Positions 1 through 64,000 of a stretch of DNA of 64,000 bases are shown piece by piece. Position 1 is the first letter of the stretch. Every line of letters starts with the position of its first letter. Origin of the DNA: Tetraselmis striata (taxonomy: Eukaryota > Chlorophyta > Chlorodendrophyceae > Chlorodendrales > Chlorodendraceae); NCBI GenBank assembly GCA_006384855.1, contig VCJN01000280.1:59810-123809 (forward strand), in the 5' to 3' direction. Below the pieces are notes generated by a model. That model had not been told where the DNA came from, ran no database searches, and worked only from the letters and a program-made list of their open reading frames with translations. The position numbers and the translations under genes are program-made.

Positions 1-216
1 TAGGAACCCTTAGTATAGAGCCTGACCTGGTCCTGCGTGCACCCTATCGTGAGAACAATTGCTTTAGCTCTTAGACGCTGGTTTGATAGTCTACTCCATC
101 TGGACGCTGACGGGCAGGGCAGAATCTTATGCGCAGCGGTGCTATTATTACCGCGCCGGCACCGGTAAGTCGCGAGAAGGCTCAGAAATAATGACACGCA
201 GCGAGCCCAGACGTGG

Positions 217-3200
217 TCACGGTACACCTGTGGATGCCAGATGCCAGATGGTGGTGGCGGTGTTTGACGGGGCGGGGCGGGGGGGTACCAGCAGCTGGTT
301 TTTGAACACCACCGCCCCGGGGACGTCCTGCACACCCGAAAAGTCCAGCGGGTGCATCCCGGACGGGCAGTGGATCAGCCCGCCCGTCGAGTCCGAGACC
401 GAGCCGACGGGGGACTTGGTGCTGTCGCTGGTGCAGCGCATCGCGGCGGCCACGACCGCGCGGTGCCCGTCGCCCGGCTGGCTGCCGGCCTCCTTGGCGT
501 CGCTCCTCAGGGACGTGGGTGACGTCGAGTACGGCGAGTCCACAAAGGGCGAGTGCACCTGCAACCGGCTCACGCCCTTGGGATTGCTGAGGGCGGTGTC
601 GTCCAGTCCGCCCATCTCGATCTTCAGCTCGGCGCTGCCCTTCCCGCCGCTCTTCAGGGACTCCGCCCCCGCGTCCGCCTCCTCGCGGCTGGTCGAGGAG
701 GTCGGGCCCGGGTCCGGCCGCGGATCGTCCCGTGTCATCCGCGACGCCGACTTGAGCACGCCCGACAGCCTGGTGCTGTGGTGGTACTTGTAGCCCCAGA
801 CCAGGAAACCGATCAGCGTGATGCACAGCACGATCACCGGCACCAGCACCGACACCAGGATGACCACCCCGCTGCCGGCGCCCGGGTCGCCGCCGTCGGT
901 GTCTTCATCACCGCCCACGGTCGGCGGCGGCTCCGGGTTGGCAGCCCCGCAGAGGTCCGTGGCGACGGTGACGTTGGCGGTTGACTTGGAGCATGCCCGA
1001 CGGATCGCACAGGCCGGCATTCCCCGACAGAATTCTGCGAGGCAGGTGGGCATGCGGGGGTCAGCGCTGGCACCTAGCTGCTTGTATGTTTGACACCCCG
1101 ACATCGATACGCGTTGACACAAAAGGAGCCGGCGTCCATGAAGGGGACGAGGGGGGGGGGGGGGGGGGGGGGGGGGGGCTCCCGCCTGCGCATCCATGTA
1201 TACAGAAAACACACAAGGATGAACGGCCGGTTCGATAAAAAACCAGTCCCCGCCGAGCCATTCACTTGGGCTCCCTGGGCCGCAAAATAATCATGTGTTT
1301 CCGCCACATCGCGTCAAACCTTCCGTGGAGCATCGTCTTGAATTTTGATAACAGCTGACTAATTCACCGCGCTTCCCTCTTTGCGCGGGACGCGGGGTAA
1401 AAAACGCATGGGCGGACACAGGGTGTGCCTGCGTGCCTGTGTGGTGGTTGTGTGTGCGGGTGTGTTGTGTGTGTGTGTTGGGGGGGGGGGGGAAAGGGGG
1501 GAGGGAGGGGGGGGGGGGGGGGGGGGGGCTCCGCACATGTCGTTTATGCCAGTAAGAGCCTTCCATTCGAGAGGCACAGTGCCTGTGAGGTTGTTGCTAG
1601 AGAGGTTGAGCCGCTGCAGCTGAATCAGCGCCGACCACTCCGTTGGCACCGTGCCGGTGAGCTCGTTGCTGCTCAAGTCCCTGCAGAGGAGGGGGGGGAG
1701 AGGGGGGGGGGACGGTTTGGACAACGGATCAAGCGCCCCCCAGACCCCCCCAACTTGAAGGGGCAGCCGGGCGACTCACAGTTTCTGCAGCTGTAGCATG
1801 GCGGCGAAGCTCTTTGGCAGGCGGCCGTTGACCCGGTTGTTTGTCAGGTTCCTACAGGAGAGGCACAGCGCACGAGATCAGCGCTGTGCCACCTGATAAC
1901 AGAGAGGCTTGGAGGGAGGGAGGGGGGGGGGGGGGGGGGGGGGCTCACATTTCGCGGATGTCCAACAGCCGGCTCCATCGCGTGGGCATGGCGCCATACA
2001 GATTGTGGTGAGGCAGTTTCCTGCAGGGAGGCGCCGACAGGGCAGCGGTGCGAGCGTCAGCATCGACTTTCTGGAGTCTCCACACTTTACCCACTGCCAG
2101 CGTGGAGGCGATGACCGCCACGTGTGGCATACTGCCTTGCAAACCAGGAGGCCTTGCCATCATGACTACATTGTGGTGAACGGGGTCAAACGTAACAATG
2201 AAATTACTGCCAGGAAGGATATATAGAGCTCAAATATATATGAAACTATAGCAGACCTGTTTGTGAATGTTCCTATAGCTTCCAACCACGACGCGAGGCG
2301 GGTGTTACCAGTTTTTATAGGTGCGCCGGCACCTCAGGTCATTGTGACGGGGAGGGGAGGGGGGCAGGGAGGGGGCATACATGACTTTGAGATAGCTCAG
2401 TGTGCCGAAGTCCGGCGGAAGCGGGCCGGCCAGCTTCACCGCCCCCCTTTGCGAAGGCGGGGGCGGGACGGGCGACAGCGTGCCGTTGGCGCTGCTGTTC
2501 TGCGCCGCCAAGCTCGACACGGACGGCGCCAGGCCGGCTCTCACCTCCTGCAGGTTTTGGCTGTCCAGAAGCCTGCGGGGCGGCGGCGGCACAGGCAGCG
2601 AGGTGCTCTGTCTGAGGGCGGCAGGCACAGCTCATCGTGGCGGAGCGTTGCACTGGGAATACACTTTGGGGTCCTGCAAAATCACTGCCTTCCACCTCCT
2701 CGAGTGGAATGTGAGGTGTGTTGATGAATGTGATCGTGTCAATGTAGTACACAGCATGCTAACAGCCCCGTCAGTGATTCATGTTGTCGTTCTCTTGGGG
2801 CGGCGACTCACAGCTGGACCACGTGCCCCTGCGGGTCGCAGCGGATGCCCACAAACTCGTCGCACATGTCCTTCTCCTGCTGCCAGGATTCCAGCAGCTC
2901 CGCGCCCGAGTCCAGGCTGTCCTTAAACGCCAGCAGCGCCTCTTTCTCTGCGGCACGATCACCAAGGGGGGTGGGGGGCGTCAGCGTGTGCAGACTGGGG
3001 GCACTGGGGTGGGAGGGGAGGGGGTGCGGTGAGACGGTGTAGGTGCGTGTGTGTGTGTGTGTAAGCGGGGGGGGGAGGGGGGGTACCCGCGTCGTGGCAG
3101 TTGGAGGCAAAGACGATGGGCGCGCAGGAGATGAGCTTCGGCTGCCCCTCCGGGCTGATAGAGTACACGAGCAGCGAGCGGCCGATGATGTTGTTGAAGA

Positions 3201-3846
3201 TGGCGAGGTTCTGGTCAAAGAAGGGATCGAGCACGCCCCACTTGCGGCTGAGCCCGCCGACGGGGCAGCTCTCCAGCTTGCCGCCCTCCCCAAAGGTGGC
3301 ACTCTTGGTGGAGCTGCAGATGTCCTCCTCCTCGTCCAGCGGCGGCCAGCCGTAGCCGCCCGAGCCGGTGGGGTCGAAGATTTCCAGCGGGTCGCCGCAC
3401 GCTTCGAGGTCGCCCGAGGGGCTGCCCTCCGCGCCCAGCGCCACGCTGCCATCGTTGATCTGGTACAGGCAGCGCTCCAGCAGCGGGTTGTCCAGGCAGC
3501 TGTACCCTGTCACCGAGTCCTCCAGCGCGACCTGCACAAACACCTGAGAAACAGGCGCACCCCTGGATAAGAGGCAGGCAACCAAAGGCTGGAGGTAACA
3601 GCTGTAATGACTGAAACAGTGGTGGGAGATAACGACCGTAGTAGGAAGCATTCTAAGGAAGGAGGAGGTTGTGGGTACCCCGGATGTGTCACATAGCGAG
3701 AACTCCAAGCGCCCGTTGAGCTGCCCCGGAGTAGATTCGTCAAAGACAGCCACGGCGCGCTTCCCAGTGAGTCGCCCGTACGTGTCGGTGCCCTGCCCTG
3801 ATGCCGCGCCAGGGCTGAGGCACAGCAGTAGAAGGCAGAGCCACAT
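217..3846 (-). CDS. Secreted/membrane LRR protein with degenerate Cu/Zn-SOD-like ectodomain
   Basis: Proposed exons, 5' to 3' on the minus strand: 3846-3679, 3543-3087, 2947-2812, 2611-2381, 2020-1949, 1851-1780, 1680-1537, 1066-217. All phases join and give 709 aa. The start at 3846 is chosen because it opens a hydrophobic signal peptide (MWLCLLLLCLSPGAASG). Residues about 25-208 resemble a Cu/Zn superoxide dismutase: CPVGGLSRKWG stands where extracellular SODs have CEVGDLSGKHG, and NNIIGRSLLVYS stands where they have IIGRSLVVH. The metal-binding histidines appear replaced (HVH by QIN, VVH by VYS), so catalysis is unlikely. A plant-type LRR N-cap follows (EALLAFKDSLDSG...W...C..F.GIRC), then LRR exons of 72, 72 and 144 nt (for example NNLTGTVPLEW). 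The last exon has a Cys-rich cap, a TM helix (VVILVSVLVPVIVLCITLIGF) and a Ser/Pro-rich tail of about 190 aa with no kinase domain. Probably a cell-surface recognition or adhesion protein. The final acceptor is the least certain junction. Confidence 0.72.
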
Positions 3847-4805
3847 GGCCGCGGTTTCCCTCCGTTGAGCCCTCTGCAGCGCCGCACCAGCTATGACACA
3901 GATGCGCATGCCGTCCGGCCGGGGACTCCGCGGTCCGGGGACCCCTGCCTGGCGCGTGTGGCGCGGCCGCGGGCCCGCGAGCTCTCCGCGGGCATAGGCG
4001 GCGAGCGCCGCCCGGGTCGCCCCGGGGCCCGCCAGCTGGCCGCGCCGCGCACCGGCCGGAAGCGCCTCCACGATCACGCACGTGGCCGGGCAGGTCGCCG
4101 GGCTCGCGGAGGGTTCCTGATGGTGCGCGGCGAGACCCGCCGACGAGACGCGGGGCTGCGCGGACGGAAACCGCTCGACGGGGACAAAACGGCGGGAAAC
4201 AGTTCGGCTGCCGCGGTCGGTTGTCACTTGTCCGCCATATCCGCCGGCCAGTTGTCAATCCGTTATCGGCCGGTGGGCGAGCGCTGGATCTCTCGCCTGG
4301 GTGGCCCCGGCAGTGACGGGAAGCCGTGGGGCAAACGGAGGGCACTGAGCAGAGCCGAGCACAGGGTGCACTGCCCCTAAAGGGGGGGGAGGGAGGTGAA
4401 GGACAGCACCCGTCGCGACGGCCAGGCAGCACGGAAGTATGACCGGCGGCCTGTCTGCCCGCCTGCCCTGCAGTACTTGGCGCCTGACTTTGGGTCGTCA
4501 GCAGGGGCAATAGTATGTACCGTAACCGCCGTGGATGCGTTGCCGCTATTCCTCACTGCCGCTACGAGTACACCGGACCTGTCTGCGGAAACACCGGGAC
4601 ACACCACCACGACAAGTGAGATCGGACACTCGGGCTACCTCCTTATTCACGAGGGTAGGGAGGAGAGCGGGAGCGTGACGCTGGAGGACGAGGGCTCTGC
4701 CACGCGCTGGACGTGCGAGACGGCTCAACACATCAGAAAAAAATACAACTTTCATTCCGGCTGCAGTACTCGTCCGAGGCAGTAGATGCTCGTCGATCTG
4801 CTGCT
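3847..4805. other. 5' flank, no convincing gene
   Basis: Very GC-rich, CpG-rich stretch upstream of the LRR/SOD-like gene. Open frames extend through it but carry no recognisable domain, and they look like a compositional effect. It probably contains the promoter and 5' UTR of the minus-strand gene. Confidence 0.5.
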
Positions 4806-5461
4806 GGCGCCCTCCCGGCCTTCACGGCGCCCTGGATTTTTTATGCATGGGAAAATTTTCCAATAGTTCTGGAGTTTGGACCTCCCTCACATTGTTGCCC
4901 TGCTTTTGTTGCACATCTAAAAAAAATCCTTAATCCTTATTGATCCCCATCTCATACTCGTACACGGCACTCCCAAACCGCTTTGCTAAGTAATATTATT
5001 TTTGGTTACAGGGAGGTATAGCAGGGATACGGTACGGTAGAGCGGCAAGAGAATGCACGGACCGCTTTGCTCCGTGGGGGGATGGGGCACGCCCCAACTC
5101 GCATAAATATATTTTAAAACACTCTGATGAGCCGACGCCCGAATGGGTAAGGCGGACCTTCCGTGGTCACTGCTGCCGGGTATTGTGATGATGGCAGTAG
5201 CGGCTAGTAGTGAAATTCCGTCACTGGCTACCTGTACTTAAGGAGTACTTAAGATCCTTAGTCTTGTTGCAGGATGCTTCGGCAAAGCAATTTGCTTGTT
5301 CGACTAAAGGGAAAATAAAACTAAAGCACAACGGCGCGTCGCCTACCCATCAGCAGGCCAGGGCTTCATTATAAACTGGATCGCTGATGCGCCTAAACAG
5401 CCGTCGTATAGAGACGCTGCAAGGGTTTCACCGTTGCAAGTCCTGTCCCAGGGGCGAAAAA
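4806..5461 (+). mobile_element. LINE 3'-end copy (family A), 5'-truncated
   Basis: Matches the 3' part of the longer LINE copy at 19471-21439: the CTTCACGGCGCCCT stretch, the CGAATGGG/GCCGACGCCC block, the GACGCTGCAAGGGTTTCAC block, and the terminal GTCCC-GGGGCGAAAAA. It carries small insertions of about 47 bp and 73 bp relative to the other copies and no intact frame. Confidence 0.8.
4977..5071. repeat. 73-bp insertion flanked by 11-bp direct repeats
   Basis: ACCGCTTTGCT occurs at 4977-4987 and again at 5061-5071. The intervening 73 bp are absent from the other LINE copies at this position. This looks like a small insertion with a target-site duplication. Confidence 0.5.
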
Positions 5462-5628
5462 GTAGTGAGTATCTGTAGTAGTTGCTTAGAGACCGAGGCA
5501 ATTGAGCGACTCGCTGACAGAAAGGCTCGTGCCCGTGCCGCGGTCTCCATGCTGCATCCCACGAGGAGAAGCAGCAGCAGTCGAAGCGCATCCATCTGTG
5601 CTGCCATCAAGGCACTGCGCTCAGACGG

Positions 5629-8600
5629 ATGAGGATGTGGGGACTCGCGGTCGCCAGGCCGGGCGGCAGCGGCGGCGTGATGTCAGATGCGCAGAACCGA
5701 CGCTCGGTCGGTCCGCCCCGCCCGCCGGCCATCACCCCCCAGCGGGCGACTGCCGCGCTCGCACCGGGAAGGAGGCACCGTCATGGAGTTCCGCTCCAGG
5801 TTCACCGGGCTCGCGCCGCCACGGATGTCGAGGCTTCTCTCGAGAACGGCGGCGGCACAGCGGGCTTTCGGCTGCGGCGCGCGCAGCTGCGGGATGCGCA
5901 GGCCATCGGCGCCATCTCCGCGGAGGTGCGCCCCGATTCACCCCCTCCCGAGGTCGCGACCAGGGTTGGGCTTCAGTCGGATTTCCCGCACTGCAGCCTG
6001 CAGTCCAGTACTGCAGGCTGCATTGAAGCCTGCAACCTGCAGCTTTCAGTGCAGCCTTCAGTGCAGCCTGTAGGTGAAGCCCTCAGTGGCTGCAGCCTGC
6101 CCTGCAGCCTTCAGTTTCTGGGTTCCTGCATGCAGCCCGTTTTCGGCCCGTACCGCAGGCTGCAGTGCAGTAGCTTCGCTGAAGGCTTCAGTCTATGAAG
6201 GCTGCAGTGCAGTACTAACTGAAGCACAACCCTGGTCGCGACCGACGTATCTCTTCCCTCTACTTAGCTTTTTGGGCATACACGTGCATTGGCTACTCGC
6301 ATCAGTCGCCAGTACATTGGCTCTGCTTGCGTCTCAAACGGCAAGGCATCACGCCAGTCCCCTGGCCGGGTTGTTACAGCCGCCTGCATCGGTCAGGGTT
6401 GTGGCACCTGGGTGCATACTCAAGGAGCGCATCTGCCCTGACGACCCCGGGGCGCACTGCGTGCTGCCAGGCCTTTCAGGGGAGCGCCTCCCCGCGCGTG
6501 GACAGCTCGGAGCTGCGCGAAGTGGTGGGCAGCCTCGAGGAGGGCTACGGCGTGCGCATCAACTCCACAGCCGCGGCGCGCTTCACCGCTGCGCAAGAGC
6601 GCAAGAGCTCGGTGCGTCTCTCCCTGTGATGCCTCGCATGGAGTCCTCGGACCTGGTTGACTCATCTAGGCAGCCTGCCGAGGCTGATGCAGGAGCAGCT
6701 GTGCGTTGGTTGGCGTGGCCCGGACGCTTTGTTCACTGGCTGATGAGGAGGCGGGTTCGGGGGTTGCTCACTGGACCCCCCCCCCCCCCCCCCCCCGGGG
6801 GCGGAATGACTGGTTGCTCAGGCGGCCAACGAAGCGCGCGCGCTGCGGCTGGAGTGCATAGCCACACGCCTGCGGCAGCAGCTGGCCTACTTGCGCGGGG
6901 AGCCGCCCCCGCCCACCTCATTGGACGAAGGCGCAAGCAGGTACCTCCCCCCCCCCCCCCTTTTCCGGTAACCACGCCCCCTCGCTTCGCCCAGCCGCCC
7001 TAATCTGCATCAGGCTCTTCCTTGTGCGCATTACCGCTCATGCACAAGCCACAATGATAGAATAAGATGGCGCTGCACGCCTGCCGGCCAAAGGGTTCCT
7101 TGCTTTTGATTACCCCCCCCCCCCCCCCCTCCCTTGTTTTCCGGGAATGGGTGTCAGGTATGCTGATCTGGGCGGCACCCCTGTATCATCGCGGAATGTC
7201 CCTGCGTAAACGCCCTGACTATCAGGGATGATTTTTACGGGCGATCTTGTCAATCAATGTGTATTGCCTGCTGATGCACTGGCAGCGCCATGATGCCAGT
7301 GTGGAATCAGTCCGAGGGGCCACAATTATTGCTGCACGCGATACCGGTACTCAAACTTGCTTCGATCTTGTGAAAGCAATGGGAATGGACTCTCCATGAC
7401 GGGAAGGGGGGGGGGGGGGGGGGCATTCATCCTCTCATGGTAATATGTCAAGGTTGACGGTGCACATGCCGCTTAGGGGGTGTCTCATTGGACCCCTCTC
7501 CCTTGCCCAACCCCCTCCCCCTCCCCGGCAGGTATAAGCTGGCGGTCCTGCGCGGGTCGCGCATGTTCATGCAGTTTGTGGCGGAGGACTCAGATAGCGG
7601 GCGGCTCGTGGGCAGCGCCACGCTGCTGCTGCGGCGCGTGGAGGCCGCGCTGCCTCCGCCCTTCCCCACGCGCGCACCGGCGCGCATGTACCTGTGCAAC
7701 ATGGCGGTGCGGCCGGCGTCCCGGCGCCGCGGCGTCGCGCGCGCGCTGCTCCAGGAGGCGCAGCGGCTCGGTGGGATCCCCACCCACCCCGCCCTGCCTA
7801 ATCAGCTGCCATACCGCAAGCCCGCTTTGGGTTTCCTATGAACTGCAGCTTTTGACGCCCTCCCATAATGGGAAACGTGCATTTATCCGGAAATCCATCC
7901 AATTCAAACGAGGATACAGCGCAGAATGTCCGACCTGATACAGCTCGGTATTGTGGCAACTCGCAAACCCTGCTGGATTCTATGTACCACACCCACAGCA
8001 ACAAAATGGGTAAAGGTTACCATGCCGCTGCGAAAGGGGCCATAGAACGGAACGCGCAGCAGGTTGGCCCATTACTTGCCCAACAACATGCGACGCTAAC
8101 ACTGACGGTCCATCTCAAGAAAAGTAGTCCAAATAACCGGGATTCCAAATAACCGCGCCGTTTCGCATCGTGGATGTGACCTGTGCTACACCTATGCGTC
8201 ATGCCGTCAGCCTCGAACCGGGGTGGCCTGCAAGCCATAGCAACATTCGCAATCGCATCGGTTTCAGGGTTTTGTGATCTCTGGTGTCTGGCAGGCAAAT
8301 CTGATGTCTGGCAGGCAAGGCGGGTTCTCATTGGCAGCGGACGTATTACCGCGTCAGGCCGCAGTCAATGATGCATGTGAATTCAGCATAACCCCCCCCC
8401 CCCCCCCGCCACACACACACACACACACGCCGCGTGCTGAGCCTGGGTGACGTGGTGGTGCCCTGGTCCGGCAGGGACGCGGTGGGGGCAGGACGCGCTG
8501 TGGCTGCACGTGGAGTGCGACAACACGGCGGCGCTGCAGCTGTACCTGGGCGAGGGCTTCCAGCGCCGGTCCACCGACCCCTGGTGGTACCTCATCGGCC

Positions 8601-8734
8601 GGAAGCACCTCCTCGTCAAGCCGCTGCCGCAGCGCGCCGCCCCGGCCGCGCAGTCCGTTGGGGGGCGCACCTCCGACAGCGGAGTCTTCACCTGGAGCGT
8701 TGCGGAGAACTCAGAGAAGCGGCCAAGTGAGTAG
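5629..8734 (+). CDS. GNAT-family N-acetyltransferase, five exons
   Basis: Exons: 5629-5925, 6471-6611 (the acceptor could instead be at 6480), 6822-6940, 7532-7770, 8475-8734. The phases close to give 351 aa. GNAT strand 1 is seen in exon 1 (GFRLRRAQLRDAQAIGAIS). Exon 4 holds the acetyl-CoA core: LVGSATLLLRR, MYLCNMAVRPASRRRGVA with the Q/R-x-x-G-x-A signature, then ARALLQEAQRLG. Exon 5 has ALWLHVECDNTAALQLYLGEGF, the usual N..A...Y...GF C-terminal motif. About 80 residues precede the domain and are Arg/Ala/Pro-rich, which could be an organelle transit peptide; an in-frame Met at 5680 is an alternative start. The substrate (protein N-termini, lysines or a small molecule) cannot be told. Several introns contain long C tracts, and intron 1 carries a CTGCAG-rich repeat. 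Confidence 0.8.
5985..6222. repeat. Degenerate CTGCAG/CTTCAGTGCAG repeat in intron 1 of the GNAT gene
   Basis: About 240 bp made of many imperfect copies of short near-palindromic units such as GCAGCCTTCAGTGCAGC, CTGCAGGCTGCA and GGCTGCAGTGCAGTA. A similar but shorter tract lies at about 25060-25110. Confidence 0.7.
7408..7425. repeat. Poly-G tract in intron 4 region of the GNAT gene
   Basis: Uninterrupted run of about 18 G on the coding strand. It is an exception to the C-on-sense bias seen near 5' splice sites in this window. A poly-C run also lies at about 7111-7128. Confidence 0.8.
8390..8427. repeat. Poly-C followed by (AC)n microsatellite
   Basis: A C run of about 16 nt is directly followed by about ten AC units, just upstream of the last GNAT exon. 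Confidence 0.9.
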
Positions 8735-9902
8735 GCGCCGCACCGGAGGCGCCGATGGGGTTCTCTGCTGCGTCCGGCGAGGTTGATGTGTTATTGCAAC
8801 TGATGATAGGCATTTGTGTATCACTTAGCACGGAGAGCGGGAGACTAAGCCCGGCAGCCCAGAGCGCCGTGTGCCTATCTATGGTGTGACATGCGTAGCG
8901 TGGACACAGCCATGGCGGCATTTCGCGAGGCCCAATAACAGTCTGTTTTGCTCAGAACCAGCACCCTTGTTCCCCATATGTCACAAGTGGGTGAATGGAG
9001 CGGGGTTTGCCCTACGCGACCTCACCCCACCCCTGTCTTGCTACTGCGTAGCTTTTATTCCGAATTGTTATCTCAACACGTCAACACCGTGGTAAGAGTT
9101 ACACTGGTTTTTTAGGGTTTCATTACGGGTTTATCATAATTATAGACACACGGTTGACATTCCTGACGACGTCCTGCCTATGGGGATATTATTGATATTA
9201 GTACTGATAAATATTGCACACACCATCCGGCACTGATGTAGGCGGTATTCCGCAGACGGCGTTACAACATCTACACATCTACGTTATCGTTACAACATCT
9301 ACGGCGTTGTACAAACTGGGGATGATGCAGGAGGCTACAGGCCACACGTAGTCGCTACGGGCAGGTGCGAGCAAGCAGACTACTTCAGGCGTCATAACTA
9401 TTGAACTGGTTTGCAACGGCCCAGATTCAGTTCGTTGCCCTGCGCGGTACGAGCGGCTCAGCACGAGATGTTTAATAATGAAACCTGTGATTGGTCACTT
9501 GCGCGCTAAGGCGCGAGCTTGGTTCACACCTAGCTCCCGCGCGCACGGGACCGAGGCCCAACCCCCCGCGGCCTACGCGTGTTTGCGAGCTCGGCTCTGG
9601 TCGTGGGACGGAACCGCGCGCGTACCACGGTGCGCGGACTTCCAGATTGGGGCCCGGGGGCGGGTGAGACTACGTACCCCACACCGATCACCGCCACGAC
9701 ATAACCTTATGTTTGTGCGCTTACATTGCGATTTTTTGCCATTATTTCCGGACTGGCAAAATCCGTTTTGGGCCCGGGGGTTGCTGATTTTTGAAACGCA
9801 TACGCCAAGCGCTGCCTTGAGCTCCTGGCGCAAGATAGCCGCAGCGCCAGCCGGCATGTTGTGAGAGCAGGGTATTAAAGTACCCTAGAAAGCCCTAGAT
9901 AT

Positions 9903-10117
9903 ACACCGCGTGCATGCGATGCAACACGATCCCATCTTGGAAGAGGTGGCATGTCACTGGCGCATTATGTAAATGCATTTGTGTCCATCGCACCCATTGT
10001 GCGACTGCTATGGGCGGCTAGCTCGAGGGAAGATGGGGACATATCCGCGTGGGGCGGCAAGAATCGGTTTGCCGACATGTGGTGTGCAGCCTACGCACGG
10101 ATTAAGTGGCTACCCAT
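9903..10117 (+). repeat. Dispersed repeat, copy 1
   Basis: Shares long blocks with 10963-11186, including TGCGATGCAACxCxATxCCA, CATCGCACCCATTGTGCGAC and GGGGCGGCAAGAATCGGTTTG. About 80% identical by eye over about 215 bp. No coding capacity is recognised. Confidence 0.75.
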
Positions 10118-10962
10118 TGAGTAACTTTGACCGCTGTAGTGGAACAAGAATTGCGTTACTTTTTTTGTTATTATCGCGCCATTCGTAGGGCAGCCAATGG
10201 ACTTTCGTATGCACACTAATACGTGTATCGTACAGAGTATGCACCCTTATGCTATTAAAAATAAGCAGTGATACCTCCTTGGGTAGGCGGCCCCCACAGT
10301 CATTCTGTGGGTTGTTATTGCCATGTTTGGCCAGCGACTTCGTAGTATCTGTTTCAACGTATGTAGGCTTGATACTATCGGCCTCATGTGTCGCAATCCA
10401 CTGTGCACATGTGTCCGGACACGCTTGTGTCAGGGCGGCACGAGGGTGCATGCCCGTCTGAGATGTAGGGTTAGTGTTCGATGTCGCCTGACCCCAATGT
10501 TAGTGTGCACTACTCGATGCCAAGTTATTGAGCCAGTTGCAAGAGACCGTAATCATTCGCCTTCTTCGGTAACGTACGGATTTGTAGTCATACTGCAGTA
10601 AGGGTTGCTTCCCACACCCGTTGTCAGGTATACATCGAATTACGGGAGTATTGATATTGTAAACATTAATGCTTGTGTTTAATGCCTTAACATACACGTA
10701 TTTGCGATGTTTGCCTTGCCATGATGCGCGCTGCTCATCCCGCCCATAGCCTTTGCCCGCCGCACCGCGCCTAGCTCGTGGTTGGGCACTTGGGTAGAGC
10801 TCTCACTGCGCCGCATAGACTGCTTTGCTTGGTTAGCGACGCCATTCCCACACACCCGCATTTTCCAATAACATTAGCCATAGCCAGTGCGCGCCTCGAA
10901 TGTCGCGGCGGTGGTGCGATTTTAGTCGACGGTTACATGGGAGCGCTACGCAAGAGCAATTG

Positions 10963-11186
10963 CCCACGGCGTACATGCGATGCAACGCAATTCCAACTTG
11001 CAAGAGATGGCATTTCACCAGCGCAAGATGCAAATGCATTTACGTCAATCATACGCCATCGCACCCATTGTGCGACTTCTACGGGCGGCTAGCTCCAGGG
11101 AGCATGAGGACACATCCGCATGGGGCGGCAAGAATCGGTTTGTCGTCATGTGGCGTGCAGCCTTATAGCACGTATTAAGTGGTTAC
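10963..11186 (+). repeat. Dispersed repeat, copy 2
   Basis: Second copy of the 9903-10117 unit in the same orientation, starting 1.06 kb downstream. Ends are estimated by eye. Confidence 0.75.
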
Positions 11187-11227
11187 GGGTGCCACCTGAC
11201 GGAAAGAAAAATATCAGAACGTGCTAT

Positions 11228-11329
11228 TAAAAAGTAAAGTTCGCCTTGGGTCATCGGCCGAAGCCCCCCCGACACTTGACCTCGTGCGCCAACTGCAGGC
11301 GTAGGTCTGGCATAGCCATTAGACAGTTG
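11228..11329 (-). mobile_element. SINE fragment (3' half)
   Basis: Reads AAAAGTAAAGTTCGCC, then the CATCGGCCGAAGC block, then CTTGACCTCGTGCGCCAACTG. It matches the 3' half of the SINE at 47939-48212 in the same (minus) orientation. The tRNA-like head is missing. Confidence 0.75.
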
Positions 11330-11428
11330 CTATTATTATGTCCGTTATAGCATATCGTCGAATACAACACAATGTCATTCCGATAAATATATATGACTCG
11401 CTAGCACCCCATCTCTGAGAGCAAAACC

Positions 11429-11450
11429 GGGGGGGGGGGGGGGGGGGGGG
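11429..11450. repeat. Poly-G tract
   Basis: Run of about 22 G in intergenic DNA. Confidence 0.9.
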
Positions 11451-13862
11451 GACTTTCCTCCCTTTTCGGAAGATATTTCCTTTTCTGGCATACTCTGGTT
11501 AAAGTAATGTTCAACGACTACGGTATGCGAGCCTATACTCAAATACTTGTTAGCGACTAATGATGGGTGCCCACTACACTACAAGCACTTGCCAGTACTG
11601 GTGTACGAGCGAATGTTCTAAGAAATGTACAGCTGTGCAGTAGCCAGGGGGTATGTCTACTTAGGTCGATGTGTTTACTAATACATTAGTGCACCGTATA
11701 TCGCCTGTACCGTATATAAATCGTATATGGTGCCTTTTCGGGTGATTTGCTGATAGCCTTTTGCAGCTACCTCATGTAATCATTTAGTGCACAGTATATT
11801 TATCCAGCGGTAGTACGTATATTAAATGACTACATTGTACCCAGCTGGCAAAATACGCCGATCTGACTTTGTACCGCCGCGTTCGGCTGCGCGCCATGCT
11901 GCCAGCACTAGGCACTAGCAGGCACAGCAAAAGGAGGAATGACAAGCACAACAATCGCGCACATCTGAACAACGGCGTAACACCCGGAGCGGCAGCAACA
12001 GGCAGCGCAGGCGTGCAAACCAGCATGTTGCGAGGCGTTCCTCTGTTAGGCAGTATATGCAGCATCTTGATGTCTATTACATTGGCAGCAGTCGGCAGTC
12101 GGCTCTAGATGAAAGGCCGTGCGGCCAGGAGGGTCAGGGGCGTAGCAATCACATCATGTAATCATGCTCTCTATTCTATTCCTGCACTCCGTTGGTTGCC
12201 ATCTGCATTATGAATGCTTCCTTGTTGCTCTCCTGCAATCCTGCAAGCCATGCTATACTGCTGTTGTTTGGCTGCCAATGTTGATGTTGCTCCAGGACTC
12301 ATTCTGAGCCACATGCGTGCAAACAACCCGTTCAGAGTACTTTACTACTTTAGTAGTGCTTCAGCGTAAAGTAAAATATCAAAAAGGGGTCGAATAAAAA
12401 GGGGGCACATAAAACAGATATGATCTGAGTCGCCTAATTTTACACACTGTAGTACAGCGACCAGGCAGTCGCTGGATGCTACAAGTACTGTATACACCGG
12501 TAATGTACATGACTACCGGCAATATTACAGGGTACACGTGCTGATCGCCCGGCCGGACTGTAAGAACGACGGGCGCGCATAACTCATCCATCCCGCCTCT
12601 GGCAGCCTTATTGCGCGGTCTTACGGGATGCGGGCCGTTTTTAAGTACAGGGCTGGTACACCTGTAGCGGCTGGTGTTTCTGCTTCTTTTCGCTGATGTG
12701 ACTTGTTACGGGCCTTGTTGTAATTCGCACCAGACCGGTGCGACCGCCGGCTGATTACTACCGTAGCGACTGTACTGAAAAATGCTGGAAAATACATGGC
12801 CGTACCGTTGGCACTACGACGTACGTACGCGTGCTGCTTCGCCGCCCCCCGCGTCCCGCGCCGCCAACGCCCGTACCAGTACCTATAGTAAAGCCATACA
12901 TACGCCGTGTATTATGAGCAGGGGGCACGAGATATATATATAGGACGCGATTTCACTACAGTCGTATAAATTCATAAAGTCGCTATGTATTAGTAACTGC
13001 ACATGGCTCGAGGACTATTCCTCCTTCTACGACTATTTACACGAGCGAGCACCGGGATAGGTAATCCTCACAGCAGGCAAAGCTTTTGATAGCCGAGATC
13101 TACCCACTTGTCGCTATCTCACAAGCGCGGAGGAGCATCCGTGATGACATGCTGCGAGTGTAAAATCACTATATCGCTCGTATGATTGCTGGAATAGTTG
13201 TTAATAATTTAGCTTCATTTATATAGCAGCGAAGACAATATCACAAAATGTATCTAGACTACATACAATCCTTATTCCTTACACATACAGTCGCTGTGTG
13301 TCGCGAGAATCCCGTGAGGAGCATCACAACAAGAACAGGCGGTACTGGTGTGAATTACAAAAAGGGTAGTTCCCCAGAATTAGAAAATCAACACAGCAAG
13401 CCGCCTAAAAGCGGCCCTGGTACGGTTTTACATTTCCGAACCGGCGCGTGCTTTCATCGCAATGCCGCGCAACACCAGCATGCGCGGCACGGCCCGCACC
13501 GCAGCGCTGCCGGCGCGGCGCGCTCGTTTATGCCGAGGACCCACAAAGTTCGCGACTGTTCACAGCACCCGGAGCAGCGACCAATCCCATCATACTGTTC
13601 ACATTAGTCACTGGTGCAGTAAAGCACATCCGTCAGCCACGGACAACCCGACCCAGCGCCACTCGACCCCGACAAGTATCTTGCACGCCACCCTCGAAAG
13701 CGATATCGAGTGCGGTAGACTCGGGGCAGGAGACGGCTTCACACCGGGTCCCTCGGCGAGTCGCAACCCCATAATCGCCGCCAATACTGTAATAGAGCAG
13801 CTGCAAGCTGCGCGGTCCAAAAAAGCTTAGCACAGCAGCCGGGGCGTAGCACAGAGGCAACC

Positions 13863-15057
13863 ATGCTGATGAACTCGCGATACAAAGGCAAACTGGCCCG
13901 CCAGCCGCTGCAACGTTCGTACGAACTGACGCCGGACTTGCTGGGGCGCGGTGGGTACGGCGAGGTGTGGCGCGGCATGCATCGGGACGGCGGCGATGTG
14001 GCCGTGAAGGTGGTGCCGCTGTCGGGCACCAAGTCAGGGCAGCCGCCGCGCGACTCCACCGGCACCGACCTGCGCGCGTCGCTGAGCGAGCTAGAGGTCA
14101 TGGCCCGAGTGGGCAGCCACGATTCGCTTGTCACGCTGCGTAAGGCTTTCATGGAGAATGGCAGTCTGTACCTCGTCACGGACCTGTTAGAGGATGACTT
14201 GTGCAACGTGCTCATGAAGCGCCAGCGCGCGGGCCTTCCTGCCTACGACGAGGCGACCGCATGCCGCTTCTTCTACCGCTTGCTGCGCGGGCTGAATCAT
14301 CTCCACAGCCACGGCGTTGTGCACAGAGATGTCAAACTAGACAACATTATGCTCCGCCGCAGCGACGACCTTTGTTCAGCTCAACTGGGCGACTTCGGAC
14401 TCGCGACCATTGTGCGCTTCGGCGACCCGAGGCCATCCGGTGCTGTTGGCAGCTTGCAGTACATTGCCCCAGAGGTGCTCCTGTCGGCAGAGAACGAAAC
14501 CAGCTACGACTTCAGCGCCGACTTGTGGAGCGCTGGTGTCGTCCTTTACGCTGTGCTAGGGGGCAAGTTCCCGTTCGGCGCCGGTCGAAAGGGGAGCAGC
14601 GAGCAGAAGATTCTGGAGGGCACGGTCAAGTTTGACGGCCGCTTCCTGGTCGAACGTCGGCGATGGGGCGAAGAGCTTGATACGGAAATTGTTGGTCGTC
14701 GATCCGCGGCGCCGACTGACGGCTCGCCAGGCGCTTCGACATCCTTGGTTCGCAGACGTGAAGGCTGAGGAGGCAGGGGCTCGTGAGCGTGCCAAGTCGG
14801 CTGACAGCAGCAGCTGGCGCACCGGGCTGCGAGACCTCCTGCAGCAACTGACCGGCGTGGCTGCCGGGCCAGAAGGAAATGCCAGGGCATGCGGTGAGCG
14901 GCAGCTACCTCAATTGCCCGTCCGCAAGGCGTCGCAAAGAAGCGCGACATTTACGGCGGGCATGGAGTCGCTCGCATCTATGGCGCCTTCCGCTAAGCTT
15001 CCACCACTTCCTGCTTTGGGTGCCAACTGCAGTCGGAGGAGGGCATCAGCAGTCTGA
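13863..15057 (+). CDS. Intronless Ser/Thr protein kinase with an apparent 1-nt frameshift
   Basis: Reads from ATG 13863 through a canonical kinase domain: Gly loop GRGGYGEV, VAVKVV lysine, HRDVKLDN catalytic loop, LGDFGLA, GSLQYIAPE and DLWSAGVVLYAVLGGKFPF. After KILEGTVKFDG (about 14635) homology jumps to the next frame, which continues with WSNVGDGAKSLIRKLL, VVDPRRRLTARQALRHPWF and a basic tail ending at 15057. One surplus base in GACGGCCGC explains the shift. The original frame otherwise ends at 14768 without the C-lobe end. It could be a true pseudogenising mutation or a sequencing error. The CDPK/CAMK-like C-lobe ending suggests the CAMK group but no EF-hands follow. It is paralogous to the kinase at 43479-44705, sharing RY.GKL, YxLTPDxLGRG, DLC..LM.R and VHRDVKLDNI. 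Confidence 0.8.
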
Positions 15058-16033
15058 TAGACATCCCTTAGTCAAGTGCCACTGTGCACAGCTAGCTACA
15101 GTAGCATAGCATATATTGTTTTGAAGAGAGAAGCCACTGCGGTGCTGCAGTGGCGCTCAGGAATGGACGCGGGTGTGGGCGTTTAGAGTCAGCCCAATCC
15201 ATACAACCCATCTCACGTGGCAAGCAAGCTGTATATTTTTGCACATAACTTCTGCAGGCCGTGTTTTGTTATGTATGGCCTTCCAGGATATCCTTGATAC
15301 GGTACCCAACAACAATGCTTGTTCATATTCTTTAATCGGTACGAAAGACTTTAATCAACTTTATTTGAACACATCTGCTGCAATATGACCAATGGCAGCT
15401 GTTCGCCCAGTAGGTGCATTTTTTTTGAATATACAAGGAAACGCCATGCAATGGCTGAACGTGTAGTGTATATGCCCCAAGCCGTTATCAGCTCGATGTG
15501 TTGTGTTACAAGTCGCCCCTACCCCTTGGGACCCTTGCAAGAGATCCATGGGCCAAGTCGTGCTGTATGTTGTTTATGTAGTCCCTGGGGATCAACTGCT
15601 ATACCTGCAACAGCTTGCATGAATAAGTAATGGCCATTTGCTAGCGGGGGATGGCACTAACCTCACCTTAGAGGTTCCGGCAATGTGTTTGCATAGATAA
15701 TCATCTAGGGTGTTGTGTGCAGCGACCCTACCAACCCGCCCTGTGCGGGTCCCGGCGCGAGCCAGGGACAGTGGGAGGGAGTGTGCAGCACGGAGTGGCT
15801 GGTTGCAGAGAAGCGACCAGGCCCGCCAGAGCGCCGCACGCATGTTCGCAGGCAAAGCGCTGCCCGGTGCGCGCGCGCAATGCTAGTGCGGACCATCAAT
15901 GAGGATCTGTGCTTAAGTACGAAGGCATACCCTAGCTACATTGTACATTTGCAGTAGTATACCAACAGTGATGTCAACAGCCCCCTGAATGTCGCAAGGG
16001 GATGCTCCAAGCAGGGGATCCGGCTCGCTCGCT

Positions 16034-16490
16034 AGGAAGTCTAGCTGCGCGGGCTATAGCCGGTGTCGAGCAAAGCAAACTTGCGCCGAGTGGCGCTTCT
16101 CCGGAAATGACGAGCTCCCGCATGCTCCCAGGCTAGTGTGCCGAGCTCTATCAGTCAGTACAAGTTGTTGGCGCGCGTCGCTAGCCTAGCAGACATACCG
16201 CCCTCCATGCCATGACCTGACAGACAACCCTCCATGCCCTGACCTCGGCATGGATTGGGACTAGTCCTCAAGGAAGTCTAGCTGCGCGGCGGGCTATAGC
16301 CGGTGTCGAGCAAAGCAGGCTTGAGCCGAGTGGCGCTTCTCCGGAAATGATGAGGTTCCGCAGGCCTCCGGGATGGTGTTCCGAGCTCAGTCAATACAAG
16401 AGTTGCTGGCGCCCGTCGCTAGCCTAGGCATGCAGCCCTGCATACCCTAATCTCGGCATGGATCGCGGCTAGCCCTACTGCTAGCCCGCG
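16034..16490 (+). repeat. Tandem duplication, about 237-bp unit, two copies
   Basis: AGGAAGTCTAGCTGCGCG starts both units (16034 and 16271). GGCTATAGCCGGTGTCGAGC and GAGTGGCGCTTCTCCGGAAA recur at the same spacing, and both units end with a CCTxAxCTCGGCATGGAT block. The copies differ at many positions, so the duplication is not recent. Confidence 0.85.
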
Positions 16491-17223
16491 GCTGTGCTAC
16501 TTTCACCCAGGGAGGCGCGGCCAACGGCGCTTATCTTGCAGCTTGGAAAATTGTGGGATGATTGGCCCCATCACGACGACGGGATTACTGACACACTCCC
16601 ATGGAAATACCATGCATTGCAAAGTAGCGTGCATGGATTGGGCTCAATCTCGGTGGTCTTACAGCGCATGCATACGTCCACCCACCACCGGCAGCGCGCG
16701 GGCATCTGCGAAGGATGGTAGCTACGCCGCCAACAAGTTGCCCCCTATTCATCGCCCGTTTTTTCTGTGGTTTTAGCCATGTGCCAAGCAATGCCATTGC
16801 CGAAGAACAATTCTAAAAGTGCGATAACCCTGAGAAACGGCTGCCTCCTTGGCGTAGGAGGCTTGCATACACTGGATTACAAGGCTCCATGGCTTCGTGG
16901 CCCCATGGCTTGGGCACCGAGGCGAGGATACGCGCGGATTTCTATGTGCAAAGACCTATGTGTACTAGTGTAACTACGACTATGTCAGTCGGCGGCTCGA
17001 GATCGGCTTGGCCGTGAGAGCTTATTAGTCATCAACTCATACCTGTAGTCATAGTCGGTACCGCTATTGTGTCATCTCGGAATAAAGACGCGCAGTGATT
17101 CGGTACCGGGGTACGTTGCGACTTGAATGTGGTCCTGAAAAATGGGCTTACACGCGGATATAGGTTGGTTGGTCCCAACTCGCCTATGCCGTCTATCCGG
17201 ATTACGAGTCCCGCAATGTTCTT

Positions 17224-17490
17224 AACATGCTTATGGGGGTTCTGAACATTTTCGTCAAATGTCCTACTGTAACCCATGCGGTCTGTTGGTGGTTTCAACT
17301 GGTTCACATACCGGCACCACTAAATTTCAGTGCCAGCTACCCCAACGCCCGTGAGCCCTAGGTTCCCAACCAGGGGGCTATCTAGCACCGCCGCCGATAG
17401 CTCGCCTGCCATTGTCTTCCAACTCAATGCCTTCGCTCGGCAGCGGCTTCTCGACTTACGACGTACTTGTGGGCGCGAGGGTCGAAGACT
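17224..17490 (+). repeat. Dispersed repeat B, copy 1
   Basis: Shares ordered blocks with 18508-18740: ACATGCTTATGGGG, GGTCTGTTGGTGG, ACCGGCACCAC, AGCTCGCCTGCCAT and TCTTCCAACTC. Diverged, same orientation, no coding signal. Confidence 0.65.
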
Positions 17491-17575
17491 GATCAAGTCC
17501 GCATCGAGGTTCCTTTTCCCGATATTGAGTCATCGTGCCTCGCACATGCATTACACCATCGGCAGCGATACACCA

Positions 17576-17612
17576 CCTAAAAACCCTAAAACCCTAAACA
17601 ACCCTAAAACCC
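17576..17612 (+). repeat. Interstitial telomere-like repeats
   Basis: Five adjacent units of CCTAAAAA / CCCTAAAA / CCCTAAA / CAACCCTAAAA. The units correspond to the plant-type TTTAGGG and the Chlamydomonas-type TTTTAGGG telomere repeats read on the C-rich strand. Confidence 0.75.
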
Positions 17613-17844
17613 GCAACAGCCGCGGCGGCCTCGCTCGTCACACTCCGCGAAGCGGGGCCCGCGACGACGATGCACCGTGTCGGCGGGTCTTCTACGACAT
17701 CGCCGGCAACCGACCCTGACACACGTCAAGTCCGGTTCGGCACGTACGGCCACACTGGGTACCTTGTGCCCGTGCTGCGTTAGGCGTTTCCGGTGCCATT
17801 CCTCATGCGAGAAAGCATGACGACCACCGTTGGTGATTGCAGCC

Positions 17845-17965
17845 GCCATATACGTCTCGCTCGTCACTCGCTTCGTCGAACCTCATCACTCGTCACTCGT
17901 CGAAATGTCACCAGTCACGAGTCTCGTCGAAACTCATCACTCGTCGGAACGCGCGCTGAGGTGCC
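17845..17965 (+). repeat. Minisatellite with TCACTCGTCG core
   Basis: Imperfect repeats of CTCGTCACTCG, CTCATCACTCGTC and ACGAGTCTCGTCGAA over about 120 bp. Confidence 0.65.
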
Positions 17966-18507
17966 GCTATAAAGGTGCGTATCGTGCGGCGTCACGTGTT
18001 TACCCCTCGTAATGTACACTGTCGGTACATGTGCAAGGTTACCGCCGTCGCGTCGCGTACAATATCGTACCGCACTTCATCATTCTGCATGTATGCGGCG
18101 CGCTCGCGCAACTGCGCGCGCACCCCGTGCTCGTCCTACCTGCGCCGCTCTGTTGGGCACCGTTCGTCGCCAACATGCATCTCCGGTTCCTAAAGCTAGT
18201 GGCGGCGGGCGGCGATTGCGGCCTGACGCCGCAATGTCCCTCCGATGGCGCCTTAAGTTCCCAACGCGTCCGACCTTATGTCGCTCCGACGTTCGCTGGA
18301 GCCAACATCTCCTATCCGCGTATGCTCTAGGCTTGCACCGCGATATCGAGGTTCATATGCATCCTCTCGGCGCGAGATCCCTCTACAACCCAATATTTCT
18401 TCCGCCTTCGTCTGGTCGGCACGCATGCCGACTGTCCACGCACGCGGTCGTAAACGAACCGCGTGTTACAAGCAAAATCGTACTCGATGGCATGTTTGAG
18501 GTGTTCT

Positions 18508-18740
18508 AAACATGTTTATGGGGTTTCGCAATAACTAACAGTAAGTGCAACCCGTACGGTCTACTGGTGGCTTCACCGGGTTAACTTACCGGCACCACCA
18601 ACTTTCAATACGGGTTGCCCAATCGCTCATGAGCTTGCGTCCCCGGCCGGGGAGCTATTTAGGACAGACACCACCATCTCGCCTGCCATGCATCTTCCAG
18701 CTCGTTGCCTTCGGCAGCGCCCTCTTCTTGTCTGTTTCCT
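18508..18740 (+). repeat. Dispersed repeat B, copy 2
   Basis: Second copy of the unit at 17224-17490, with TACCGGCACCACCAA and TCTCGCCTGCCAT. A poly-C run follows at about 18768-18791. Confidence 0.65.
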
Positions 18741-18908
18741 CCTTACATGCTCCTCCTCCGCCTCCCCCTCCCCCCCCCCCCCCCCCCCCCACTTTCGTTG
18801 AGCCTTTCTAGGCATAAAATGGCGATTATACCGTGTAAAACAGCCCCCGCCCCCTTTTGGCAATACTAGACGCGATTGCATGTGTGACATACCGGCATGC
18901 AATCCTTT

Positions 18909-19166
18909 ACATCCCTCGTCGGTGTCTGTCCGCTCGGCAGAGCGGTGGTCCCCTGCTCAGGAGGTCCCCGCTCTACCAATTGTCAATTTCATGGCAATAT
19001 CGACCGGGCCGGTGTCCCGGATTTACCTTGTGGTTCTTCATGCACTAGCCCTTCGGTATTCGAATGAGGCAACGGCCTAATGCTTGTGCCATACCTACAA
19101 CTGCAGTTGGCGCAAGCAGAGGTCAAGTGTTTGGGCGGCTTCTGCCAATGACCCGGGGCGAACTTA
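18909..19166 (+). mobile_element. SINE copy, plus strand, with degenerate tRNA-like head
   Basis: Starts ACATCCCTCGTC, has the A-box-like GTCCGCTCGGCAGAGCGG, then the body blocks GGCAATATCG, TTCGAATGAGGCAACGG and GGTCAAGTG, and ends CCCGGGGCGAACTTA. The B-box region is worn. It lies tail-to-tail with the minus-strand copy that starts 5 bp downstream. Confidence 0.75.
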
Positions 19167-19170
19167 CTGG

Positions 19171-19336
19171 TAAAAGTGAAGTTCGCCCCGCTCGGTCATC
19201 GGCCGAAGCCGCCCCAACATTTGACCTTGTGCGCCAACTTACTGCGGTCGTAGGTCTGGCATAGTTATTAGACCAATGCCTCATTCGAACCCCGAGAAAA
19301 GGCAAATGCATGGACAAGGAAAACCCGAGACACACT
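19171..19336 (-). mobile_element. SINE copy, minus strand, head missing
   Basis: Reads AAAAGTGAAGTTCGCCCC, the CATCGGCCGAAGCCGCCCC block, then GCCTCATTCGAACCCCGAGA. It is the reverse complement of the SINE body and forms an inverted repeat with arms of about 130 bp with the preceding copy. Confidence 0.8.
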
Positions 19337-19400
19337 TTACTGGGTGCTAGCTACACACATACTTTTGACGACCATTTTGTAGATATTTGGCCATAATCTG

Positions 19401-19460
19401 ATTTTTTTCCCGCGCCCAAGACAGGACTCGCAAGCAACAGTGAAACCCTTGCGTCTCTAC
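19401..19460 (-). mobile_element. LINE family A 3'-terminal stub
   Basis: TTTTTTTCCCGCGCCCAAGAC followed by AGTGAAACCCTTGCGTCTCTAC is the reverse complement of the last 60 bp of the family A LINE. Extreme 5' truncation. Confidence 0.75.
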
Positions 19461-21449
19461 TACGAATCTGGCATATGACACCGTACCTCATGAGCTTTTA
19501 TTCCTAAAACCACAAGCCATAGGAGTTACGGGTCATATGCTTACCTTCATTAAAACTTTATACATGGATACTATGGTACGGGTCAAGACAAGGGTGGCCC
19601 TAGGGACACTATCAGACCCCATACCCATAGAGCGTGGCCTCCGACAGAGATGCCCCGCTTCCCCCATCCTATTTAACATATTTATTAACGATATATTCGA
19701 TGGGGTAGAACATCTAGGGTGTGATGTACCAGCAGGGTGCACCGACACATTAGCGGCAAGGCAACCACTAAGGGTGCCAGGTCAGTTATACGCGGACGAC
19801 GTTGTTGGTATCACAGGCTCGTTCGATAACCTGCATGCCATGTTCGCCCACTTCTCGCAGTGGGCGGAGGACCATTTTATGGGGTTTGGGGTACTTAAGT
19901 GTGGGGTGATAGCATTAGGCCGATATTCCGACGAGACCGCGTTACGCGAACAAGCTGCCAGATGGCAGCTTGGGGGGAACGGGTACCGGTTGTAAATGAA
20001 TATAGGTACTTGGGTACGGTCATTAAGTCGGATTTAGGTATGCAACACATAATAGACGACCGGGTTTAGAAGGATAAACGCGCCATTGAGGCGCTCGATT
20101 CGGTATTAGTCGGTGGACGGGACATAGTTCCTATTAATGTGCGTGTGTCGGTCTTTAAAACCTGTGCACTGCCGGTTTTAACTTATGGGTGTGAAGTATG
20201 GGGTATGGATAGAACTAGCGGCGCAAATAAAATTACAAACCGTACTCAATCAATGCTTGCGGTGCCTAATTGGGGTGGGGAAAAACTCCCCTGGGTGGCC
20301 ACTGCACCGATGACGCGGGAATTGGATATTATTGCGCCCATAGAGGCTACGGCCGCTGCGGCACGGGCTCGCTCGGGCGTTCCTTAAAGCATCTGACTTG
20401 AATACATGTATAACCCATTTAGTAGATCAACGAAGTCGGGCGCGCCCTAAATAACACGTGGACGTCAGGGACTGTGCGGTGGTTAGATCGACTAGCTAGG
20501 GCGAACGTAGGGCTATCTAGCTGAGGGGCGCACCTTCCACTTGAGTGGAGGTCACTAGCCGCGCGCGATGCCGCTAAACTACTTAAGGCATCGGTCTGGG
20601 CGCGTTACGAATCGCCGGCATCGTTAGCACGCAATAAAACCTGGGGTATATACGCCCAGACGTCTTATGCGTCAAACCCGTTGCCGCAGTACGGTGTGGG
20701 TGTCCCCGCGGGGGTTGTGGCCGGGTTGCACATTATGATACAATTACACACCCGAGTATTTCCCACTGCATGCCCGCCGATTCGCCCGGATTCATGCCAT
20801 GCCTGAGCGGTTCCTGGAACGCTGCCCTGCATGTGGCGGAGGTGAATATGAGACTATCGAACATATGTTGGTGGAGTGCCCGCGGTGGGGGTATCACCGT
20901 CATACTTTTGGGTTGTTAGTTCCGGAGTTCAGGGATTTTATTAGTAGTCAGGTTGCTGCGTCAACACCTGAGGGCTTAACTGCGTTTATTTGGGGCGGGG
21001 TCCCCCCCTCCCTTCACGGCGCCCTAGATTTTACTGGGAATGGGAAAATTTTCCAGCTATGGCGTCGGGCCCTCCCTCACATTGCCTTTTTTGTTGCACA
21101 TGTATCGCACTCCCGAAATGCTTTGCTCCGCGGGTTGGGGCTTGCCCCAACTCGCATTACTCGAATGGGCCGACGCCCAAACGGGTAGGGCGGACCTTTC
21201 GTGGTCAGTGCCGGGTATTTCGATGGCAGTGTTGTAGACGGTGATCCAACAGTGTTGGAAATATCGTCACTAGCCTCTAATTAGTCTTGCAGAATGCTTC
21301 GGCAAGTTGCTTGATGACTATAACGGAGCGTCGCCTACCCAGGGCATTCCGTAACTGGATTGCTGCCGTCGTAGGCGCCGTCGTCTAGACGCTGCAAGGG
21401 TTTCACTGGCGCCAGTCCTATCCCGGGGGCGAAAAAAAATACGAATCTG
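19461..21449 (+). mobile_element. LINE family A, 5'-truncated, with 10-bp target-site duplication
   Basis: The element proper is 19471-21439. TACGAATCTG flanks it at 19461-19470 and 21440-21449, directly after the terminal A run. It begins inside the RT domain at AYDTVPHE and carries the RT block GLRQRCPASPILFNIFINDI and the catalytic YADDVVGI (19537-19995). A frameshift near 19985 and several stops break the rest. The C-terminal segment 20799-21188 is open and has a Cys/His cluster (CPACGGGEYETIEHMLVECP). The 3' end is CCCGGGGGCGAAAAAAAA. It cannot be autonomous, but the clear duplication suggests fairly recent insertion by target-primed reverse transcription. Confidence 0.88.
19471..21188 (+). 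pseudogene. Broken LINE reverse transcriptase ORF
   Basis: RT palm motif YADD at about 19789 and the 3' Cys/His cluster at about 20825-20880 are clear. The frame changes near 19985 and around 20400-20790, with several stops. The N-terminal endonuclease and RT fingers are absent because of 5' truncation. Confidence 0.85.
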
Positions 21450-22437
21450 CGATACAATCTGAACATCGTCTTGCTGATATACGCGTATATTACTATGCGA
21501 GTGAGCATTTTGTAAATACATAAACATCCGTGAAAACGAAACACCCAAAGACACTGTGCGATCGATGGAATATTTCGCGACAATGAAGGATTATTCGACA
21601 CCGCACGCGATTATATTTAAAAATATAGTTGCGTGCGGTGCTGGCGATATTCCTTAATTGTCGCGAATCGCAACATACAGGTATCCTGGTACGGGTAGTC
21701 GCTATGCTTTGCTCGATACTGGTATAGCGACTATATCAGTCGTGCAGAGCGAATAGTCGCTAACCTTACACCGCGCGGCGGCGCGCTCGGTTATGACCGA
21801 GATTCATCATTCAGCAGCGCGCCGCGGTGCTGCCCGACGATCGGCCGACAGAGGCGAGCGATTACCTACCGTACCGCGCAGCACACACCGCCGGTTGTCG
21901 CTGTCAGCACTCCGCCTTCATACCCCTGGACGTGCCACACAAACGGCTGCTTTCCGAAGCGTAACCCTCCGACCCTGAACTTTTCTTAACCACCAACGTG
22001 CTCGGAGACGCGTGTCAACCTCTGGTTTCGCTCGGCTCTCCTCAGTCCTCACTGCCCTGCACCGGTGCGGGTTCCTACGTGAGGTAGTTAGTTGCTGGTT
22101 TCGTTCCGCCCGCGGCGAAACTGCCGAAGACGCGAGAGCCACTGCACGCCCTGCGCCCTCCCCCCCCCCCCCCCCCCCCCCCCTCCCCCTCCCAACACCA
22201 AAACCCACTTTGGCAGGGAAGCGTGCCGGCTCGACCTGCCCGCCCACCCGGCGCTGGGGCTGAATCAGTCCCACCTAGTCCACACGCATTGCTGGCGTCA
22301 CAGTACATTGCGCCCGTACCGGCACCACCGGTATCTGAGACACGGCATCACAGCAGCTGGAACTCAGGCAGGCAACCGCGCGCCGCCATCTCCATCCCCC
22401 TCCCACGCCACACGACACCTCCGCAGCCCCGCTAGCC
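21450..22437. other. Intergenic region upstream of the PH/WW gene
   Basis: No supported gene. An imperfect palindrome around 21595-21660 repeats AATAxTCGACACCGCACGC-like and CGCGACAATGAAGG-like blocks in inverse order. A poly-C run of about 23 nt lies at 22160-22182, probably in the promoter or 5' UTR of the gene starting at 22438. Confidence 0.5.
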
Positions 22438-25400
22438 ATGGCAGGCAGCTCCGCGTTCAAGGGCGTGGCGGAGAAGTTTCGGATGTCGCTGCTGGACGGC
22501 CACGCTCCGGAGCGGATCCAGGTGGAGGTGAGCGTCCGCGCCTTGCTGCGATGTGGAGTTCCCGTTGCCAATACTACCCTGCACACTTTCTCTTCCTGAC
22601 CCTGTTTGGTCACAGGTAGATGCCGGTAGTGGAAAAAACAAAGTCTGGGAGACCGCAAAAGCCACTCCCTAAAGCGGCCTCGGCCCCGTAAACAGACGAC
22701 CAGTCGGCTCGGCAGTTACAGGACCCACAAATGGCGCCGTGGGATGGCATTGCCGAAGCATAGAACGGATATGCCAGCGGTAGAGCCCGGGATGCATCAT
22801 ACACGTAGGCGGATCGGCTGAGGGGTGTTACCTGGCGCCGTCGGTGGGGCGGGGGGGGGGGGGGGGGGGGGGTCCTGTGATGTGGTGACTCTTGTCTCGT
22901 AGGCTTTGGTTGGGGATTCACCCTGGGCCGCCCCATCTCGCATTCCTCGAATGGGCCGAAAGCCTCACAGGCAGGGACGACCTGTTGCAGCGGGTGCCGT
23001 TGTGTTGATGGCATGTTCAAGACGGCACTCCTGTAGTCGTGTGGAGTCTCGTTGCTGACCTCCAGTTAGTCATGTAGAATGCCACGGCGCTCCACTGGAT
23101 GACGATAACGGCAGCCTTTCCCATGCAGGGAGGTCTGTATCACGCCAGGGCTGCTGCCTGAAAATGCCGCCGGGGCGATGTTGCAACGGATTTGTTGCCA
23201 GGGGACCAATACAAAGAAACGGTCTGCTCACTAGGGGATCTCGGACATGTGGGAGGGGTGGGCTGAGCGCGATCGTGGCGGGCCGGGTCGCAGGTGGGCC
23301 TGGAGGGTGTGAAGCTGCTGTCGGAGGACGGCGCGCGCACGCTGCGCATCTACCCGCTCAACCACATCAGCCGCTGGGCGCTGCGCGACACGCAGCTGGT
23401 GCTGTACACCAAGACGCCCGTGGACGTGGAGGAGCGCACGGTGACGCTGCAGGCCGGCAAGAGCGTCACGCAGAGCGTGCTGGATACGCTTACATGCTCA
23501 TGCATGCAGTGAGCGCACCCCCCCCCCCCCCCCTCCTCCTCCCTTCCTTCTCACACACACACAGACACACACACACACACAAAAAACGCCGTCCCAGGTG
23601 CCCACTTCCAATGTCCGGTCAGTACAGGATCCGCCTCTGGCTGACCATTCCTGTTGCGCCGATGCACGGCCGGCAGGATGTGTGAGCTGCTGCAGAACGA
23701 GGGCGAGCAGGGCGGCGGCTCGGGCCGCAGCCGCCAGGAGTCGGAGGACAATGCCCACTGGGCCGCTTCCATCCTCAGCGGCGGCTCCGCGCGCGGCCGG
23801 CCAGTGAGAGCCCCCCCCCCCCCCCCCACCCCCCTTCTCACCCCTCTGGGTCCTTGCACCCGCAGCACTGCCTGCCCCCGCCTGCTGACCTGACGCCTCG
23901 TGCATGCCCGCCTGCTGCAGAACCCGGAGGACGTGGAGTTTTGGCACCACTCCGACAAGGAGGGCTGGCTGCAGAGCCAGGGCGACAAGCTCAAGACGTG
24001 GCGCCGCCGCTGGCATGTGCTCAAAGATGTACTGCCCCGCCCTGCGAGAATGGCGGACCCTGTTCGCCCGCTCATGCCTGCCGGCTCACTGGAAACAGGG
24101 AATGTTGAGTTTGTGCGTGTTTGTGGCTGTGGCTGAGTGTGATACAGCTCGTGTAGTTGTGATTCGATGGGTCAGTTTGGAAGAAGGGGGGTAGAGGATA
24201 TAGAGCATATGTTGCAATGCGACCGCGCGCTTCTGGGCCCGACTCTTCGCCGACGCTCAGGTGGCTGCTGGGATGTAGCTGGCTAGTTGGTATCCTTCTG
24301 GCTGCTGCTTCGGCTCACACTGCCCCCTCCTTCCCCGGCGACCTCGCCTACCCCCTGTCACCCCGGCACTCCTGGGCAGGGCTACATCTTCCGCTTCATG
24401 GAGGCGGACGTCAACTCGAGCTCCAAGCCGCGCGGTCTCACTGACCTCAGCGGCGTCACGGAGGTCAGCATCCCACCGCTCCCCTCCCCTCCGCTGTCAC
24501 GCGAGCCCGAGTCATCTTGCTGCCGGGGGGAGCGGGGGAGGGGGGGGGGGGGGGGGGCATGGGTACTGAGCGACCCCCCCCCCCCCCCCCCCCTTAACAT
24601 CACACACTGTCACACTGTCACCCGAGCAGGTCAGCGACGCAAAGGACACAACGAGCCGGAACAACGCCCTCAAACTGGTGACGCCCAAGGGCAACGTGAA
24701 CTACATCGCCGACTCGGAGACGGAGCAGGTTGGTGCTGGCTGGGGGAAGCGGGGCTCGAGAGCAGGAAGGGCAGGATGTGACAGGGGAAGGCAAAGAGAG
24801 AGGGGCGTGCGCTGTGGAAGGGGGGAGGACAGGGGGCCGGGTACAAGGATTGCTCCTGCAGTACCCGGGTACACGGATTGCGTTGCAATTCCGCTAGCTA
24901 TTGCAGTACCCGGGTACAAGGATTGCATTGCGGTTCCGCTAGCTCAGCTTGAAGTCTGTTCGATCCGCCTATGCCACATGTGCCCGAAGTCTAGTCCCGT
25001 TTCAGCCTAACATAATTCCGGTCCGACGGATAGTCTCTCAACCGGACCCGGTCTGGAACTGAGTCCAGTTCAGCCTGCAGCCTGGATTCAGCTGAATTCA
25101 GTCCCGGCTGAACTGAAAGCCTCCAAGACCCACTGCTGTGAAATACCTGTCTCCTACCCTGGCGTCTCGCCGCTGTGGGCTGACCGCTGGCTCTGAATGT
25201 TCTGAATGACGCATAGTGCTAAGGCTTAGGGTATAAACCCTAAATTCCCCTGGACTTGGTCTGTTGACGTATACAGCTTTTGGTTTTATGTGGCACATTC
25301 ATGGGTTTTCCATGTCTGTGGGTGCCACACCGTTTTGGCACCTGTGCTGCCAGGGATGGATCGCGCCATTGAGCGATGGGCCTGCCCTGCCCGGTGGATG

Positions 25401-27757
25401 GCTGCAGGTGGAGTGGATCTCCGCCATCGAGGCCGCCATCTGCAAGATCCTGGACGACAAGGACCCCAACCCGTCGCCCAAGGCACGACCCGCCGAGCCG
25501 CCCGCCAGCCGCCAGGACTCCTCCAGCAGCGGCGGCGGCGGTGGCGACTACATGCGGCAGCTGGAGAAGAGCTACAGCGCCGCCAACCGGGGCGCGCCCA
25601 GCCGAGGCGACGGGCGGGTGAAGGTGGTCGGGTACGATGCGGCGCCGGGCTACGGCGGTGGCAACGGCGGGGGCGGCGGCGGCGGCTCGTCCAGCGGCAG
25701 CAACGCCTACCGGCAGCACTACCCCTCTCTGTCCGTGCCGCCGGGCAGCTACGGCGCCTCGGCCCCGCCGCCCACCGAAGACTTTTCAGCGCTGTCGCTT
25801 GGCTACGGCATCGCTGGCGCCCACACAGGCAGCGGCAGCGGCGGCGGCGGTGGAGGCTACGGGGGCGGCCCGCCGAGCCACCGTTCCGCGAGCAACGGCT
25901 ACGGCGCGCCCCCCGAGCGGCACGGCTCCTCCTCGGGCGACTACGGGGGCAACAACGGCTACGGCGCCTCGGACCCCAACTACGCGTACGACGTCTTCTC
26001 TGGCGGCTCCGGCCAGCCGTCCTCCAACTACCCCTCCATGCCGGTGACGGTGCGACGCCTCCAAACCACAATACAGTTGGGTATACGTCCGTGCTTTTGA
26101 CCTCTTTGGGATAAATCAAAACAGTACTTAAATCTACAACCGTGTCGTCATATACCCTGCACAAACTGAACCCCATTCAATGCTGCGAAACGAAATCTTT
26201 GCGTTGCGGTCTGGGGTTATTGCCGCCACCCCAGCTCAATCGCGTGGCTGGTGGTCGACTGTGCCAAAATTGCACACATGGATAAGTTACACTTGTGTGT
26301 GCGTGCGTGCGTGCGTGCGCGTGTGTGTGTTTCTGTGCGTCTGTTTACCCCTGTGTACATGTCTTGGTGTTAGAATCCCTTTCATGGGCCAAACGTCAAT
26401 CAAGACATGGATGTCTGTGTGTCACACAAGCCTTACCAATAGCAATTCAAAAACATGGCTGTGACCGAGCACATGCTGCTATCTAGCGCTCAGTTACAGC
26501 CTCCTTGGTCTCAATCCCATGCTGAATCCGCATCCTCATGCCCCCCTCCCCCCCGGTCCCGTCCCTGCCCGGTTTGGCCTCCTTCGCCTCCCCAGGTGGC
26601 AGACTACTCGAGCCAGGTGTTCACGCCAGAGCAGGGCTCCGCCTCCCGGCACGCAAGCGGGGAGTACTGGGCCCAGGCGCAGCAGCCGCCTCCCAGCAGC
26701 CACCACGCACCGCACGGTGAGGCCTGCCTGCGCCTCGCGCTGCCACACCAAGCGCAACATGACACTATCATGCAGACCAACCGGGGGTCTCTCCTAATTC
26801 GCTGCCCTCTTCTCCCGGATCCCGCCTAACCGCGCGGTCCCCATCCCCCCAACGGCGACATGCTACCTTTATTCCAGCTGCAGGTGCCGGCGCGGGTATA
26901 AGAACACTGCAAATAAGCACCTCCCCTGTCAAGAGTCCCCCTGTCAAACTCTTTAGACGAGACTATAGCGACTGTTATTGTTGGTTGCATGCAAACCAAA
27001 TGCCAGGCTTACAATAAGGGTTCTTTGTTTCTGCGCCGGCACCCATACCACCAGTGATATAGTGATAAAAATATCACGGCATATATCAGAATTCCGATGT
27101 ATGGTTTGAAGCGTACGAATGCTGGTGTGAGGAGCAGATCTTTGGCGCGTTCCCTCTGTGCCGCCGCCCATTTCCAGCTGCCGGCCTGCAACCGCACCTG
27201 CCCAGCCCCGCCGCATGCGGTCACCCGGAATCTGACACACCGGGGCTGTTGTCGGCGCTGATGCAGGTGGCTGGGACTACGGGCAGGCAGCTGTGCCGCC
27301 GCAGTCGCAGCAGCCGCAGCAGCAACAACAGCAGCAGCCCGACTACAGCTACCAGCAGCCGATGCACCTGCAGCAACAGCAGCAGCCCGCAGAGTACGGT
27401 CATCAGCAGCAGCAGCCCGACTACAGCTACCAGCAGCCGGCGCAGCAGCCCGCAGAGTACGGCCACCAGCAGCAGCAGCAGCCGGCGCCGCCGCACGGAG
27501 ATTACCACGGCTACCAGCAGCAGCAGGCCCCGCCGGAGAGCCAGCCCCAGCCGGACTACGGGCAGCCGGCGTACGCGCAGAGCTACCAGCCGCAGCCGGC
27601 AGCCGAGCAGGCGCCGCCCTACGAGCAGCCGGCGGCGCCCCCGTCGTACGTCTCCAGCGCGATGTGGCAGGCGCTGTACACCCCGGAGGGGCAGCAGTAC
27701 TGGCACAACACGACGACGGGACTGACGCAGTGGGAGACGCCGGCCGGCATGGCTTGA
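22438..27757 (+). CDS. PTB/PH-like + PH + WW domain protein, nine exons
   Basis: Exons: 22438-22527, 23294-23508, 23677-23803, 23921-24028, 24380-24463, 24630-24728, 25408-26049, 26596-26716, 27267-27757. All phases agree and give 658 aa. Residues about 20-110 look like a PTB/PH-fold module (GVKLLSEDGARTL, IYPLNHISRWALRDTQLVLY, DVEERTVTLQ, LDTLTCSCMQM). Residues about 150-245 are a classical PH domain (KEGWLQSQGDKLKTWRRRWHVLKD ... VEWISAIEAAICKIL with the invariant Trp). A Gly/Ser-rich linker of about 200 aa and a Gln/Pro/Tyr-rich segment with repeated QPDYSYQQP follow. The end is a WW domain (WQALYTPEGQQYWHN, TTTGLTQWETP). It probably binds phosphoinositides and Pro-rich partners, as in endocytic or signalling adaptors; this role is inferred. 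Introns carry a LINE fragment, a minisatellite and a possible MITE. Confidence 0.82.
22853..22871. repeat. Poly-G tract in intron 1
   Basis: About 20 G on the coding strand, adjacent to the LINE fragment. Another exception to the C-on-sense pattern, not near a splice donor. Confidence 0.8.
22905..23125 (+). mobile_element. Diverged LINE family A 3' fragment inside intron 1
   Basis: CGCATTCCTCGAATGGGCCG, GGGACGACCTGTTG, TGTAGAATGCCACGGC and TGGATGACGATAACGGCAG align in order with the 3' UTR of the LINE at 21130-21340. Older than the other copies. Confidence 0.65.
24536..24595. repeat. Poly-G and poly-C tracts in intron 5
   Basis: A G-rich run (about 24537-24557) and a C run (about 24576-24594) sit 20 bp apart and could base-pair as a hairpin in the transcript. 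Confidence 0.75.
24836..24945 (+). repeat. Minisatellite, about 45-bp unit, in intron 6
   Basis: Three adjacent copies of CCCGGGTACAAGGATTGC; two carry TTCCGCTAGCT and the linking GCAGTA. Confidence 0.8.
26883..27043. mobile_element. Possible MITE in intron 8
   Basis: Terminal inverted repeats GGTGCCGGCGC (26883-26893) and GCGCCGGCACC (27033-27043), with a further inner match of AAGAAC, enclose 161 bp of AT-richer non-coding DNA. No clear target duplication is visible. GCGCCGGCACC also occurs near 155 and 2320. Confidence 0.45.
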
Positions 27758-28193
27758 GACCCCCGCTCGCATCCCTCCCAGCGCCCACCCGCTGCTTCAA
27801 CCGATAACAAGTTCCGGGCCCTTCCCCCTTTCAATCGGAACCGCCGCCGCCTTCTTGCCCTGTGATGGTGCCGGGCAGAGCTCGCTGCAAAACGGCTCGC
27901 TGCAAGTCTGATGTGCCGCTCAGAAGTGGGTCAGGAAAGGATGTTTGGAGGGGGAGGGCTTTGCCCTCGCGGTTAGTGCCAAGAAGGATTCAGTCCTGGC
28001 CCAGTCAATCAGTCACTCGATTAGGGTAAACACACGTCCTGTCAAGAAATTAATCACAGATGATGGACCACGTCGCGGAGATTGGACGCTCATTGAGGGC
28101 ATGGAGGGCAGCATTGGCTGTGCGCCTTGGCAGCTGGGCCATCATCCCGCTGCTTTGCTTCCAGTAGAAACCATATATAAATCATCCTCGTCG
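27758..28193. other. Convergent intergenic region
   Basis: Separates the 3' ends of the PH/WW gene (+) and the plastid GNAT-like gene (-). No gene seen; it should hold both 3' UTRs. Confidence 0.6.
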
Positions 28194-30269
28194 TTATTCG
28201 CCCTCCGTCCCGGCTGCAGCGGCCGACGACTCGCGGCGGATGGACGCCGACCAGCGCGCCAGCATGGGCTCCACCTCCGCGTCCATGCGCGTGCCCGCGC
28301 CGCCCCACACCAGCATGTCCGGCACGTCCGCCAGCCCGCGCCCGCCCACCTCGTACATCGGCTTGAAGCCAAAGTAGCTGTAGTAGCGCACGAGCCGCTT
28401 CGCCCATGCGTCTGCGAGGGGAGACACGCACCAGGGTGTTGAGGCCAAAGTTCTGCAAGATCATACAAACGAATTATTTCAACTATGAAACAGGTTGTTT
28501 TAACAATACAGCAGTAATAGAAAAAAATACTTTTTCCATCAGCGGGGATTCATGGGTTACTACAAACCGCATCGTTTCACCTGCAGGAAGCCATACAGTG
28601 GACCCATCAGATAGAGGTCGTGCAAGCCACCCTTGGAAACATCGGCTATAGCCCCACTGCAGTTTCATCTAGATGTGGCCTCTTGGAGGTAGGGCCGACT
28701 GAACAATTCGAAATGTTGCCGGAGCACGGCATCAGTAAATGGCTAGTGCAATTCCGATGGCGGCTGTTGAAGTGTTATAATGAGACAGAATGATTCATAA
28801 TGATGACGGGAGGCTTTCACTATTATTAAGGTAACAAGCAGTAGTACGGTACTATTTACTAAATAAGGAGTGCAGTGTAAATAAATGACAATTACGGGGG
28901 GAGGGTGGGGCACCGTCGTCGTTGATGGCCAGGATCTCGGCCTTGCGGCACCCCGCCTCTCGTCCGTGTGCGAAGGTGGCGCCGCCGAGGAGCAGCCCCA
29001 GGCCGCGCGCAGAGCCCCATGCCCGCCGCCGGGTCGCCGAGCCGCGCTGCATTCTGTACGGCACCCCGTTGATCAGTCCCGGCACAAGGGGGACATTGAC
29101 ACTTGTACCGCGGCTGAGCGTGAGGGAGAGCGGCCATGCGCAAGACTGCACAGCAGTACAGGTAGTCGCATGATATATACTGTATAATACACAATCGTAA
29201 TCGCAATCGTAATAGTACTATCACCGTTGGCGCATGAAATGATAGCGGCATTACAACCAGGGCGCCGATAGCTCTCCCGCCCTCTCACCCACTGGGCCGC
29301 CGGCGCGGATCCAACACTACGCACCTGGAGTTGAAGATCTGCAGCGTGTCGCAGTGCATCAGCCCAAACAGCGGCGCCACGAAGCCCGTCGTCAGGCCCA
29401 GGATGGCCCCGCTGGCGTCACCTGCGGTTCGGCGCAGTGTGCATCGGTGAAGAGGCATCGCGCATCCCGGAGTCTGGAACCAAAGGGGAGAGGGGCTGAA
29501 CCGGGGTCGGGACGGGCGCACACCGTCCCGAATGACTATGCGGTAGAAGGGGCCGAGCTCGCTCCTGCTGAGATGTAGACCTCTGCGGGATGCCGCACCC
29601 AGGCGAACTTTAATCCACCAAGGTGCGCCGCGATTGCGGACACCGTCTCACGTCACTCATATAGACGGAAATGTTCAAATTGGGGGGGTGGAGAGCAGGG
29701 GAACGGGGGGTCAATTTATCAACAGAGGGGGTGGTTGCAGCGGCTAGGTGTGCTGCGGGTGGTGGGCGGAGGCTGCACCGCCAAGTTGCGCGGCATGTCA
29801 ACGGGGCGGGACGGATAATGCATACCTCATCCGCGCCAGACCCGCCGCCTCCTTGAAGCTGAGCAGCTCTGGAGGGGCCAGTGCCGCGGTGTTGTCACCC
29901 TGCCGACGACACGCCGAATAGGCATGTCAATGCCGCGCAACAAGATCCCCCCCCCCCCCCCCCCCCCCGCCCGCCCCCCGAAAACAAAAAGACAGCAAAA
30001 AGGTATCCCAACCGCTCAAAAGTCAAAAGACAACAGAAGATGGCCACCTGTGATCCCGCCATCACTTGGCAGTGTCGCCTTGGACGGGCATCTGGCGGCT
30101 GCGCGAAGCTGCAGCGCAGGCCGGCCTTGCCACGCCGCGGGGGCGAGGGCGAGGATGCGCCGCCAAACCTGGGTACCCCTCTTCCGCCCGCAAAGCTGGT
30201 GCGCGCCCCTCTCGCCGCGGCCGCGCCGGAGAGCGGGAAAGAACAGGCGGCGCCCTTGTGCGCCATCAT
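28194..30269 (-). CDS. Predicted plastid GNAT-like conserved protein, six exons
   Basis: Exons on the minus strand: 30269-30066, 29899-29826, 29567-29524, 29421-29325, 29113-28914, 28411-28194. Phases close to 278 aa. The first exon gives a 68-residue Ser/Arg/Ala-rich, acid-poor leader (MMAHKGAACSFPLSGAAAAR...), typical of a chloroplast transit peptide. Then come APPELLSFKEAAGLARM, SELGPFYRIVIRDG, GFVAPLFGLMHCDTLQIFNS, GLGLLLGGATFAHGREAGCRKAEILAIND, RLVRYYSYFGFKPMYEVGGR and MLVWGGAGTRMDAEVEPML. The last blocks match a plant and algal plastid protein family with a GNAT-like fold (AELLAINDD, RFYxRxGF and MLVWGGxGTRMDA are its hallmarks as I recall). Its biochemical activity is unknown to me. 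The first exon is the least certain. Confidence 0.72.
29949..29978. repeat. Poly-C tract (poly-G on the sense strand) in intron 1
   Basis: About 28 C interrupted once, close to the intron 1 acceptor of the minus-strand gene. On the transcript it is G-rich, unlike the donor-proximal C tracts elsewhere. Confidence 0.8.
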
Positions 30270-31417
30270 GTCAGCAGCCGCGGTCCGCGGACCCTCTTCG
30301 CGAAGGGAGCAGCCTCGCTTCCGGCCGCCGAAAAGCTTTAGCCCTGGCCTGCGCTCTGTAGCGACCCTAATCATACCCAGGCAGGTGTGGAGGGACGGCA
30401 GCGCAAACGCCGGATGAGCCAGGCGGCGCGATAGTTGCGGGCTCTTGCTGGTGGTCGGCAGATGCTCTGCGCCAGAGGAAAACACCTCACCTGCCCTGGC
30501 TGGAAATCCGAAATAAAAACAAACTGCAGATGTAATCCTGAATTCTGGCGACCACTCTCGGAGTCTGTGGACGGCGGTCTCAGTCTACCTGGAACTATTA
30601 CGGGTGGGAATTATAAAAAGGACAGTGTAACAAATGCTAGCTGCACAATTCAAGAAATCCATGCAGAAATCCAGAAGAAAATCGAGCTTCGGGCCAAAAG
30701 AGGCCGGAACCGCCATGACAGCCACCGATCAGGCATCGCCACCAGCCAGCCGCCGCTCCACGCAGTAGGGACGCTCTCCCCAGCACACAATCCCGGGCCA
30801 CTCCAATAGCGGCACTAGGCCGAATGTGATGTGAAGGCGCCGACAGGAAAGGGGCTTCGAAGTAGAGGTCTCGCATCAAGGAGCGGAAGTGGGGGGGGAC
30901 CAACCCAGAACGGGGCGCCACGGGCGTGCAACAGACCCAGCGCCAAATCTGCCGCCAGCTCGGTCGCGTCCCCTTCCGCCAAACGTAGAACGCCTTCCAG
31001 AGCACAACCATCCCGGGCCGCCCACTCCAATAGCGGCACTAGGCCGAATGTGATGTGGAGGCGCCAACGAGTAGGGAATGGAGGGAAGGGAGAGAGTGCT
31101 CAACGAGTAGGGCATGGAGAGCCGACCGGGCCAGCAACGACGTAACAAATCCACCGCTAAAATAAGCATTTGTCGCAGGAAAAAGAGAAATGGGATGGTG
31201 ATGGTAAACTGTCGGCGCCGCACTGCATACTCACTGTGTTGATGGACGGTGTTGCAAACGCTGCGTGTGCTGAGGGTAGCGCGGGCGTCCTTCCAAGGCA
31301 CTTGCTGGGTGTGCAGCCACCAAACATAGCCGACGCATCTGCCATCGCGGCTGGCGACCTCCTCTGAGTGGCGATTGCAGTGGTGGCGCCGGTGGCGTCT
31401 GAGGTGGCCCTTACTGG
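30270..31417. other. Intergenic region with a partial tandem repeat
   Basis: No supported gene. ACTCCAATAGCGGCACTAGG and the following CCGAATGTGATGTG occur at about 30800 and 31024 (224-bp spacing), followed by matching GGCGCC stretches. It lies downstream of the decayed retroelement and could be part of its 3' end, but no LTR was recognised. Confidence 0.55.
30783..31070 (+). repeat. Direct repeat, 224-bp spacing
   Basis: Copies at 30783-30846 and 31004-31070 share CCCGGGCC, ACTCCAATAGCGGCACTAGG, CCGAATGTGATGTG and AGGCGCC. Confidence 0.8.
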
Positions 31418-32704
31418 CTACGCTGGCATTGGACGCCGACTGAGCAAGTCATGCACGGTGTTGTCCTTCCCCGGACGGTGCTTGATACTGAAGTCGTACT
31501 CCGCAAGGATGAGGCTCCACCTAGCAAGCTTGCCTCGCAGCCTCGCTGTCGTCCGCAGCCACTCCATGGCCTTGCAGTCAGTGATGAGCTGGAAGTGGTT
31601 GCCATACAGGTAGTAGCGGAAGCGTTGAACAACCCACACGACCGCGCCGACCTCTCCCTCGTAGCTAGACAGGTCTGCCTCCACTGGGGTGTTCATGCGC
31701 GACACAAAAGACACGGCATACTCAACGCCATTGTCGTCCACATGCGAAAGGCACGCCCCTACTCCAGCTCGGGACCAATCGGTGTGCAGCACAAACGGGC
31801 GACGCCAATCAAGATGCCGCAGTATCGGCGCCGAGACCAGCATGGCCTTGATGGCGTCGGAGGATTGCTGCTCGGCTGCGCCCCACTTCCACGGCGCATC
31901 CTTCGTGGTCAAAGCTGTCAAGGGTGCCTTCACAGGCGAGAAGCTCTCCAAGAAACGGCAGTAGTAGGTGGCCATTCCGAGGAAATGGCACACATCACTG
32001 ACATTCTTCGGCGCCGGAAGAGAGTTGATGGCCTCCACCTTGTCAGCCATAGGCTCCACGCCTGCTCCGCAGCTGACAACATGACCACGAAAGGTCACTC
32101 GTGACAGTCCGAGACGTGTCTTGGGTGGAGAGACCTGCACTCCCCGGGCCTTGAGCCGATCAAACGCAATGCGCACACGGCGCATGTGCTCCTGCTCATC
32201 GTCATGACTGAAAATCAGTACATCGTCCGCGAAGGCGACTGCGAAGTCCAAACCAGCGAGCGCTTGATCCACAACGCGCTGCCATGCTGCCACACAATTC
32301 TTGTGTCCGAAGGGCATGCGTTTGAAGATTAGCAGCCGATTGCCTGCATGGAACGCGAGGCGTTGCTGCGCTGACAATCCATCGGGTCCGGATGGCTTGT
32401 CCGACACTCGGCGCTGATGAAACGCCTTCGTGCAATCAGTCGCGGTGAATCGCGAAGCTCCCTCCATGCGCGTCATGAGCTCGTCCGCTGTCGGGCACGG
32501 GTATTGATCGCGGATAGTACGCTCGTTGAGCCCACAATAGTCCAATGCATAGCGAAGATTGGTCCAGGCGCCATGCTCGTCCTTCTTCGGCGCCACGATG
32601 ACTTGTGCAGCATAAGGGCTCTCGATGTCGCCCACGATGCATGCCTTCTCCAACTTCTTGACCCAATCGTTAGCCCACTCTTGCTCTCGATGGGCAAGGT
32701 GATA
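31418..32704 (-). pseudogene. RT-RNase H segment of the Ty3-like element
   Basis: RT blocks: SPYAAQVIVAPKKDEHGAW, LRYALDYCGLNERTIRDQYP, FKRMPFGHKNCVAAWQ and the catalytic FADDVLIFS. Then comes FLGMATYYCRFLESFSPVKAPL and an RNase H domain (FVLHTDWSRAGVGACL, SSYEGEVGAVVWVVQRFRYYL, LITDCKAMEWL, KDNTVHDLLSRRP). Upstream of the TAG at 32705 the same frame continues with PYYFQLVDYNPVFKR, so a single nonsense codon interrupts the usual RT N-terminus. The frame ends right after RNase H. Confidence 0.88.
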
Positions 32705-33372
32705 CTAGCGCTTGAAGACTGGGTTGTAGTCGACCAGCTGGAAGTAATAGGGCTCGGCGTCAACGGCACGCAAGTCGTCCGGACCCCCGCGTACCACTCC
32801 GCATCTGAGTCCATCAGTGCTGCAAAGCCCACCTTGTCCTTCCAGTCTTCCGATATCGCCCAGTGATGAGGCTGCTTGGAGTCCTTGGGGTTGATGAGCT
32901 TGCTAGTTACCTTCACCGTTGGTGATTCCTTACCGAGATGCTTCTCGTTGGCGTATGCGGCATAGCACTTCACGAGAGCTGCATGGTTGCGTCGACTCCA
33001 TCCGTCCGCTGCAGCTTTGCCGTCAACACCGTCCACATGTGATGTGGCCCACGCAGGACGCTCTTGCGCTCCACCAAAGACATCTGCCATCAGCCCAGCG
33101 CCAGCACGCGAACCGACGCCAGCGGCGACGAAGCACGCGGGGCCCAAAAGGGCTAGCCACATCAGAAGTGTCAACGCCGCGCTGACAGTCTTGCGTCCGG
33201 TAGCAGCTCTACCTCGACGGGGTCTTGGTTTGGCAGCCTTTTGATCACCGGCAACAAGTCGGGCTATGTGGTCAGCGGCCAACACTCGGCGCCGAGCCTT
33301 GGCGACCTCCCGCTCCGTCGCTCGAGTCGCTTGGCGTTGCTCCTCCAGCCAACGGCGCCCTGCCTTGGTCAC
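32473..33372 (-). pseudogene. Segment between the unknown region and RT, with a hydrophobic stretch
   Basis: Starts with a Lys/Arg-rich coil (WLEEQRQATRATEREVAKAR), then VSAALTLLMWLALLGPACFV, which reads as one TM-like helix, then KVGFAALMDSDAEWYAGV leading toward RT. The homology leaves this frame near 32770, where RT is in another frame. Its role is unknown; a membrane-anchored pol cleavage product is one possibility. Confidence 0.55.
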
Positions 33373-33886
33373 TCGCGCTCGGTGGGTTGTCAGGAGGTTT
33401 CACCCTAGTGCCTTGCTTGAGGGTAGCCATGTTGATGGCATGCTCCATCTCTGCTTCCACGGCGGCAGCAGTTGAGCGGCGGAGCTCGTGCTGTGCGGCG
33501 CGCAGCTCTTGCGTGTTGACCGAATGATCTTCAACTGCTGCGCCGGCAGGGGCGCCCTCCTCAATCGTTGATGCACAAACAGCTTGCAGCATATGTTGAT
33601 GTCAGCGCTCATGCGCATAGGCGACAGCACACCGGTTCATGACCGACACCGATGTCGGCGCACAAACATTTCCGAAGGCAATCCTCAGTAAAGCCTAGCT
33701 CCTATTGGGTGTAGAAGCCAGCATAGTCTCTGTCGAGAAGGCACGCCTCACGCATGACGGCTGATGACGGACGGTATTGCGGCGGGTCAATGCCGACAAC
33801 CTCCACGATTCCTGAACCGGGCGCCCCCCCAGGTCAGAGGCGCTGCGTCCGCGTGTTGGGCGTGCTGACTGACTTGGGCGCATAAA

Positions 33887-35620
33887 TCATGCGCCGACCG
33901 GCAACGTTGAGCCCCCCCAGCATTGTGCCTTGGCGTGTGGGCGTTGCCACTTGGGCGTGTGGGCGTGTGGGCGTTGCCCACCGCTGCAACGCTCCACAAT
34001 CTGCGCGTAGGTCTCGCGCGGCGGCCGCTCAAACTCGTGTTGCACATCCTTGTAGTAGTGCTGAGTGAAGGTGTTGGTCCACCACAAAGCAAAGCGAAGA
34101 GAGGCGTCTCCACATTTGTGGGCATGATGCGCGTTGGGCTCGCCGAAGACACGGGCCATGAAGTCGATAAACTCCTGCACCTCAGGGCTGCGTCGGCTCT
34201 GCGCGGCCGGTATCACGTTCTCGATAATGTATCCATACTGCGCGAGAGCAGCCCAGTACTCCTTGACACCTCGAGCCTTGGCCAACATGCAGTTGAGCTC
34301 GCTCATCGCCTCTGCCAACGGGACTATCACTCCAGTACGCGCACCACGTAGTCCATGCTGAGTGCCCATCGATGACACGTCCTGACAGGGAGGCTCAGCG
34401 CGTAGCTCGTCCAGCTCCGGCAGGTGCCTCAGGATGGCTGGTGCTGTGATGTGCTCCACGTCATGCTCCAACTCCTCGCTAAGAGAGAAGCACTTCTCGA
34501 ACGCATTATTGCGAGGAAGTTGCACGGGCCACCGCTGATGCATCCACTCGAGCTGTTGCAGCATGCGCTGCCGATGAGCCTCGCTCCGGAGCATACGATC
34601 CACGATCTGTATCAGCTCATAGTGGTACCCGTCGACGAGGTTGGTGAACAACACCGACAGCATGCCAGCGAACAAGAAGAGCCCTTGCTTGGCACGTCCC
34701 TCCTTGCCTCCGGTCCGGTCGAGGTCGATGATGTAGGTCAGCTCCGGCGTCGAATACGGCACGGCGCGCACGAGCGCCAAACGCTCCAGGGTGTGACCGC
34801 TCAAGTGCAGCCGTCCGGCAGCTTGACGCTGCTTCCGGAGCTCTCTCCAGTCCGGTATCTCGTCCTCGTGTTCCCTCAATGGCATTGCAGTGCCGTCCTC
34901 CAGCTCCTCATCGTCTGTTGGGCAGTCCGGCTCCTGCAGCTTGTCAGTGTTGGGGTCCTCTGCGCGCAGGGCGTAACATGCGCCCGCGGCCAGTGATTCG
35001 CTATCAAGCGCTGCCTCGACCTCCGGCTCCGTCTGTGTCATGATGGCGAGCTCCACATAGACATCGTCATCATCGCTGGAGTCCTCCATCAGGTCCGGCA
35101 GCTCCTCATCGCTATCAGAGTCGGCGTCCATGGGACTGGCGCGCAGGGTGAAGCATGACGCAATGACGTTGGCAACATTGTCGGGCACTTCCTCTACCCA
35201 ACAGGGCGCAAAGTCCTCCTCGTCATCCGAGTCGGCTACAAGCTCTGGTAGCTCAGCTTCGCTCGCCTCATCGTCCTGCTGCTCCGGCTGCACTGCAGCG
35301 TCGGCGGCCACGTTGTCCGGTTGCAGCTCGATCCGGCTGTTGAAGGAGAATGAAGAGGTCACGTTGGCTGCGGCATCGGGCTCCTCCCCCCCCCCCCCCC
35401 CCCCAACTCCTGACGGCAGTCCGGGAGATGGGCCGTCCGATGCCATTACGGTCAGCGTTGCGTGCGGCAGCCTGCGCGGGACTTGGAGCTTGGGCATGTT
35501 GTGATGCTTCAGCGGCACAGCGACGTGGCGGCTGAGATCGTGGGGATATGGGCGGTATGAGGCAGTATGCCCCCCCCCACATCGATGACCATGCCAAGGT
35601 GTGCCATGACGGATGTGCAC
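33887..35620 (-). CDS. Unknown 577-codon frame inside the Ty3-like element
   Basis: The N-terminal part is strongly acidic (LPELVADSDDEEDF, ELPDLMEDSSDDDDVYVEL). The C-terminal part is a folded-looking region (YIIDLDRTGGKEGRAKQGLF, LFAGMLSVLFTNLVDGYHYE, FIDFMARVFGEPNAHHAHKC). A 16-nt C tract at 35389-35404 encodes part of a Gly run. I do not recognise a family. It lies between protease and RT, where Ty3 elements normally have nothing, and overlaps the protease frame by about 110 nt. Confidence 0.5.
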   Translation of the reverse strand: MHIRHGTPWHGHRCGGGHTASYRPYPHDLSRHVAVPLKHHNMPKLQVPRRLPHATLTVMASDGPSPGLPSGVGGGGGGEEPDAAANVTSSFSFNSRIELQPDNVAADAAVQPEQQDDEASEAELPELVADSDDEEDFAPCWVEEVPDNVANVIASCFTLRASPMDADSDSDEELPDLMEDSSDDDDVYVELAIMTQTEPEVEAALDSESLAAGACYALRAEDPNTDKLQEPDCPTDDEELEDGTAMPLREHEDEIPDWRELRKQRQAAGRLHLSGHTLERLALVRAVPYSTPELTYIIDLDRTGGKEGRAKQGLFLFAGMLSVLFTNLVDGYHYELIQIVDRMLRSEAHRQRMLQQLEWMHQRWPVQLPRNNAFEKCFSLSEELEHDVEHITAPAILRHLPELDELRAEPPCQDVSSMGTQHGLRGARTGVIVPLAEAMSELNCMLAKARGVKEYWAALAQYGYIIENVIPAAQSRRSPEVQEFIDFMARVFGEPNAHHAHKCGDASLRFALWWTNTFTQHYYKDVQHEFERPPRETYAQIVERCSGGQRPHAHTPKWQRPHAKAQCWGGSTLPVGA

Positions 35621-35908
35621 AAGATGACATCTGGAAGATGATCGCCTTCAAGAATGGCGAACGATGGCCACTCATACTTGCGCTCCCAATCAGTGTCCGG
35701 GTTGATCACGTAGGAGATGCGCCCCACAAGGCGCTGCATCTCCATCTTGCCGCCAATGCCTTGCATGGACATGGACTGCAGCGTGGCGTCCACCGGCTTC
35801 ATGCGATCCACCACACGCCGGTGCACCGCTGTAGTCGCAACCGGTGTCTAACAAGGCCATCTGGATGCGCACGCCGCCAATGACGATGACTGTCAACTTG
35901 CAGTCCAC
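35509..35908 (-). pseudogene. Retropepsin-like protease of the Ty3-like element
   Basis: KLTVIVIGGVRIQMALLDTG carries the aspartyl protease DTG. After a frame change near 35826 it continues with QGIGGKMEMQRLVGRISYVI and DVILCTSVMAHLGMVIDVGG, which match the flap and the terminal hydrophobic-G motif (usually ILGxDxL). Confidence 0.72.
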
Positions 35909-37013
35909 GTAGAAAGCACTGTGGCGGTCATACTCCGGGTAGTCAGGGTATGCGCTGCGCTACACCTCTCGCAGCTGCTGAAGTTCCGAAGAAGTCGCAG
36001 ACAGCTGGCGCCGAGCCTCCAGAGGCTTGACGCCATGTTGCACCACGTCCAATGGATGAATGTTGGCTTGAGGCTCCGCTGATGGTGAGGACAGTGGCGG
36101 GACACTGATGTGTGGGAGAGGCAGACCATAGACGCTCTGCACGGCTGCGGCAAAGACGCGCATCAAGTCGAGGTGCGTGTAGTTAACCCAGGTGATGAGC
36201 CGCGCTGTCGCCTAGAAGCGCCGGACGGCTTGCTGAAGCACCGCCTCCCACGCCACGGCCATGTGGTCACGAGTGTCAAGTCCTCCACGCAGTGCAGTGT
36301 CGCGCGCTTCCAACCACCTTGCACCATGCTCGGGTGTCATGTCCGATACTACAGCAACGGGTAGACCAGGGAATTTGGCGTGCTGTAGCGCTGTGCGCAA
36401 GTGATGTAGGAGCTGCTGATTGCGGATGTCCAACATGTCCGAGGTGATCGCTCCTCCTCCACGTCGGCCCTCGTAGGACGCAGGAGCCTCCTCCTCGACC
36501 GCCGGCTCAAAGCCTTGGGGCCGCTGCTTGGTGAGTTGATCACGTTGGGCGTCCCATCCGGGTTGGCGCATGCGAAGTTCAGGGTTCCGCGCTGATCATG
36601 GGGGCAGCACCGCCGGGCGTCCACGCGGTCTTGGTAGAGTCGACTCCGGTGTCCGGTCAGCCCCCACAGGTTGCGCACGACATGGAGCTCCAAAGAAGAC
36701 TTCACGCAGCTCATGCACGGGCAGATCCACACACGACGCTCCATGTAGCAAAGTGCCGTGATCGTCGGTGTCAACGCAATCCAGAAAGGGGTCCGGCACC
36801 TCGACGGCCAAGCGCATGGCACCCGTAGCACCATGGGCAGCTTGAGACTTCTCGAGGATGCGAGAGAACATGGCCTCCAGGTCTGCCATTGTTGATGACG
36901 TCGCTGCTCCGTCGGCATGGGCGTTGTGTTGCCCGGTGAGCATGTGTCCGGCTTTCCTCGCCAAGTCCATCTCGAGCTTGGACAGTAGTCCGGTCTCCAC
37001 GTCCATAGTCCAT

Positions 37014-38573
37014 CTATCCGCGTTGCTGTCCATACGCAAGGCGACGCTCTCGCTCCCGATGGTTGCGCTTTAGTCGTGCGATGAGCGTAGGGTCGGTGAT
37101 TGGCTTGTCGCACTCAGTGAAGTTGTGAGCGCCGTCGCACCTAGCGTTCCAGCACGGTCCTCGTCCGCCTCCGGGTGCGCCTCCATCGCCGCGTCCACCG
37201 CTATGACCACCACGGCCACCTCGGCCTGCGCCTCGGCCGCCTCCACGGCCGCCACGGCCACCGGCGGCGTCATTGATGTACATGGTTGAGCCGAACTTGT
37301 TGGCACACTCTCGGTAGTTGGCGCCGTGAAAGATGTCACGTCCACGCGCCTTCGTGCAAGCCTCGCAAAACGGGCGGATCTGGTGGGTGTCCTTCACGAC
37401 GACAAGCTGCGCTCGCACACGACGTCCGTTGACCATGGTCCATGTGATGACCGGTTCTTGAGTGCTGGTGCCGTGCCGCCGTCCTCCACCAGCTGCCGGC
37501 GCTCTAGTCAGTTCCGCGAAGTGTTGGGCAGCCGTCAAGGCCTCCGCCATTCGAATCTCATCCTTCCTCACGATGTCCTCATAACGCTCCACCTCCGCAG
37601 CTATCTCGTCCAAGCGGTCCTCATGAGACTGACGTAGAACAGCGATGTCCTTGAGCTGGTGGAAGCCAGCGTAGAGGGACTGCTTGAGCGCCGGAATAGA
37701 GCGCCACACACAGGTCATGACGTCGAACGCTTTCTGGTTGACCTTGTCCCACGTGACGTCCGGTAGATGCGCCTTCAGCTCGCGAAGAGTCATCGCCAAG
37801 CTGGCAGGGGTCTCGCGGAAGCCCTCACGGGTGTAGGCGTCGTACCTAGTGCGCATCTTCGGCGCCTCGTTGAACTTGGTCTCAAAGAGCTCCACGTAGC
37901 GTCGATAACGAAACTCGTGAAAGGCGTCCGCATCCTCGCGCGATGGCACTTTAATGCGTCCGGATGCAGGGTCGAAGCGGAGAGTTTGTTGTTGATAGCG
38001 TAGAGTGTCCTTCTGCCATTGATCGATGATGGGCCTTGTGACGGCGTTGATCTCGACGTACTCTTGAAGAAGCTGAAGGGAGTCCGCCGGGCTGAACACC
38101 CACTCCGGTCCGGTGCTCTCGCCCTCCGATGAACCAGCTCCGTCAGCCCTCGGGCCTGGTCTAGGTGGCGCCTTGGCAAGCGCGTATGGCACCAACACGT
38201 TGGCGTTGTATGAACTAAACCACTCCGTCCATATTGAGGTAGCGCCATCGAAGCGCTCATGGCGTGGTGTTGTCTCCTTGCGTAGACCACCGGCGATTGT
38301 CCACGCTTCTTCTCGCTTCTCGTAGATGCGCTCCTCCGCTGCACTCAGGTCACCCATGATCTGATTGGGCGCGTAGTGCTGATTGCCAGATGGTCGTCGT
38401 CTTGATGGTGTTCCAGATTCTACGGCGCTGGGGTCTCCACCGCGCTGCACCATGGCATCACGGAGCGCTTGACGCAAGACGCGCTCCGGCTCCGATAAGG
38501 GTGCTGCCACAGGTGCTCCGGTACTCTTCGTGAAGCGTCGGCTGAGGTGGCGCGGGCTCTCTCCCTCGGACAT
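37014..38573 (-). CDS. gag-like protein of the Ty3-like element
   Basis: 519 codons with helical capsid-like content (RIYEKREEAWTIAGGL, SYNANVLVPYALAK), a Cys/His cluster (CEACTKARGRDIFHG), an RGG-rich stretch and a C-terminal zinc-knuckle-like CWNARCDGAHNFTEC (CX4CX3HX4C, not the standard spacing). Nucleic-acid binding is expected from the RGG and knuckle. A further frame, 37039-36596, overlaps its end by 26 nt and may continue the polyprotein. Confidence 0.65.
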   Translation of the reverse strand: MSEGESPRHLSRRFTKSTGAPVAAPLSEPERVLRQALRDAMVQRGGDPSAVESGTPSRRRPSGNQHYAPNQIMGDLSAAEERIYEKREEAWTIAGGLRKETTPRHERFDGATSIWTEWFSSYNANVLVPYALAKAPPRPGPRADGAGSSEGESTGPEWVFSPADSLQLLQEYVEINAVTRPIIDQWQKDTLRYQQQTLRFDPASGRIKVPSREDADAFHEFRYRRYVELFETKFNEAPKMRTRYDAYTREGFRETPASLAMTLRELKAHLPDVTWDKVNQKAFDVMTCVWRSIPALKQSLYAGFHQLKDIAVLRQSHEDRLDEIAAEVERYEDIVRKDEIRMAEALTAAQHFAELTRAPAAGGGRRHGTSTQEPVITWTMVNGRRVRAQLVVVKDTHQIRPFCEACTKARGRDIFHGANYRECANKFGSTMYINDAAGGRGGRGGGRGAGRGGRGGHSGGRGDGGAPGGGRGPCWNARCDGAHNFTECDKPITDPTLIARLKRNHRERERRLAYGQQRG

Positions 38574-41500
38574 GCGCCTTGCTCAGTGACTGCTTCCCCC
38601 CAATTGGCGCGCATAAGTCTGGACTGAACGGGTTGATGAAGCGGTTGCCGACGAACGCGCTCCATGCTGAGGTAACTACCACACGCGGCTCCTCTCAGCT
38701 CGTTGCACGCGTTGTAGGTGTAGGCGATGCCTCCTGCACAGTGCCTTGCCAACAATAGCGCAAAAGATCGGCGCTGATGAACGTTGCTCTGTGATGACTT
38801 GCTCCCTCCACTTGTGAAGACGTGGCTGACTGCAGGAGGTGAGAGCGTCCCCTGAACAACCTTGAGGTCAGCGTCTAAGTGGGGGTATTGGGATGTGGGC
38901 GTTCAGGACTAAGACCACTAAGTCTTAGGGACAGCCACTCTTTGGCTTTCCAAACGATCGCCTAACATACTCTTAGGCATGTGGTCTTATGTACGTGTCC
39001 TGGCCTCTAAGTCTCTGTCTAAGACTTGCTGACTCTTGGCCTCGGTTCCTATGACTCTAGTAGAAGTACGTCTCACAGTGCCGTGGGCCCTATTGGCTGG
39101 CACTACGCACGCGTGCGAGTTGCTTGGTTACTCGGCGTGACAGAGGTGTGTGTGTGTGTGTGTGTGTGTGGTCGATCGACGCGAAATACGTCAAACACTC
39201 CTCACCATGTGCCGCACGACATGCCTCTCGCGAATGGACTACAAGTGCCCGCAAACGCGCATATGCGTACGCGTACGGTGACACGACACGACTCGACGAC
39301 GACGCGCAGTACCGACTGCTCGCATACGGCAACAAGCAAGCCGGTGCTGGCACGTTCGGTACGCTAATCGGTCGGTCGGTCGGTCGACAAGTCCAGGCAG
39401 TCGGTACGACGGGTTCACATGAGGTAAAAGCAAGACGGGCGTCACGACGCAAACAATACAGGCGTAACCGCGACTCACCATCGTTGCTTGCTGCGCGATA
39501 TCACTCGCAGCTCGACAGCAGGTTGTACTGCCCCTGAAGGACAGCAATAGACGAGGCACGTGCAGGTGTGATGTGCACAGAGACGAGGTGTTTGTGGTGT
39601 AGTAGCGTGGTTACAAGATGGGTGGGGATGAGACGTTTTAAAAGCCAAAGAGTGGGCGGGCAGCGCGCCGACAGGATGCTAAAAGCATCCCGCGGGCGCG
39701 CGAGCCGACTAAGCCCCTAGGCCTTCCCACGCGCTATTGGTCTGCACGGGCGCCGTGGTTGGCGGCAGTTAGCCGTTGGTACGGGCCCTAGGTCAGGCGG
39801 TGGTTCTTAGTGTGAGAGCTGAGCGACAGACAGTTGGTCGTTGCGCCATGGGTGACTGCTTGCTTGGACATCATGCATACACATACAACGCAGTACTGCC
39901 AGTACTAAAAGTGATACCAATATGACAGGCGACGAGTATTCGCCGGTATGCCACGTAAGCAAGTCCCCGTACGCGCGCATACGTACGCTGAAACGTTGTA
40001 CGCTGTGACACAGTATTAAAAGATCAAGACAGCAAGCCCCATAACGGCGTATCCCGCCCGCAGGAGGCGTGATGGATGAGTGATGCGCGCACGGTTCAGA
40101 GTCCGGGCCACGCGTGCACGTGTGTGCGAGGGGGATCAGGGACGTGCTGTGAAGCTCCGGCAACGGGATGGCGGGCGAATTTGCGCCGTCTGATGACAAA
40201 GGCCGCAAGCACGCTCTCGGGCTGCCACCAAGCACATGACCCCGAGGAAATCTTGTGAGAAAGGCCTCAGGGTGAGCCCGGGTGGTGCACTGAGTGCCCC
40301 GCGATGAGAGGGCACCCCGATCATTTGCGGCCAAGCATGCAACACCGCGCACAATGCGGCGTAACCCCTTGCTCACCTCACCCACTATGCCGAAGACCGT
40401 ACGTGCGCTTGTGAACTGCGACATGGATTGTGTAGAATGTTTCGAAGAGGGCCCTTCTGTCCCGGCTCCGTGTTGTGCCACGCCGCATCCCGCAGTGCCA
40501 ATCCCCGATGTACGTCGCCCAACAGGGAGCGCAAAAACCGATCCACAGCCGTGGCCTGGGGCACCGCAGTGTACTTGACCTTGTACCGCATAGTATTGAA
40601 CTACAACAGCGTGGGCTTCGAGCTCCGGGGATCATAGTTCCCGGGCACGACGTTGAACGCTAGGAGGGAGAGCTCTGCGTCGAGCACCAGGTCGTTGAGT
40701 TCATCCATGGCTACGGCGGTGTTACGTACCAAGAAGCGCTCAATGCATGCTAATTGAACAAGTCATCCACCTCCCGGTGACCGTACAGCGATACCCAAAT
40801 CGTGTACACAGTGATCGCGGAAGGCGTGTCTGCGATAGCGTCACGTTTTACACCCTAGTGAGCGTCTTCAGGTGCCGGTCGGATCATGAGCGCGTCGCCA
40901 TAGAGATCGGAGGCTGTGCTCAGTCTGTCGAAAGCAGAATGATGACCTGGCTCGGTCCCAACCACCGGGGCCATGCATGGGCTATGCAGAAAGAATTACT
41001 ACCCCGCCCGCATCGACCACCCGGACCTCATGCGGAGTCGTGACCGTCCGCCCAGTGGGGATGGCCACCGTCGACATGCCCGACGCCGCGTCGAGCTGGC
41101 CAAACAAGATCCATTCCCTACAGCGTGTGACAGAGAGAGTGCCCATCTCATTCCGAAGCCGAGAGTTGATAGCATTGTCTAGAAATGCCGCGTAAGCTCC
41201 TCCGAGTAGCCCGGCGCAAAATCCGCCTCCAGCTCCATCACGCGGGCATCCGCATCGCTGAGGTGGCCAACATTAGATGCACGGAGGCGGCCCCACGCCT
41301 CGCGCACCGCCGCGACGTAGCTGTCCGACCCATGAGCATCGTTAAGACGTGGTCATATATAGTGGCGGGCGGAAGATTCAAGTTGCGTTGAAGTTGCCTC
41401 GGCCAAGTACTACGGACTCAAGTTGTAGGTGAAAGAAACCATGGTTTGGGGTGTTGGTGTCGGAGTTCCTAGTAAGGAACCTCGGGAGGATGTCGTTCAT

Positions 41501-43478
41501 GCATCCGATGAAGGCGGCACCACGAACGGCAGCCATGCGGCGGATGCCAGCGCCCTTCAACCGAGTGGGGAGTCAAGTGTAGCAATGATGCGCGCCATGG
41601 CCACTGCATCCTCGCTCAAAGTACCCGCTATTGCCGTTGTGGGGTCAGGGTCGTGCAAAAGCTCCGCCAAGACATCGGTGACGGCCGGATTGGTGTCGGT
41701 GCCGTGCGTGGAGGTATCAAAATAAAGAGACCCCTAGTAGCAGTTCGACCGCGGTGAGAACGGTGGTATATCCACCGCCTCCGCGAAGGCCTTCACTTCG
41801 AACGGGAGGCGGTGGCAGAGCCAATACCTTGCCATGTGCTGCATGCAAATCTTGAGTTTGGCCCAAGTACTAGTATTGCTACTGGTAATGGTACGGCACA
41901 CTCATGGACACTGGACCTACTTCTACTGCTTGACGCATGCCGCCAGTACAGGTACGACGAGGATGCAATTAAGGCCAATCATGACAAGTTGATTTGTCGT
42001 TTCAGGTGCCCCCCCCCCCCCCCCCCCCTTGCCGGTCCGCCCGGTTTTGAGCGCCCCTTTTTTAACCTATTGCATCCCCAAGTCGTACTACAAAGTACTG
42101 TCAAAAGCAATGATAATATTATGCCGTTGATGACGTTATATCAAATATACCGGGGATGTCCCGCAAGTAGACATTGGCAAGCATGCTACGGCGTTGCCAC
42201 AAGCAGTAACTACGTACATGCACACGAGGACAATTGTGAAAAAAACCACGTTATTATGGTGTCAGAAAGTGTTATTAACCCCTTGCCCTCCTGCCTGCCG
42301 CCTACCATTGACAATTATTATGATTGTTATGATGGATGAATGCTACTACGACGGAAGTACGACTATTTATCGCATAATATCTCGGACACTACGCTTGCTT
42401 GGTTATGTTGCGCCAGGCGACTGCCCTAGTGCGCCGCGCATTTTCGCCTGGTGGCTACTGCTGAGCTGTTGGCTACTACTTAGCTGCTGCCCTCTCCGCG
42501 CGCATGGCCGTCCCGCTTTGCGGTGCCTGCCGTTCTGCTCTTATATTGCCGCGCACTGGTACGATCGGTTTAGCTCCCTTGTTAGCTTGCATGTGCTACT
42601 TCTGAATGTTCCTCGGCCATGCAAAACAGTTCTCCACGGCATGATCGATCAGTCTCACGGGCATGGTGGGGGTGGTGGTTGTTAGAGTGGGTGGTGTGAT
42701 GCCCAATCACGGCTCGCGGCCAGGGATCTGCAGCGGGTATGTCGAATTGAGAAGCTATAAACCGACGTGGCGCCGCCAAGAATAGTGCGCTGCAGGCAGC
42801 CGTGAGGCCAGGCGCAGCCGATTCGCTACGGATCCTCCGGCACAGTCCTAAGTACTGTTTGGGATTCAGCGTCTTGTTTTGCGGATATCCGGTAACAACC
42901 CCCCTCCCCCCCCCCCCCCCCCAAATTCTGATGACGGAGCAGAAATAGGCACCCAAAACAACAAATCTGGCCATGGCCGATATCGATCCTTACTACGGCG
43001 ACTACCATATAGTCGCTACATACCTGTAAACAACTCGTCTACCGGTACCTTATTAGAATCATCTCGTACCCGTACCTGTACCGCTAGATTTCAAAATGCG
43101 GCGCGGGTATTCTGGGATTTACCGCCTGCTGGATCCTGCTACCCTGTAGTACTGGTATTGTAATAATATAACATATGTAGCGCTACTACCAGACGAGTAT
43201 ACGACTGTACGAGTACATGCCGTACCGTACGTGCGTGCTGCTGATGCCGCGGTACCCTGTAGTGCTGTGAGATGCTGCGAGGCGGCGGCGCCGTCGCGGT
43301 GCTGCGGGGCGGGACCAAGAGTTACCATGCTTTATTTCATGAAACGTGCTGAGCAAAGCCCTTGATATGAGGACGGTCCGACACAGCAGCTGAGATGGTC
43401 CGGTCAAAACGACGACAACCCTCATTCGCGGCAGCAACTCCTGTCCGTGTCGCCGGCTGGCTGTAGAACTCAGCCACG
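38574..43478. other. Gene-poor region with simple repeats
   Basis: Includes a (GT)n tract at about 39146-39170, poly-C runs at about 42009-42028 and 42906-42922, and a short inverted pair (GCCACTCTTTGGCTTT near 38933 versus AAAGCCAAAGAGTGG near 39648). No intact gene is supported apart from the degenerate coding traces at 40378-41740. Confidence 0.55.
40378..41740 (-). pseudogene. Degenerate coding traces, possibly a LINE-like ORF remnant
   Basis: Successive minus-strand frames read coherently but are broken by stops: DVLAELLHDPDPTTAIAGTL, GAGIRRMAAVRGAAFIGCMN, DSYVAAVREAWGRLRA, and LVLDAELSLLAFNVVPGNYD. The G(A/L)GIRRM..RGAAFIG block resembles the region after RT in algal LINE-type ORFs, similar in kind to 56573-57723. 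Weak evidence. Confidence 0.35.
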
Positions 43479-44705
43479 ATGTCCGCCACCCACCTTCCCC
43501 GGCAGCGGTACCTGGGAAAGCTTCGCCAAGGCCAGCGCATGGAGGACCACTATGATCTCACACCTGACGTCCTGGGTCGCGGCGCGTTCGGCGAGGTGCG
43601 CGCTGCGGAGTCGCGCGCGGATGGCGGCTTGGTGGCGATAAAAAGCGTGCTGGCCGTAGCGGCCGACGGCTCGGGTTTTAGCGGCTTCAGCGAGCTGGAC
43701 GCCATGGTAGAGGCGGGCTCGCACCCCGCGATCCTCAGCGTCCGGGAGGCCTTTGCGGAAGGCGTACCTGTGGAGCGGCTGCACATAGTGACCGACCTCG
43801 CCGCCGGCGACTTGTGCGATCTGCTAATGCAGCGGAGGCTACCCGAGGCGTCGGTGGCCGCGGCGTTTCGAGCGCTCCTCTCCGGCCTGCGGCACTTGCA
43901 CAAGCGCGGCATCGTCCACCGAGACGTCAAACTTGACAACATATTGTACGACGATCCGGACGACCTGGGAGCGGTGCGACTGGGCGACTTTGGGCTCGCG
44001 CTCACGCGGGAGGCGCGGGCGTGCGCGCAGCAGCGGGCGACGGCGAGCGACCACTGCTGGTGGGCGACCGGCGCCGCGCCGGTTGGCGGCCTCGTCGGCT
44101 CTCTGCAGTACATGAGTCCCGAGGCGGTTCGCGGCGGCACTGGCGCTAGTCGCGACGATCACACCGCGGCTGCCTCGCCTCCGGTGGATATATGGGGGGC
44201 CGGCGTGGTGCTGTTCGCGGCGCTGTCGGGGTCGTTCCCGTTCAAGGATAGCGACCCGGCGGCTCTGGCGGACCGCGTCCTCCGCGCTGACTACGCCTTC
44301 GATCATCCGGGCTGGGCAGGCGTCAGCGGCGAGGCTAAGGACCTGGTGCGCTTGCTGCTGGTGAGCGATCCCGCAGAGCGTCTGACAGCGAGGGAAGCAC
44401 TCACCCACCCGTGGTTCCAGCTGCATGCAGCGAGCTCTGTCAAGGGAGCTCGGGCGAACGGTGAGGGGCGGTGGAAACAGCGGAAGGCCACTCCCTCTCT
44501 AGGAAACGTAGTAATCCGTGTTCTGCGGGCGGCCTGTGCGTCCTTTGGCAGTCGGCGAGAGCGCCACAGCCATACAAGAGGGAAACTAGCCGCGGAGGGT
44601 GAGCAGGAGGGGCGCAAGCAGGAGTGCGTTGCTGATGCGGACGAGCCGAGCGGCAGGGACCCGGGTTCCACCCCCGATGCTCTCATCTCTGCCACTGTGT
44701 CATAG
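43479..44705 (+). CDS. Intronless Ser/Thr protein kinase, intact
   Basis: 408 aa from ATG 43479. Gly loop GRGAFGEV, VAIKSV lysine, IVHRDVKLDN catalytic loop, LGDFGLAL and VGSLQYMSPEAV, where SPE replaces the usual APE. Then DIWGAGVVLFAALSGSFPFK and a complete C-lobe ending VSDPAERLTAREALTHPWF. The C-terminal about 90 residues are basic and Ser-rich with no recognised domain. An insert of about 17 residues sits between DFG and the SPE motif, and an Ala/Asp-rich insert before DIWGAG. It resembles CAMK-group kinases lacking regulatory EF-hands. It is the paralogue of 13863-15057 and intact, in contrast to it. Substrates are unknown. Confidence 0.9.
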   Translation: MSATHLPRQRYLGKLRQGQRMEDHYDLTPDVLGRGAFGEVRAAESRADGGLVAIKSVLAVAADGSGFSGFSELDAMVEAGSHPAILSVREAFAEGVPVERLHIVTDLAAGDLCDLLMQRRLPEASVAAAFRALLSGLRHLHKRGIVHRDVKLDNILYDDPDDLGAVRLGDFGLALTREARACAQQRATASDHCWWATGAAPVGGLVGSLQYMSPEAVRGGTGASRDDHTAAASPPVDIWGAGVVLFAALSGSFPFKDSDPAALADRVLRADYAFDHPGWAGVSGEAKDLVRLLLVSDPAERLTAREALTHPWFQLHAASSVKGARANGEGRWKQRKATPSLGNVVIRVLRAACASFGSRRERHSHTRGKLAAEGEQEGRKQECVADADEPSGRDPGSTPDALISATVS

Positions 44706-46053
44706 GCAGGCGCGTATATTCGTCCCATTATTCCCGGCAGGGTACCCACGTGACGCATACCATAGTGTGACACGCATGAAGATAGCGTAGGGGGCATTGT
44801 CCTTAGCAGTAACGCCGCATTATTGTACATATGTGCACATATATATGTACACTAGCCACACAGGGAGGTCTGTACCTCATTTAATGTACTGCGGGAGTAC
44901 AATGCACGCGCTGAAGCCCCTTTGACAGATGTCATGGAGGGCGAGCGTAGGGCCTTGGCCGCAGCCGGCTTTGCATAGGCGGCAAGAGTTATCCCGGCGG
45001 TGCAGCTGCCGGCCGCCTTGTCCAAAATAGAGAGCTCACCGTGCCGGGTGGGGTACAACCGCCAGTGACATCTTCATCCAGACTTGGCCTGCGGCGTTGC
45101 CTGGCAGGCTCGCAGAGTCAAGTCGGCCAACAGGATGACATAAATCACAGATCTCGATCTGATAACACATCTGGCCCACCGGAAGGTCCGCGCTCGCGCT
45201 CATGTCCTCACTGCCGCATGCGGTCGGGTGCCCCCCCCCCCCCCACGCCGATGCTTTTAACAAACTAACGTCCAATACCACTGCCGCACGTGGCCCAGGC
45301 TGCCGCCTCTTTACTTGTGGCATGGGTTTGGCTAGCCGCAGAGTGGGTTGTTATCCTTGCATGACCTGCTCTGGCGCATATTCAAGTGAGCCTTGTAATG
45401 CCTGACATCCGATCGTTGGCCGGGAGCTAGATGGTTTCCACGTATAGTATGGAGGACACTCTGGGAGCATCTAAACCCCACGTTCTGTAAACTATGTACA
45501 TATATAATAACCCTATTGACTGTCCACCGCGATTGAATAAGGTAGGTAGTCATGCCGAAACATAAGTGCACAAGTATCTATGGCACACAAGGATGAATTT
45601 GCGGTGTGTATAGCTATGGCGTGAGTGTAAACAGTTTTGGCACCGCTATTGAGCAGAGACACATGAACACATCGCTGACATTGTCACACGTTGGCCTGGC
45701 CGGACCCACCCACCGAACCCTGGATTTGGCCAGTATTGACCGGGGTTGCCGTATATCCCCTCACAAGCCCCGAACGAGTATTTTTGGGGCCCTCTCCACC
45801 GTGGGGGCCCACCACAGGTCAAATCGTTTTCTCTCCCCACCCTCCTGCTGCTGGAATAAAGAGGATGCCACCCGGTTGTACGGGGGTGTGCACCGGATGG
45901 GCATATCAATGAAGGCGAAGATGTGTGCGTACGTGTGTGACTGGAAGCGTGTGACTGTGCCATAATACTCCTGATGGACTCCTTGCGGTCTTTCCTTACA
46001 AGATACACGGGCACAGTGTGCGGTTCTGCAGCTAGCGGAGTGGGGACTGCGCC
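44706..46053. other. Intergenic region
   Basis: No gene supported. A poly-C run of about 14 nt lies at 45230-45244 and a short ACATATATATGTAC palindrome near 44837. Confidence 0.6.
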
Positions 46054-47267
46054 CTATGCTGGCTTCTTCTTGGGGCGCCACAGCAGGTCCTCGCACGGCA
46101 CTTGGTCCAGCTTCGAGGCAAGGATGAAGTCATTCTCCGTGAGGCCCGATTGCGAGTGCGTCCACACCTCCACGCAGACTCGGTTCCACCCCTGCCATAG
46201 GCCAATCCGAGCGGGCTCACTGGCGTGAAAGGGATGGAGTGCGTTCGAGTGCAGGCAGGGGAGGGGCCCTGCGGCGGGCAGGACCTCGAGATGCAGGTCA
46301 GGGTGGTGGTTCTCGGCCTCGGCCACCTCCGCGAGGCGACCGAAAAACTCCAGTCCCTGTACCCGCCAAGGCAAGCTTGGTGAGCGGTGTGCCCCTGAAC
46401 ACCTTGGAGGCTGGGCATGGTTTGTCGTTTGAGGTACATTGCTACATCGAAAAGCATACTCGTCTTCAGAGAAGCGGTGTTGGGGGGAAGGAGCAAGCAA
46501 GGACGAGGGGGAGGTAGGAGAGTAGGGCAAAGCGCGCGGAAGAAGAGGTAGAGTGATGCAGGACGGGGACAGAGGGAAAAGGGGAGGGGGAAAAGGGGGG
46601 GGGGGTCACCGCGGAGAAGTTTCTCACTTTCCATCGTCGGCGTAGACGCAGGTGCCCCTCGAGGTCCGCGTACACCTCCCATTCAGGAACCTGGGAATGT
46701 AGTCGTGCGTGCGCGTAAGTTGCGGCGTTGATGGAGTCTGATACGCACAAGATTGCCGACATTATCCGGCGCAGCTCCATTTTACACATAATGCTACAAC
46801 ACCTCCCCCCTCCCCAATCACACACACACACACACACACACCGATCCGCCGCACCTGGTGCTGCATCGTGTCTGCAGAGTCGCGGCTGAGCGCATAGCAC
46901 ATCCCCATAAAGCCGAGCGCGGACGGGCTCTCGCCGCACGGGATGCAGCTCCGTTGGTGCAGCTGCGCGCCTGGGTCGCGACGAAAAGGGGGAGAGGGGT
47001 GAGTTGGGTCGTCGAGAAGATGGTTCGAGCAAGGCGTGTCGCAGCAGGGCAAGGACAAACTCCGCTACCGGGAAGAATGAGAGCAGTCGATCGGCCGCAG
47101 CGAACCGGCGCGCGAATACCAGCACCTGCTGGTCGGCAGCCACGCGGGCTCGGTCGCGTCCGGAGGCGGCAGACCCGCTCGCCTCGGTTGCGCGGATGGC
47201 CCGCGCCCGGCGACGGCACGCCGAGCCTTGCCGTCGCAAGCGTGGCCTTCGCAAGTGAGGACGCCAT
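46054..47267 (-). CDS. Pterin-4a-carbinolamine dehydratase family protein, RAF2-like, probably plastid
   Basis: Three downstream exons are secure on the minus strand: 46962-46855, 46690-46610, 46356-46054, all joining in phase 0. They read RSCIPCGESPSALGFMG, VPEWEVYADLEGHLRLRRRW, KVRNFSA, then GLEFFGRLAEVAEAENHHPD and VEVWTHSQSGLTENDFILAS. HHPD plus the TH..GLTENDF block are the family hallmarks, and CxPC followed by VPxWE is its usual N-terminus. The LRRRWKVRNF spacing resembles plant RAF2, a plastid relative linked to Rubisco assembly. A leader with MASSLAKATLATARLGVPSP at 47267 fits a transit peptide, but the exon joining it to 46962 could not be resolved. The insert between the histidine motif and RVCVEVW is longer than usual and may hide an unspliced intron. 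TGTAA, a common green-algal poly(A) signal, lies about 50 nt past the stop. Confidence 0.78.
46818..46840. repeat. (CA)n microsatellite in an intron
   Basis: About eleven CA units within the intron between 46690 and 46855. Confidence 0.9.
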
Positions 47268-47304
47268 AGCGGTGGAGGGAGGTCTGACGGCCTGCGCGAC
47301 TTGT

Positions 47305-47336
47305 TCGACAGCACTTTGGTAACGAAGTGCTGTCGA
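47305..47336. promoter_or_regulatory. Perfect 12-bp inverted repeat near the 5' end of the dehydratase gene
   Basis: TCGACAGCACTT (47305-47316), an 8-nt loop, then AAGTGCTGTCGA (47325-47336). It lies 38 bp upstream of the likely start codon, so it would fall in the promoter or 5' UTR. Function unknown. Confidence 0.5.
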
Positions 47337-47924
47337 CTAAATCACGTCACCAACATCTGCCGCTGCAGGCTGACGAAGGCTGCTGACCTGGCTCACGATT
47401 ACTGGTGTGAATTACAAGAAGGCCAGTAACAAATCCACCGCGCGCTGATAGGTCTGATAGTCGCTAGGGATCCTTAATCCTTACATTTCGCCGACTTCGG
47501 AGCTGTGGTGACAGTGGCGGCGAATAAATGATGTTTCTGGATGGGGCGGCACGGGCGCGTGCTTCGCGCGCTATCCGCTTGAGCCGGCGGCGTTACGAAT
47601 AATTCAAGTATAAATATTATTCAACGCCTATTAATACTCCGACAGGTGCTGCGAAAGCTGAACCAGCTGGAGAGGAGATAAAGCGACACTACTAGGTCAG
47701 GGTGTAGTGGGCCGCGGGGATCGTAGGAACCTCGGCTATCCCACTACAAATAGTTAGGAGGTCTGCAAGATCCGGCTCAGTTCCGGCTTTTCCATCGCTC
47801 CCGCCCATCTCGCTTTACGCGATTCAGCCAGAGAAGTAGGAGTAAGGTCTAAGGTATTAACTTCTCTTCGACAATATCTAATATCGATGAAGCAACTATA
47901 GCCGGCACCTCAGACTCTCAGACG
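47337..47924. other. Intergenic region upstream of the SINE
   Basis: No gene supported. TACTGGTGTGAATTACAA(G/A)AAGG-like sequence at about 47400 resembles stretches at about 13338 and 30598, so a short dispersed repeat may be present. Confidence 0.45.
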
Positions 47925-48226
47925 ACTGGCTGAGAGTAAAAGTAAAGTAAAGTTCGCCCCGGGACATCGGCCGAAGCCGCCCCAGCACTTGACCTCGTGC
48001 GCCAACTGCAGTCGTAGGTCTGGCATAGCCCAAAGACCATTGCCTCATTCGAACCCCGAAGGGCTAATGCATCAACCGGGTAAACCCGGGACACGCCGGG
48101 CCGATATTGCCGAAGTACATCAGCCAGGAATCGAACCCGGGTCTCTCGCATACGAGACGACCGCTCTACCGAGCGGACAAGGGATGTACCTGTGCGACAG
48201 TACTGTGAGAGTACTGGCTGAGAGTA
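47925..48226 (-). mobile_element. Full-length tRNA-derived SINE with 14-bp target-site duplication
   Basis: The element (47939-48212, minus strand) is flanked by ACTGGCTGAGAGTA at 47925-47938 and 48213-48226. Near its 5' end it has a tRNA-like head with an A box (GCTCGGTAGAGCGG) and a B box (GGGTTCGATTCC). A body of about 150 bp follows (TTCGAATGAGGC, GGTCAAGTGCTGGGGCGG), then the end CCCGGGGCGAACTTTACTTTACTTTTA. The tRNA head implies RNA polymerase III transcription. Non-coding, so it depends on a LINE for movement. Confidence 0.88.
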
Positions 48227-48430
48227 CTGTGCGACAAGGGCCACTTATTAGAGCAAACACCATACTATAATTGACGACTGTGTTTACATCTCAATTAATT
48301 GTGGCCCAGCCCCTCCAGAAAACAATACCAAACGATCAACAACACAATCCGCTTCGAAGCGCCGGGCCGCATCCCGCACAAGGCGCGGGATATATATGGA
48401 TATCAGTGCCGATACGCGCCCGGTTCAAAG

Positions 48431-49354
48431 TTTTTTTTTCGCCCCCGGGACAGGACTGGCACCAGTGACCTCGCAGCGTCTCTACGACGGCCGTTTAGGC
48501 AGCAATCCAGTTACGGAAAGCCCTGGGTAGGCGACGCTCCGTTATAGTCATCAAGCAAATTGCCGAGGCATTCTGCAAGACTAATTGAAGGCCAGTGACG
48601 GAATTTCCAACACTGTTGGATCACCGTCTAAAACACTGCCATCAAAAATACCCGGCACTCACCACGAAAGGTCCGCCCTACCCGTTTGGGCGTCGGCCCA
48701 TTCGAGTAATGCGAGTTGGGGCAAGCCCCAACCCGCGGAGCAAAGCATTTCGGGAGTGCGATACATGTGCAACAAAAAAGGCAATGTGAGGGAGGGCCCG
48801 ACGCCATAGCTGGAAAAATTTCCCATTCCCAGTAAAATCAAGGGCGCCGTGAAGGGAGGGGGGGACCCCGCCCAATATAAAGGCAGTTAAGTCTTCAGGT
48901 GTTGACGCAATAACTCGACTACTAATAAAATCCCTGAACTCCGGAACTAACAACCCAAAAGTATGACGGTGATACCCCCACCGCGGGCACTCCACCATCA
49001 TATGTTCGATAGTCTCAGATTCACCTCCGCCACATGCAGGGCAGTGTTCAAGGAACCGCTCAGGCATGGCATGAATCCGGGCCAATCGGCGGGCAGTGGG
49101 AAATACTCGGGTGCGTAATTGTATCATAATGTGCAACCCGGCCACAACCCCCGCGGGGACACCCACACCGTACTGTGGCAACGGGTTTGACGCATAGGAC
49201 GCCTGGACATATATACCCAGGTGCTATTGCGTGCTAACGATGCCGACGATTCGTAACGCGCCCACACCGATGCCTTTACTAGTTTAGCGGCATCGCGCGC
49301 GGCTAGTGACCTCCACTCAAGTGGAAGGTGCGCCCACTCAGCTAGCCCTATGTT
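48431..49354 (-). mobile_element. LINE family A copy, minus strand, cut by the 5' LTR
   Basis: The 3' terminus is the T run at 48431-48439 (minus-strand A run). The open C-terminal part (49181-48678) has the Cys/His cluster CPACGGGESETIEHMMVECP. A frameshift near 49160 separates it from SLAARDAAKLVKASVWARYE. The copy stops exactly at the LTR start (49355), and the missing LINE sequence does not resume beyond the other LTR. Confidence 0.85.
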
Positions 49355-49767
49355 TGTTATACTCCATTTCCCTATAGCCATAATGTTCTGCTATACTAGC
49401 AGGTATAACTCCCCGCAAAGGTCGTACGACTACGCATCCGCGGAGTCGCTGTACATATTAGTATTGCGGGCGTAAATATTAGTAGTATAAGGCCGAGGAC
49501 TGTTCTGGAATTCTCTAGAGTTCTCTGACTCAGGCCTTACGTGGCTAACACAGCACGGGTATCCCATGACACCCGGCTAACATAGCACAGGTATGACTAT
49601 GACCTCGGCGGGTATAAATACCGCCTCGGACAAGTCTACTAGGCAGAATTCAGAGACAGAACTATAACCCAGGAACCCCTGTAACCAGAAGAGATTGGCC
49701 ATACTTTCTAAATCCTTCCGCTGCATCCTAAAGGGCCTAAAGAACAGGCTTAAGCTAGAGCCTAACA
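49355..49767 (+). repeat. 5' LTR of the Ty3 chromovirus
   Basis: 413 bp, TG...CA ends, TATAAATA at 49613-49620. It differs from the 3' LTR by four substitutions and one single-base indel by eye (about 1%), which indicates a young insertion. Confidence 0.95.
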
Positions 49768-49769
49768 TT

Positions 49770-49787
49770 TGGTTTCGGAGCTTAGAC
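49770..49787 (+). other. Candidate primer-binding site
   Basis: TGGTTTCGGAGCTTAGAC begins 3 nt after the LTR and starts with TGG, the complement of a tRNA CCA end. The priming tRNA could not be assigned. Confidence 0.55.
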
Positions 49788-49806
49788 AGCGGTAAGCGAC
49801 GTAAAG

Positions 49807-50967
49807 ATGGCTACACCAGGAGAGACACCACCTGAGGACAGCGGAAGCTTTCCGGTAGCGGCCACTGCCGGCGAAGCACAGCCGATTCCGCTCGAAGGAG
49901 GTCAAGAGGGCACGCAACCGACCCTCGCAACCATGATGAGCATGCTTCAACGACTAGCCGACCGAGTCGAGACTATGTCGACGGAACAAGCGAAGATGCA
50001 AGATGTAGCGCAAGCTACAACGGCGGCAACGGCGGAGATTCGCCGCTTGGACGAGTACGTGCGACAAGGCTTCAGTCATTTCGACGACCGAGTGAACCGG
50101 AGCCGAGTTGTAGAGCAGCAGATGCGAGACCAGCTTCGTTCTGCCCGGACCAGCGACATGCCTGGGCTCATGCCGAGCGATGTGAAACCAGCGAAGATCG
50201 AGAAGCTATCGACTACGAATATCGACGAGCTACGGAACTGGTTTCGTCATGCACGGGGTTACCTGAAATATCACAATGTAAACCCGGAGGAACCTCGTAG
50301 CGTGTACTGGGCATCTGGCTATTTTCACGGACCCGTATCCAAGTGGTGGTACGCGCAAGTGGCGAGTACGCACGACGAAATTGGCGGCGGTTTTACCGGT
50401 ATTACGCATATGGAGGCGGCACTAATCACCGAATTCTGTGGACGTACACCGGCGAAGCAAGCTCGTATCAATCTGGATCGCGCGACACAGCGGACTACAG
50501 TACAGAAGTACGCGAATTATTTCCGCGAGCAACTACTGGAGTTACCACATCGTCACGAGGAAGATAATGTACATGACTTCCAGCGCGGACTGAAACCCCA
50601 TATTCGAAAGGAAGTTGCCCTGAAAAACCCTAAGACCCTGGCAGAAGCTGTACAGGCAGCTCTGGCTGTTGAAGCTGCGGAGCGGGAGACAGATGTGCAC
50701 CGCGAGATCCGTCGCGAGCGCCTAAACATCATGGACGACGATGGCGACGACGACGAGCAGTACTACAGCAGTGCTGAGGGTGAGGCTACAGAACAAGAAG
50801 ACGACCTGTTGATGGCGCGGCGATTGACCGAGGAGGAGTTTGAGAGATTTAAGAAGGAAAGTCGCTGCTTTATCTGCAGGGCGAAAGGTCATATTGCGTC
50901 CGCGTGCCCGAGCAAGAAGAAGAAGATTTCTGAATATCGACCCAGAAAGACCCGGCCGGGAAACTAA
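49807..50967 (+). CDS. Gag of the chromovirus
   Basis: 386 aa from the first ATG after the primer site. The N-terminus contains a predicted coiled coil ([20 protein letters not shown]). The central capsid region includes [34 protein letters not shown] and [20 protein letters not shown], and is followed by [19 protein letters not shown]. This is the retrotransposon-gag pattern. Near the C-terminus a canonical zinc knuckle [14 protein letters not shown] (CX2CX4HX4C) binds RNA. The protein forms the particle and packages the RNA. The frame ends at TAA 50965-50967, directly after a slippery heptamer, so a minor share of ribosomes should continue into pol. Confidence 0.93.
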
Positions 50968-50998
50968 GACGTGAGTCGGCCGCGCGCGGCGCGCGACA
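50958..50998 (+). promoter_or_regulatory. Programmed -1 ribosomal frameshift signal between gag and pol
   Basis: GGGAAAC at 50958-50964 is in the right phase (G GGA AAC in gag codons) and is followed at once by the gag TAA. The -1 frame is open from 50934 and continues unbroken to 53042. About 10 nt downstream, a very GC-rich self-complementary stretch (GTCGGCCGCGCG ... CGCGCGAC) could form the stimulating stem. G-GGA-AAC is an established slippery site in retroviruses. Confidence 0.75.
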
Positions 50999-53900
50999 GG
51001 GTGAAGGACTGTCCCCTAAAACGGCTCGCGAGACTACAGAAGTACAGCCCTCGTATCCTCGAACGACACTGAGGCCTGATTTCCTCCACAAGGATTTCAG
51101 CGACTGGATGGTACGTCGCGAATTATTTCACGAGTACACGAAGAAATACGGACCCTGCGACCTGGACGGAGCTTGCGATAATGACGGCCTGAATTCTCAA
51201 GTTTCTGGTAGTTTTTGCTGTCCGACGCGCCCATTTCAGGAACAGGATCTCGGAGAATATCGGCGTATTTGGCTAAATGCCCCGTATGACCGAATTGAAG
51301 AATTTTTGGGCCACTACCTTCGACAGAAGTTATTGCATCCGCATCTACGAGCAATTATTGTGGTCCCAAAATGGTCGCGTAAGCCGTGGTTTCGACTACT
51401 GAGAAATTTTCGTCTGGTGGATGAGTTGCCAGCGGAGACTTCTGTGTTTACGTGTCCAACGAACGATGGCATAGAAGGTGCGAGACAAGATGTTGGCCCC
51501 ACTCGATGGGCGACACAGATCTACGCTGACGATGGCGCCGGCGTACGGTTTCTACCGCAGCACCTGAGAACCCCACCGAAGCCTGAGTGGACGCACTCGA
51601 AGGTTCTAGTAACCGATGGAAGACGAGTGCTTCTGACTGTAGAAGACAGCGGACTGATTTGGTTTCCAGAAGGCAAGCGCGGCGACACGGACGCGACGCC
51701 GGAGACAACAGCAGTACGACGATTACTCGAGCAAACTGGGTACCGGGTACAGGAGAGCAATCTACGGTACCTCGGCACTCAGCGGACGGGAGACAACCGG
51801 TGTCCCGTATACCTGTATCGCGTTCGTCGTAATACTGTACCTACGAAGACCCCTTTGAACCGTGCATTATGGACAACCTGGAAGAAATTATTGGAGGCAC
51901 GAAGTACGGGTTATCTGGAGACGGAGACAGTACGCTACCCACTACGGTACGAAAGCTTCGGCGAACAAATTGATGAATATGTCAACCGTAACGTCCGACT
52001 ACCTGGCGAAGACTCCACATCGCGTTTGTGCAACGTATCTTCACCGAGTGGTACCCGACTGCTGACTATTACTGGCGAATTGCGAGGACGACACTGTAAA
52101 ATACTGGTGGACTCTGGTGCAACCGAAAATTTTGCGAGTACCGAATGGGTGCAATTGCATCAGTGCCCTACAGTATCCGGAGGAAAACACCGTATAAAAC
52201 TGGCGAACGGCAGTATGAGTACCAGTACCAAACGGCTGAGGAGCGAAGTACTTACCGTAGGAGCTTTCGACTATAAATTGGACGCTATAGTTACAGACCT
52301 GGAGAAATTCGACATTATTCTCGGACAACCTTGGCTGGAAACAGTTAATCCTGACATCGACTGGACTGCTAAAATTATTAAACACCGGAAGACTGGACAA
52401 CACATTGCTACAGCGGAACAGTATACAGTACCTACGACGGTTTACCATCTGGACGCGGCTAAGATGGCGAAGGAGCTGAGGAAGAGTCGCGGCGAGGAAC
52501 TGTTTGCTGTTGCGGTACGCGAGGTGTTCGATGCGGTAGCTGAGCTGCGCACGGACCAGTCGACCGAGTGGACCGAGGAGCTCAAGGAGTCCCTTATGGA
52601 GTTTGCAGACATCATCGCGGAGCCTACTGACCTGCCACCGGAGCGCGAGTTCGACTTTGAGATCAACCTGGAGAGTGATGAACCCCCCAAAGAACGAACG
52701 TACCGTATGTCACCAGCGGAGTTGCAGGAGGTACGGTCACAACTGGAGGAATTGTTGGCAAAAGGGTGGATTCGTCCGTCCAAGTCAAACTACGGCGCCC
52801 CAATTTTATTTGTGCGTAAGAAAGACGGCACTCTGCGTATGTGTGTGGACTACCGTAAATTGAATGACCTTACGAAGAAAGACCGGACCCCGCTTCCTCG
52901 TATCGACGAATTATTGGACTCATTGCATGGTGCGACTATTTTCAGTACTCTGGACCTGTACAAAGGCTACCATCAAGTACGAATTAAACCGGAAGACATC
53001 CACAAAACAGCGTTCCGGACACACTATGGACTCTACGAGTACTGAGTGTTACCTTTCGGCTTGACAAACGCCCCAGCTGGATTCCAGACTATGATGAACC
53101 GTGTTTTGAGCCCATATCTCGGCAAATTCTGCGTGGTATACCTGGACGACGTGCTGATCTACAGCAAGACAGCTAAAGAGCATCTCGAGCACATCAGATT
53201 GGTGCTACGGGAGTTGCAACGACACCACTTGCATATCAAGCTGTCGAAGTGTTCGTTGGGCGGTACTAGCGTGGAGTTTTGGGGCCATATCGTCGAAGCA
53301 GGACAGATCAAGATGGACCCCCGGAAGGTGGAAGCAGTTCAACAGTGGCCCGTGCCGAAGACAGTAAAGGACGTACGAGGTTTTCTCGGCCTTGCTGGCT
53401 ATTACCGCAAGTTCATCCATAACTTCGCGGCTATTGCGGCGCCACTACATGACCTGACGAAGAATCAACCGGAGTTTGTGTGGACGCCTCGTGCTGATGC
53501 GGCGTTTCGTGCATTAAAGGACGCAATGGTACGAGCACCTGTACTGAGTATACCGGACACATCTGCGGACGCCCGTTACACATTGTATACAGATGCTTCT
53601 GGATTTGCAGTGGGAGCTGTGCTGCTGCAAGATCAAGGCTCAGGACTTCGACCTGTCGCGTACCATGCACGCAAGATGAACAAACACGAAGTTCACTACC
53701 CGGTACATGAGCAAGAGTTGTTAGCGGTTCGTGATGCACTCATCAAGTTCCGATGCTACCTTGATGGAGCGGCGGGCTTTACGGTCATCACCGACCATGA
53801 CACGCTACGGCACTTCTTTCGCCAACGCGATTTGTCGACGCGGCAAGTACGATGGCTGCAAGTGTTTGCGCCTTACCAACGACATATGGACATCGTCTAC

Positions 53901-55553
53901 AAGCGAGGAGCTGCCAATCATGCGGACGCCCTCTCTCGGCGACCCGACTTGAAGGATGCGCTACAGAAGCTAGATCTGCTGAACAACTGGTCAGAAGACG
54001 AGGCTGACTGCGAAATAAATTCAGTTTTATTTGCTATGGAGTCGCGACTACAGGCGGACAACAAATTTTACGACGAAATCAAGACCGCATATGACTCCGA
54101 CGAGTACCTGAAATCGCGGAAAGCTTTACCATCCTGGCTAGTACGTCACAGTAATGGTCTACTGTACGCCTACGGCTCACGACTTTACGTACCAAATGTG
54201 GCGGACCTGCGACAACGAGCACTGTACGAACTACATGACGCGCCTACTGCTGGACACCCAGGAGGACGACGACTACTGGCGCGTACTGTGGAACTGTACT
54301 GGTGGCCCCGTATGAAACAGACTGTCACTAACTACGTGCGACGCTGCCCTACCTGTCAACGTACTAAGGCGGCCCGGCATAAGCCATACGGCTTACTTCA
54401 GCCCCATGACGTACCGTCACGACCATTTGAGGTAATATCCCTGGATTTAATCACAGATCTTCCGGAGTGCCAGGGGTATGACTCAGTAGTGATTTTCGTA
54501 TGTCTACTGTCAAAGCGAGTAATTGTTGAGCCAACTACGAAGACAGTTACTGCTGAAGGCCTGGCGGAGATTATGCATCGCTCAGTTTTTCGTCATTTCG
54601 GTCTACCGGCTAAACTCATCTCTGACCGAGACCCCAGATTTATGTCGGAATTCTGGCAAGATATGTTCAAGACCATGGGTACTAAGCTGAACATCTCTAC
54701 AGCTTTCCATCCAGCAACCGATGGCCAGACGGAACGCACTAACCAAACTTGGGAGCAAGTGCTACGCTGCTACGTGCACCCCCTGCACGATGATTGGGTC
54801 AACCACCTCACCAACGTGGAGTTTGCGATCAACGCTGCTCAGTCGACTTCGACTACTATGTCCCCTTTCAAGGCGACTTTGGGATTCGAGCCGACTACAC
54901 CTGCTACTACTCAACTCGCAACCGAGCCGACTCGAGCTCTTCCGGAACACGTCAAGTATGTACAGGAGCTTCATCGCTTCGCGCATGATTGCGTACTGGA
55001 GGCTCAAACTCGTATGCAGACTGCAGCTAATCGTAAACGACTACCCGTACCATTCAAGACCGGCGACAGAGTTAAGCTGAAGGCGTCTCATCTGAAGTTT
55101 ATTCAGCAACCCTGTGCTAAGCTACGCGATCGCTACGTGGGCCCCTTCGTCATTACAGAGCAGATCTCGCCAGTTGCTTTCCGATTGCAACTACCTGCGG
55201 GCGTACGAGTCCACGACGTGGTGCACGCGAGTATGCTGGAAAAGTGGTATGACGACCCTGACCAACCGGCGAAGTCTGAACGAGTACCGATTGTCCACGA
55301 CGCAAACCGATTCCATGTTCAGGACATACTCGATGTTGCCTTCAACAACAATGGCACTGGACTACTGTTTCGAGTGCGATGGGCGTTCCCGTACAACGTA
55401 CCAAGCGAAGACACCTGGGAGCCCCTACGCGGAGTCAAGCACCTGGACATTTTCCGGTCGTTCTTACTGTCTAAACCATACCGACAGTTTACTGAGAGCC
55501 CAGACTTCATTCGGTTCCGGAATCGCTACCCAAGCCGAGTACCTTCCGCCTGA
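50964..55553 (+). CDS. Pol polyprotein: Dam-like, Nudix-like, protease, RT, RNase H, integrase, chromodomain
   Basis: 1,529 codons in the -1 frame relative to gag; the first Met is at 51108. Modules in order: (1) a Dam/N6-MTase-like region ([44 protein letters not shown]), about 51130-51420. (2) A Nudix-like region ([44 protein letters not shown]), about 51590-51840. (3) Protease VDSGATENF, about 52107. (4) RT with [34 protein letters not shown] and YLDDVLIYS. (5) RNase H ([23 protein letters not shown]). (6) Integrase with a HHCC zinc site, [17 protein letters not shown] and [10 protein letters not shown] (D,D,E). (7) GPY/F (YVGPFVI). (8) A chromodomain ([15 protein letters not shown]). TGA at 53043-53045 interrupts RT just before [13 protein letters not shown]; otherwise the frame is intact. 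Confidence 0.92.
53043..53045 (+). other. In-frame TGA inside RT
   Basis: Lies between THYGLYEY and [13 protein letters not shown], where active relatives have one or two ordinary residues. The frame is the same on both sides, so a point mutation (or, less likely, recoding) is the cause. Confidence 0.9.
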
Positions 55554-55627
55554 ACTTCAAAAAACAAGACCAAGACTGTAGTTTCCTGTAGTTCTGTGAT
55601 GCCTGCACAGCGAGGACGCTTGTGCTT

Positions 55628-55640
55628 AAGGGGGAGAGAG
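55628..55640 (+). other. Polypurine tract
   Basis: AAGGGGGAGAGAG directly abuts the 3' LTR start at 55641. It primes plus-strand DNA synthesis in LTR elements. Confidence 0.85.
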
Positions 55641-56052
55641 TGTTATACTCCATTTCCCTATAGCCATAATGTTCTGCTATACTAGCAGGTATAACCCCCG
55701 CAAAGGTAGTACGACTACGCATCCGCGGAGTCGCTGTACATATTAGTATTGCGGGCGTAAATATTAGTAGTATAAGGCCGAGGACTGTTCTGGAATTCTC
55801 TAGAGTTCTCTGACTCAAGCCTTACGTGGCTAACACAGCACGGGTATCCCATGACACCCGGCTAACATAGCACAGGTATGACTATGACCTCGGCGGGTAT
55901 AAATACCGCCTCGGACAAGTCTACTAGGTAGAATTCAGAGACAGAACTATAACCCAGGAACCCCTGTAACCAGAAGAGACTGGCCATACTTTCTAAATCC
56001 TTCCGCTGCATCCTAAAGGGCCTAAAGAACAGGCTTAAGCTAGAGCCTAACA
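55641..56052 (+). repeat. 3' LTR of the Ty3 chromovirus
   Basis: 412 bp, TG...CA ends, TATAAATA at 55898-55905. Near-identical to 49355-49767. Confidence 0.95.
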
Positions 56053-56572
56053 TCAAGGGTGTCGAATATGCGCAAGCACTCCAGAGCTTGTGCGTACTCC
56101 GACTCGAATAACAGTGCCATGTTCTTCGCTTTGCTGCCCATATACTCCTGGAGCTTGGCGTTGAAAACATGCCGATGCATGTCGACCATGTAGGCAGTGT
56201 CCTCTGGATGCGGCACAACATTGGGAGCGGGTGCCTGTACCGCAGCTGCTAGGCCGGCAACGCCACGGTGCGCCGGCCCCCCCCCCCGTGATGTGCAGCA
56301 ATGGCGCCATCCGGAGCGATAGCCACCGCCGGCGCGGCTGGTTGGACGTCGAGCATGACGTCCCGCAGTCGAGACCGCCTCGCCGGTTGGGGCCGGCACT
56401 GGAGGGGGGAAAGGGGGTAAGGCGGGCTTGGAGTAAGGGTACTGAGTGCGCGATCCTGTGCACGCGCCATTTTGAACTGGCGGGCGAATCGCCGCCCGCG
56501 CGCCCGCCTCCCCGCCAGGCAGCCACCCCTGAACAACCTGTGACCGCGGTTTATCGCCCCTCCGCAGGGTCG
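56053..56572 (-). other. Short minus-strand coding trace next to the LTR
   Basis: Reads YMVDMHRHVFNAKLQEYMGS, KAKNMALLFESEYAQALECL and RIFDTLD up to the LTR border. No family recognised; it may be part of an older element or gene cut by the chromovirus. A short C run is at 56277-56287. Confidence 0.35.
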
Positions 56573-57723
56573 CTACTTATACTCGTTTTTCACGGATAAC
56601 ATACGACCCTGTTCATGTATGTAGAAAGCAATGGACGCGGGTAACCCATATGCACATGTGTATCGATAAATACGGCGCATGTGTACGTGAACCTTGTGCC
56701 ACGTGCCGGCGCGTGGGCAGCGCACAATGTGCCGCTTAAGTGCTTCGTCAGTGGCGCCGGGGGATAGGTCGCAGTGTGGGCACGAGTCCTCGAGCCCGAG
56801 CGGGCTGTCGCCGAGGGCGGCGATGCCGCAGCACTTGCGCAGCGCGACGCGGTACGGTTCAGGTTCCACAGCGTAAGCCGCCGGAGTGTCGGAGGTTAGG
56901 TATGTGACGCTCCCGTGGCCAGACTGGGACAGTAGGCGTATGCGCTCGGGCAGTGTGGCGGTTCTGTACAGGTCGAAGAAGACGCGCCACTTGCGCGTGT
57001 GCGACAGAACAGCGGCGACCTTCCGGAGGCCTTATGCTTCGTCCATTGCGGAGTTCAAGGAGGGCAGCTCGCCGAGGGTGAGCCTAGGGGGCAAATCAAG
57101 CGTACCGGTAGTGGTGTCGCCGGCTCTGTCGAATGGGTTGCCGACCGGCGCCACGGTAGAGGCCATGTCTGTTTCCCACGGCTGGAAAGAGTCTTCTCTG
57201 TCTTGGCTGGCCTGCCACGCCCGACGTAGTGCGGCGGCCCATGGCAGGGAGGAAGTCTCCGGGTTCGCTAGTTGCTGAATCAGCCGGGGCGCCAGGAGTC
57301 CGGGCATCTTGCGTAGGTCTCGGCCAGAGGCCCAGCGAGGGCAAAAAAGGCCCCGAGGTGCTGCTCGTGCGACTCGTGAACTAGTGAGTCGACAGCGATA
57401 CCACCGAGCATTGTGGATAGGCCGGTGCGCATCAAACTTAGGCTAGCCGCTGTCTCGTCGCCAGTGAGATCCATAATGTGCGCGAGCGTGGAGTGTACCG
57501 CGGCATCTCTCTCGAGCATAAACTCAGCAAGCGACTCGGGCGGTAAGCCTCGCAGCAGGTGTGCGAAGCGCTTGACGCCGCACACTTGCACGAGGCGCAG
57601 GGACGCGTGAATGTGGCCCGCATCAGCTATCTCGCGCGCCATAAGTAGGATGGCGTCTTGTCGCGCGGCCGGCCGCCGGAGTGCGTAGTCGTATCGGTAG
57701 TCGCTAGTAATAATTGGATCCAT
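56573..57723 (-). pseudogene. C-terminal part of a second LINE family (family B) ORF, broken
   Basis: Minus-strand frames in order: 57723-57280 (CGVKRFAHLLRGLPPESLAE, FMLERDAAVHSTLAHIM, GLSTMLGGIAVDSL), then 57307-57032 (LPWAAALRRAWQASQ), then to 56573 (ARLRKCCGIAALGDSPLG-type sequence with CPHCDLSPGATDEALKRHIV and RCP). The RFAHLLRxxPP, GLGG and fr-ALR-C-G-(C..C...H...C) order is that of the region after RT in many LINE-type ORFs. Two frame changes make it non-functional. Sequence and zinc cluster differ from family A. Confidence 0.55.
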
Positions 57724-58676
57724 CTGACTGCAGCTTCCGTGGTACGACGATTCGTTTCAGGGACATCGTCTGAAGAATAACGCACAGAAAGTACTGTTGA
57801 ATCTGGTGAAATGCGCAAGCACGGTTCGTCGTTCTCCGTCGGTTCATCATTGTCGACACTACATACAACGACGATGAGGCGCGACGCACCAGCAGATGAT
57901 GACGATTAGCGACTAGAGGATGACGATTAGTTAGAGGTAGTCGCTACGAGCAGTCGTTGCCAGTACCTGGTACCTGCATATTTGTGTAAAAATCGAACCG
58001 CCTCACAGCAGCATCTCAGCAGAGTACGTAGTATCAGTAGTGAGCAATTTCCCCATTATGGCTATTTCTCCCCCATTACTACCGACAATCTCCACTGGAC
58101 ATACGAGTCATATATAGCGTGGTGAACTAAAAACATAAATATAACGAAGGTTCGATCGTCGCAAAAGATAGGTCGTCGCCACTCCGCTGCTGCAGGATCC
58201 TTCCCGCCATCCGACGACCTACCGTCCGTGCCAATTCGAGTATGAGATACATGCACCACGAGAACGCTATCTAGTTTGCGAGAGAAACCGCGCCGGGTTG
58301 CGACGGGCCTCCTCCGCATACTGCGTCCCCTCTTCCGGCGCGTCGTCCGCCATCCAAAGCACAATTTCCGTCGCTCGACCGCCGCCGGCTCAACACTTCT
58401 AGAAAGGTCATCTGACCCCCCCCCCCCCGCCCCCCTCTCCTTCCCGTATGTTTCGCTGGCTGGTGTCTGTTCGGACCTGCACTATGTTCCTGGCAGTGAA
58501 TTCCCAGCACGGCGCGTGCCGTCATGCCGCTGTTGTTCACTCGACAGCGTGTTTTACCCCCCCCCCCCCCCCCCCCCCCCCTACGGAAGCCTCCACAGCC
58601 GGCGCCGTGCCCCCTCCCGACTTCTGACAGGTTCGTTCGCCTGGCATTCGCAGGTCCTCTCGCAAACTGCGCAGTA
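57724..58676. other. Intergenic region and 5' UTR
   Basis: No gene recognised. C runs at about 58417-58428 and 58558-58580 lie upstream of the start codon at 58677 and are probably in the 5' UTR or promoter. They create apparent proline runs that are not supported as protein. Confidence 0.55.
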
Positions 58677-60467
58677 ATGACACGCTTTCAGCCGTTTGTC
58701 CTCGGGCTAGCCATCCTCCTGATGGCATCTGTCGTCCAGGTCCTACCCGCGCCGCTCGCACCAGTATTCGATTGCACTTACCCGATTTCCCCCCCCCCCC
58801 CCCCCCCCCCCCCCCGCCCCCCTTCCCCAGCTCCCCCCCCCCGCCCCCCTGCCTGCCCCCGTAGTACTTTGCCTTCGCCCGACCCTACCCCGTGCGTGTA
58901 GTAAGCAAACCCATCACTTACCCGATACCGGAGCCTGAAGATCCGCGCAGTGCATGGTTTTCAAAACGAGTGACGAGACGCAGCGGCTGCGGCCAACCGA
59001 CTAGCCTGGCACCCGCCCCTGACGGCTGACGCCCGCCCCGCCCCCTGGTCACAGGCACGCGTCTTGTCCTGCGGGGCGGGCTGCGCTGTCGGCGGACGTA
59101 CGGTCTGCGACACCTATGGGAACTACGTCGCACCCAACGTATGCGTCGCCATGGCGTGCTACGGGGCCACTATTACTGGTGTGCAGTACTGCCCTGATGA
59201 CCCAGTGAAGGCTCAGGGCGATACCGTCGCCGAGCCCGAGCCTGAGCCCGTGGCGCCTGTCCAGTCTGGCAAGCGCGCCGCCGTGCGTGCCAGTTCCGAT
59301 GCGACCTGCGAGAAGCTGTGCGGCTCCGCCGCCTTCAGGCCCGTTTGTGACAAGGACGGCGTCTTCCTTGCCAACAACGTGTGCGAGGCTCGCTACTGCG
59401 TCGGCGTCTCCGTCAGCGATATTAGGTATTGCCCTGATGAGGTCGAGGCAGCCATCATGGAGGAGGCCGAGGAGATGACGGAGGATGTAGTCGAGCGGGC
59501 GAATGAGGTGTTGGCTGAGGTTGTCCGGGAGGCAAAGCAGGCGATGCAGGCGGAGCCCGAGAATGCGGAGGAGATTGCCGAGAAGGCGGAGCAGATCATC
59601 GAGAATGTCGTGGAACAGGCGGACATCGTGGTGGAGATGGAGGAGGAAGCCATGCCTGCCGTGAAGAAGACGGCTGAGAGGGCCGAGGAGGCGGTGGGGG
59701 ACATGGCGGAGGCTGCTGATGAGATGGTGGAGGAGATGGCCGAGAAGGCTGAGGAGGTCGCCCCGGAGGTGGCGCAGATGATGGAGGCCGAGCGAGCTGT
59801 GTCTGATGAGACCTGCCAGGCGCTCTGCAGCAATGCCCCTACCACCGGCCGCATGTGTGACGAGGACGGCGTCTTCGTGGCCAACAGCCTGTGCGAGGCT
59901 CGCTACTGTGTGGGATTCACCGCCATCAACCTGCTTGAAATATGCCGCGATGAGGTCGAGGAGGAGCAGACAACGGAGGACATTAGCCAGGAGGCGGAGC
60001 TCGCGGTAATGGAGGATGCCGAGGACACTGAGACAATTCAGGGGGACGAGGTGGTGTTGGAGGCTGAACCCTCACGGGTGATGCCGAGCCAGGCGGAGGC
60101 GCCCGCAACGCCGGCGCCCAGCTCCGCCATCTGCTGCGGTGCCATCAGCTTTGGCGCTCCCTATTCCAAGAGTGTGCTGAACGTCTGCCAGACGTCCCTT
60201 GACTGCATGACCGGCACCCACCAGGAGGCCAAGGACCTGTGCGAGAATGCCGCCAAAGTCCGGATGTGCACGGCGGATGAGGCCGATGCGGGCCTGCAGG
60301 TTGGGCCCACGTGCAGCTTTGACGTCTCCCCTCTTTCCTGGACCTCCACGGAATGCGTCATCGACGCAACCGGCGAGGCTGGCTTTGTGACCAGCGCGGA
60401 CGGCGTGGAGGAATGCACTCCTGCGAGCGAGACACGCCCCATCCTCTGCTGCGCTGATGCTTGCTAA
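58677..60467 (+). CDS. Secreted protein with three Kazal-like modules and an acidic helical segment
   Basis: Two exons: 58677-58763 and 59055-60467, joined in phase 0, 499 aa. The first exon is a signal peptide (RFQPFVLGLAILLMASVVQV). Three Cys modules share the pattern C-x3-C-x(6-9)-C-D-x-x-G-x(6)-V/L-C-x3-x-C-x-G-x(n)-C: VLSCGAGC...TVCDTYGNYVAPNVC, CEKLCGSAAFRPVCDKDGVF, and CQALCSNAPTTGRMCDEDGV. The PVCDxDG..xxNxC core resembles Kazal/follistatin protease-inhibitor modules. Between modules 2 and 3 lie about 110 residues rich in Glu/Ala/Val (EEMTEDVVERANEVLAEVVR), predicted helical or coiled-coil. The C-terminus has a second Cys-rich domain with two CC pairs (SAICCGAISFG, RPILCCADAC). Probably extracellular or cell-wall; inhibitory activity is an inference only. 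A TGTAA lies about 165 nt past the stop. The poly-C stretch at 58790-58815 is intronic. Confidence 0.78.
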
Positions 60468-61392
60468 ATTATTCTGAACAGTCGCCTTACGACTCGGCCT
60501 TCCACCAAGCATGCAGTGCACCTTAGGTATATAGTAATATAGGGAGAGCCATGCACGCATTAAAAAAACATGGCTCAGTGAATAGCCGTGCTTTCTTAGG
60601 CATGTCGTGGGGATCTCAATAGTGACCAATGTAAATTCAACCATTTTTCCAACCCATATCCATCCGTCGGTGCAGCTGCACTCAATTATAGCATGTTGTG
60701 TACTCAACCTCACAACACGGACTGCCAGGTGAGGGAAGTACATAGGATATAGTTGTGCCGCATTCTCCGGACATGTTTGGTCTGCCATAGGAACGGCTCC
60801 CCTTGCGCTACAGTGGGATGAACGGCAGGGCGGGTGTTTTGTTTGATACAATGCCATGAGTCAAGAGGGGGGCGGCAGGAAAGGCTTTTCATATGTAGCC
60901 CGTGGGCCGGTGCCGGCGCTGTGTCACAAGGATAGCGGACAGCGACATCGGCGGCAATACCTATTCATTTGGATGAATAGTACTCAGCCAATGTTACATA
61001 TGTATTTGTGTGTGTGGTGTGTGCGCGCCTGTTACCCATCGTATGTCCGCAAAGATTCAAACTTCTGCACATAGTACATTCACAAAATCAGATTACATAA
61101 AACAGCTGCATCGAGCATGCGTTCCCTTGCGGCAATCTGCTCGCTGCGTTTTCATCACTTGTGAATACATGCAAAAGGTACGTTGTCCTACTGATGCACG
61201 ACAGCGTGACACTCAGTACGGGTGCCGACAAACTTTCAAGAGGGCAAAATTTAGAACGTGCTCTGTCCTTTGGCGTATTACTTCTATCGGCAGCATGTAA
61301 AGAGCACGACAGTAAATTAATAAGGTCGTGCCCTGCGCTACAGGGTCGCTATAAGAATCCAAGGCCATGACCGGTACACAGTATCCGATATT

Positions 61393-61440
61393 TGGTTTTT
61401 TTTCGCGCCCCGGGACAGGACTGGGCACCAGTGAAACCCC
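61393..61440 (-). mobile_element. LINE family A 3'-terminal stub
   Basis: T run, CGCGCCCCGGGACAGGACTG, then GGCACCAGTGAAACCCC: the last about 48 bp of the family A LINE in reverse orientation, right next to a TATGTGG microsatellite. Confidence 0.75.
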
Positions 61441-61495
61441 CATGTGGTATGTTGGTATGTGGTATGTGGTATGTGGTATGTGGTAGTGGTAAGGA
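61441..61495. repeat. (TATGTGG)n microsatellite
   Basis: About six adjacent units of GGTATGT/TATGTGG. Confidence 0.9.
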
Positions 61496-62218
61496 ATATG
61501 TGGTACAGATGATGACGATATACGCTGAGCTCGCCGACCTGGCACCTATGGGTGCCCGTACTACCCCTGGCGCAGTTTTTCGCCCTCGTCGGGACGACAT
61601 CCTCCGCTAGCCAGGACCCGTACCGGAATAGTCCGCAGTAGTACCACTATAAGTGCCACTATACTTATAGTACCACTTTAATGGTATACTACCACTATAA
61701 GATATTATTAGTAGTAATACCCCCTCCCCCTACTCGCTCCACATCCCTCCCCCCTGCCCCGTTGGGATTAGCCCCCCCCCACACCCCCCCCCCCCCCCCC
61801 CCCCACTGGCCTCCGCGAATGTCACAATGAGAAAAAAAATAGGCCGTCACCCCGTTCCAGGTTCCAAATGGCCACAGTGCACATTCTTCTATAAAGTGCG
61901 TCGGCACCCGTCCGGAGTGACGCATCGGCGCGCAGTCGTCTGATTTGCCCGAACTTGGACTACTGTGGCGATTCTTCATCAGCAAGCATCATATTGGATA
62001 TCCGTGGGTTTGATGCGAAACCACAAGCAAGGGCATGAAGACCCCGACGAGAGCAAGAGGAAGCTGAAACTAGTGACGTACGAGCCAATGGGCCTCCGAC
62101 CGGACTGGCAACCCCGAGACTCCCCCTATGGCTCGCGGTGGATCTCGCCCGCATCGAAGGCCGCGCGTTCCCGACGCTAGCTGGGACGAGGTTTGCGCAC
62201 ACGATCCCGTGACGTCTA

Positions 62219-62590
62219 GTGGCGGCCTTGCCCATGCGTACGTACGATCGGTACTGCAACTCCTTGTCCGCGTCGGCGGCGTCGTCCTTCATGACAAACT
62301 TCACTGGCACCATCCGCCCCGCGATTGTCGGTGCATGCAAGACTTTCGGTGGTGACTACAAGAAGGTGTTAAAACAATTATGGGATCCATGGAGCGACCT
62401 TCTGATCGCATGCAAGTTCCAAGGCCAGCAACTACGGGGCGAGGGGGAGTGCGCCGCCTCAAGACAGCCTGATCACGTGAGGCTCCCTCTGGAGTATATT
62501 GAGCTCATTCAAGACTTCCTTACGGCCTTTCCAGAACAACGACCCAAGAAGACTGAGGCGGCACGAAAGATGCGTTTGGTGCAAGCATAA
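62219..62590 (+). CDS. Hypothetical 123-aa frame
   Basis: Starts MAALPMRTYDRYCNSLSASA and continues without low-complexity sequence to a stop at 62590. No domain is recognised, no splice partners were identified, and it sits in repeat-rich DNA, so it could be part of an old mobile element. Confidence 0.25.
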   Translation: MAALPMRTYDRYCNSLSASAASSFMTNFTGTIRPAIVGACKTFGGDYKKVLKQLWDPWSDLLIACKFQGQQLRGEGECAASRQPDHVRLPLEYIELIQDFLTAFPEQRPKKTEAARKMRLVQA

Positions 62591-62985
62591 CTCTCAAGGC
62601 CCGAGCGAGCCCTCGAGCTCGCAGAGGTGGACATCGACCCTATCGCGCAAATGGCAAGACTTCACTGCGCGGACTTGTTCGATATGCATCACTACCACTA
62701 GAACTAGATAGTACGTGGGGTGTTGTAGTTAGTAGTATTAGCCCCCCCCTCCTCCCCCCCCCCCCCCCCATGATTAGCCCCATTTTAAGTCACAGATATT
62801 TCGAATACCACAATAAGTCGGTGGACGCTTTCGAGCCTTCTGTTGCTAACTGTATGTGGCCCGCAACCCTATGGTTTCGGTGCATCACATGTGTTTGCAT
62901 GTCCGAGGAGTGACACTCCATTACACATATATGCCTTCATGTATTCTGCAACCAGTGAGAGTGTCGACAACCACTGACCCATGCA

Positions 62986-63597
62986 GCTGCACATTATGAT
63001 ACAATTACGCACCCGAGTACTTCCCACGGCCCGCCCATTGACCCGGATTTATGCCATGCCTTAGCGATTCCTTGAACATTGCCATGCATGTGGCAAAGTG
63101 AATATGAGACTATCAAACATATGCTGGTGGAGCCCGCGGTGGGTGTATCATCGTCATATAGTTTGAGGATTGTTAGTTCCGGAGTTTGATGATTTTATTA
63201 GTTAATCAGGTTTTTGCGTCAACACTTGAGGACTCTACTGGCCTTTATTTTGGGGGGGTCCCCTCCCTCCCTTCACGGCGCCCTGGATTTAACTGGGAAT
63301 GGAAAAAAACGCCGGGCCCTGCGTCAATCTTTTCTTTTGTGTTGCACATGTATTGCACCCCCGAAATGATTTTGCTCTACGGGATTGATTGGGGCATGCC
63401 CAACTTCGCATAACTCGAATGGGCCGACGCCGGGCCCTCCGTCACACTTTCTTTTTTGTTGCACATGTATTGCACCCCGAAATGATTTGCTCCGCGGGAT
63501 TGATTGGGGCATGCCCCAACTCGCATAACTCAAATGGGCAGGGCGGACCTTTTGTGGTCAGTGCAAGTGCCGGGTATTTTGATGGCAGTGTTTTAAA
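62986..63597 (+). mobile_element. LINE family A fragment with internal tandem duplication
   Basis: CATTATGATACAATTACGCACC through GGCAGTGTTTTAAACAG aligns with 20730-21235 of the longer copy, with several stops and deletions. The block CGGGCCCT...TTGCACATGTATTGCACCC...GCATAACTC occurs twice in tandem (63311-63429 and 63430-63546). Confidence 0.85.
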
Positions 63598-64000
63598 CAG
63601 AAGTTATCAGTTATTCGTCAATGAAACTCTACAATGTAGAAATCGCACGGATCCTTCCGGATTACCCGACTGTAGGAAACAGTCGCCGCGCCCCCTAGTT
63701 ATCATTCGTTGGTGATGTCATTTACTCCCTATGAATGGCGAGAGGAACGTTGTAGAAGGTCGTTCCTCCGATCGAACCCCCCTTCCATTGTAGAAACTTA
63801 TTTCCTCCAATAGAAACCATCAAGTGACGCCATGGTGGGCGATCGCCCAGAGCATGCCCGACCATATGCGTACCCTCCCACCCACCCATCCCCCCGCGCC
63901 CGGCGTGTTTCCTCGGCGCATAGCTCTCCTGCCGTCGCTGCCGGGACCTTGAGGGGCGTAGGGCGCGGCCGCCTCTTGGCAGGCACCACCCGGCGCGCGA
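63598..64000. other. Window end, nothing assignable
   Basis: GC-rich toward 64000. A short minus-strand open frame (63989-63798) might be the first exon of a gene that lies outside the window, but no motif supports it. Confidence 0.4.

Follow-up and report, generated by a model that had tools for sequence, protein, structure and literature searches.

A Ty3/Gypsy retrotransposon of a green alga with Dam-like and Nudix-like domains at the start of its Pol

Methyltransferase domains have been described in several kinds of mobile elements: DIRS1-like tyrosine-recombinase retrotransposons carry one of unknown function (PMC3266345, partial text), and an adenine or cytosine N4 methyltransferase was found in a DNA transposon (PMC12477816, partial text). 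Extra domains are considered to become fixed in LTR retrotransposons only rarely (PMC9289625, partial text). A Dam domain in DIRS elements and a C5-methyltransferase in Ty3 elements are known, while the pairing of Dam and Nudix in a Ty3 element is apparently new, as the original prediction held: no such element was found described in the open PMC literature searched.

The 64-kb stretch of DNA analysed here (the window) contains one LTR retrotransposon of the Dam-plus-Nudix kind, spanning positions 49355-56052 and composed of the following features:

49355-49767, + strand: 5' LTR (TG...CA), 413 bp
49768-49785, + strand: primer-binding-site region (TTTGGTTTCGGAGC...), assigned from position only
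49807-50967, + strand: gag, with capsid and CCHC zinc knuckle
50958-50964, + strand: -1 slippery heptamer G GGA AAC, abutting the gag TAA
50964-53045, + strand: first part of the pol frame (Dam-like, Nudix-like, protease and RT start), ending at a stop inside RT
51066-51548, + strand: Dam-like methyltransferase domain (Pfam match 51102-51395)
51159-51173, + strand: motif-I-like DLDGA
51276-51287, + strand: motif IV, NAPY
51549-51968, + strand: Nudix-like domain (Pfam match on the whole protein 51603-51833)
51672-51743, + strand: Nudix box with altered acids, RRLLEQTGY (RELFEETGY in the relative P0003)
52092-52379, + strand: aspartic protease (DSGA at 52110-52121)
52812-53291, + strand: reverse transcriptase (RT), broken by an in-frame stop at 53043-53045
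53571-53876, + strand: RNase H
54204-54713, + strand: integrase, with H2C2 zinc finger and rve core
55311-55442, + strand: chromodomain-like integrase end, below the Pfam cut-off
55628-55640, + strand: polypurine tract AAGGGGGAGAGAG
55641-56052, + strand: 3' LTR, 412 bp

The element is a Ty3/Gypsy LTR retrotransposon, with LTRs, gag and the protease-RT-RNase H-integrase order of that class; its Pol as a whole carries, in this order, the Dam-like and Nudix-like domains, protease, RT, RNase H and integrase, with a weak chromodomain at the end. The LTRs are nearly identical, as had been noticed from the sequence (4 mismatches and 1 one-base gap in a gapped alignment). The gag capsid matches Ty3_capsid (E 2e-8) and Retrotrans_gag (E 1e-5) in Pfam, and the CCHC zinc knuckle (18.2 bits, cut-off 20.8) and the rve core (28.3 bits, cut-off 32.6) stay below their Pfam cut-offs. 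The element had been called a chromovirus, of which the Ty3 part stands, but the chromodomain is seen only below the Pfam cut-off (Chromo, E 0.0011, 19.3 bits against 25.1); in a search of the integrase end against the PDB the best four matches are named or known as chromodomain proteins, with weak E values of 0.002-0.024, and the element is probably a chromovirus. A DIRS1-like element is ruled out by the rve integrase match and by the position of Dam ahead of the protease. No target-site duplication is visible at the window copy (flanks ATGTT and TCAAG), whose locus may have been rearranged. Two other features were observed in the surrounding DNA: beside the 5' LTR, at 48678-49223 on the - strand, a remnant resembling a non-LTR zinc-binding end (zf-RVT, E 0.0052, below cut-off), and at 58974-60467 on the + strand an open frame of 497 aa in which a stretch containing cysteines recurs (a 70-base repeat at 84%) and which has no clear family in Pfam.

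Pol lies in the -1 frame relative to gag, and the two frames overlap at 50934-50967, where GGGAAAC, which we take to be a canonical -1 slippery site, is followed by the gag stop (TAA, 50965-50967). The heptamer is present in 21 of the 24 copies with a readable junction (28 loci tried) and absent in L002, L043 and L052. The older relative L057 has TGA in place of TAA as the stop that follows the heptamer. In L002 (G000:C2422:48179-52275) the sequence ahead of the pol start is divergent and AAAAAAC replaces GGGAAAC. RNA structure 3' of the slippery site was no better than that of shuffled sequence. Pol is very likely produced through -1 frameshifting, so that its Dam and Nudix domains would be expected in particles at small, enzyme-like amounts.

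From the gag stop to the protease DSGA there are about 382 codons, in agreement with the roughly 380 of the original prediction, and all the peptides it cited are present in the pol frame. This stretch occurs in at least 93 copies in the genome (93 scored among 1388 candidates), and no stop interrupts the 455-aa query in 90 of these 93. A frame of 1539 aa is found in 48 of the scored copies, one of which has a stop inside the query stretch. The suggestion of a preserved frame thus holds for the Dam-Nudix stretch, which is open, but not for the window copy's RT, given its in-frame stop.

The first half of the Pol start is a Dam-like N6-adenine methyltransferase domain, as proposed, on the joint evidence of Pfam, PHROGs, NCBIfam, hhalign, a structure model with its fold matches, and better-scoring relatives. 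When the Dam and Nudix halves were searched separately, the window's Dam half matched Pfam Dam (PF05869) with E 2.8e-6 and 27.6 bits, just below the cut-off of 28.1, which copies of the same element on contigs C230, C2480 and C1240 pass (32.1, 30.9 and 30.5 bits); the relative P0055 reaches E 3e-15. The sole PHROGs match is DNA methyltransferase (E 0.002), the NCBIfam match (TIGR01712, phage_N6A_met, 0.0024) is far below its own cut-off, and profile-profile comparison with phage Dam by hhalign gives 97.3%. The structure model built from 72 sequences is confident over the larger part of this half (pLDDT 81-96; a model from 8 sequences reached 36.5), and its fold matches are m6A methyltransferases, including KsgA and Erm, with cap-specific adenosine methyltransferase and RNA dimethyladenosine methyltransferases at the top. 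Foldseek of the model against the PDB returned nothing at E<=0.001, and the Dam profile against PDB sequences gave only two weak acetyltransferase matches (E 0.94 and 0.96). Four phage Dams have LDAA, DIDAA, DLDAA and NIDGA at motif I, and NPPY or NPPF at motif IV, where P0055 has NPPF. Compared with the pattern [ND]PP[YF], motif IV is NAPY in the window, and among 26 copies NAP occurs in 23 and NPP in one. L054 (G000:C230:77730-79050) has NPPY instead of NAPY.

The second half also corresponds to what had been predicted. It matches Pfam NUDIX (PF00293) with E 7.9e-7 and 29.6 bits, above the cut-off of 21.1, and the relative P0003 does so with E 1.2e-10 and 42.0 bits. PHROGs gives MutT/NUDIX hydrolase (0.0082), then portal protein (0.014) and nudix hydrolase (0.018), and NCBIfam gives TIGR02705, nudix_YtkD (0.0037, far below its cut-off). 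At E<=1, a profile of five relatives matched 46 PDB sequences, of which 44 are named or known as Nudix proteins, RNA pyrophosphohydrolase and Dcp2 among them, and two are TREM2; the best was MutT (E 4.4e-4). The structure prediction that had been suggested as a check succeeded for the Dam half but is poor here (pLDDT 30-66), so that we assign this half to the Nudix fold from its sequence. The catalytic Nudix box is GX5EX7REUXEEXGU, from which the window and 24 of 26 copies read depart with RRLLEQTGY, and two older relatives with RRISEKTG and RRLSERTG; among the relatives inspected, the acids are intact only in P0003. Across the aligned relatives, the Arg of RE is kept in 42 of 43 and its Glu in 2 of 43, and the first and second Glu of EE in 38 and 1 of 44, respectively. 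These counts, together with the intact box of P0003, indicate that a hydrolytic site was probably ancestral and then given up. Since almost every relative has altered catalytic acids, the domain more likely binds than cleaves, which fits the earlier proposal of a binding or altered module: metal-binding acids are lost, yet purifying selection continues.

The altered motifs bear on the idea that neither module is an active enzyme any longer and that the two persist in the Pol precursor for nucleic-acid binding or assembly, a minority possibility in our judgement. Consistent with it, the Nudix acids are lost and most relatives read have NAPY or NAPF where NPPY is expected, but the catalytic N of the Dam motif and its aromatic residue are mostly kept, and active m6A enzymes, for example KsgA and Erm, which are both among the fold matches, have N-x-P-Y with a different residue at the second position.

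Purifying selection acts on both modules, as the suggested Ka/Ks comparison showed. Against the older relative L042, dN/dS is 0.15 for Dam, 0.30 for Nudix and 0.33 for protease, and against L057 0.21, 0.46 and 0.20, respectively, values that are raised by the decay of these two stop-containing copies; among pairs of younger decayed copies the ratio varies broadly, in some cases lying close to 1 or higher on the basis of few changes. Counting each single-base variant once over the window and 24 other copies gives 27 synonymous to 50 nonsynonymous changes for Dam (p 0.01), 32 to 36 for Nudix (p 1e-4) and 14 to 20 for protease (p 0.02), the p values being rough because the copies are related. By both measures Dam and Nudix are conserved about as well as the protease. 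It is highly improbable that the modules are a chance resemblance or that a single copy picked up a piece of a host gene. The window's Dam score does fall below the cut-off, but three profile libraries, relatives, fold and selection together contradict chance. Capture unique to this copy, which the original prediction had named as evidence against itself, is ruled out by the at least 93 copies and the diverged relatives elsewhere that share the stretch.

A first search with the pair retrieved 7 relatives, the Dam profile 73 and the Nudix profile 64, nearly all of them from JGI or ENA, on short contigs and probably of metagenomic origin. Other pols with the same start, for which a search had been proposed, do exist: both modules occur in 7 of the 71 aligned relatives (52-70% identical; one with an intact Nudix box), most others being fragments. 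P0008 has a zinc-knuckle gag end fused to Dam, and P0006 and P0007 have Nudix fused to protease, fusions that identify these as retroelements too. Prasinocladus, a green alga of the chlorodendrophytes, is the source of one Dam fragment. Neither viral contigs nor prokaryote genomes yielded a relative in pattern scans, and a genome search with P0002 showed no second P0002-like family, all candidates scored (108 of 924) being 55-57% identical.

Other Dam-like domains were identified in the same genome. In a second Ty3 family, read at L034 (G000:C31:46300-49300) and L036 (G000:C976:9500-14000), one (INPVY) lies immediately ahead of the protease (24.6 and 26.1 bits, below cut-off), with no Nudix match at E<=0.01. 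Eight search matches with the same short Dam match have 1534-aa frames and probably belong to this family, by extension from the two loci read. The domain follows RT in L015 and L020, in a DIRS-like order, and comes after RT and RNase H in L035 and L037; the motifs of these four are NPPF and NAPF. L035 and L037 have a second ORF that looks by eye like a tyrosine recombinase, but Pfam gives no match to it at E<=0.1, and the DIRS-like label of the four loci thus follows the domain order known for DIRS elements. Free-standing Dam-like ORFs of 193 aa (NPPF) are present at L022, L024 and L026 (Pfam Dam 2.3e-12 for L022).

In a midpoint-rooted Dam tree (19 rows, 178 columns, only four phages, and P0055 counted as Ty3 by similarity only), the retroelement Dams separate from the four phage Dams and the free-standing one (99/99), the latter sitting with the phage Dams on a long branch, and the Ty3 Dams group together (95/96). 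This grouping suggests that the Dam module moved between kinds of retrotransposons, and that one Ty3 lineage gained Nudix afterwards or the other lost it.

We give a probability of about 0.5 to the reading that frameshifting yields a Pol equipped with a Dam writer of the element's own nucleic acid and a non-hydrolytic Nudix reader. The Dam domain would bind S-adenosylmethionine and methylate adenines in that nucleic acid, DNA rather than RNA, the target most likely being new cDNA, in the particle or at integration, which the methylation would mark or protect. The Nudix domain, having abandoned pyrophosphohydrolysis, would read nucleic acid or a nucleotide and position the methyltransferase, by analogy with the Nudix-like end of MUTYH, which reads DNA beside an adenine-acting enzyme. 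Belonging to a Pol made by frameshifting, the two domains would be packaged into particles at the level of an enzyme. N6-methyladenine has been reported at active genes in green algae, which offers a concrete hypothesis for adenine methylation by the element.

The pair may instead work at the RNA level, Dam acting on the cap-adjacent adenine or on element RNA and Nudix binding a cap or dinucleotide, so as to control how the genomic RNA is translated or packaged, or to conceal it from the host. The cap-specific and RNA dimethyladenosine methyltransferases among the structural matches point this way, as do the weak NCBIfam Nudix match, an RNA deprotection pyrophosphohydrolase, the RNA pyrophosphohydrolase and Dcp2 matches, and the active m6A RNA demethylase carried by orchid Ty3/Gypsy elements (PMC9289625, partial text). 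However, the fold is common to DNA and RNA enzymes, and the nearest sequence relatives of the Dam half are phage DNA methyltransferases, and we regard an RNA-level role as rather unlikely.

Returning to a writer and reader of cDNA, we tentatively propose that a Ty3 lineage took a Dam circulating among DIRS-like retrotransposons and added a non-hydrolytic Nudix, thereby marking its cDNA with a writer and a built-in reader; if this is true, such marking would allow new copies to be taken for active DNA of the host or to evade a control by the host. The question of what mobile elements gain by marking their DNA or RNA dates from the methyltransferases of unknown function in DIRS elements, and a Ty3 lineage in which selection maintains both an adenine methyltransferase and a Nudix domain would provide a direct handle on it, testable through young copies and two sister architectures, with and without Nudix, in one genome.

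Among known systems, DIRS1-like elements share a retrotransposon Pol with such a methyltransferase domain, but have the order RT-RNase H-methyltransferase and a tyrosine recombinase (PMC3266345, partial text), whereas the window element has Dam-Nudix-protease-RT-RNase H-integrase between LTRs; the Dams of the DIRS-like-order elements of the same genome group with that of the window element, with the GPTxW motif in common. The closest precedents are two Ty3/Gypsy cases. In KnitGypsy-Dnmt3 of Klebsormidium nitens, Pol has likewise gained a DNA methyltransferase that is under purifying selection, but this is a cytosine C5-methyltransferase, unrelated to Dam, and the word Nudix is absent from the text (PMC5890265). 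The orchid Ty3/Gypsy elements also added an enzyme acting on adenine methylation, of AlkB type, which removes the mark from RNA and is encoded in a separate ORF (PMC9289625, partial text). Phage N-6-adenine methyltransferases (PF05869, TIGR01712) have the same motif order, in line with the hhalign match, but carry NPPY or NPPF in place of NAPY, and the window's Dam is part of a retroelement polyprotein. The C-terminal Nudix-like domain of MUTYH, a weak match among the fold matches, performs no hydrolysis and stands beside an adenine-acting DNA enzyme, which in that case is a glycosylase and belongs to a cellular repair protein.
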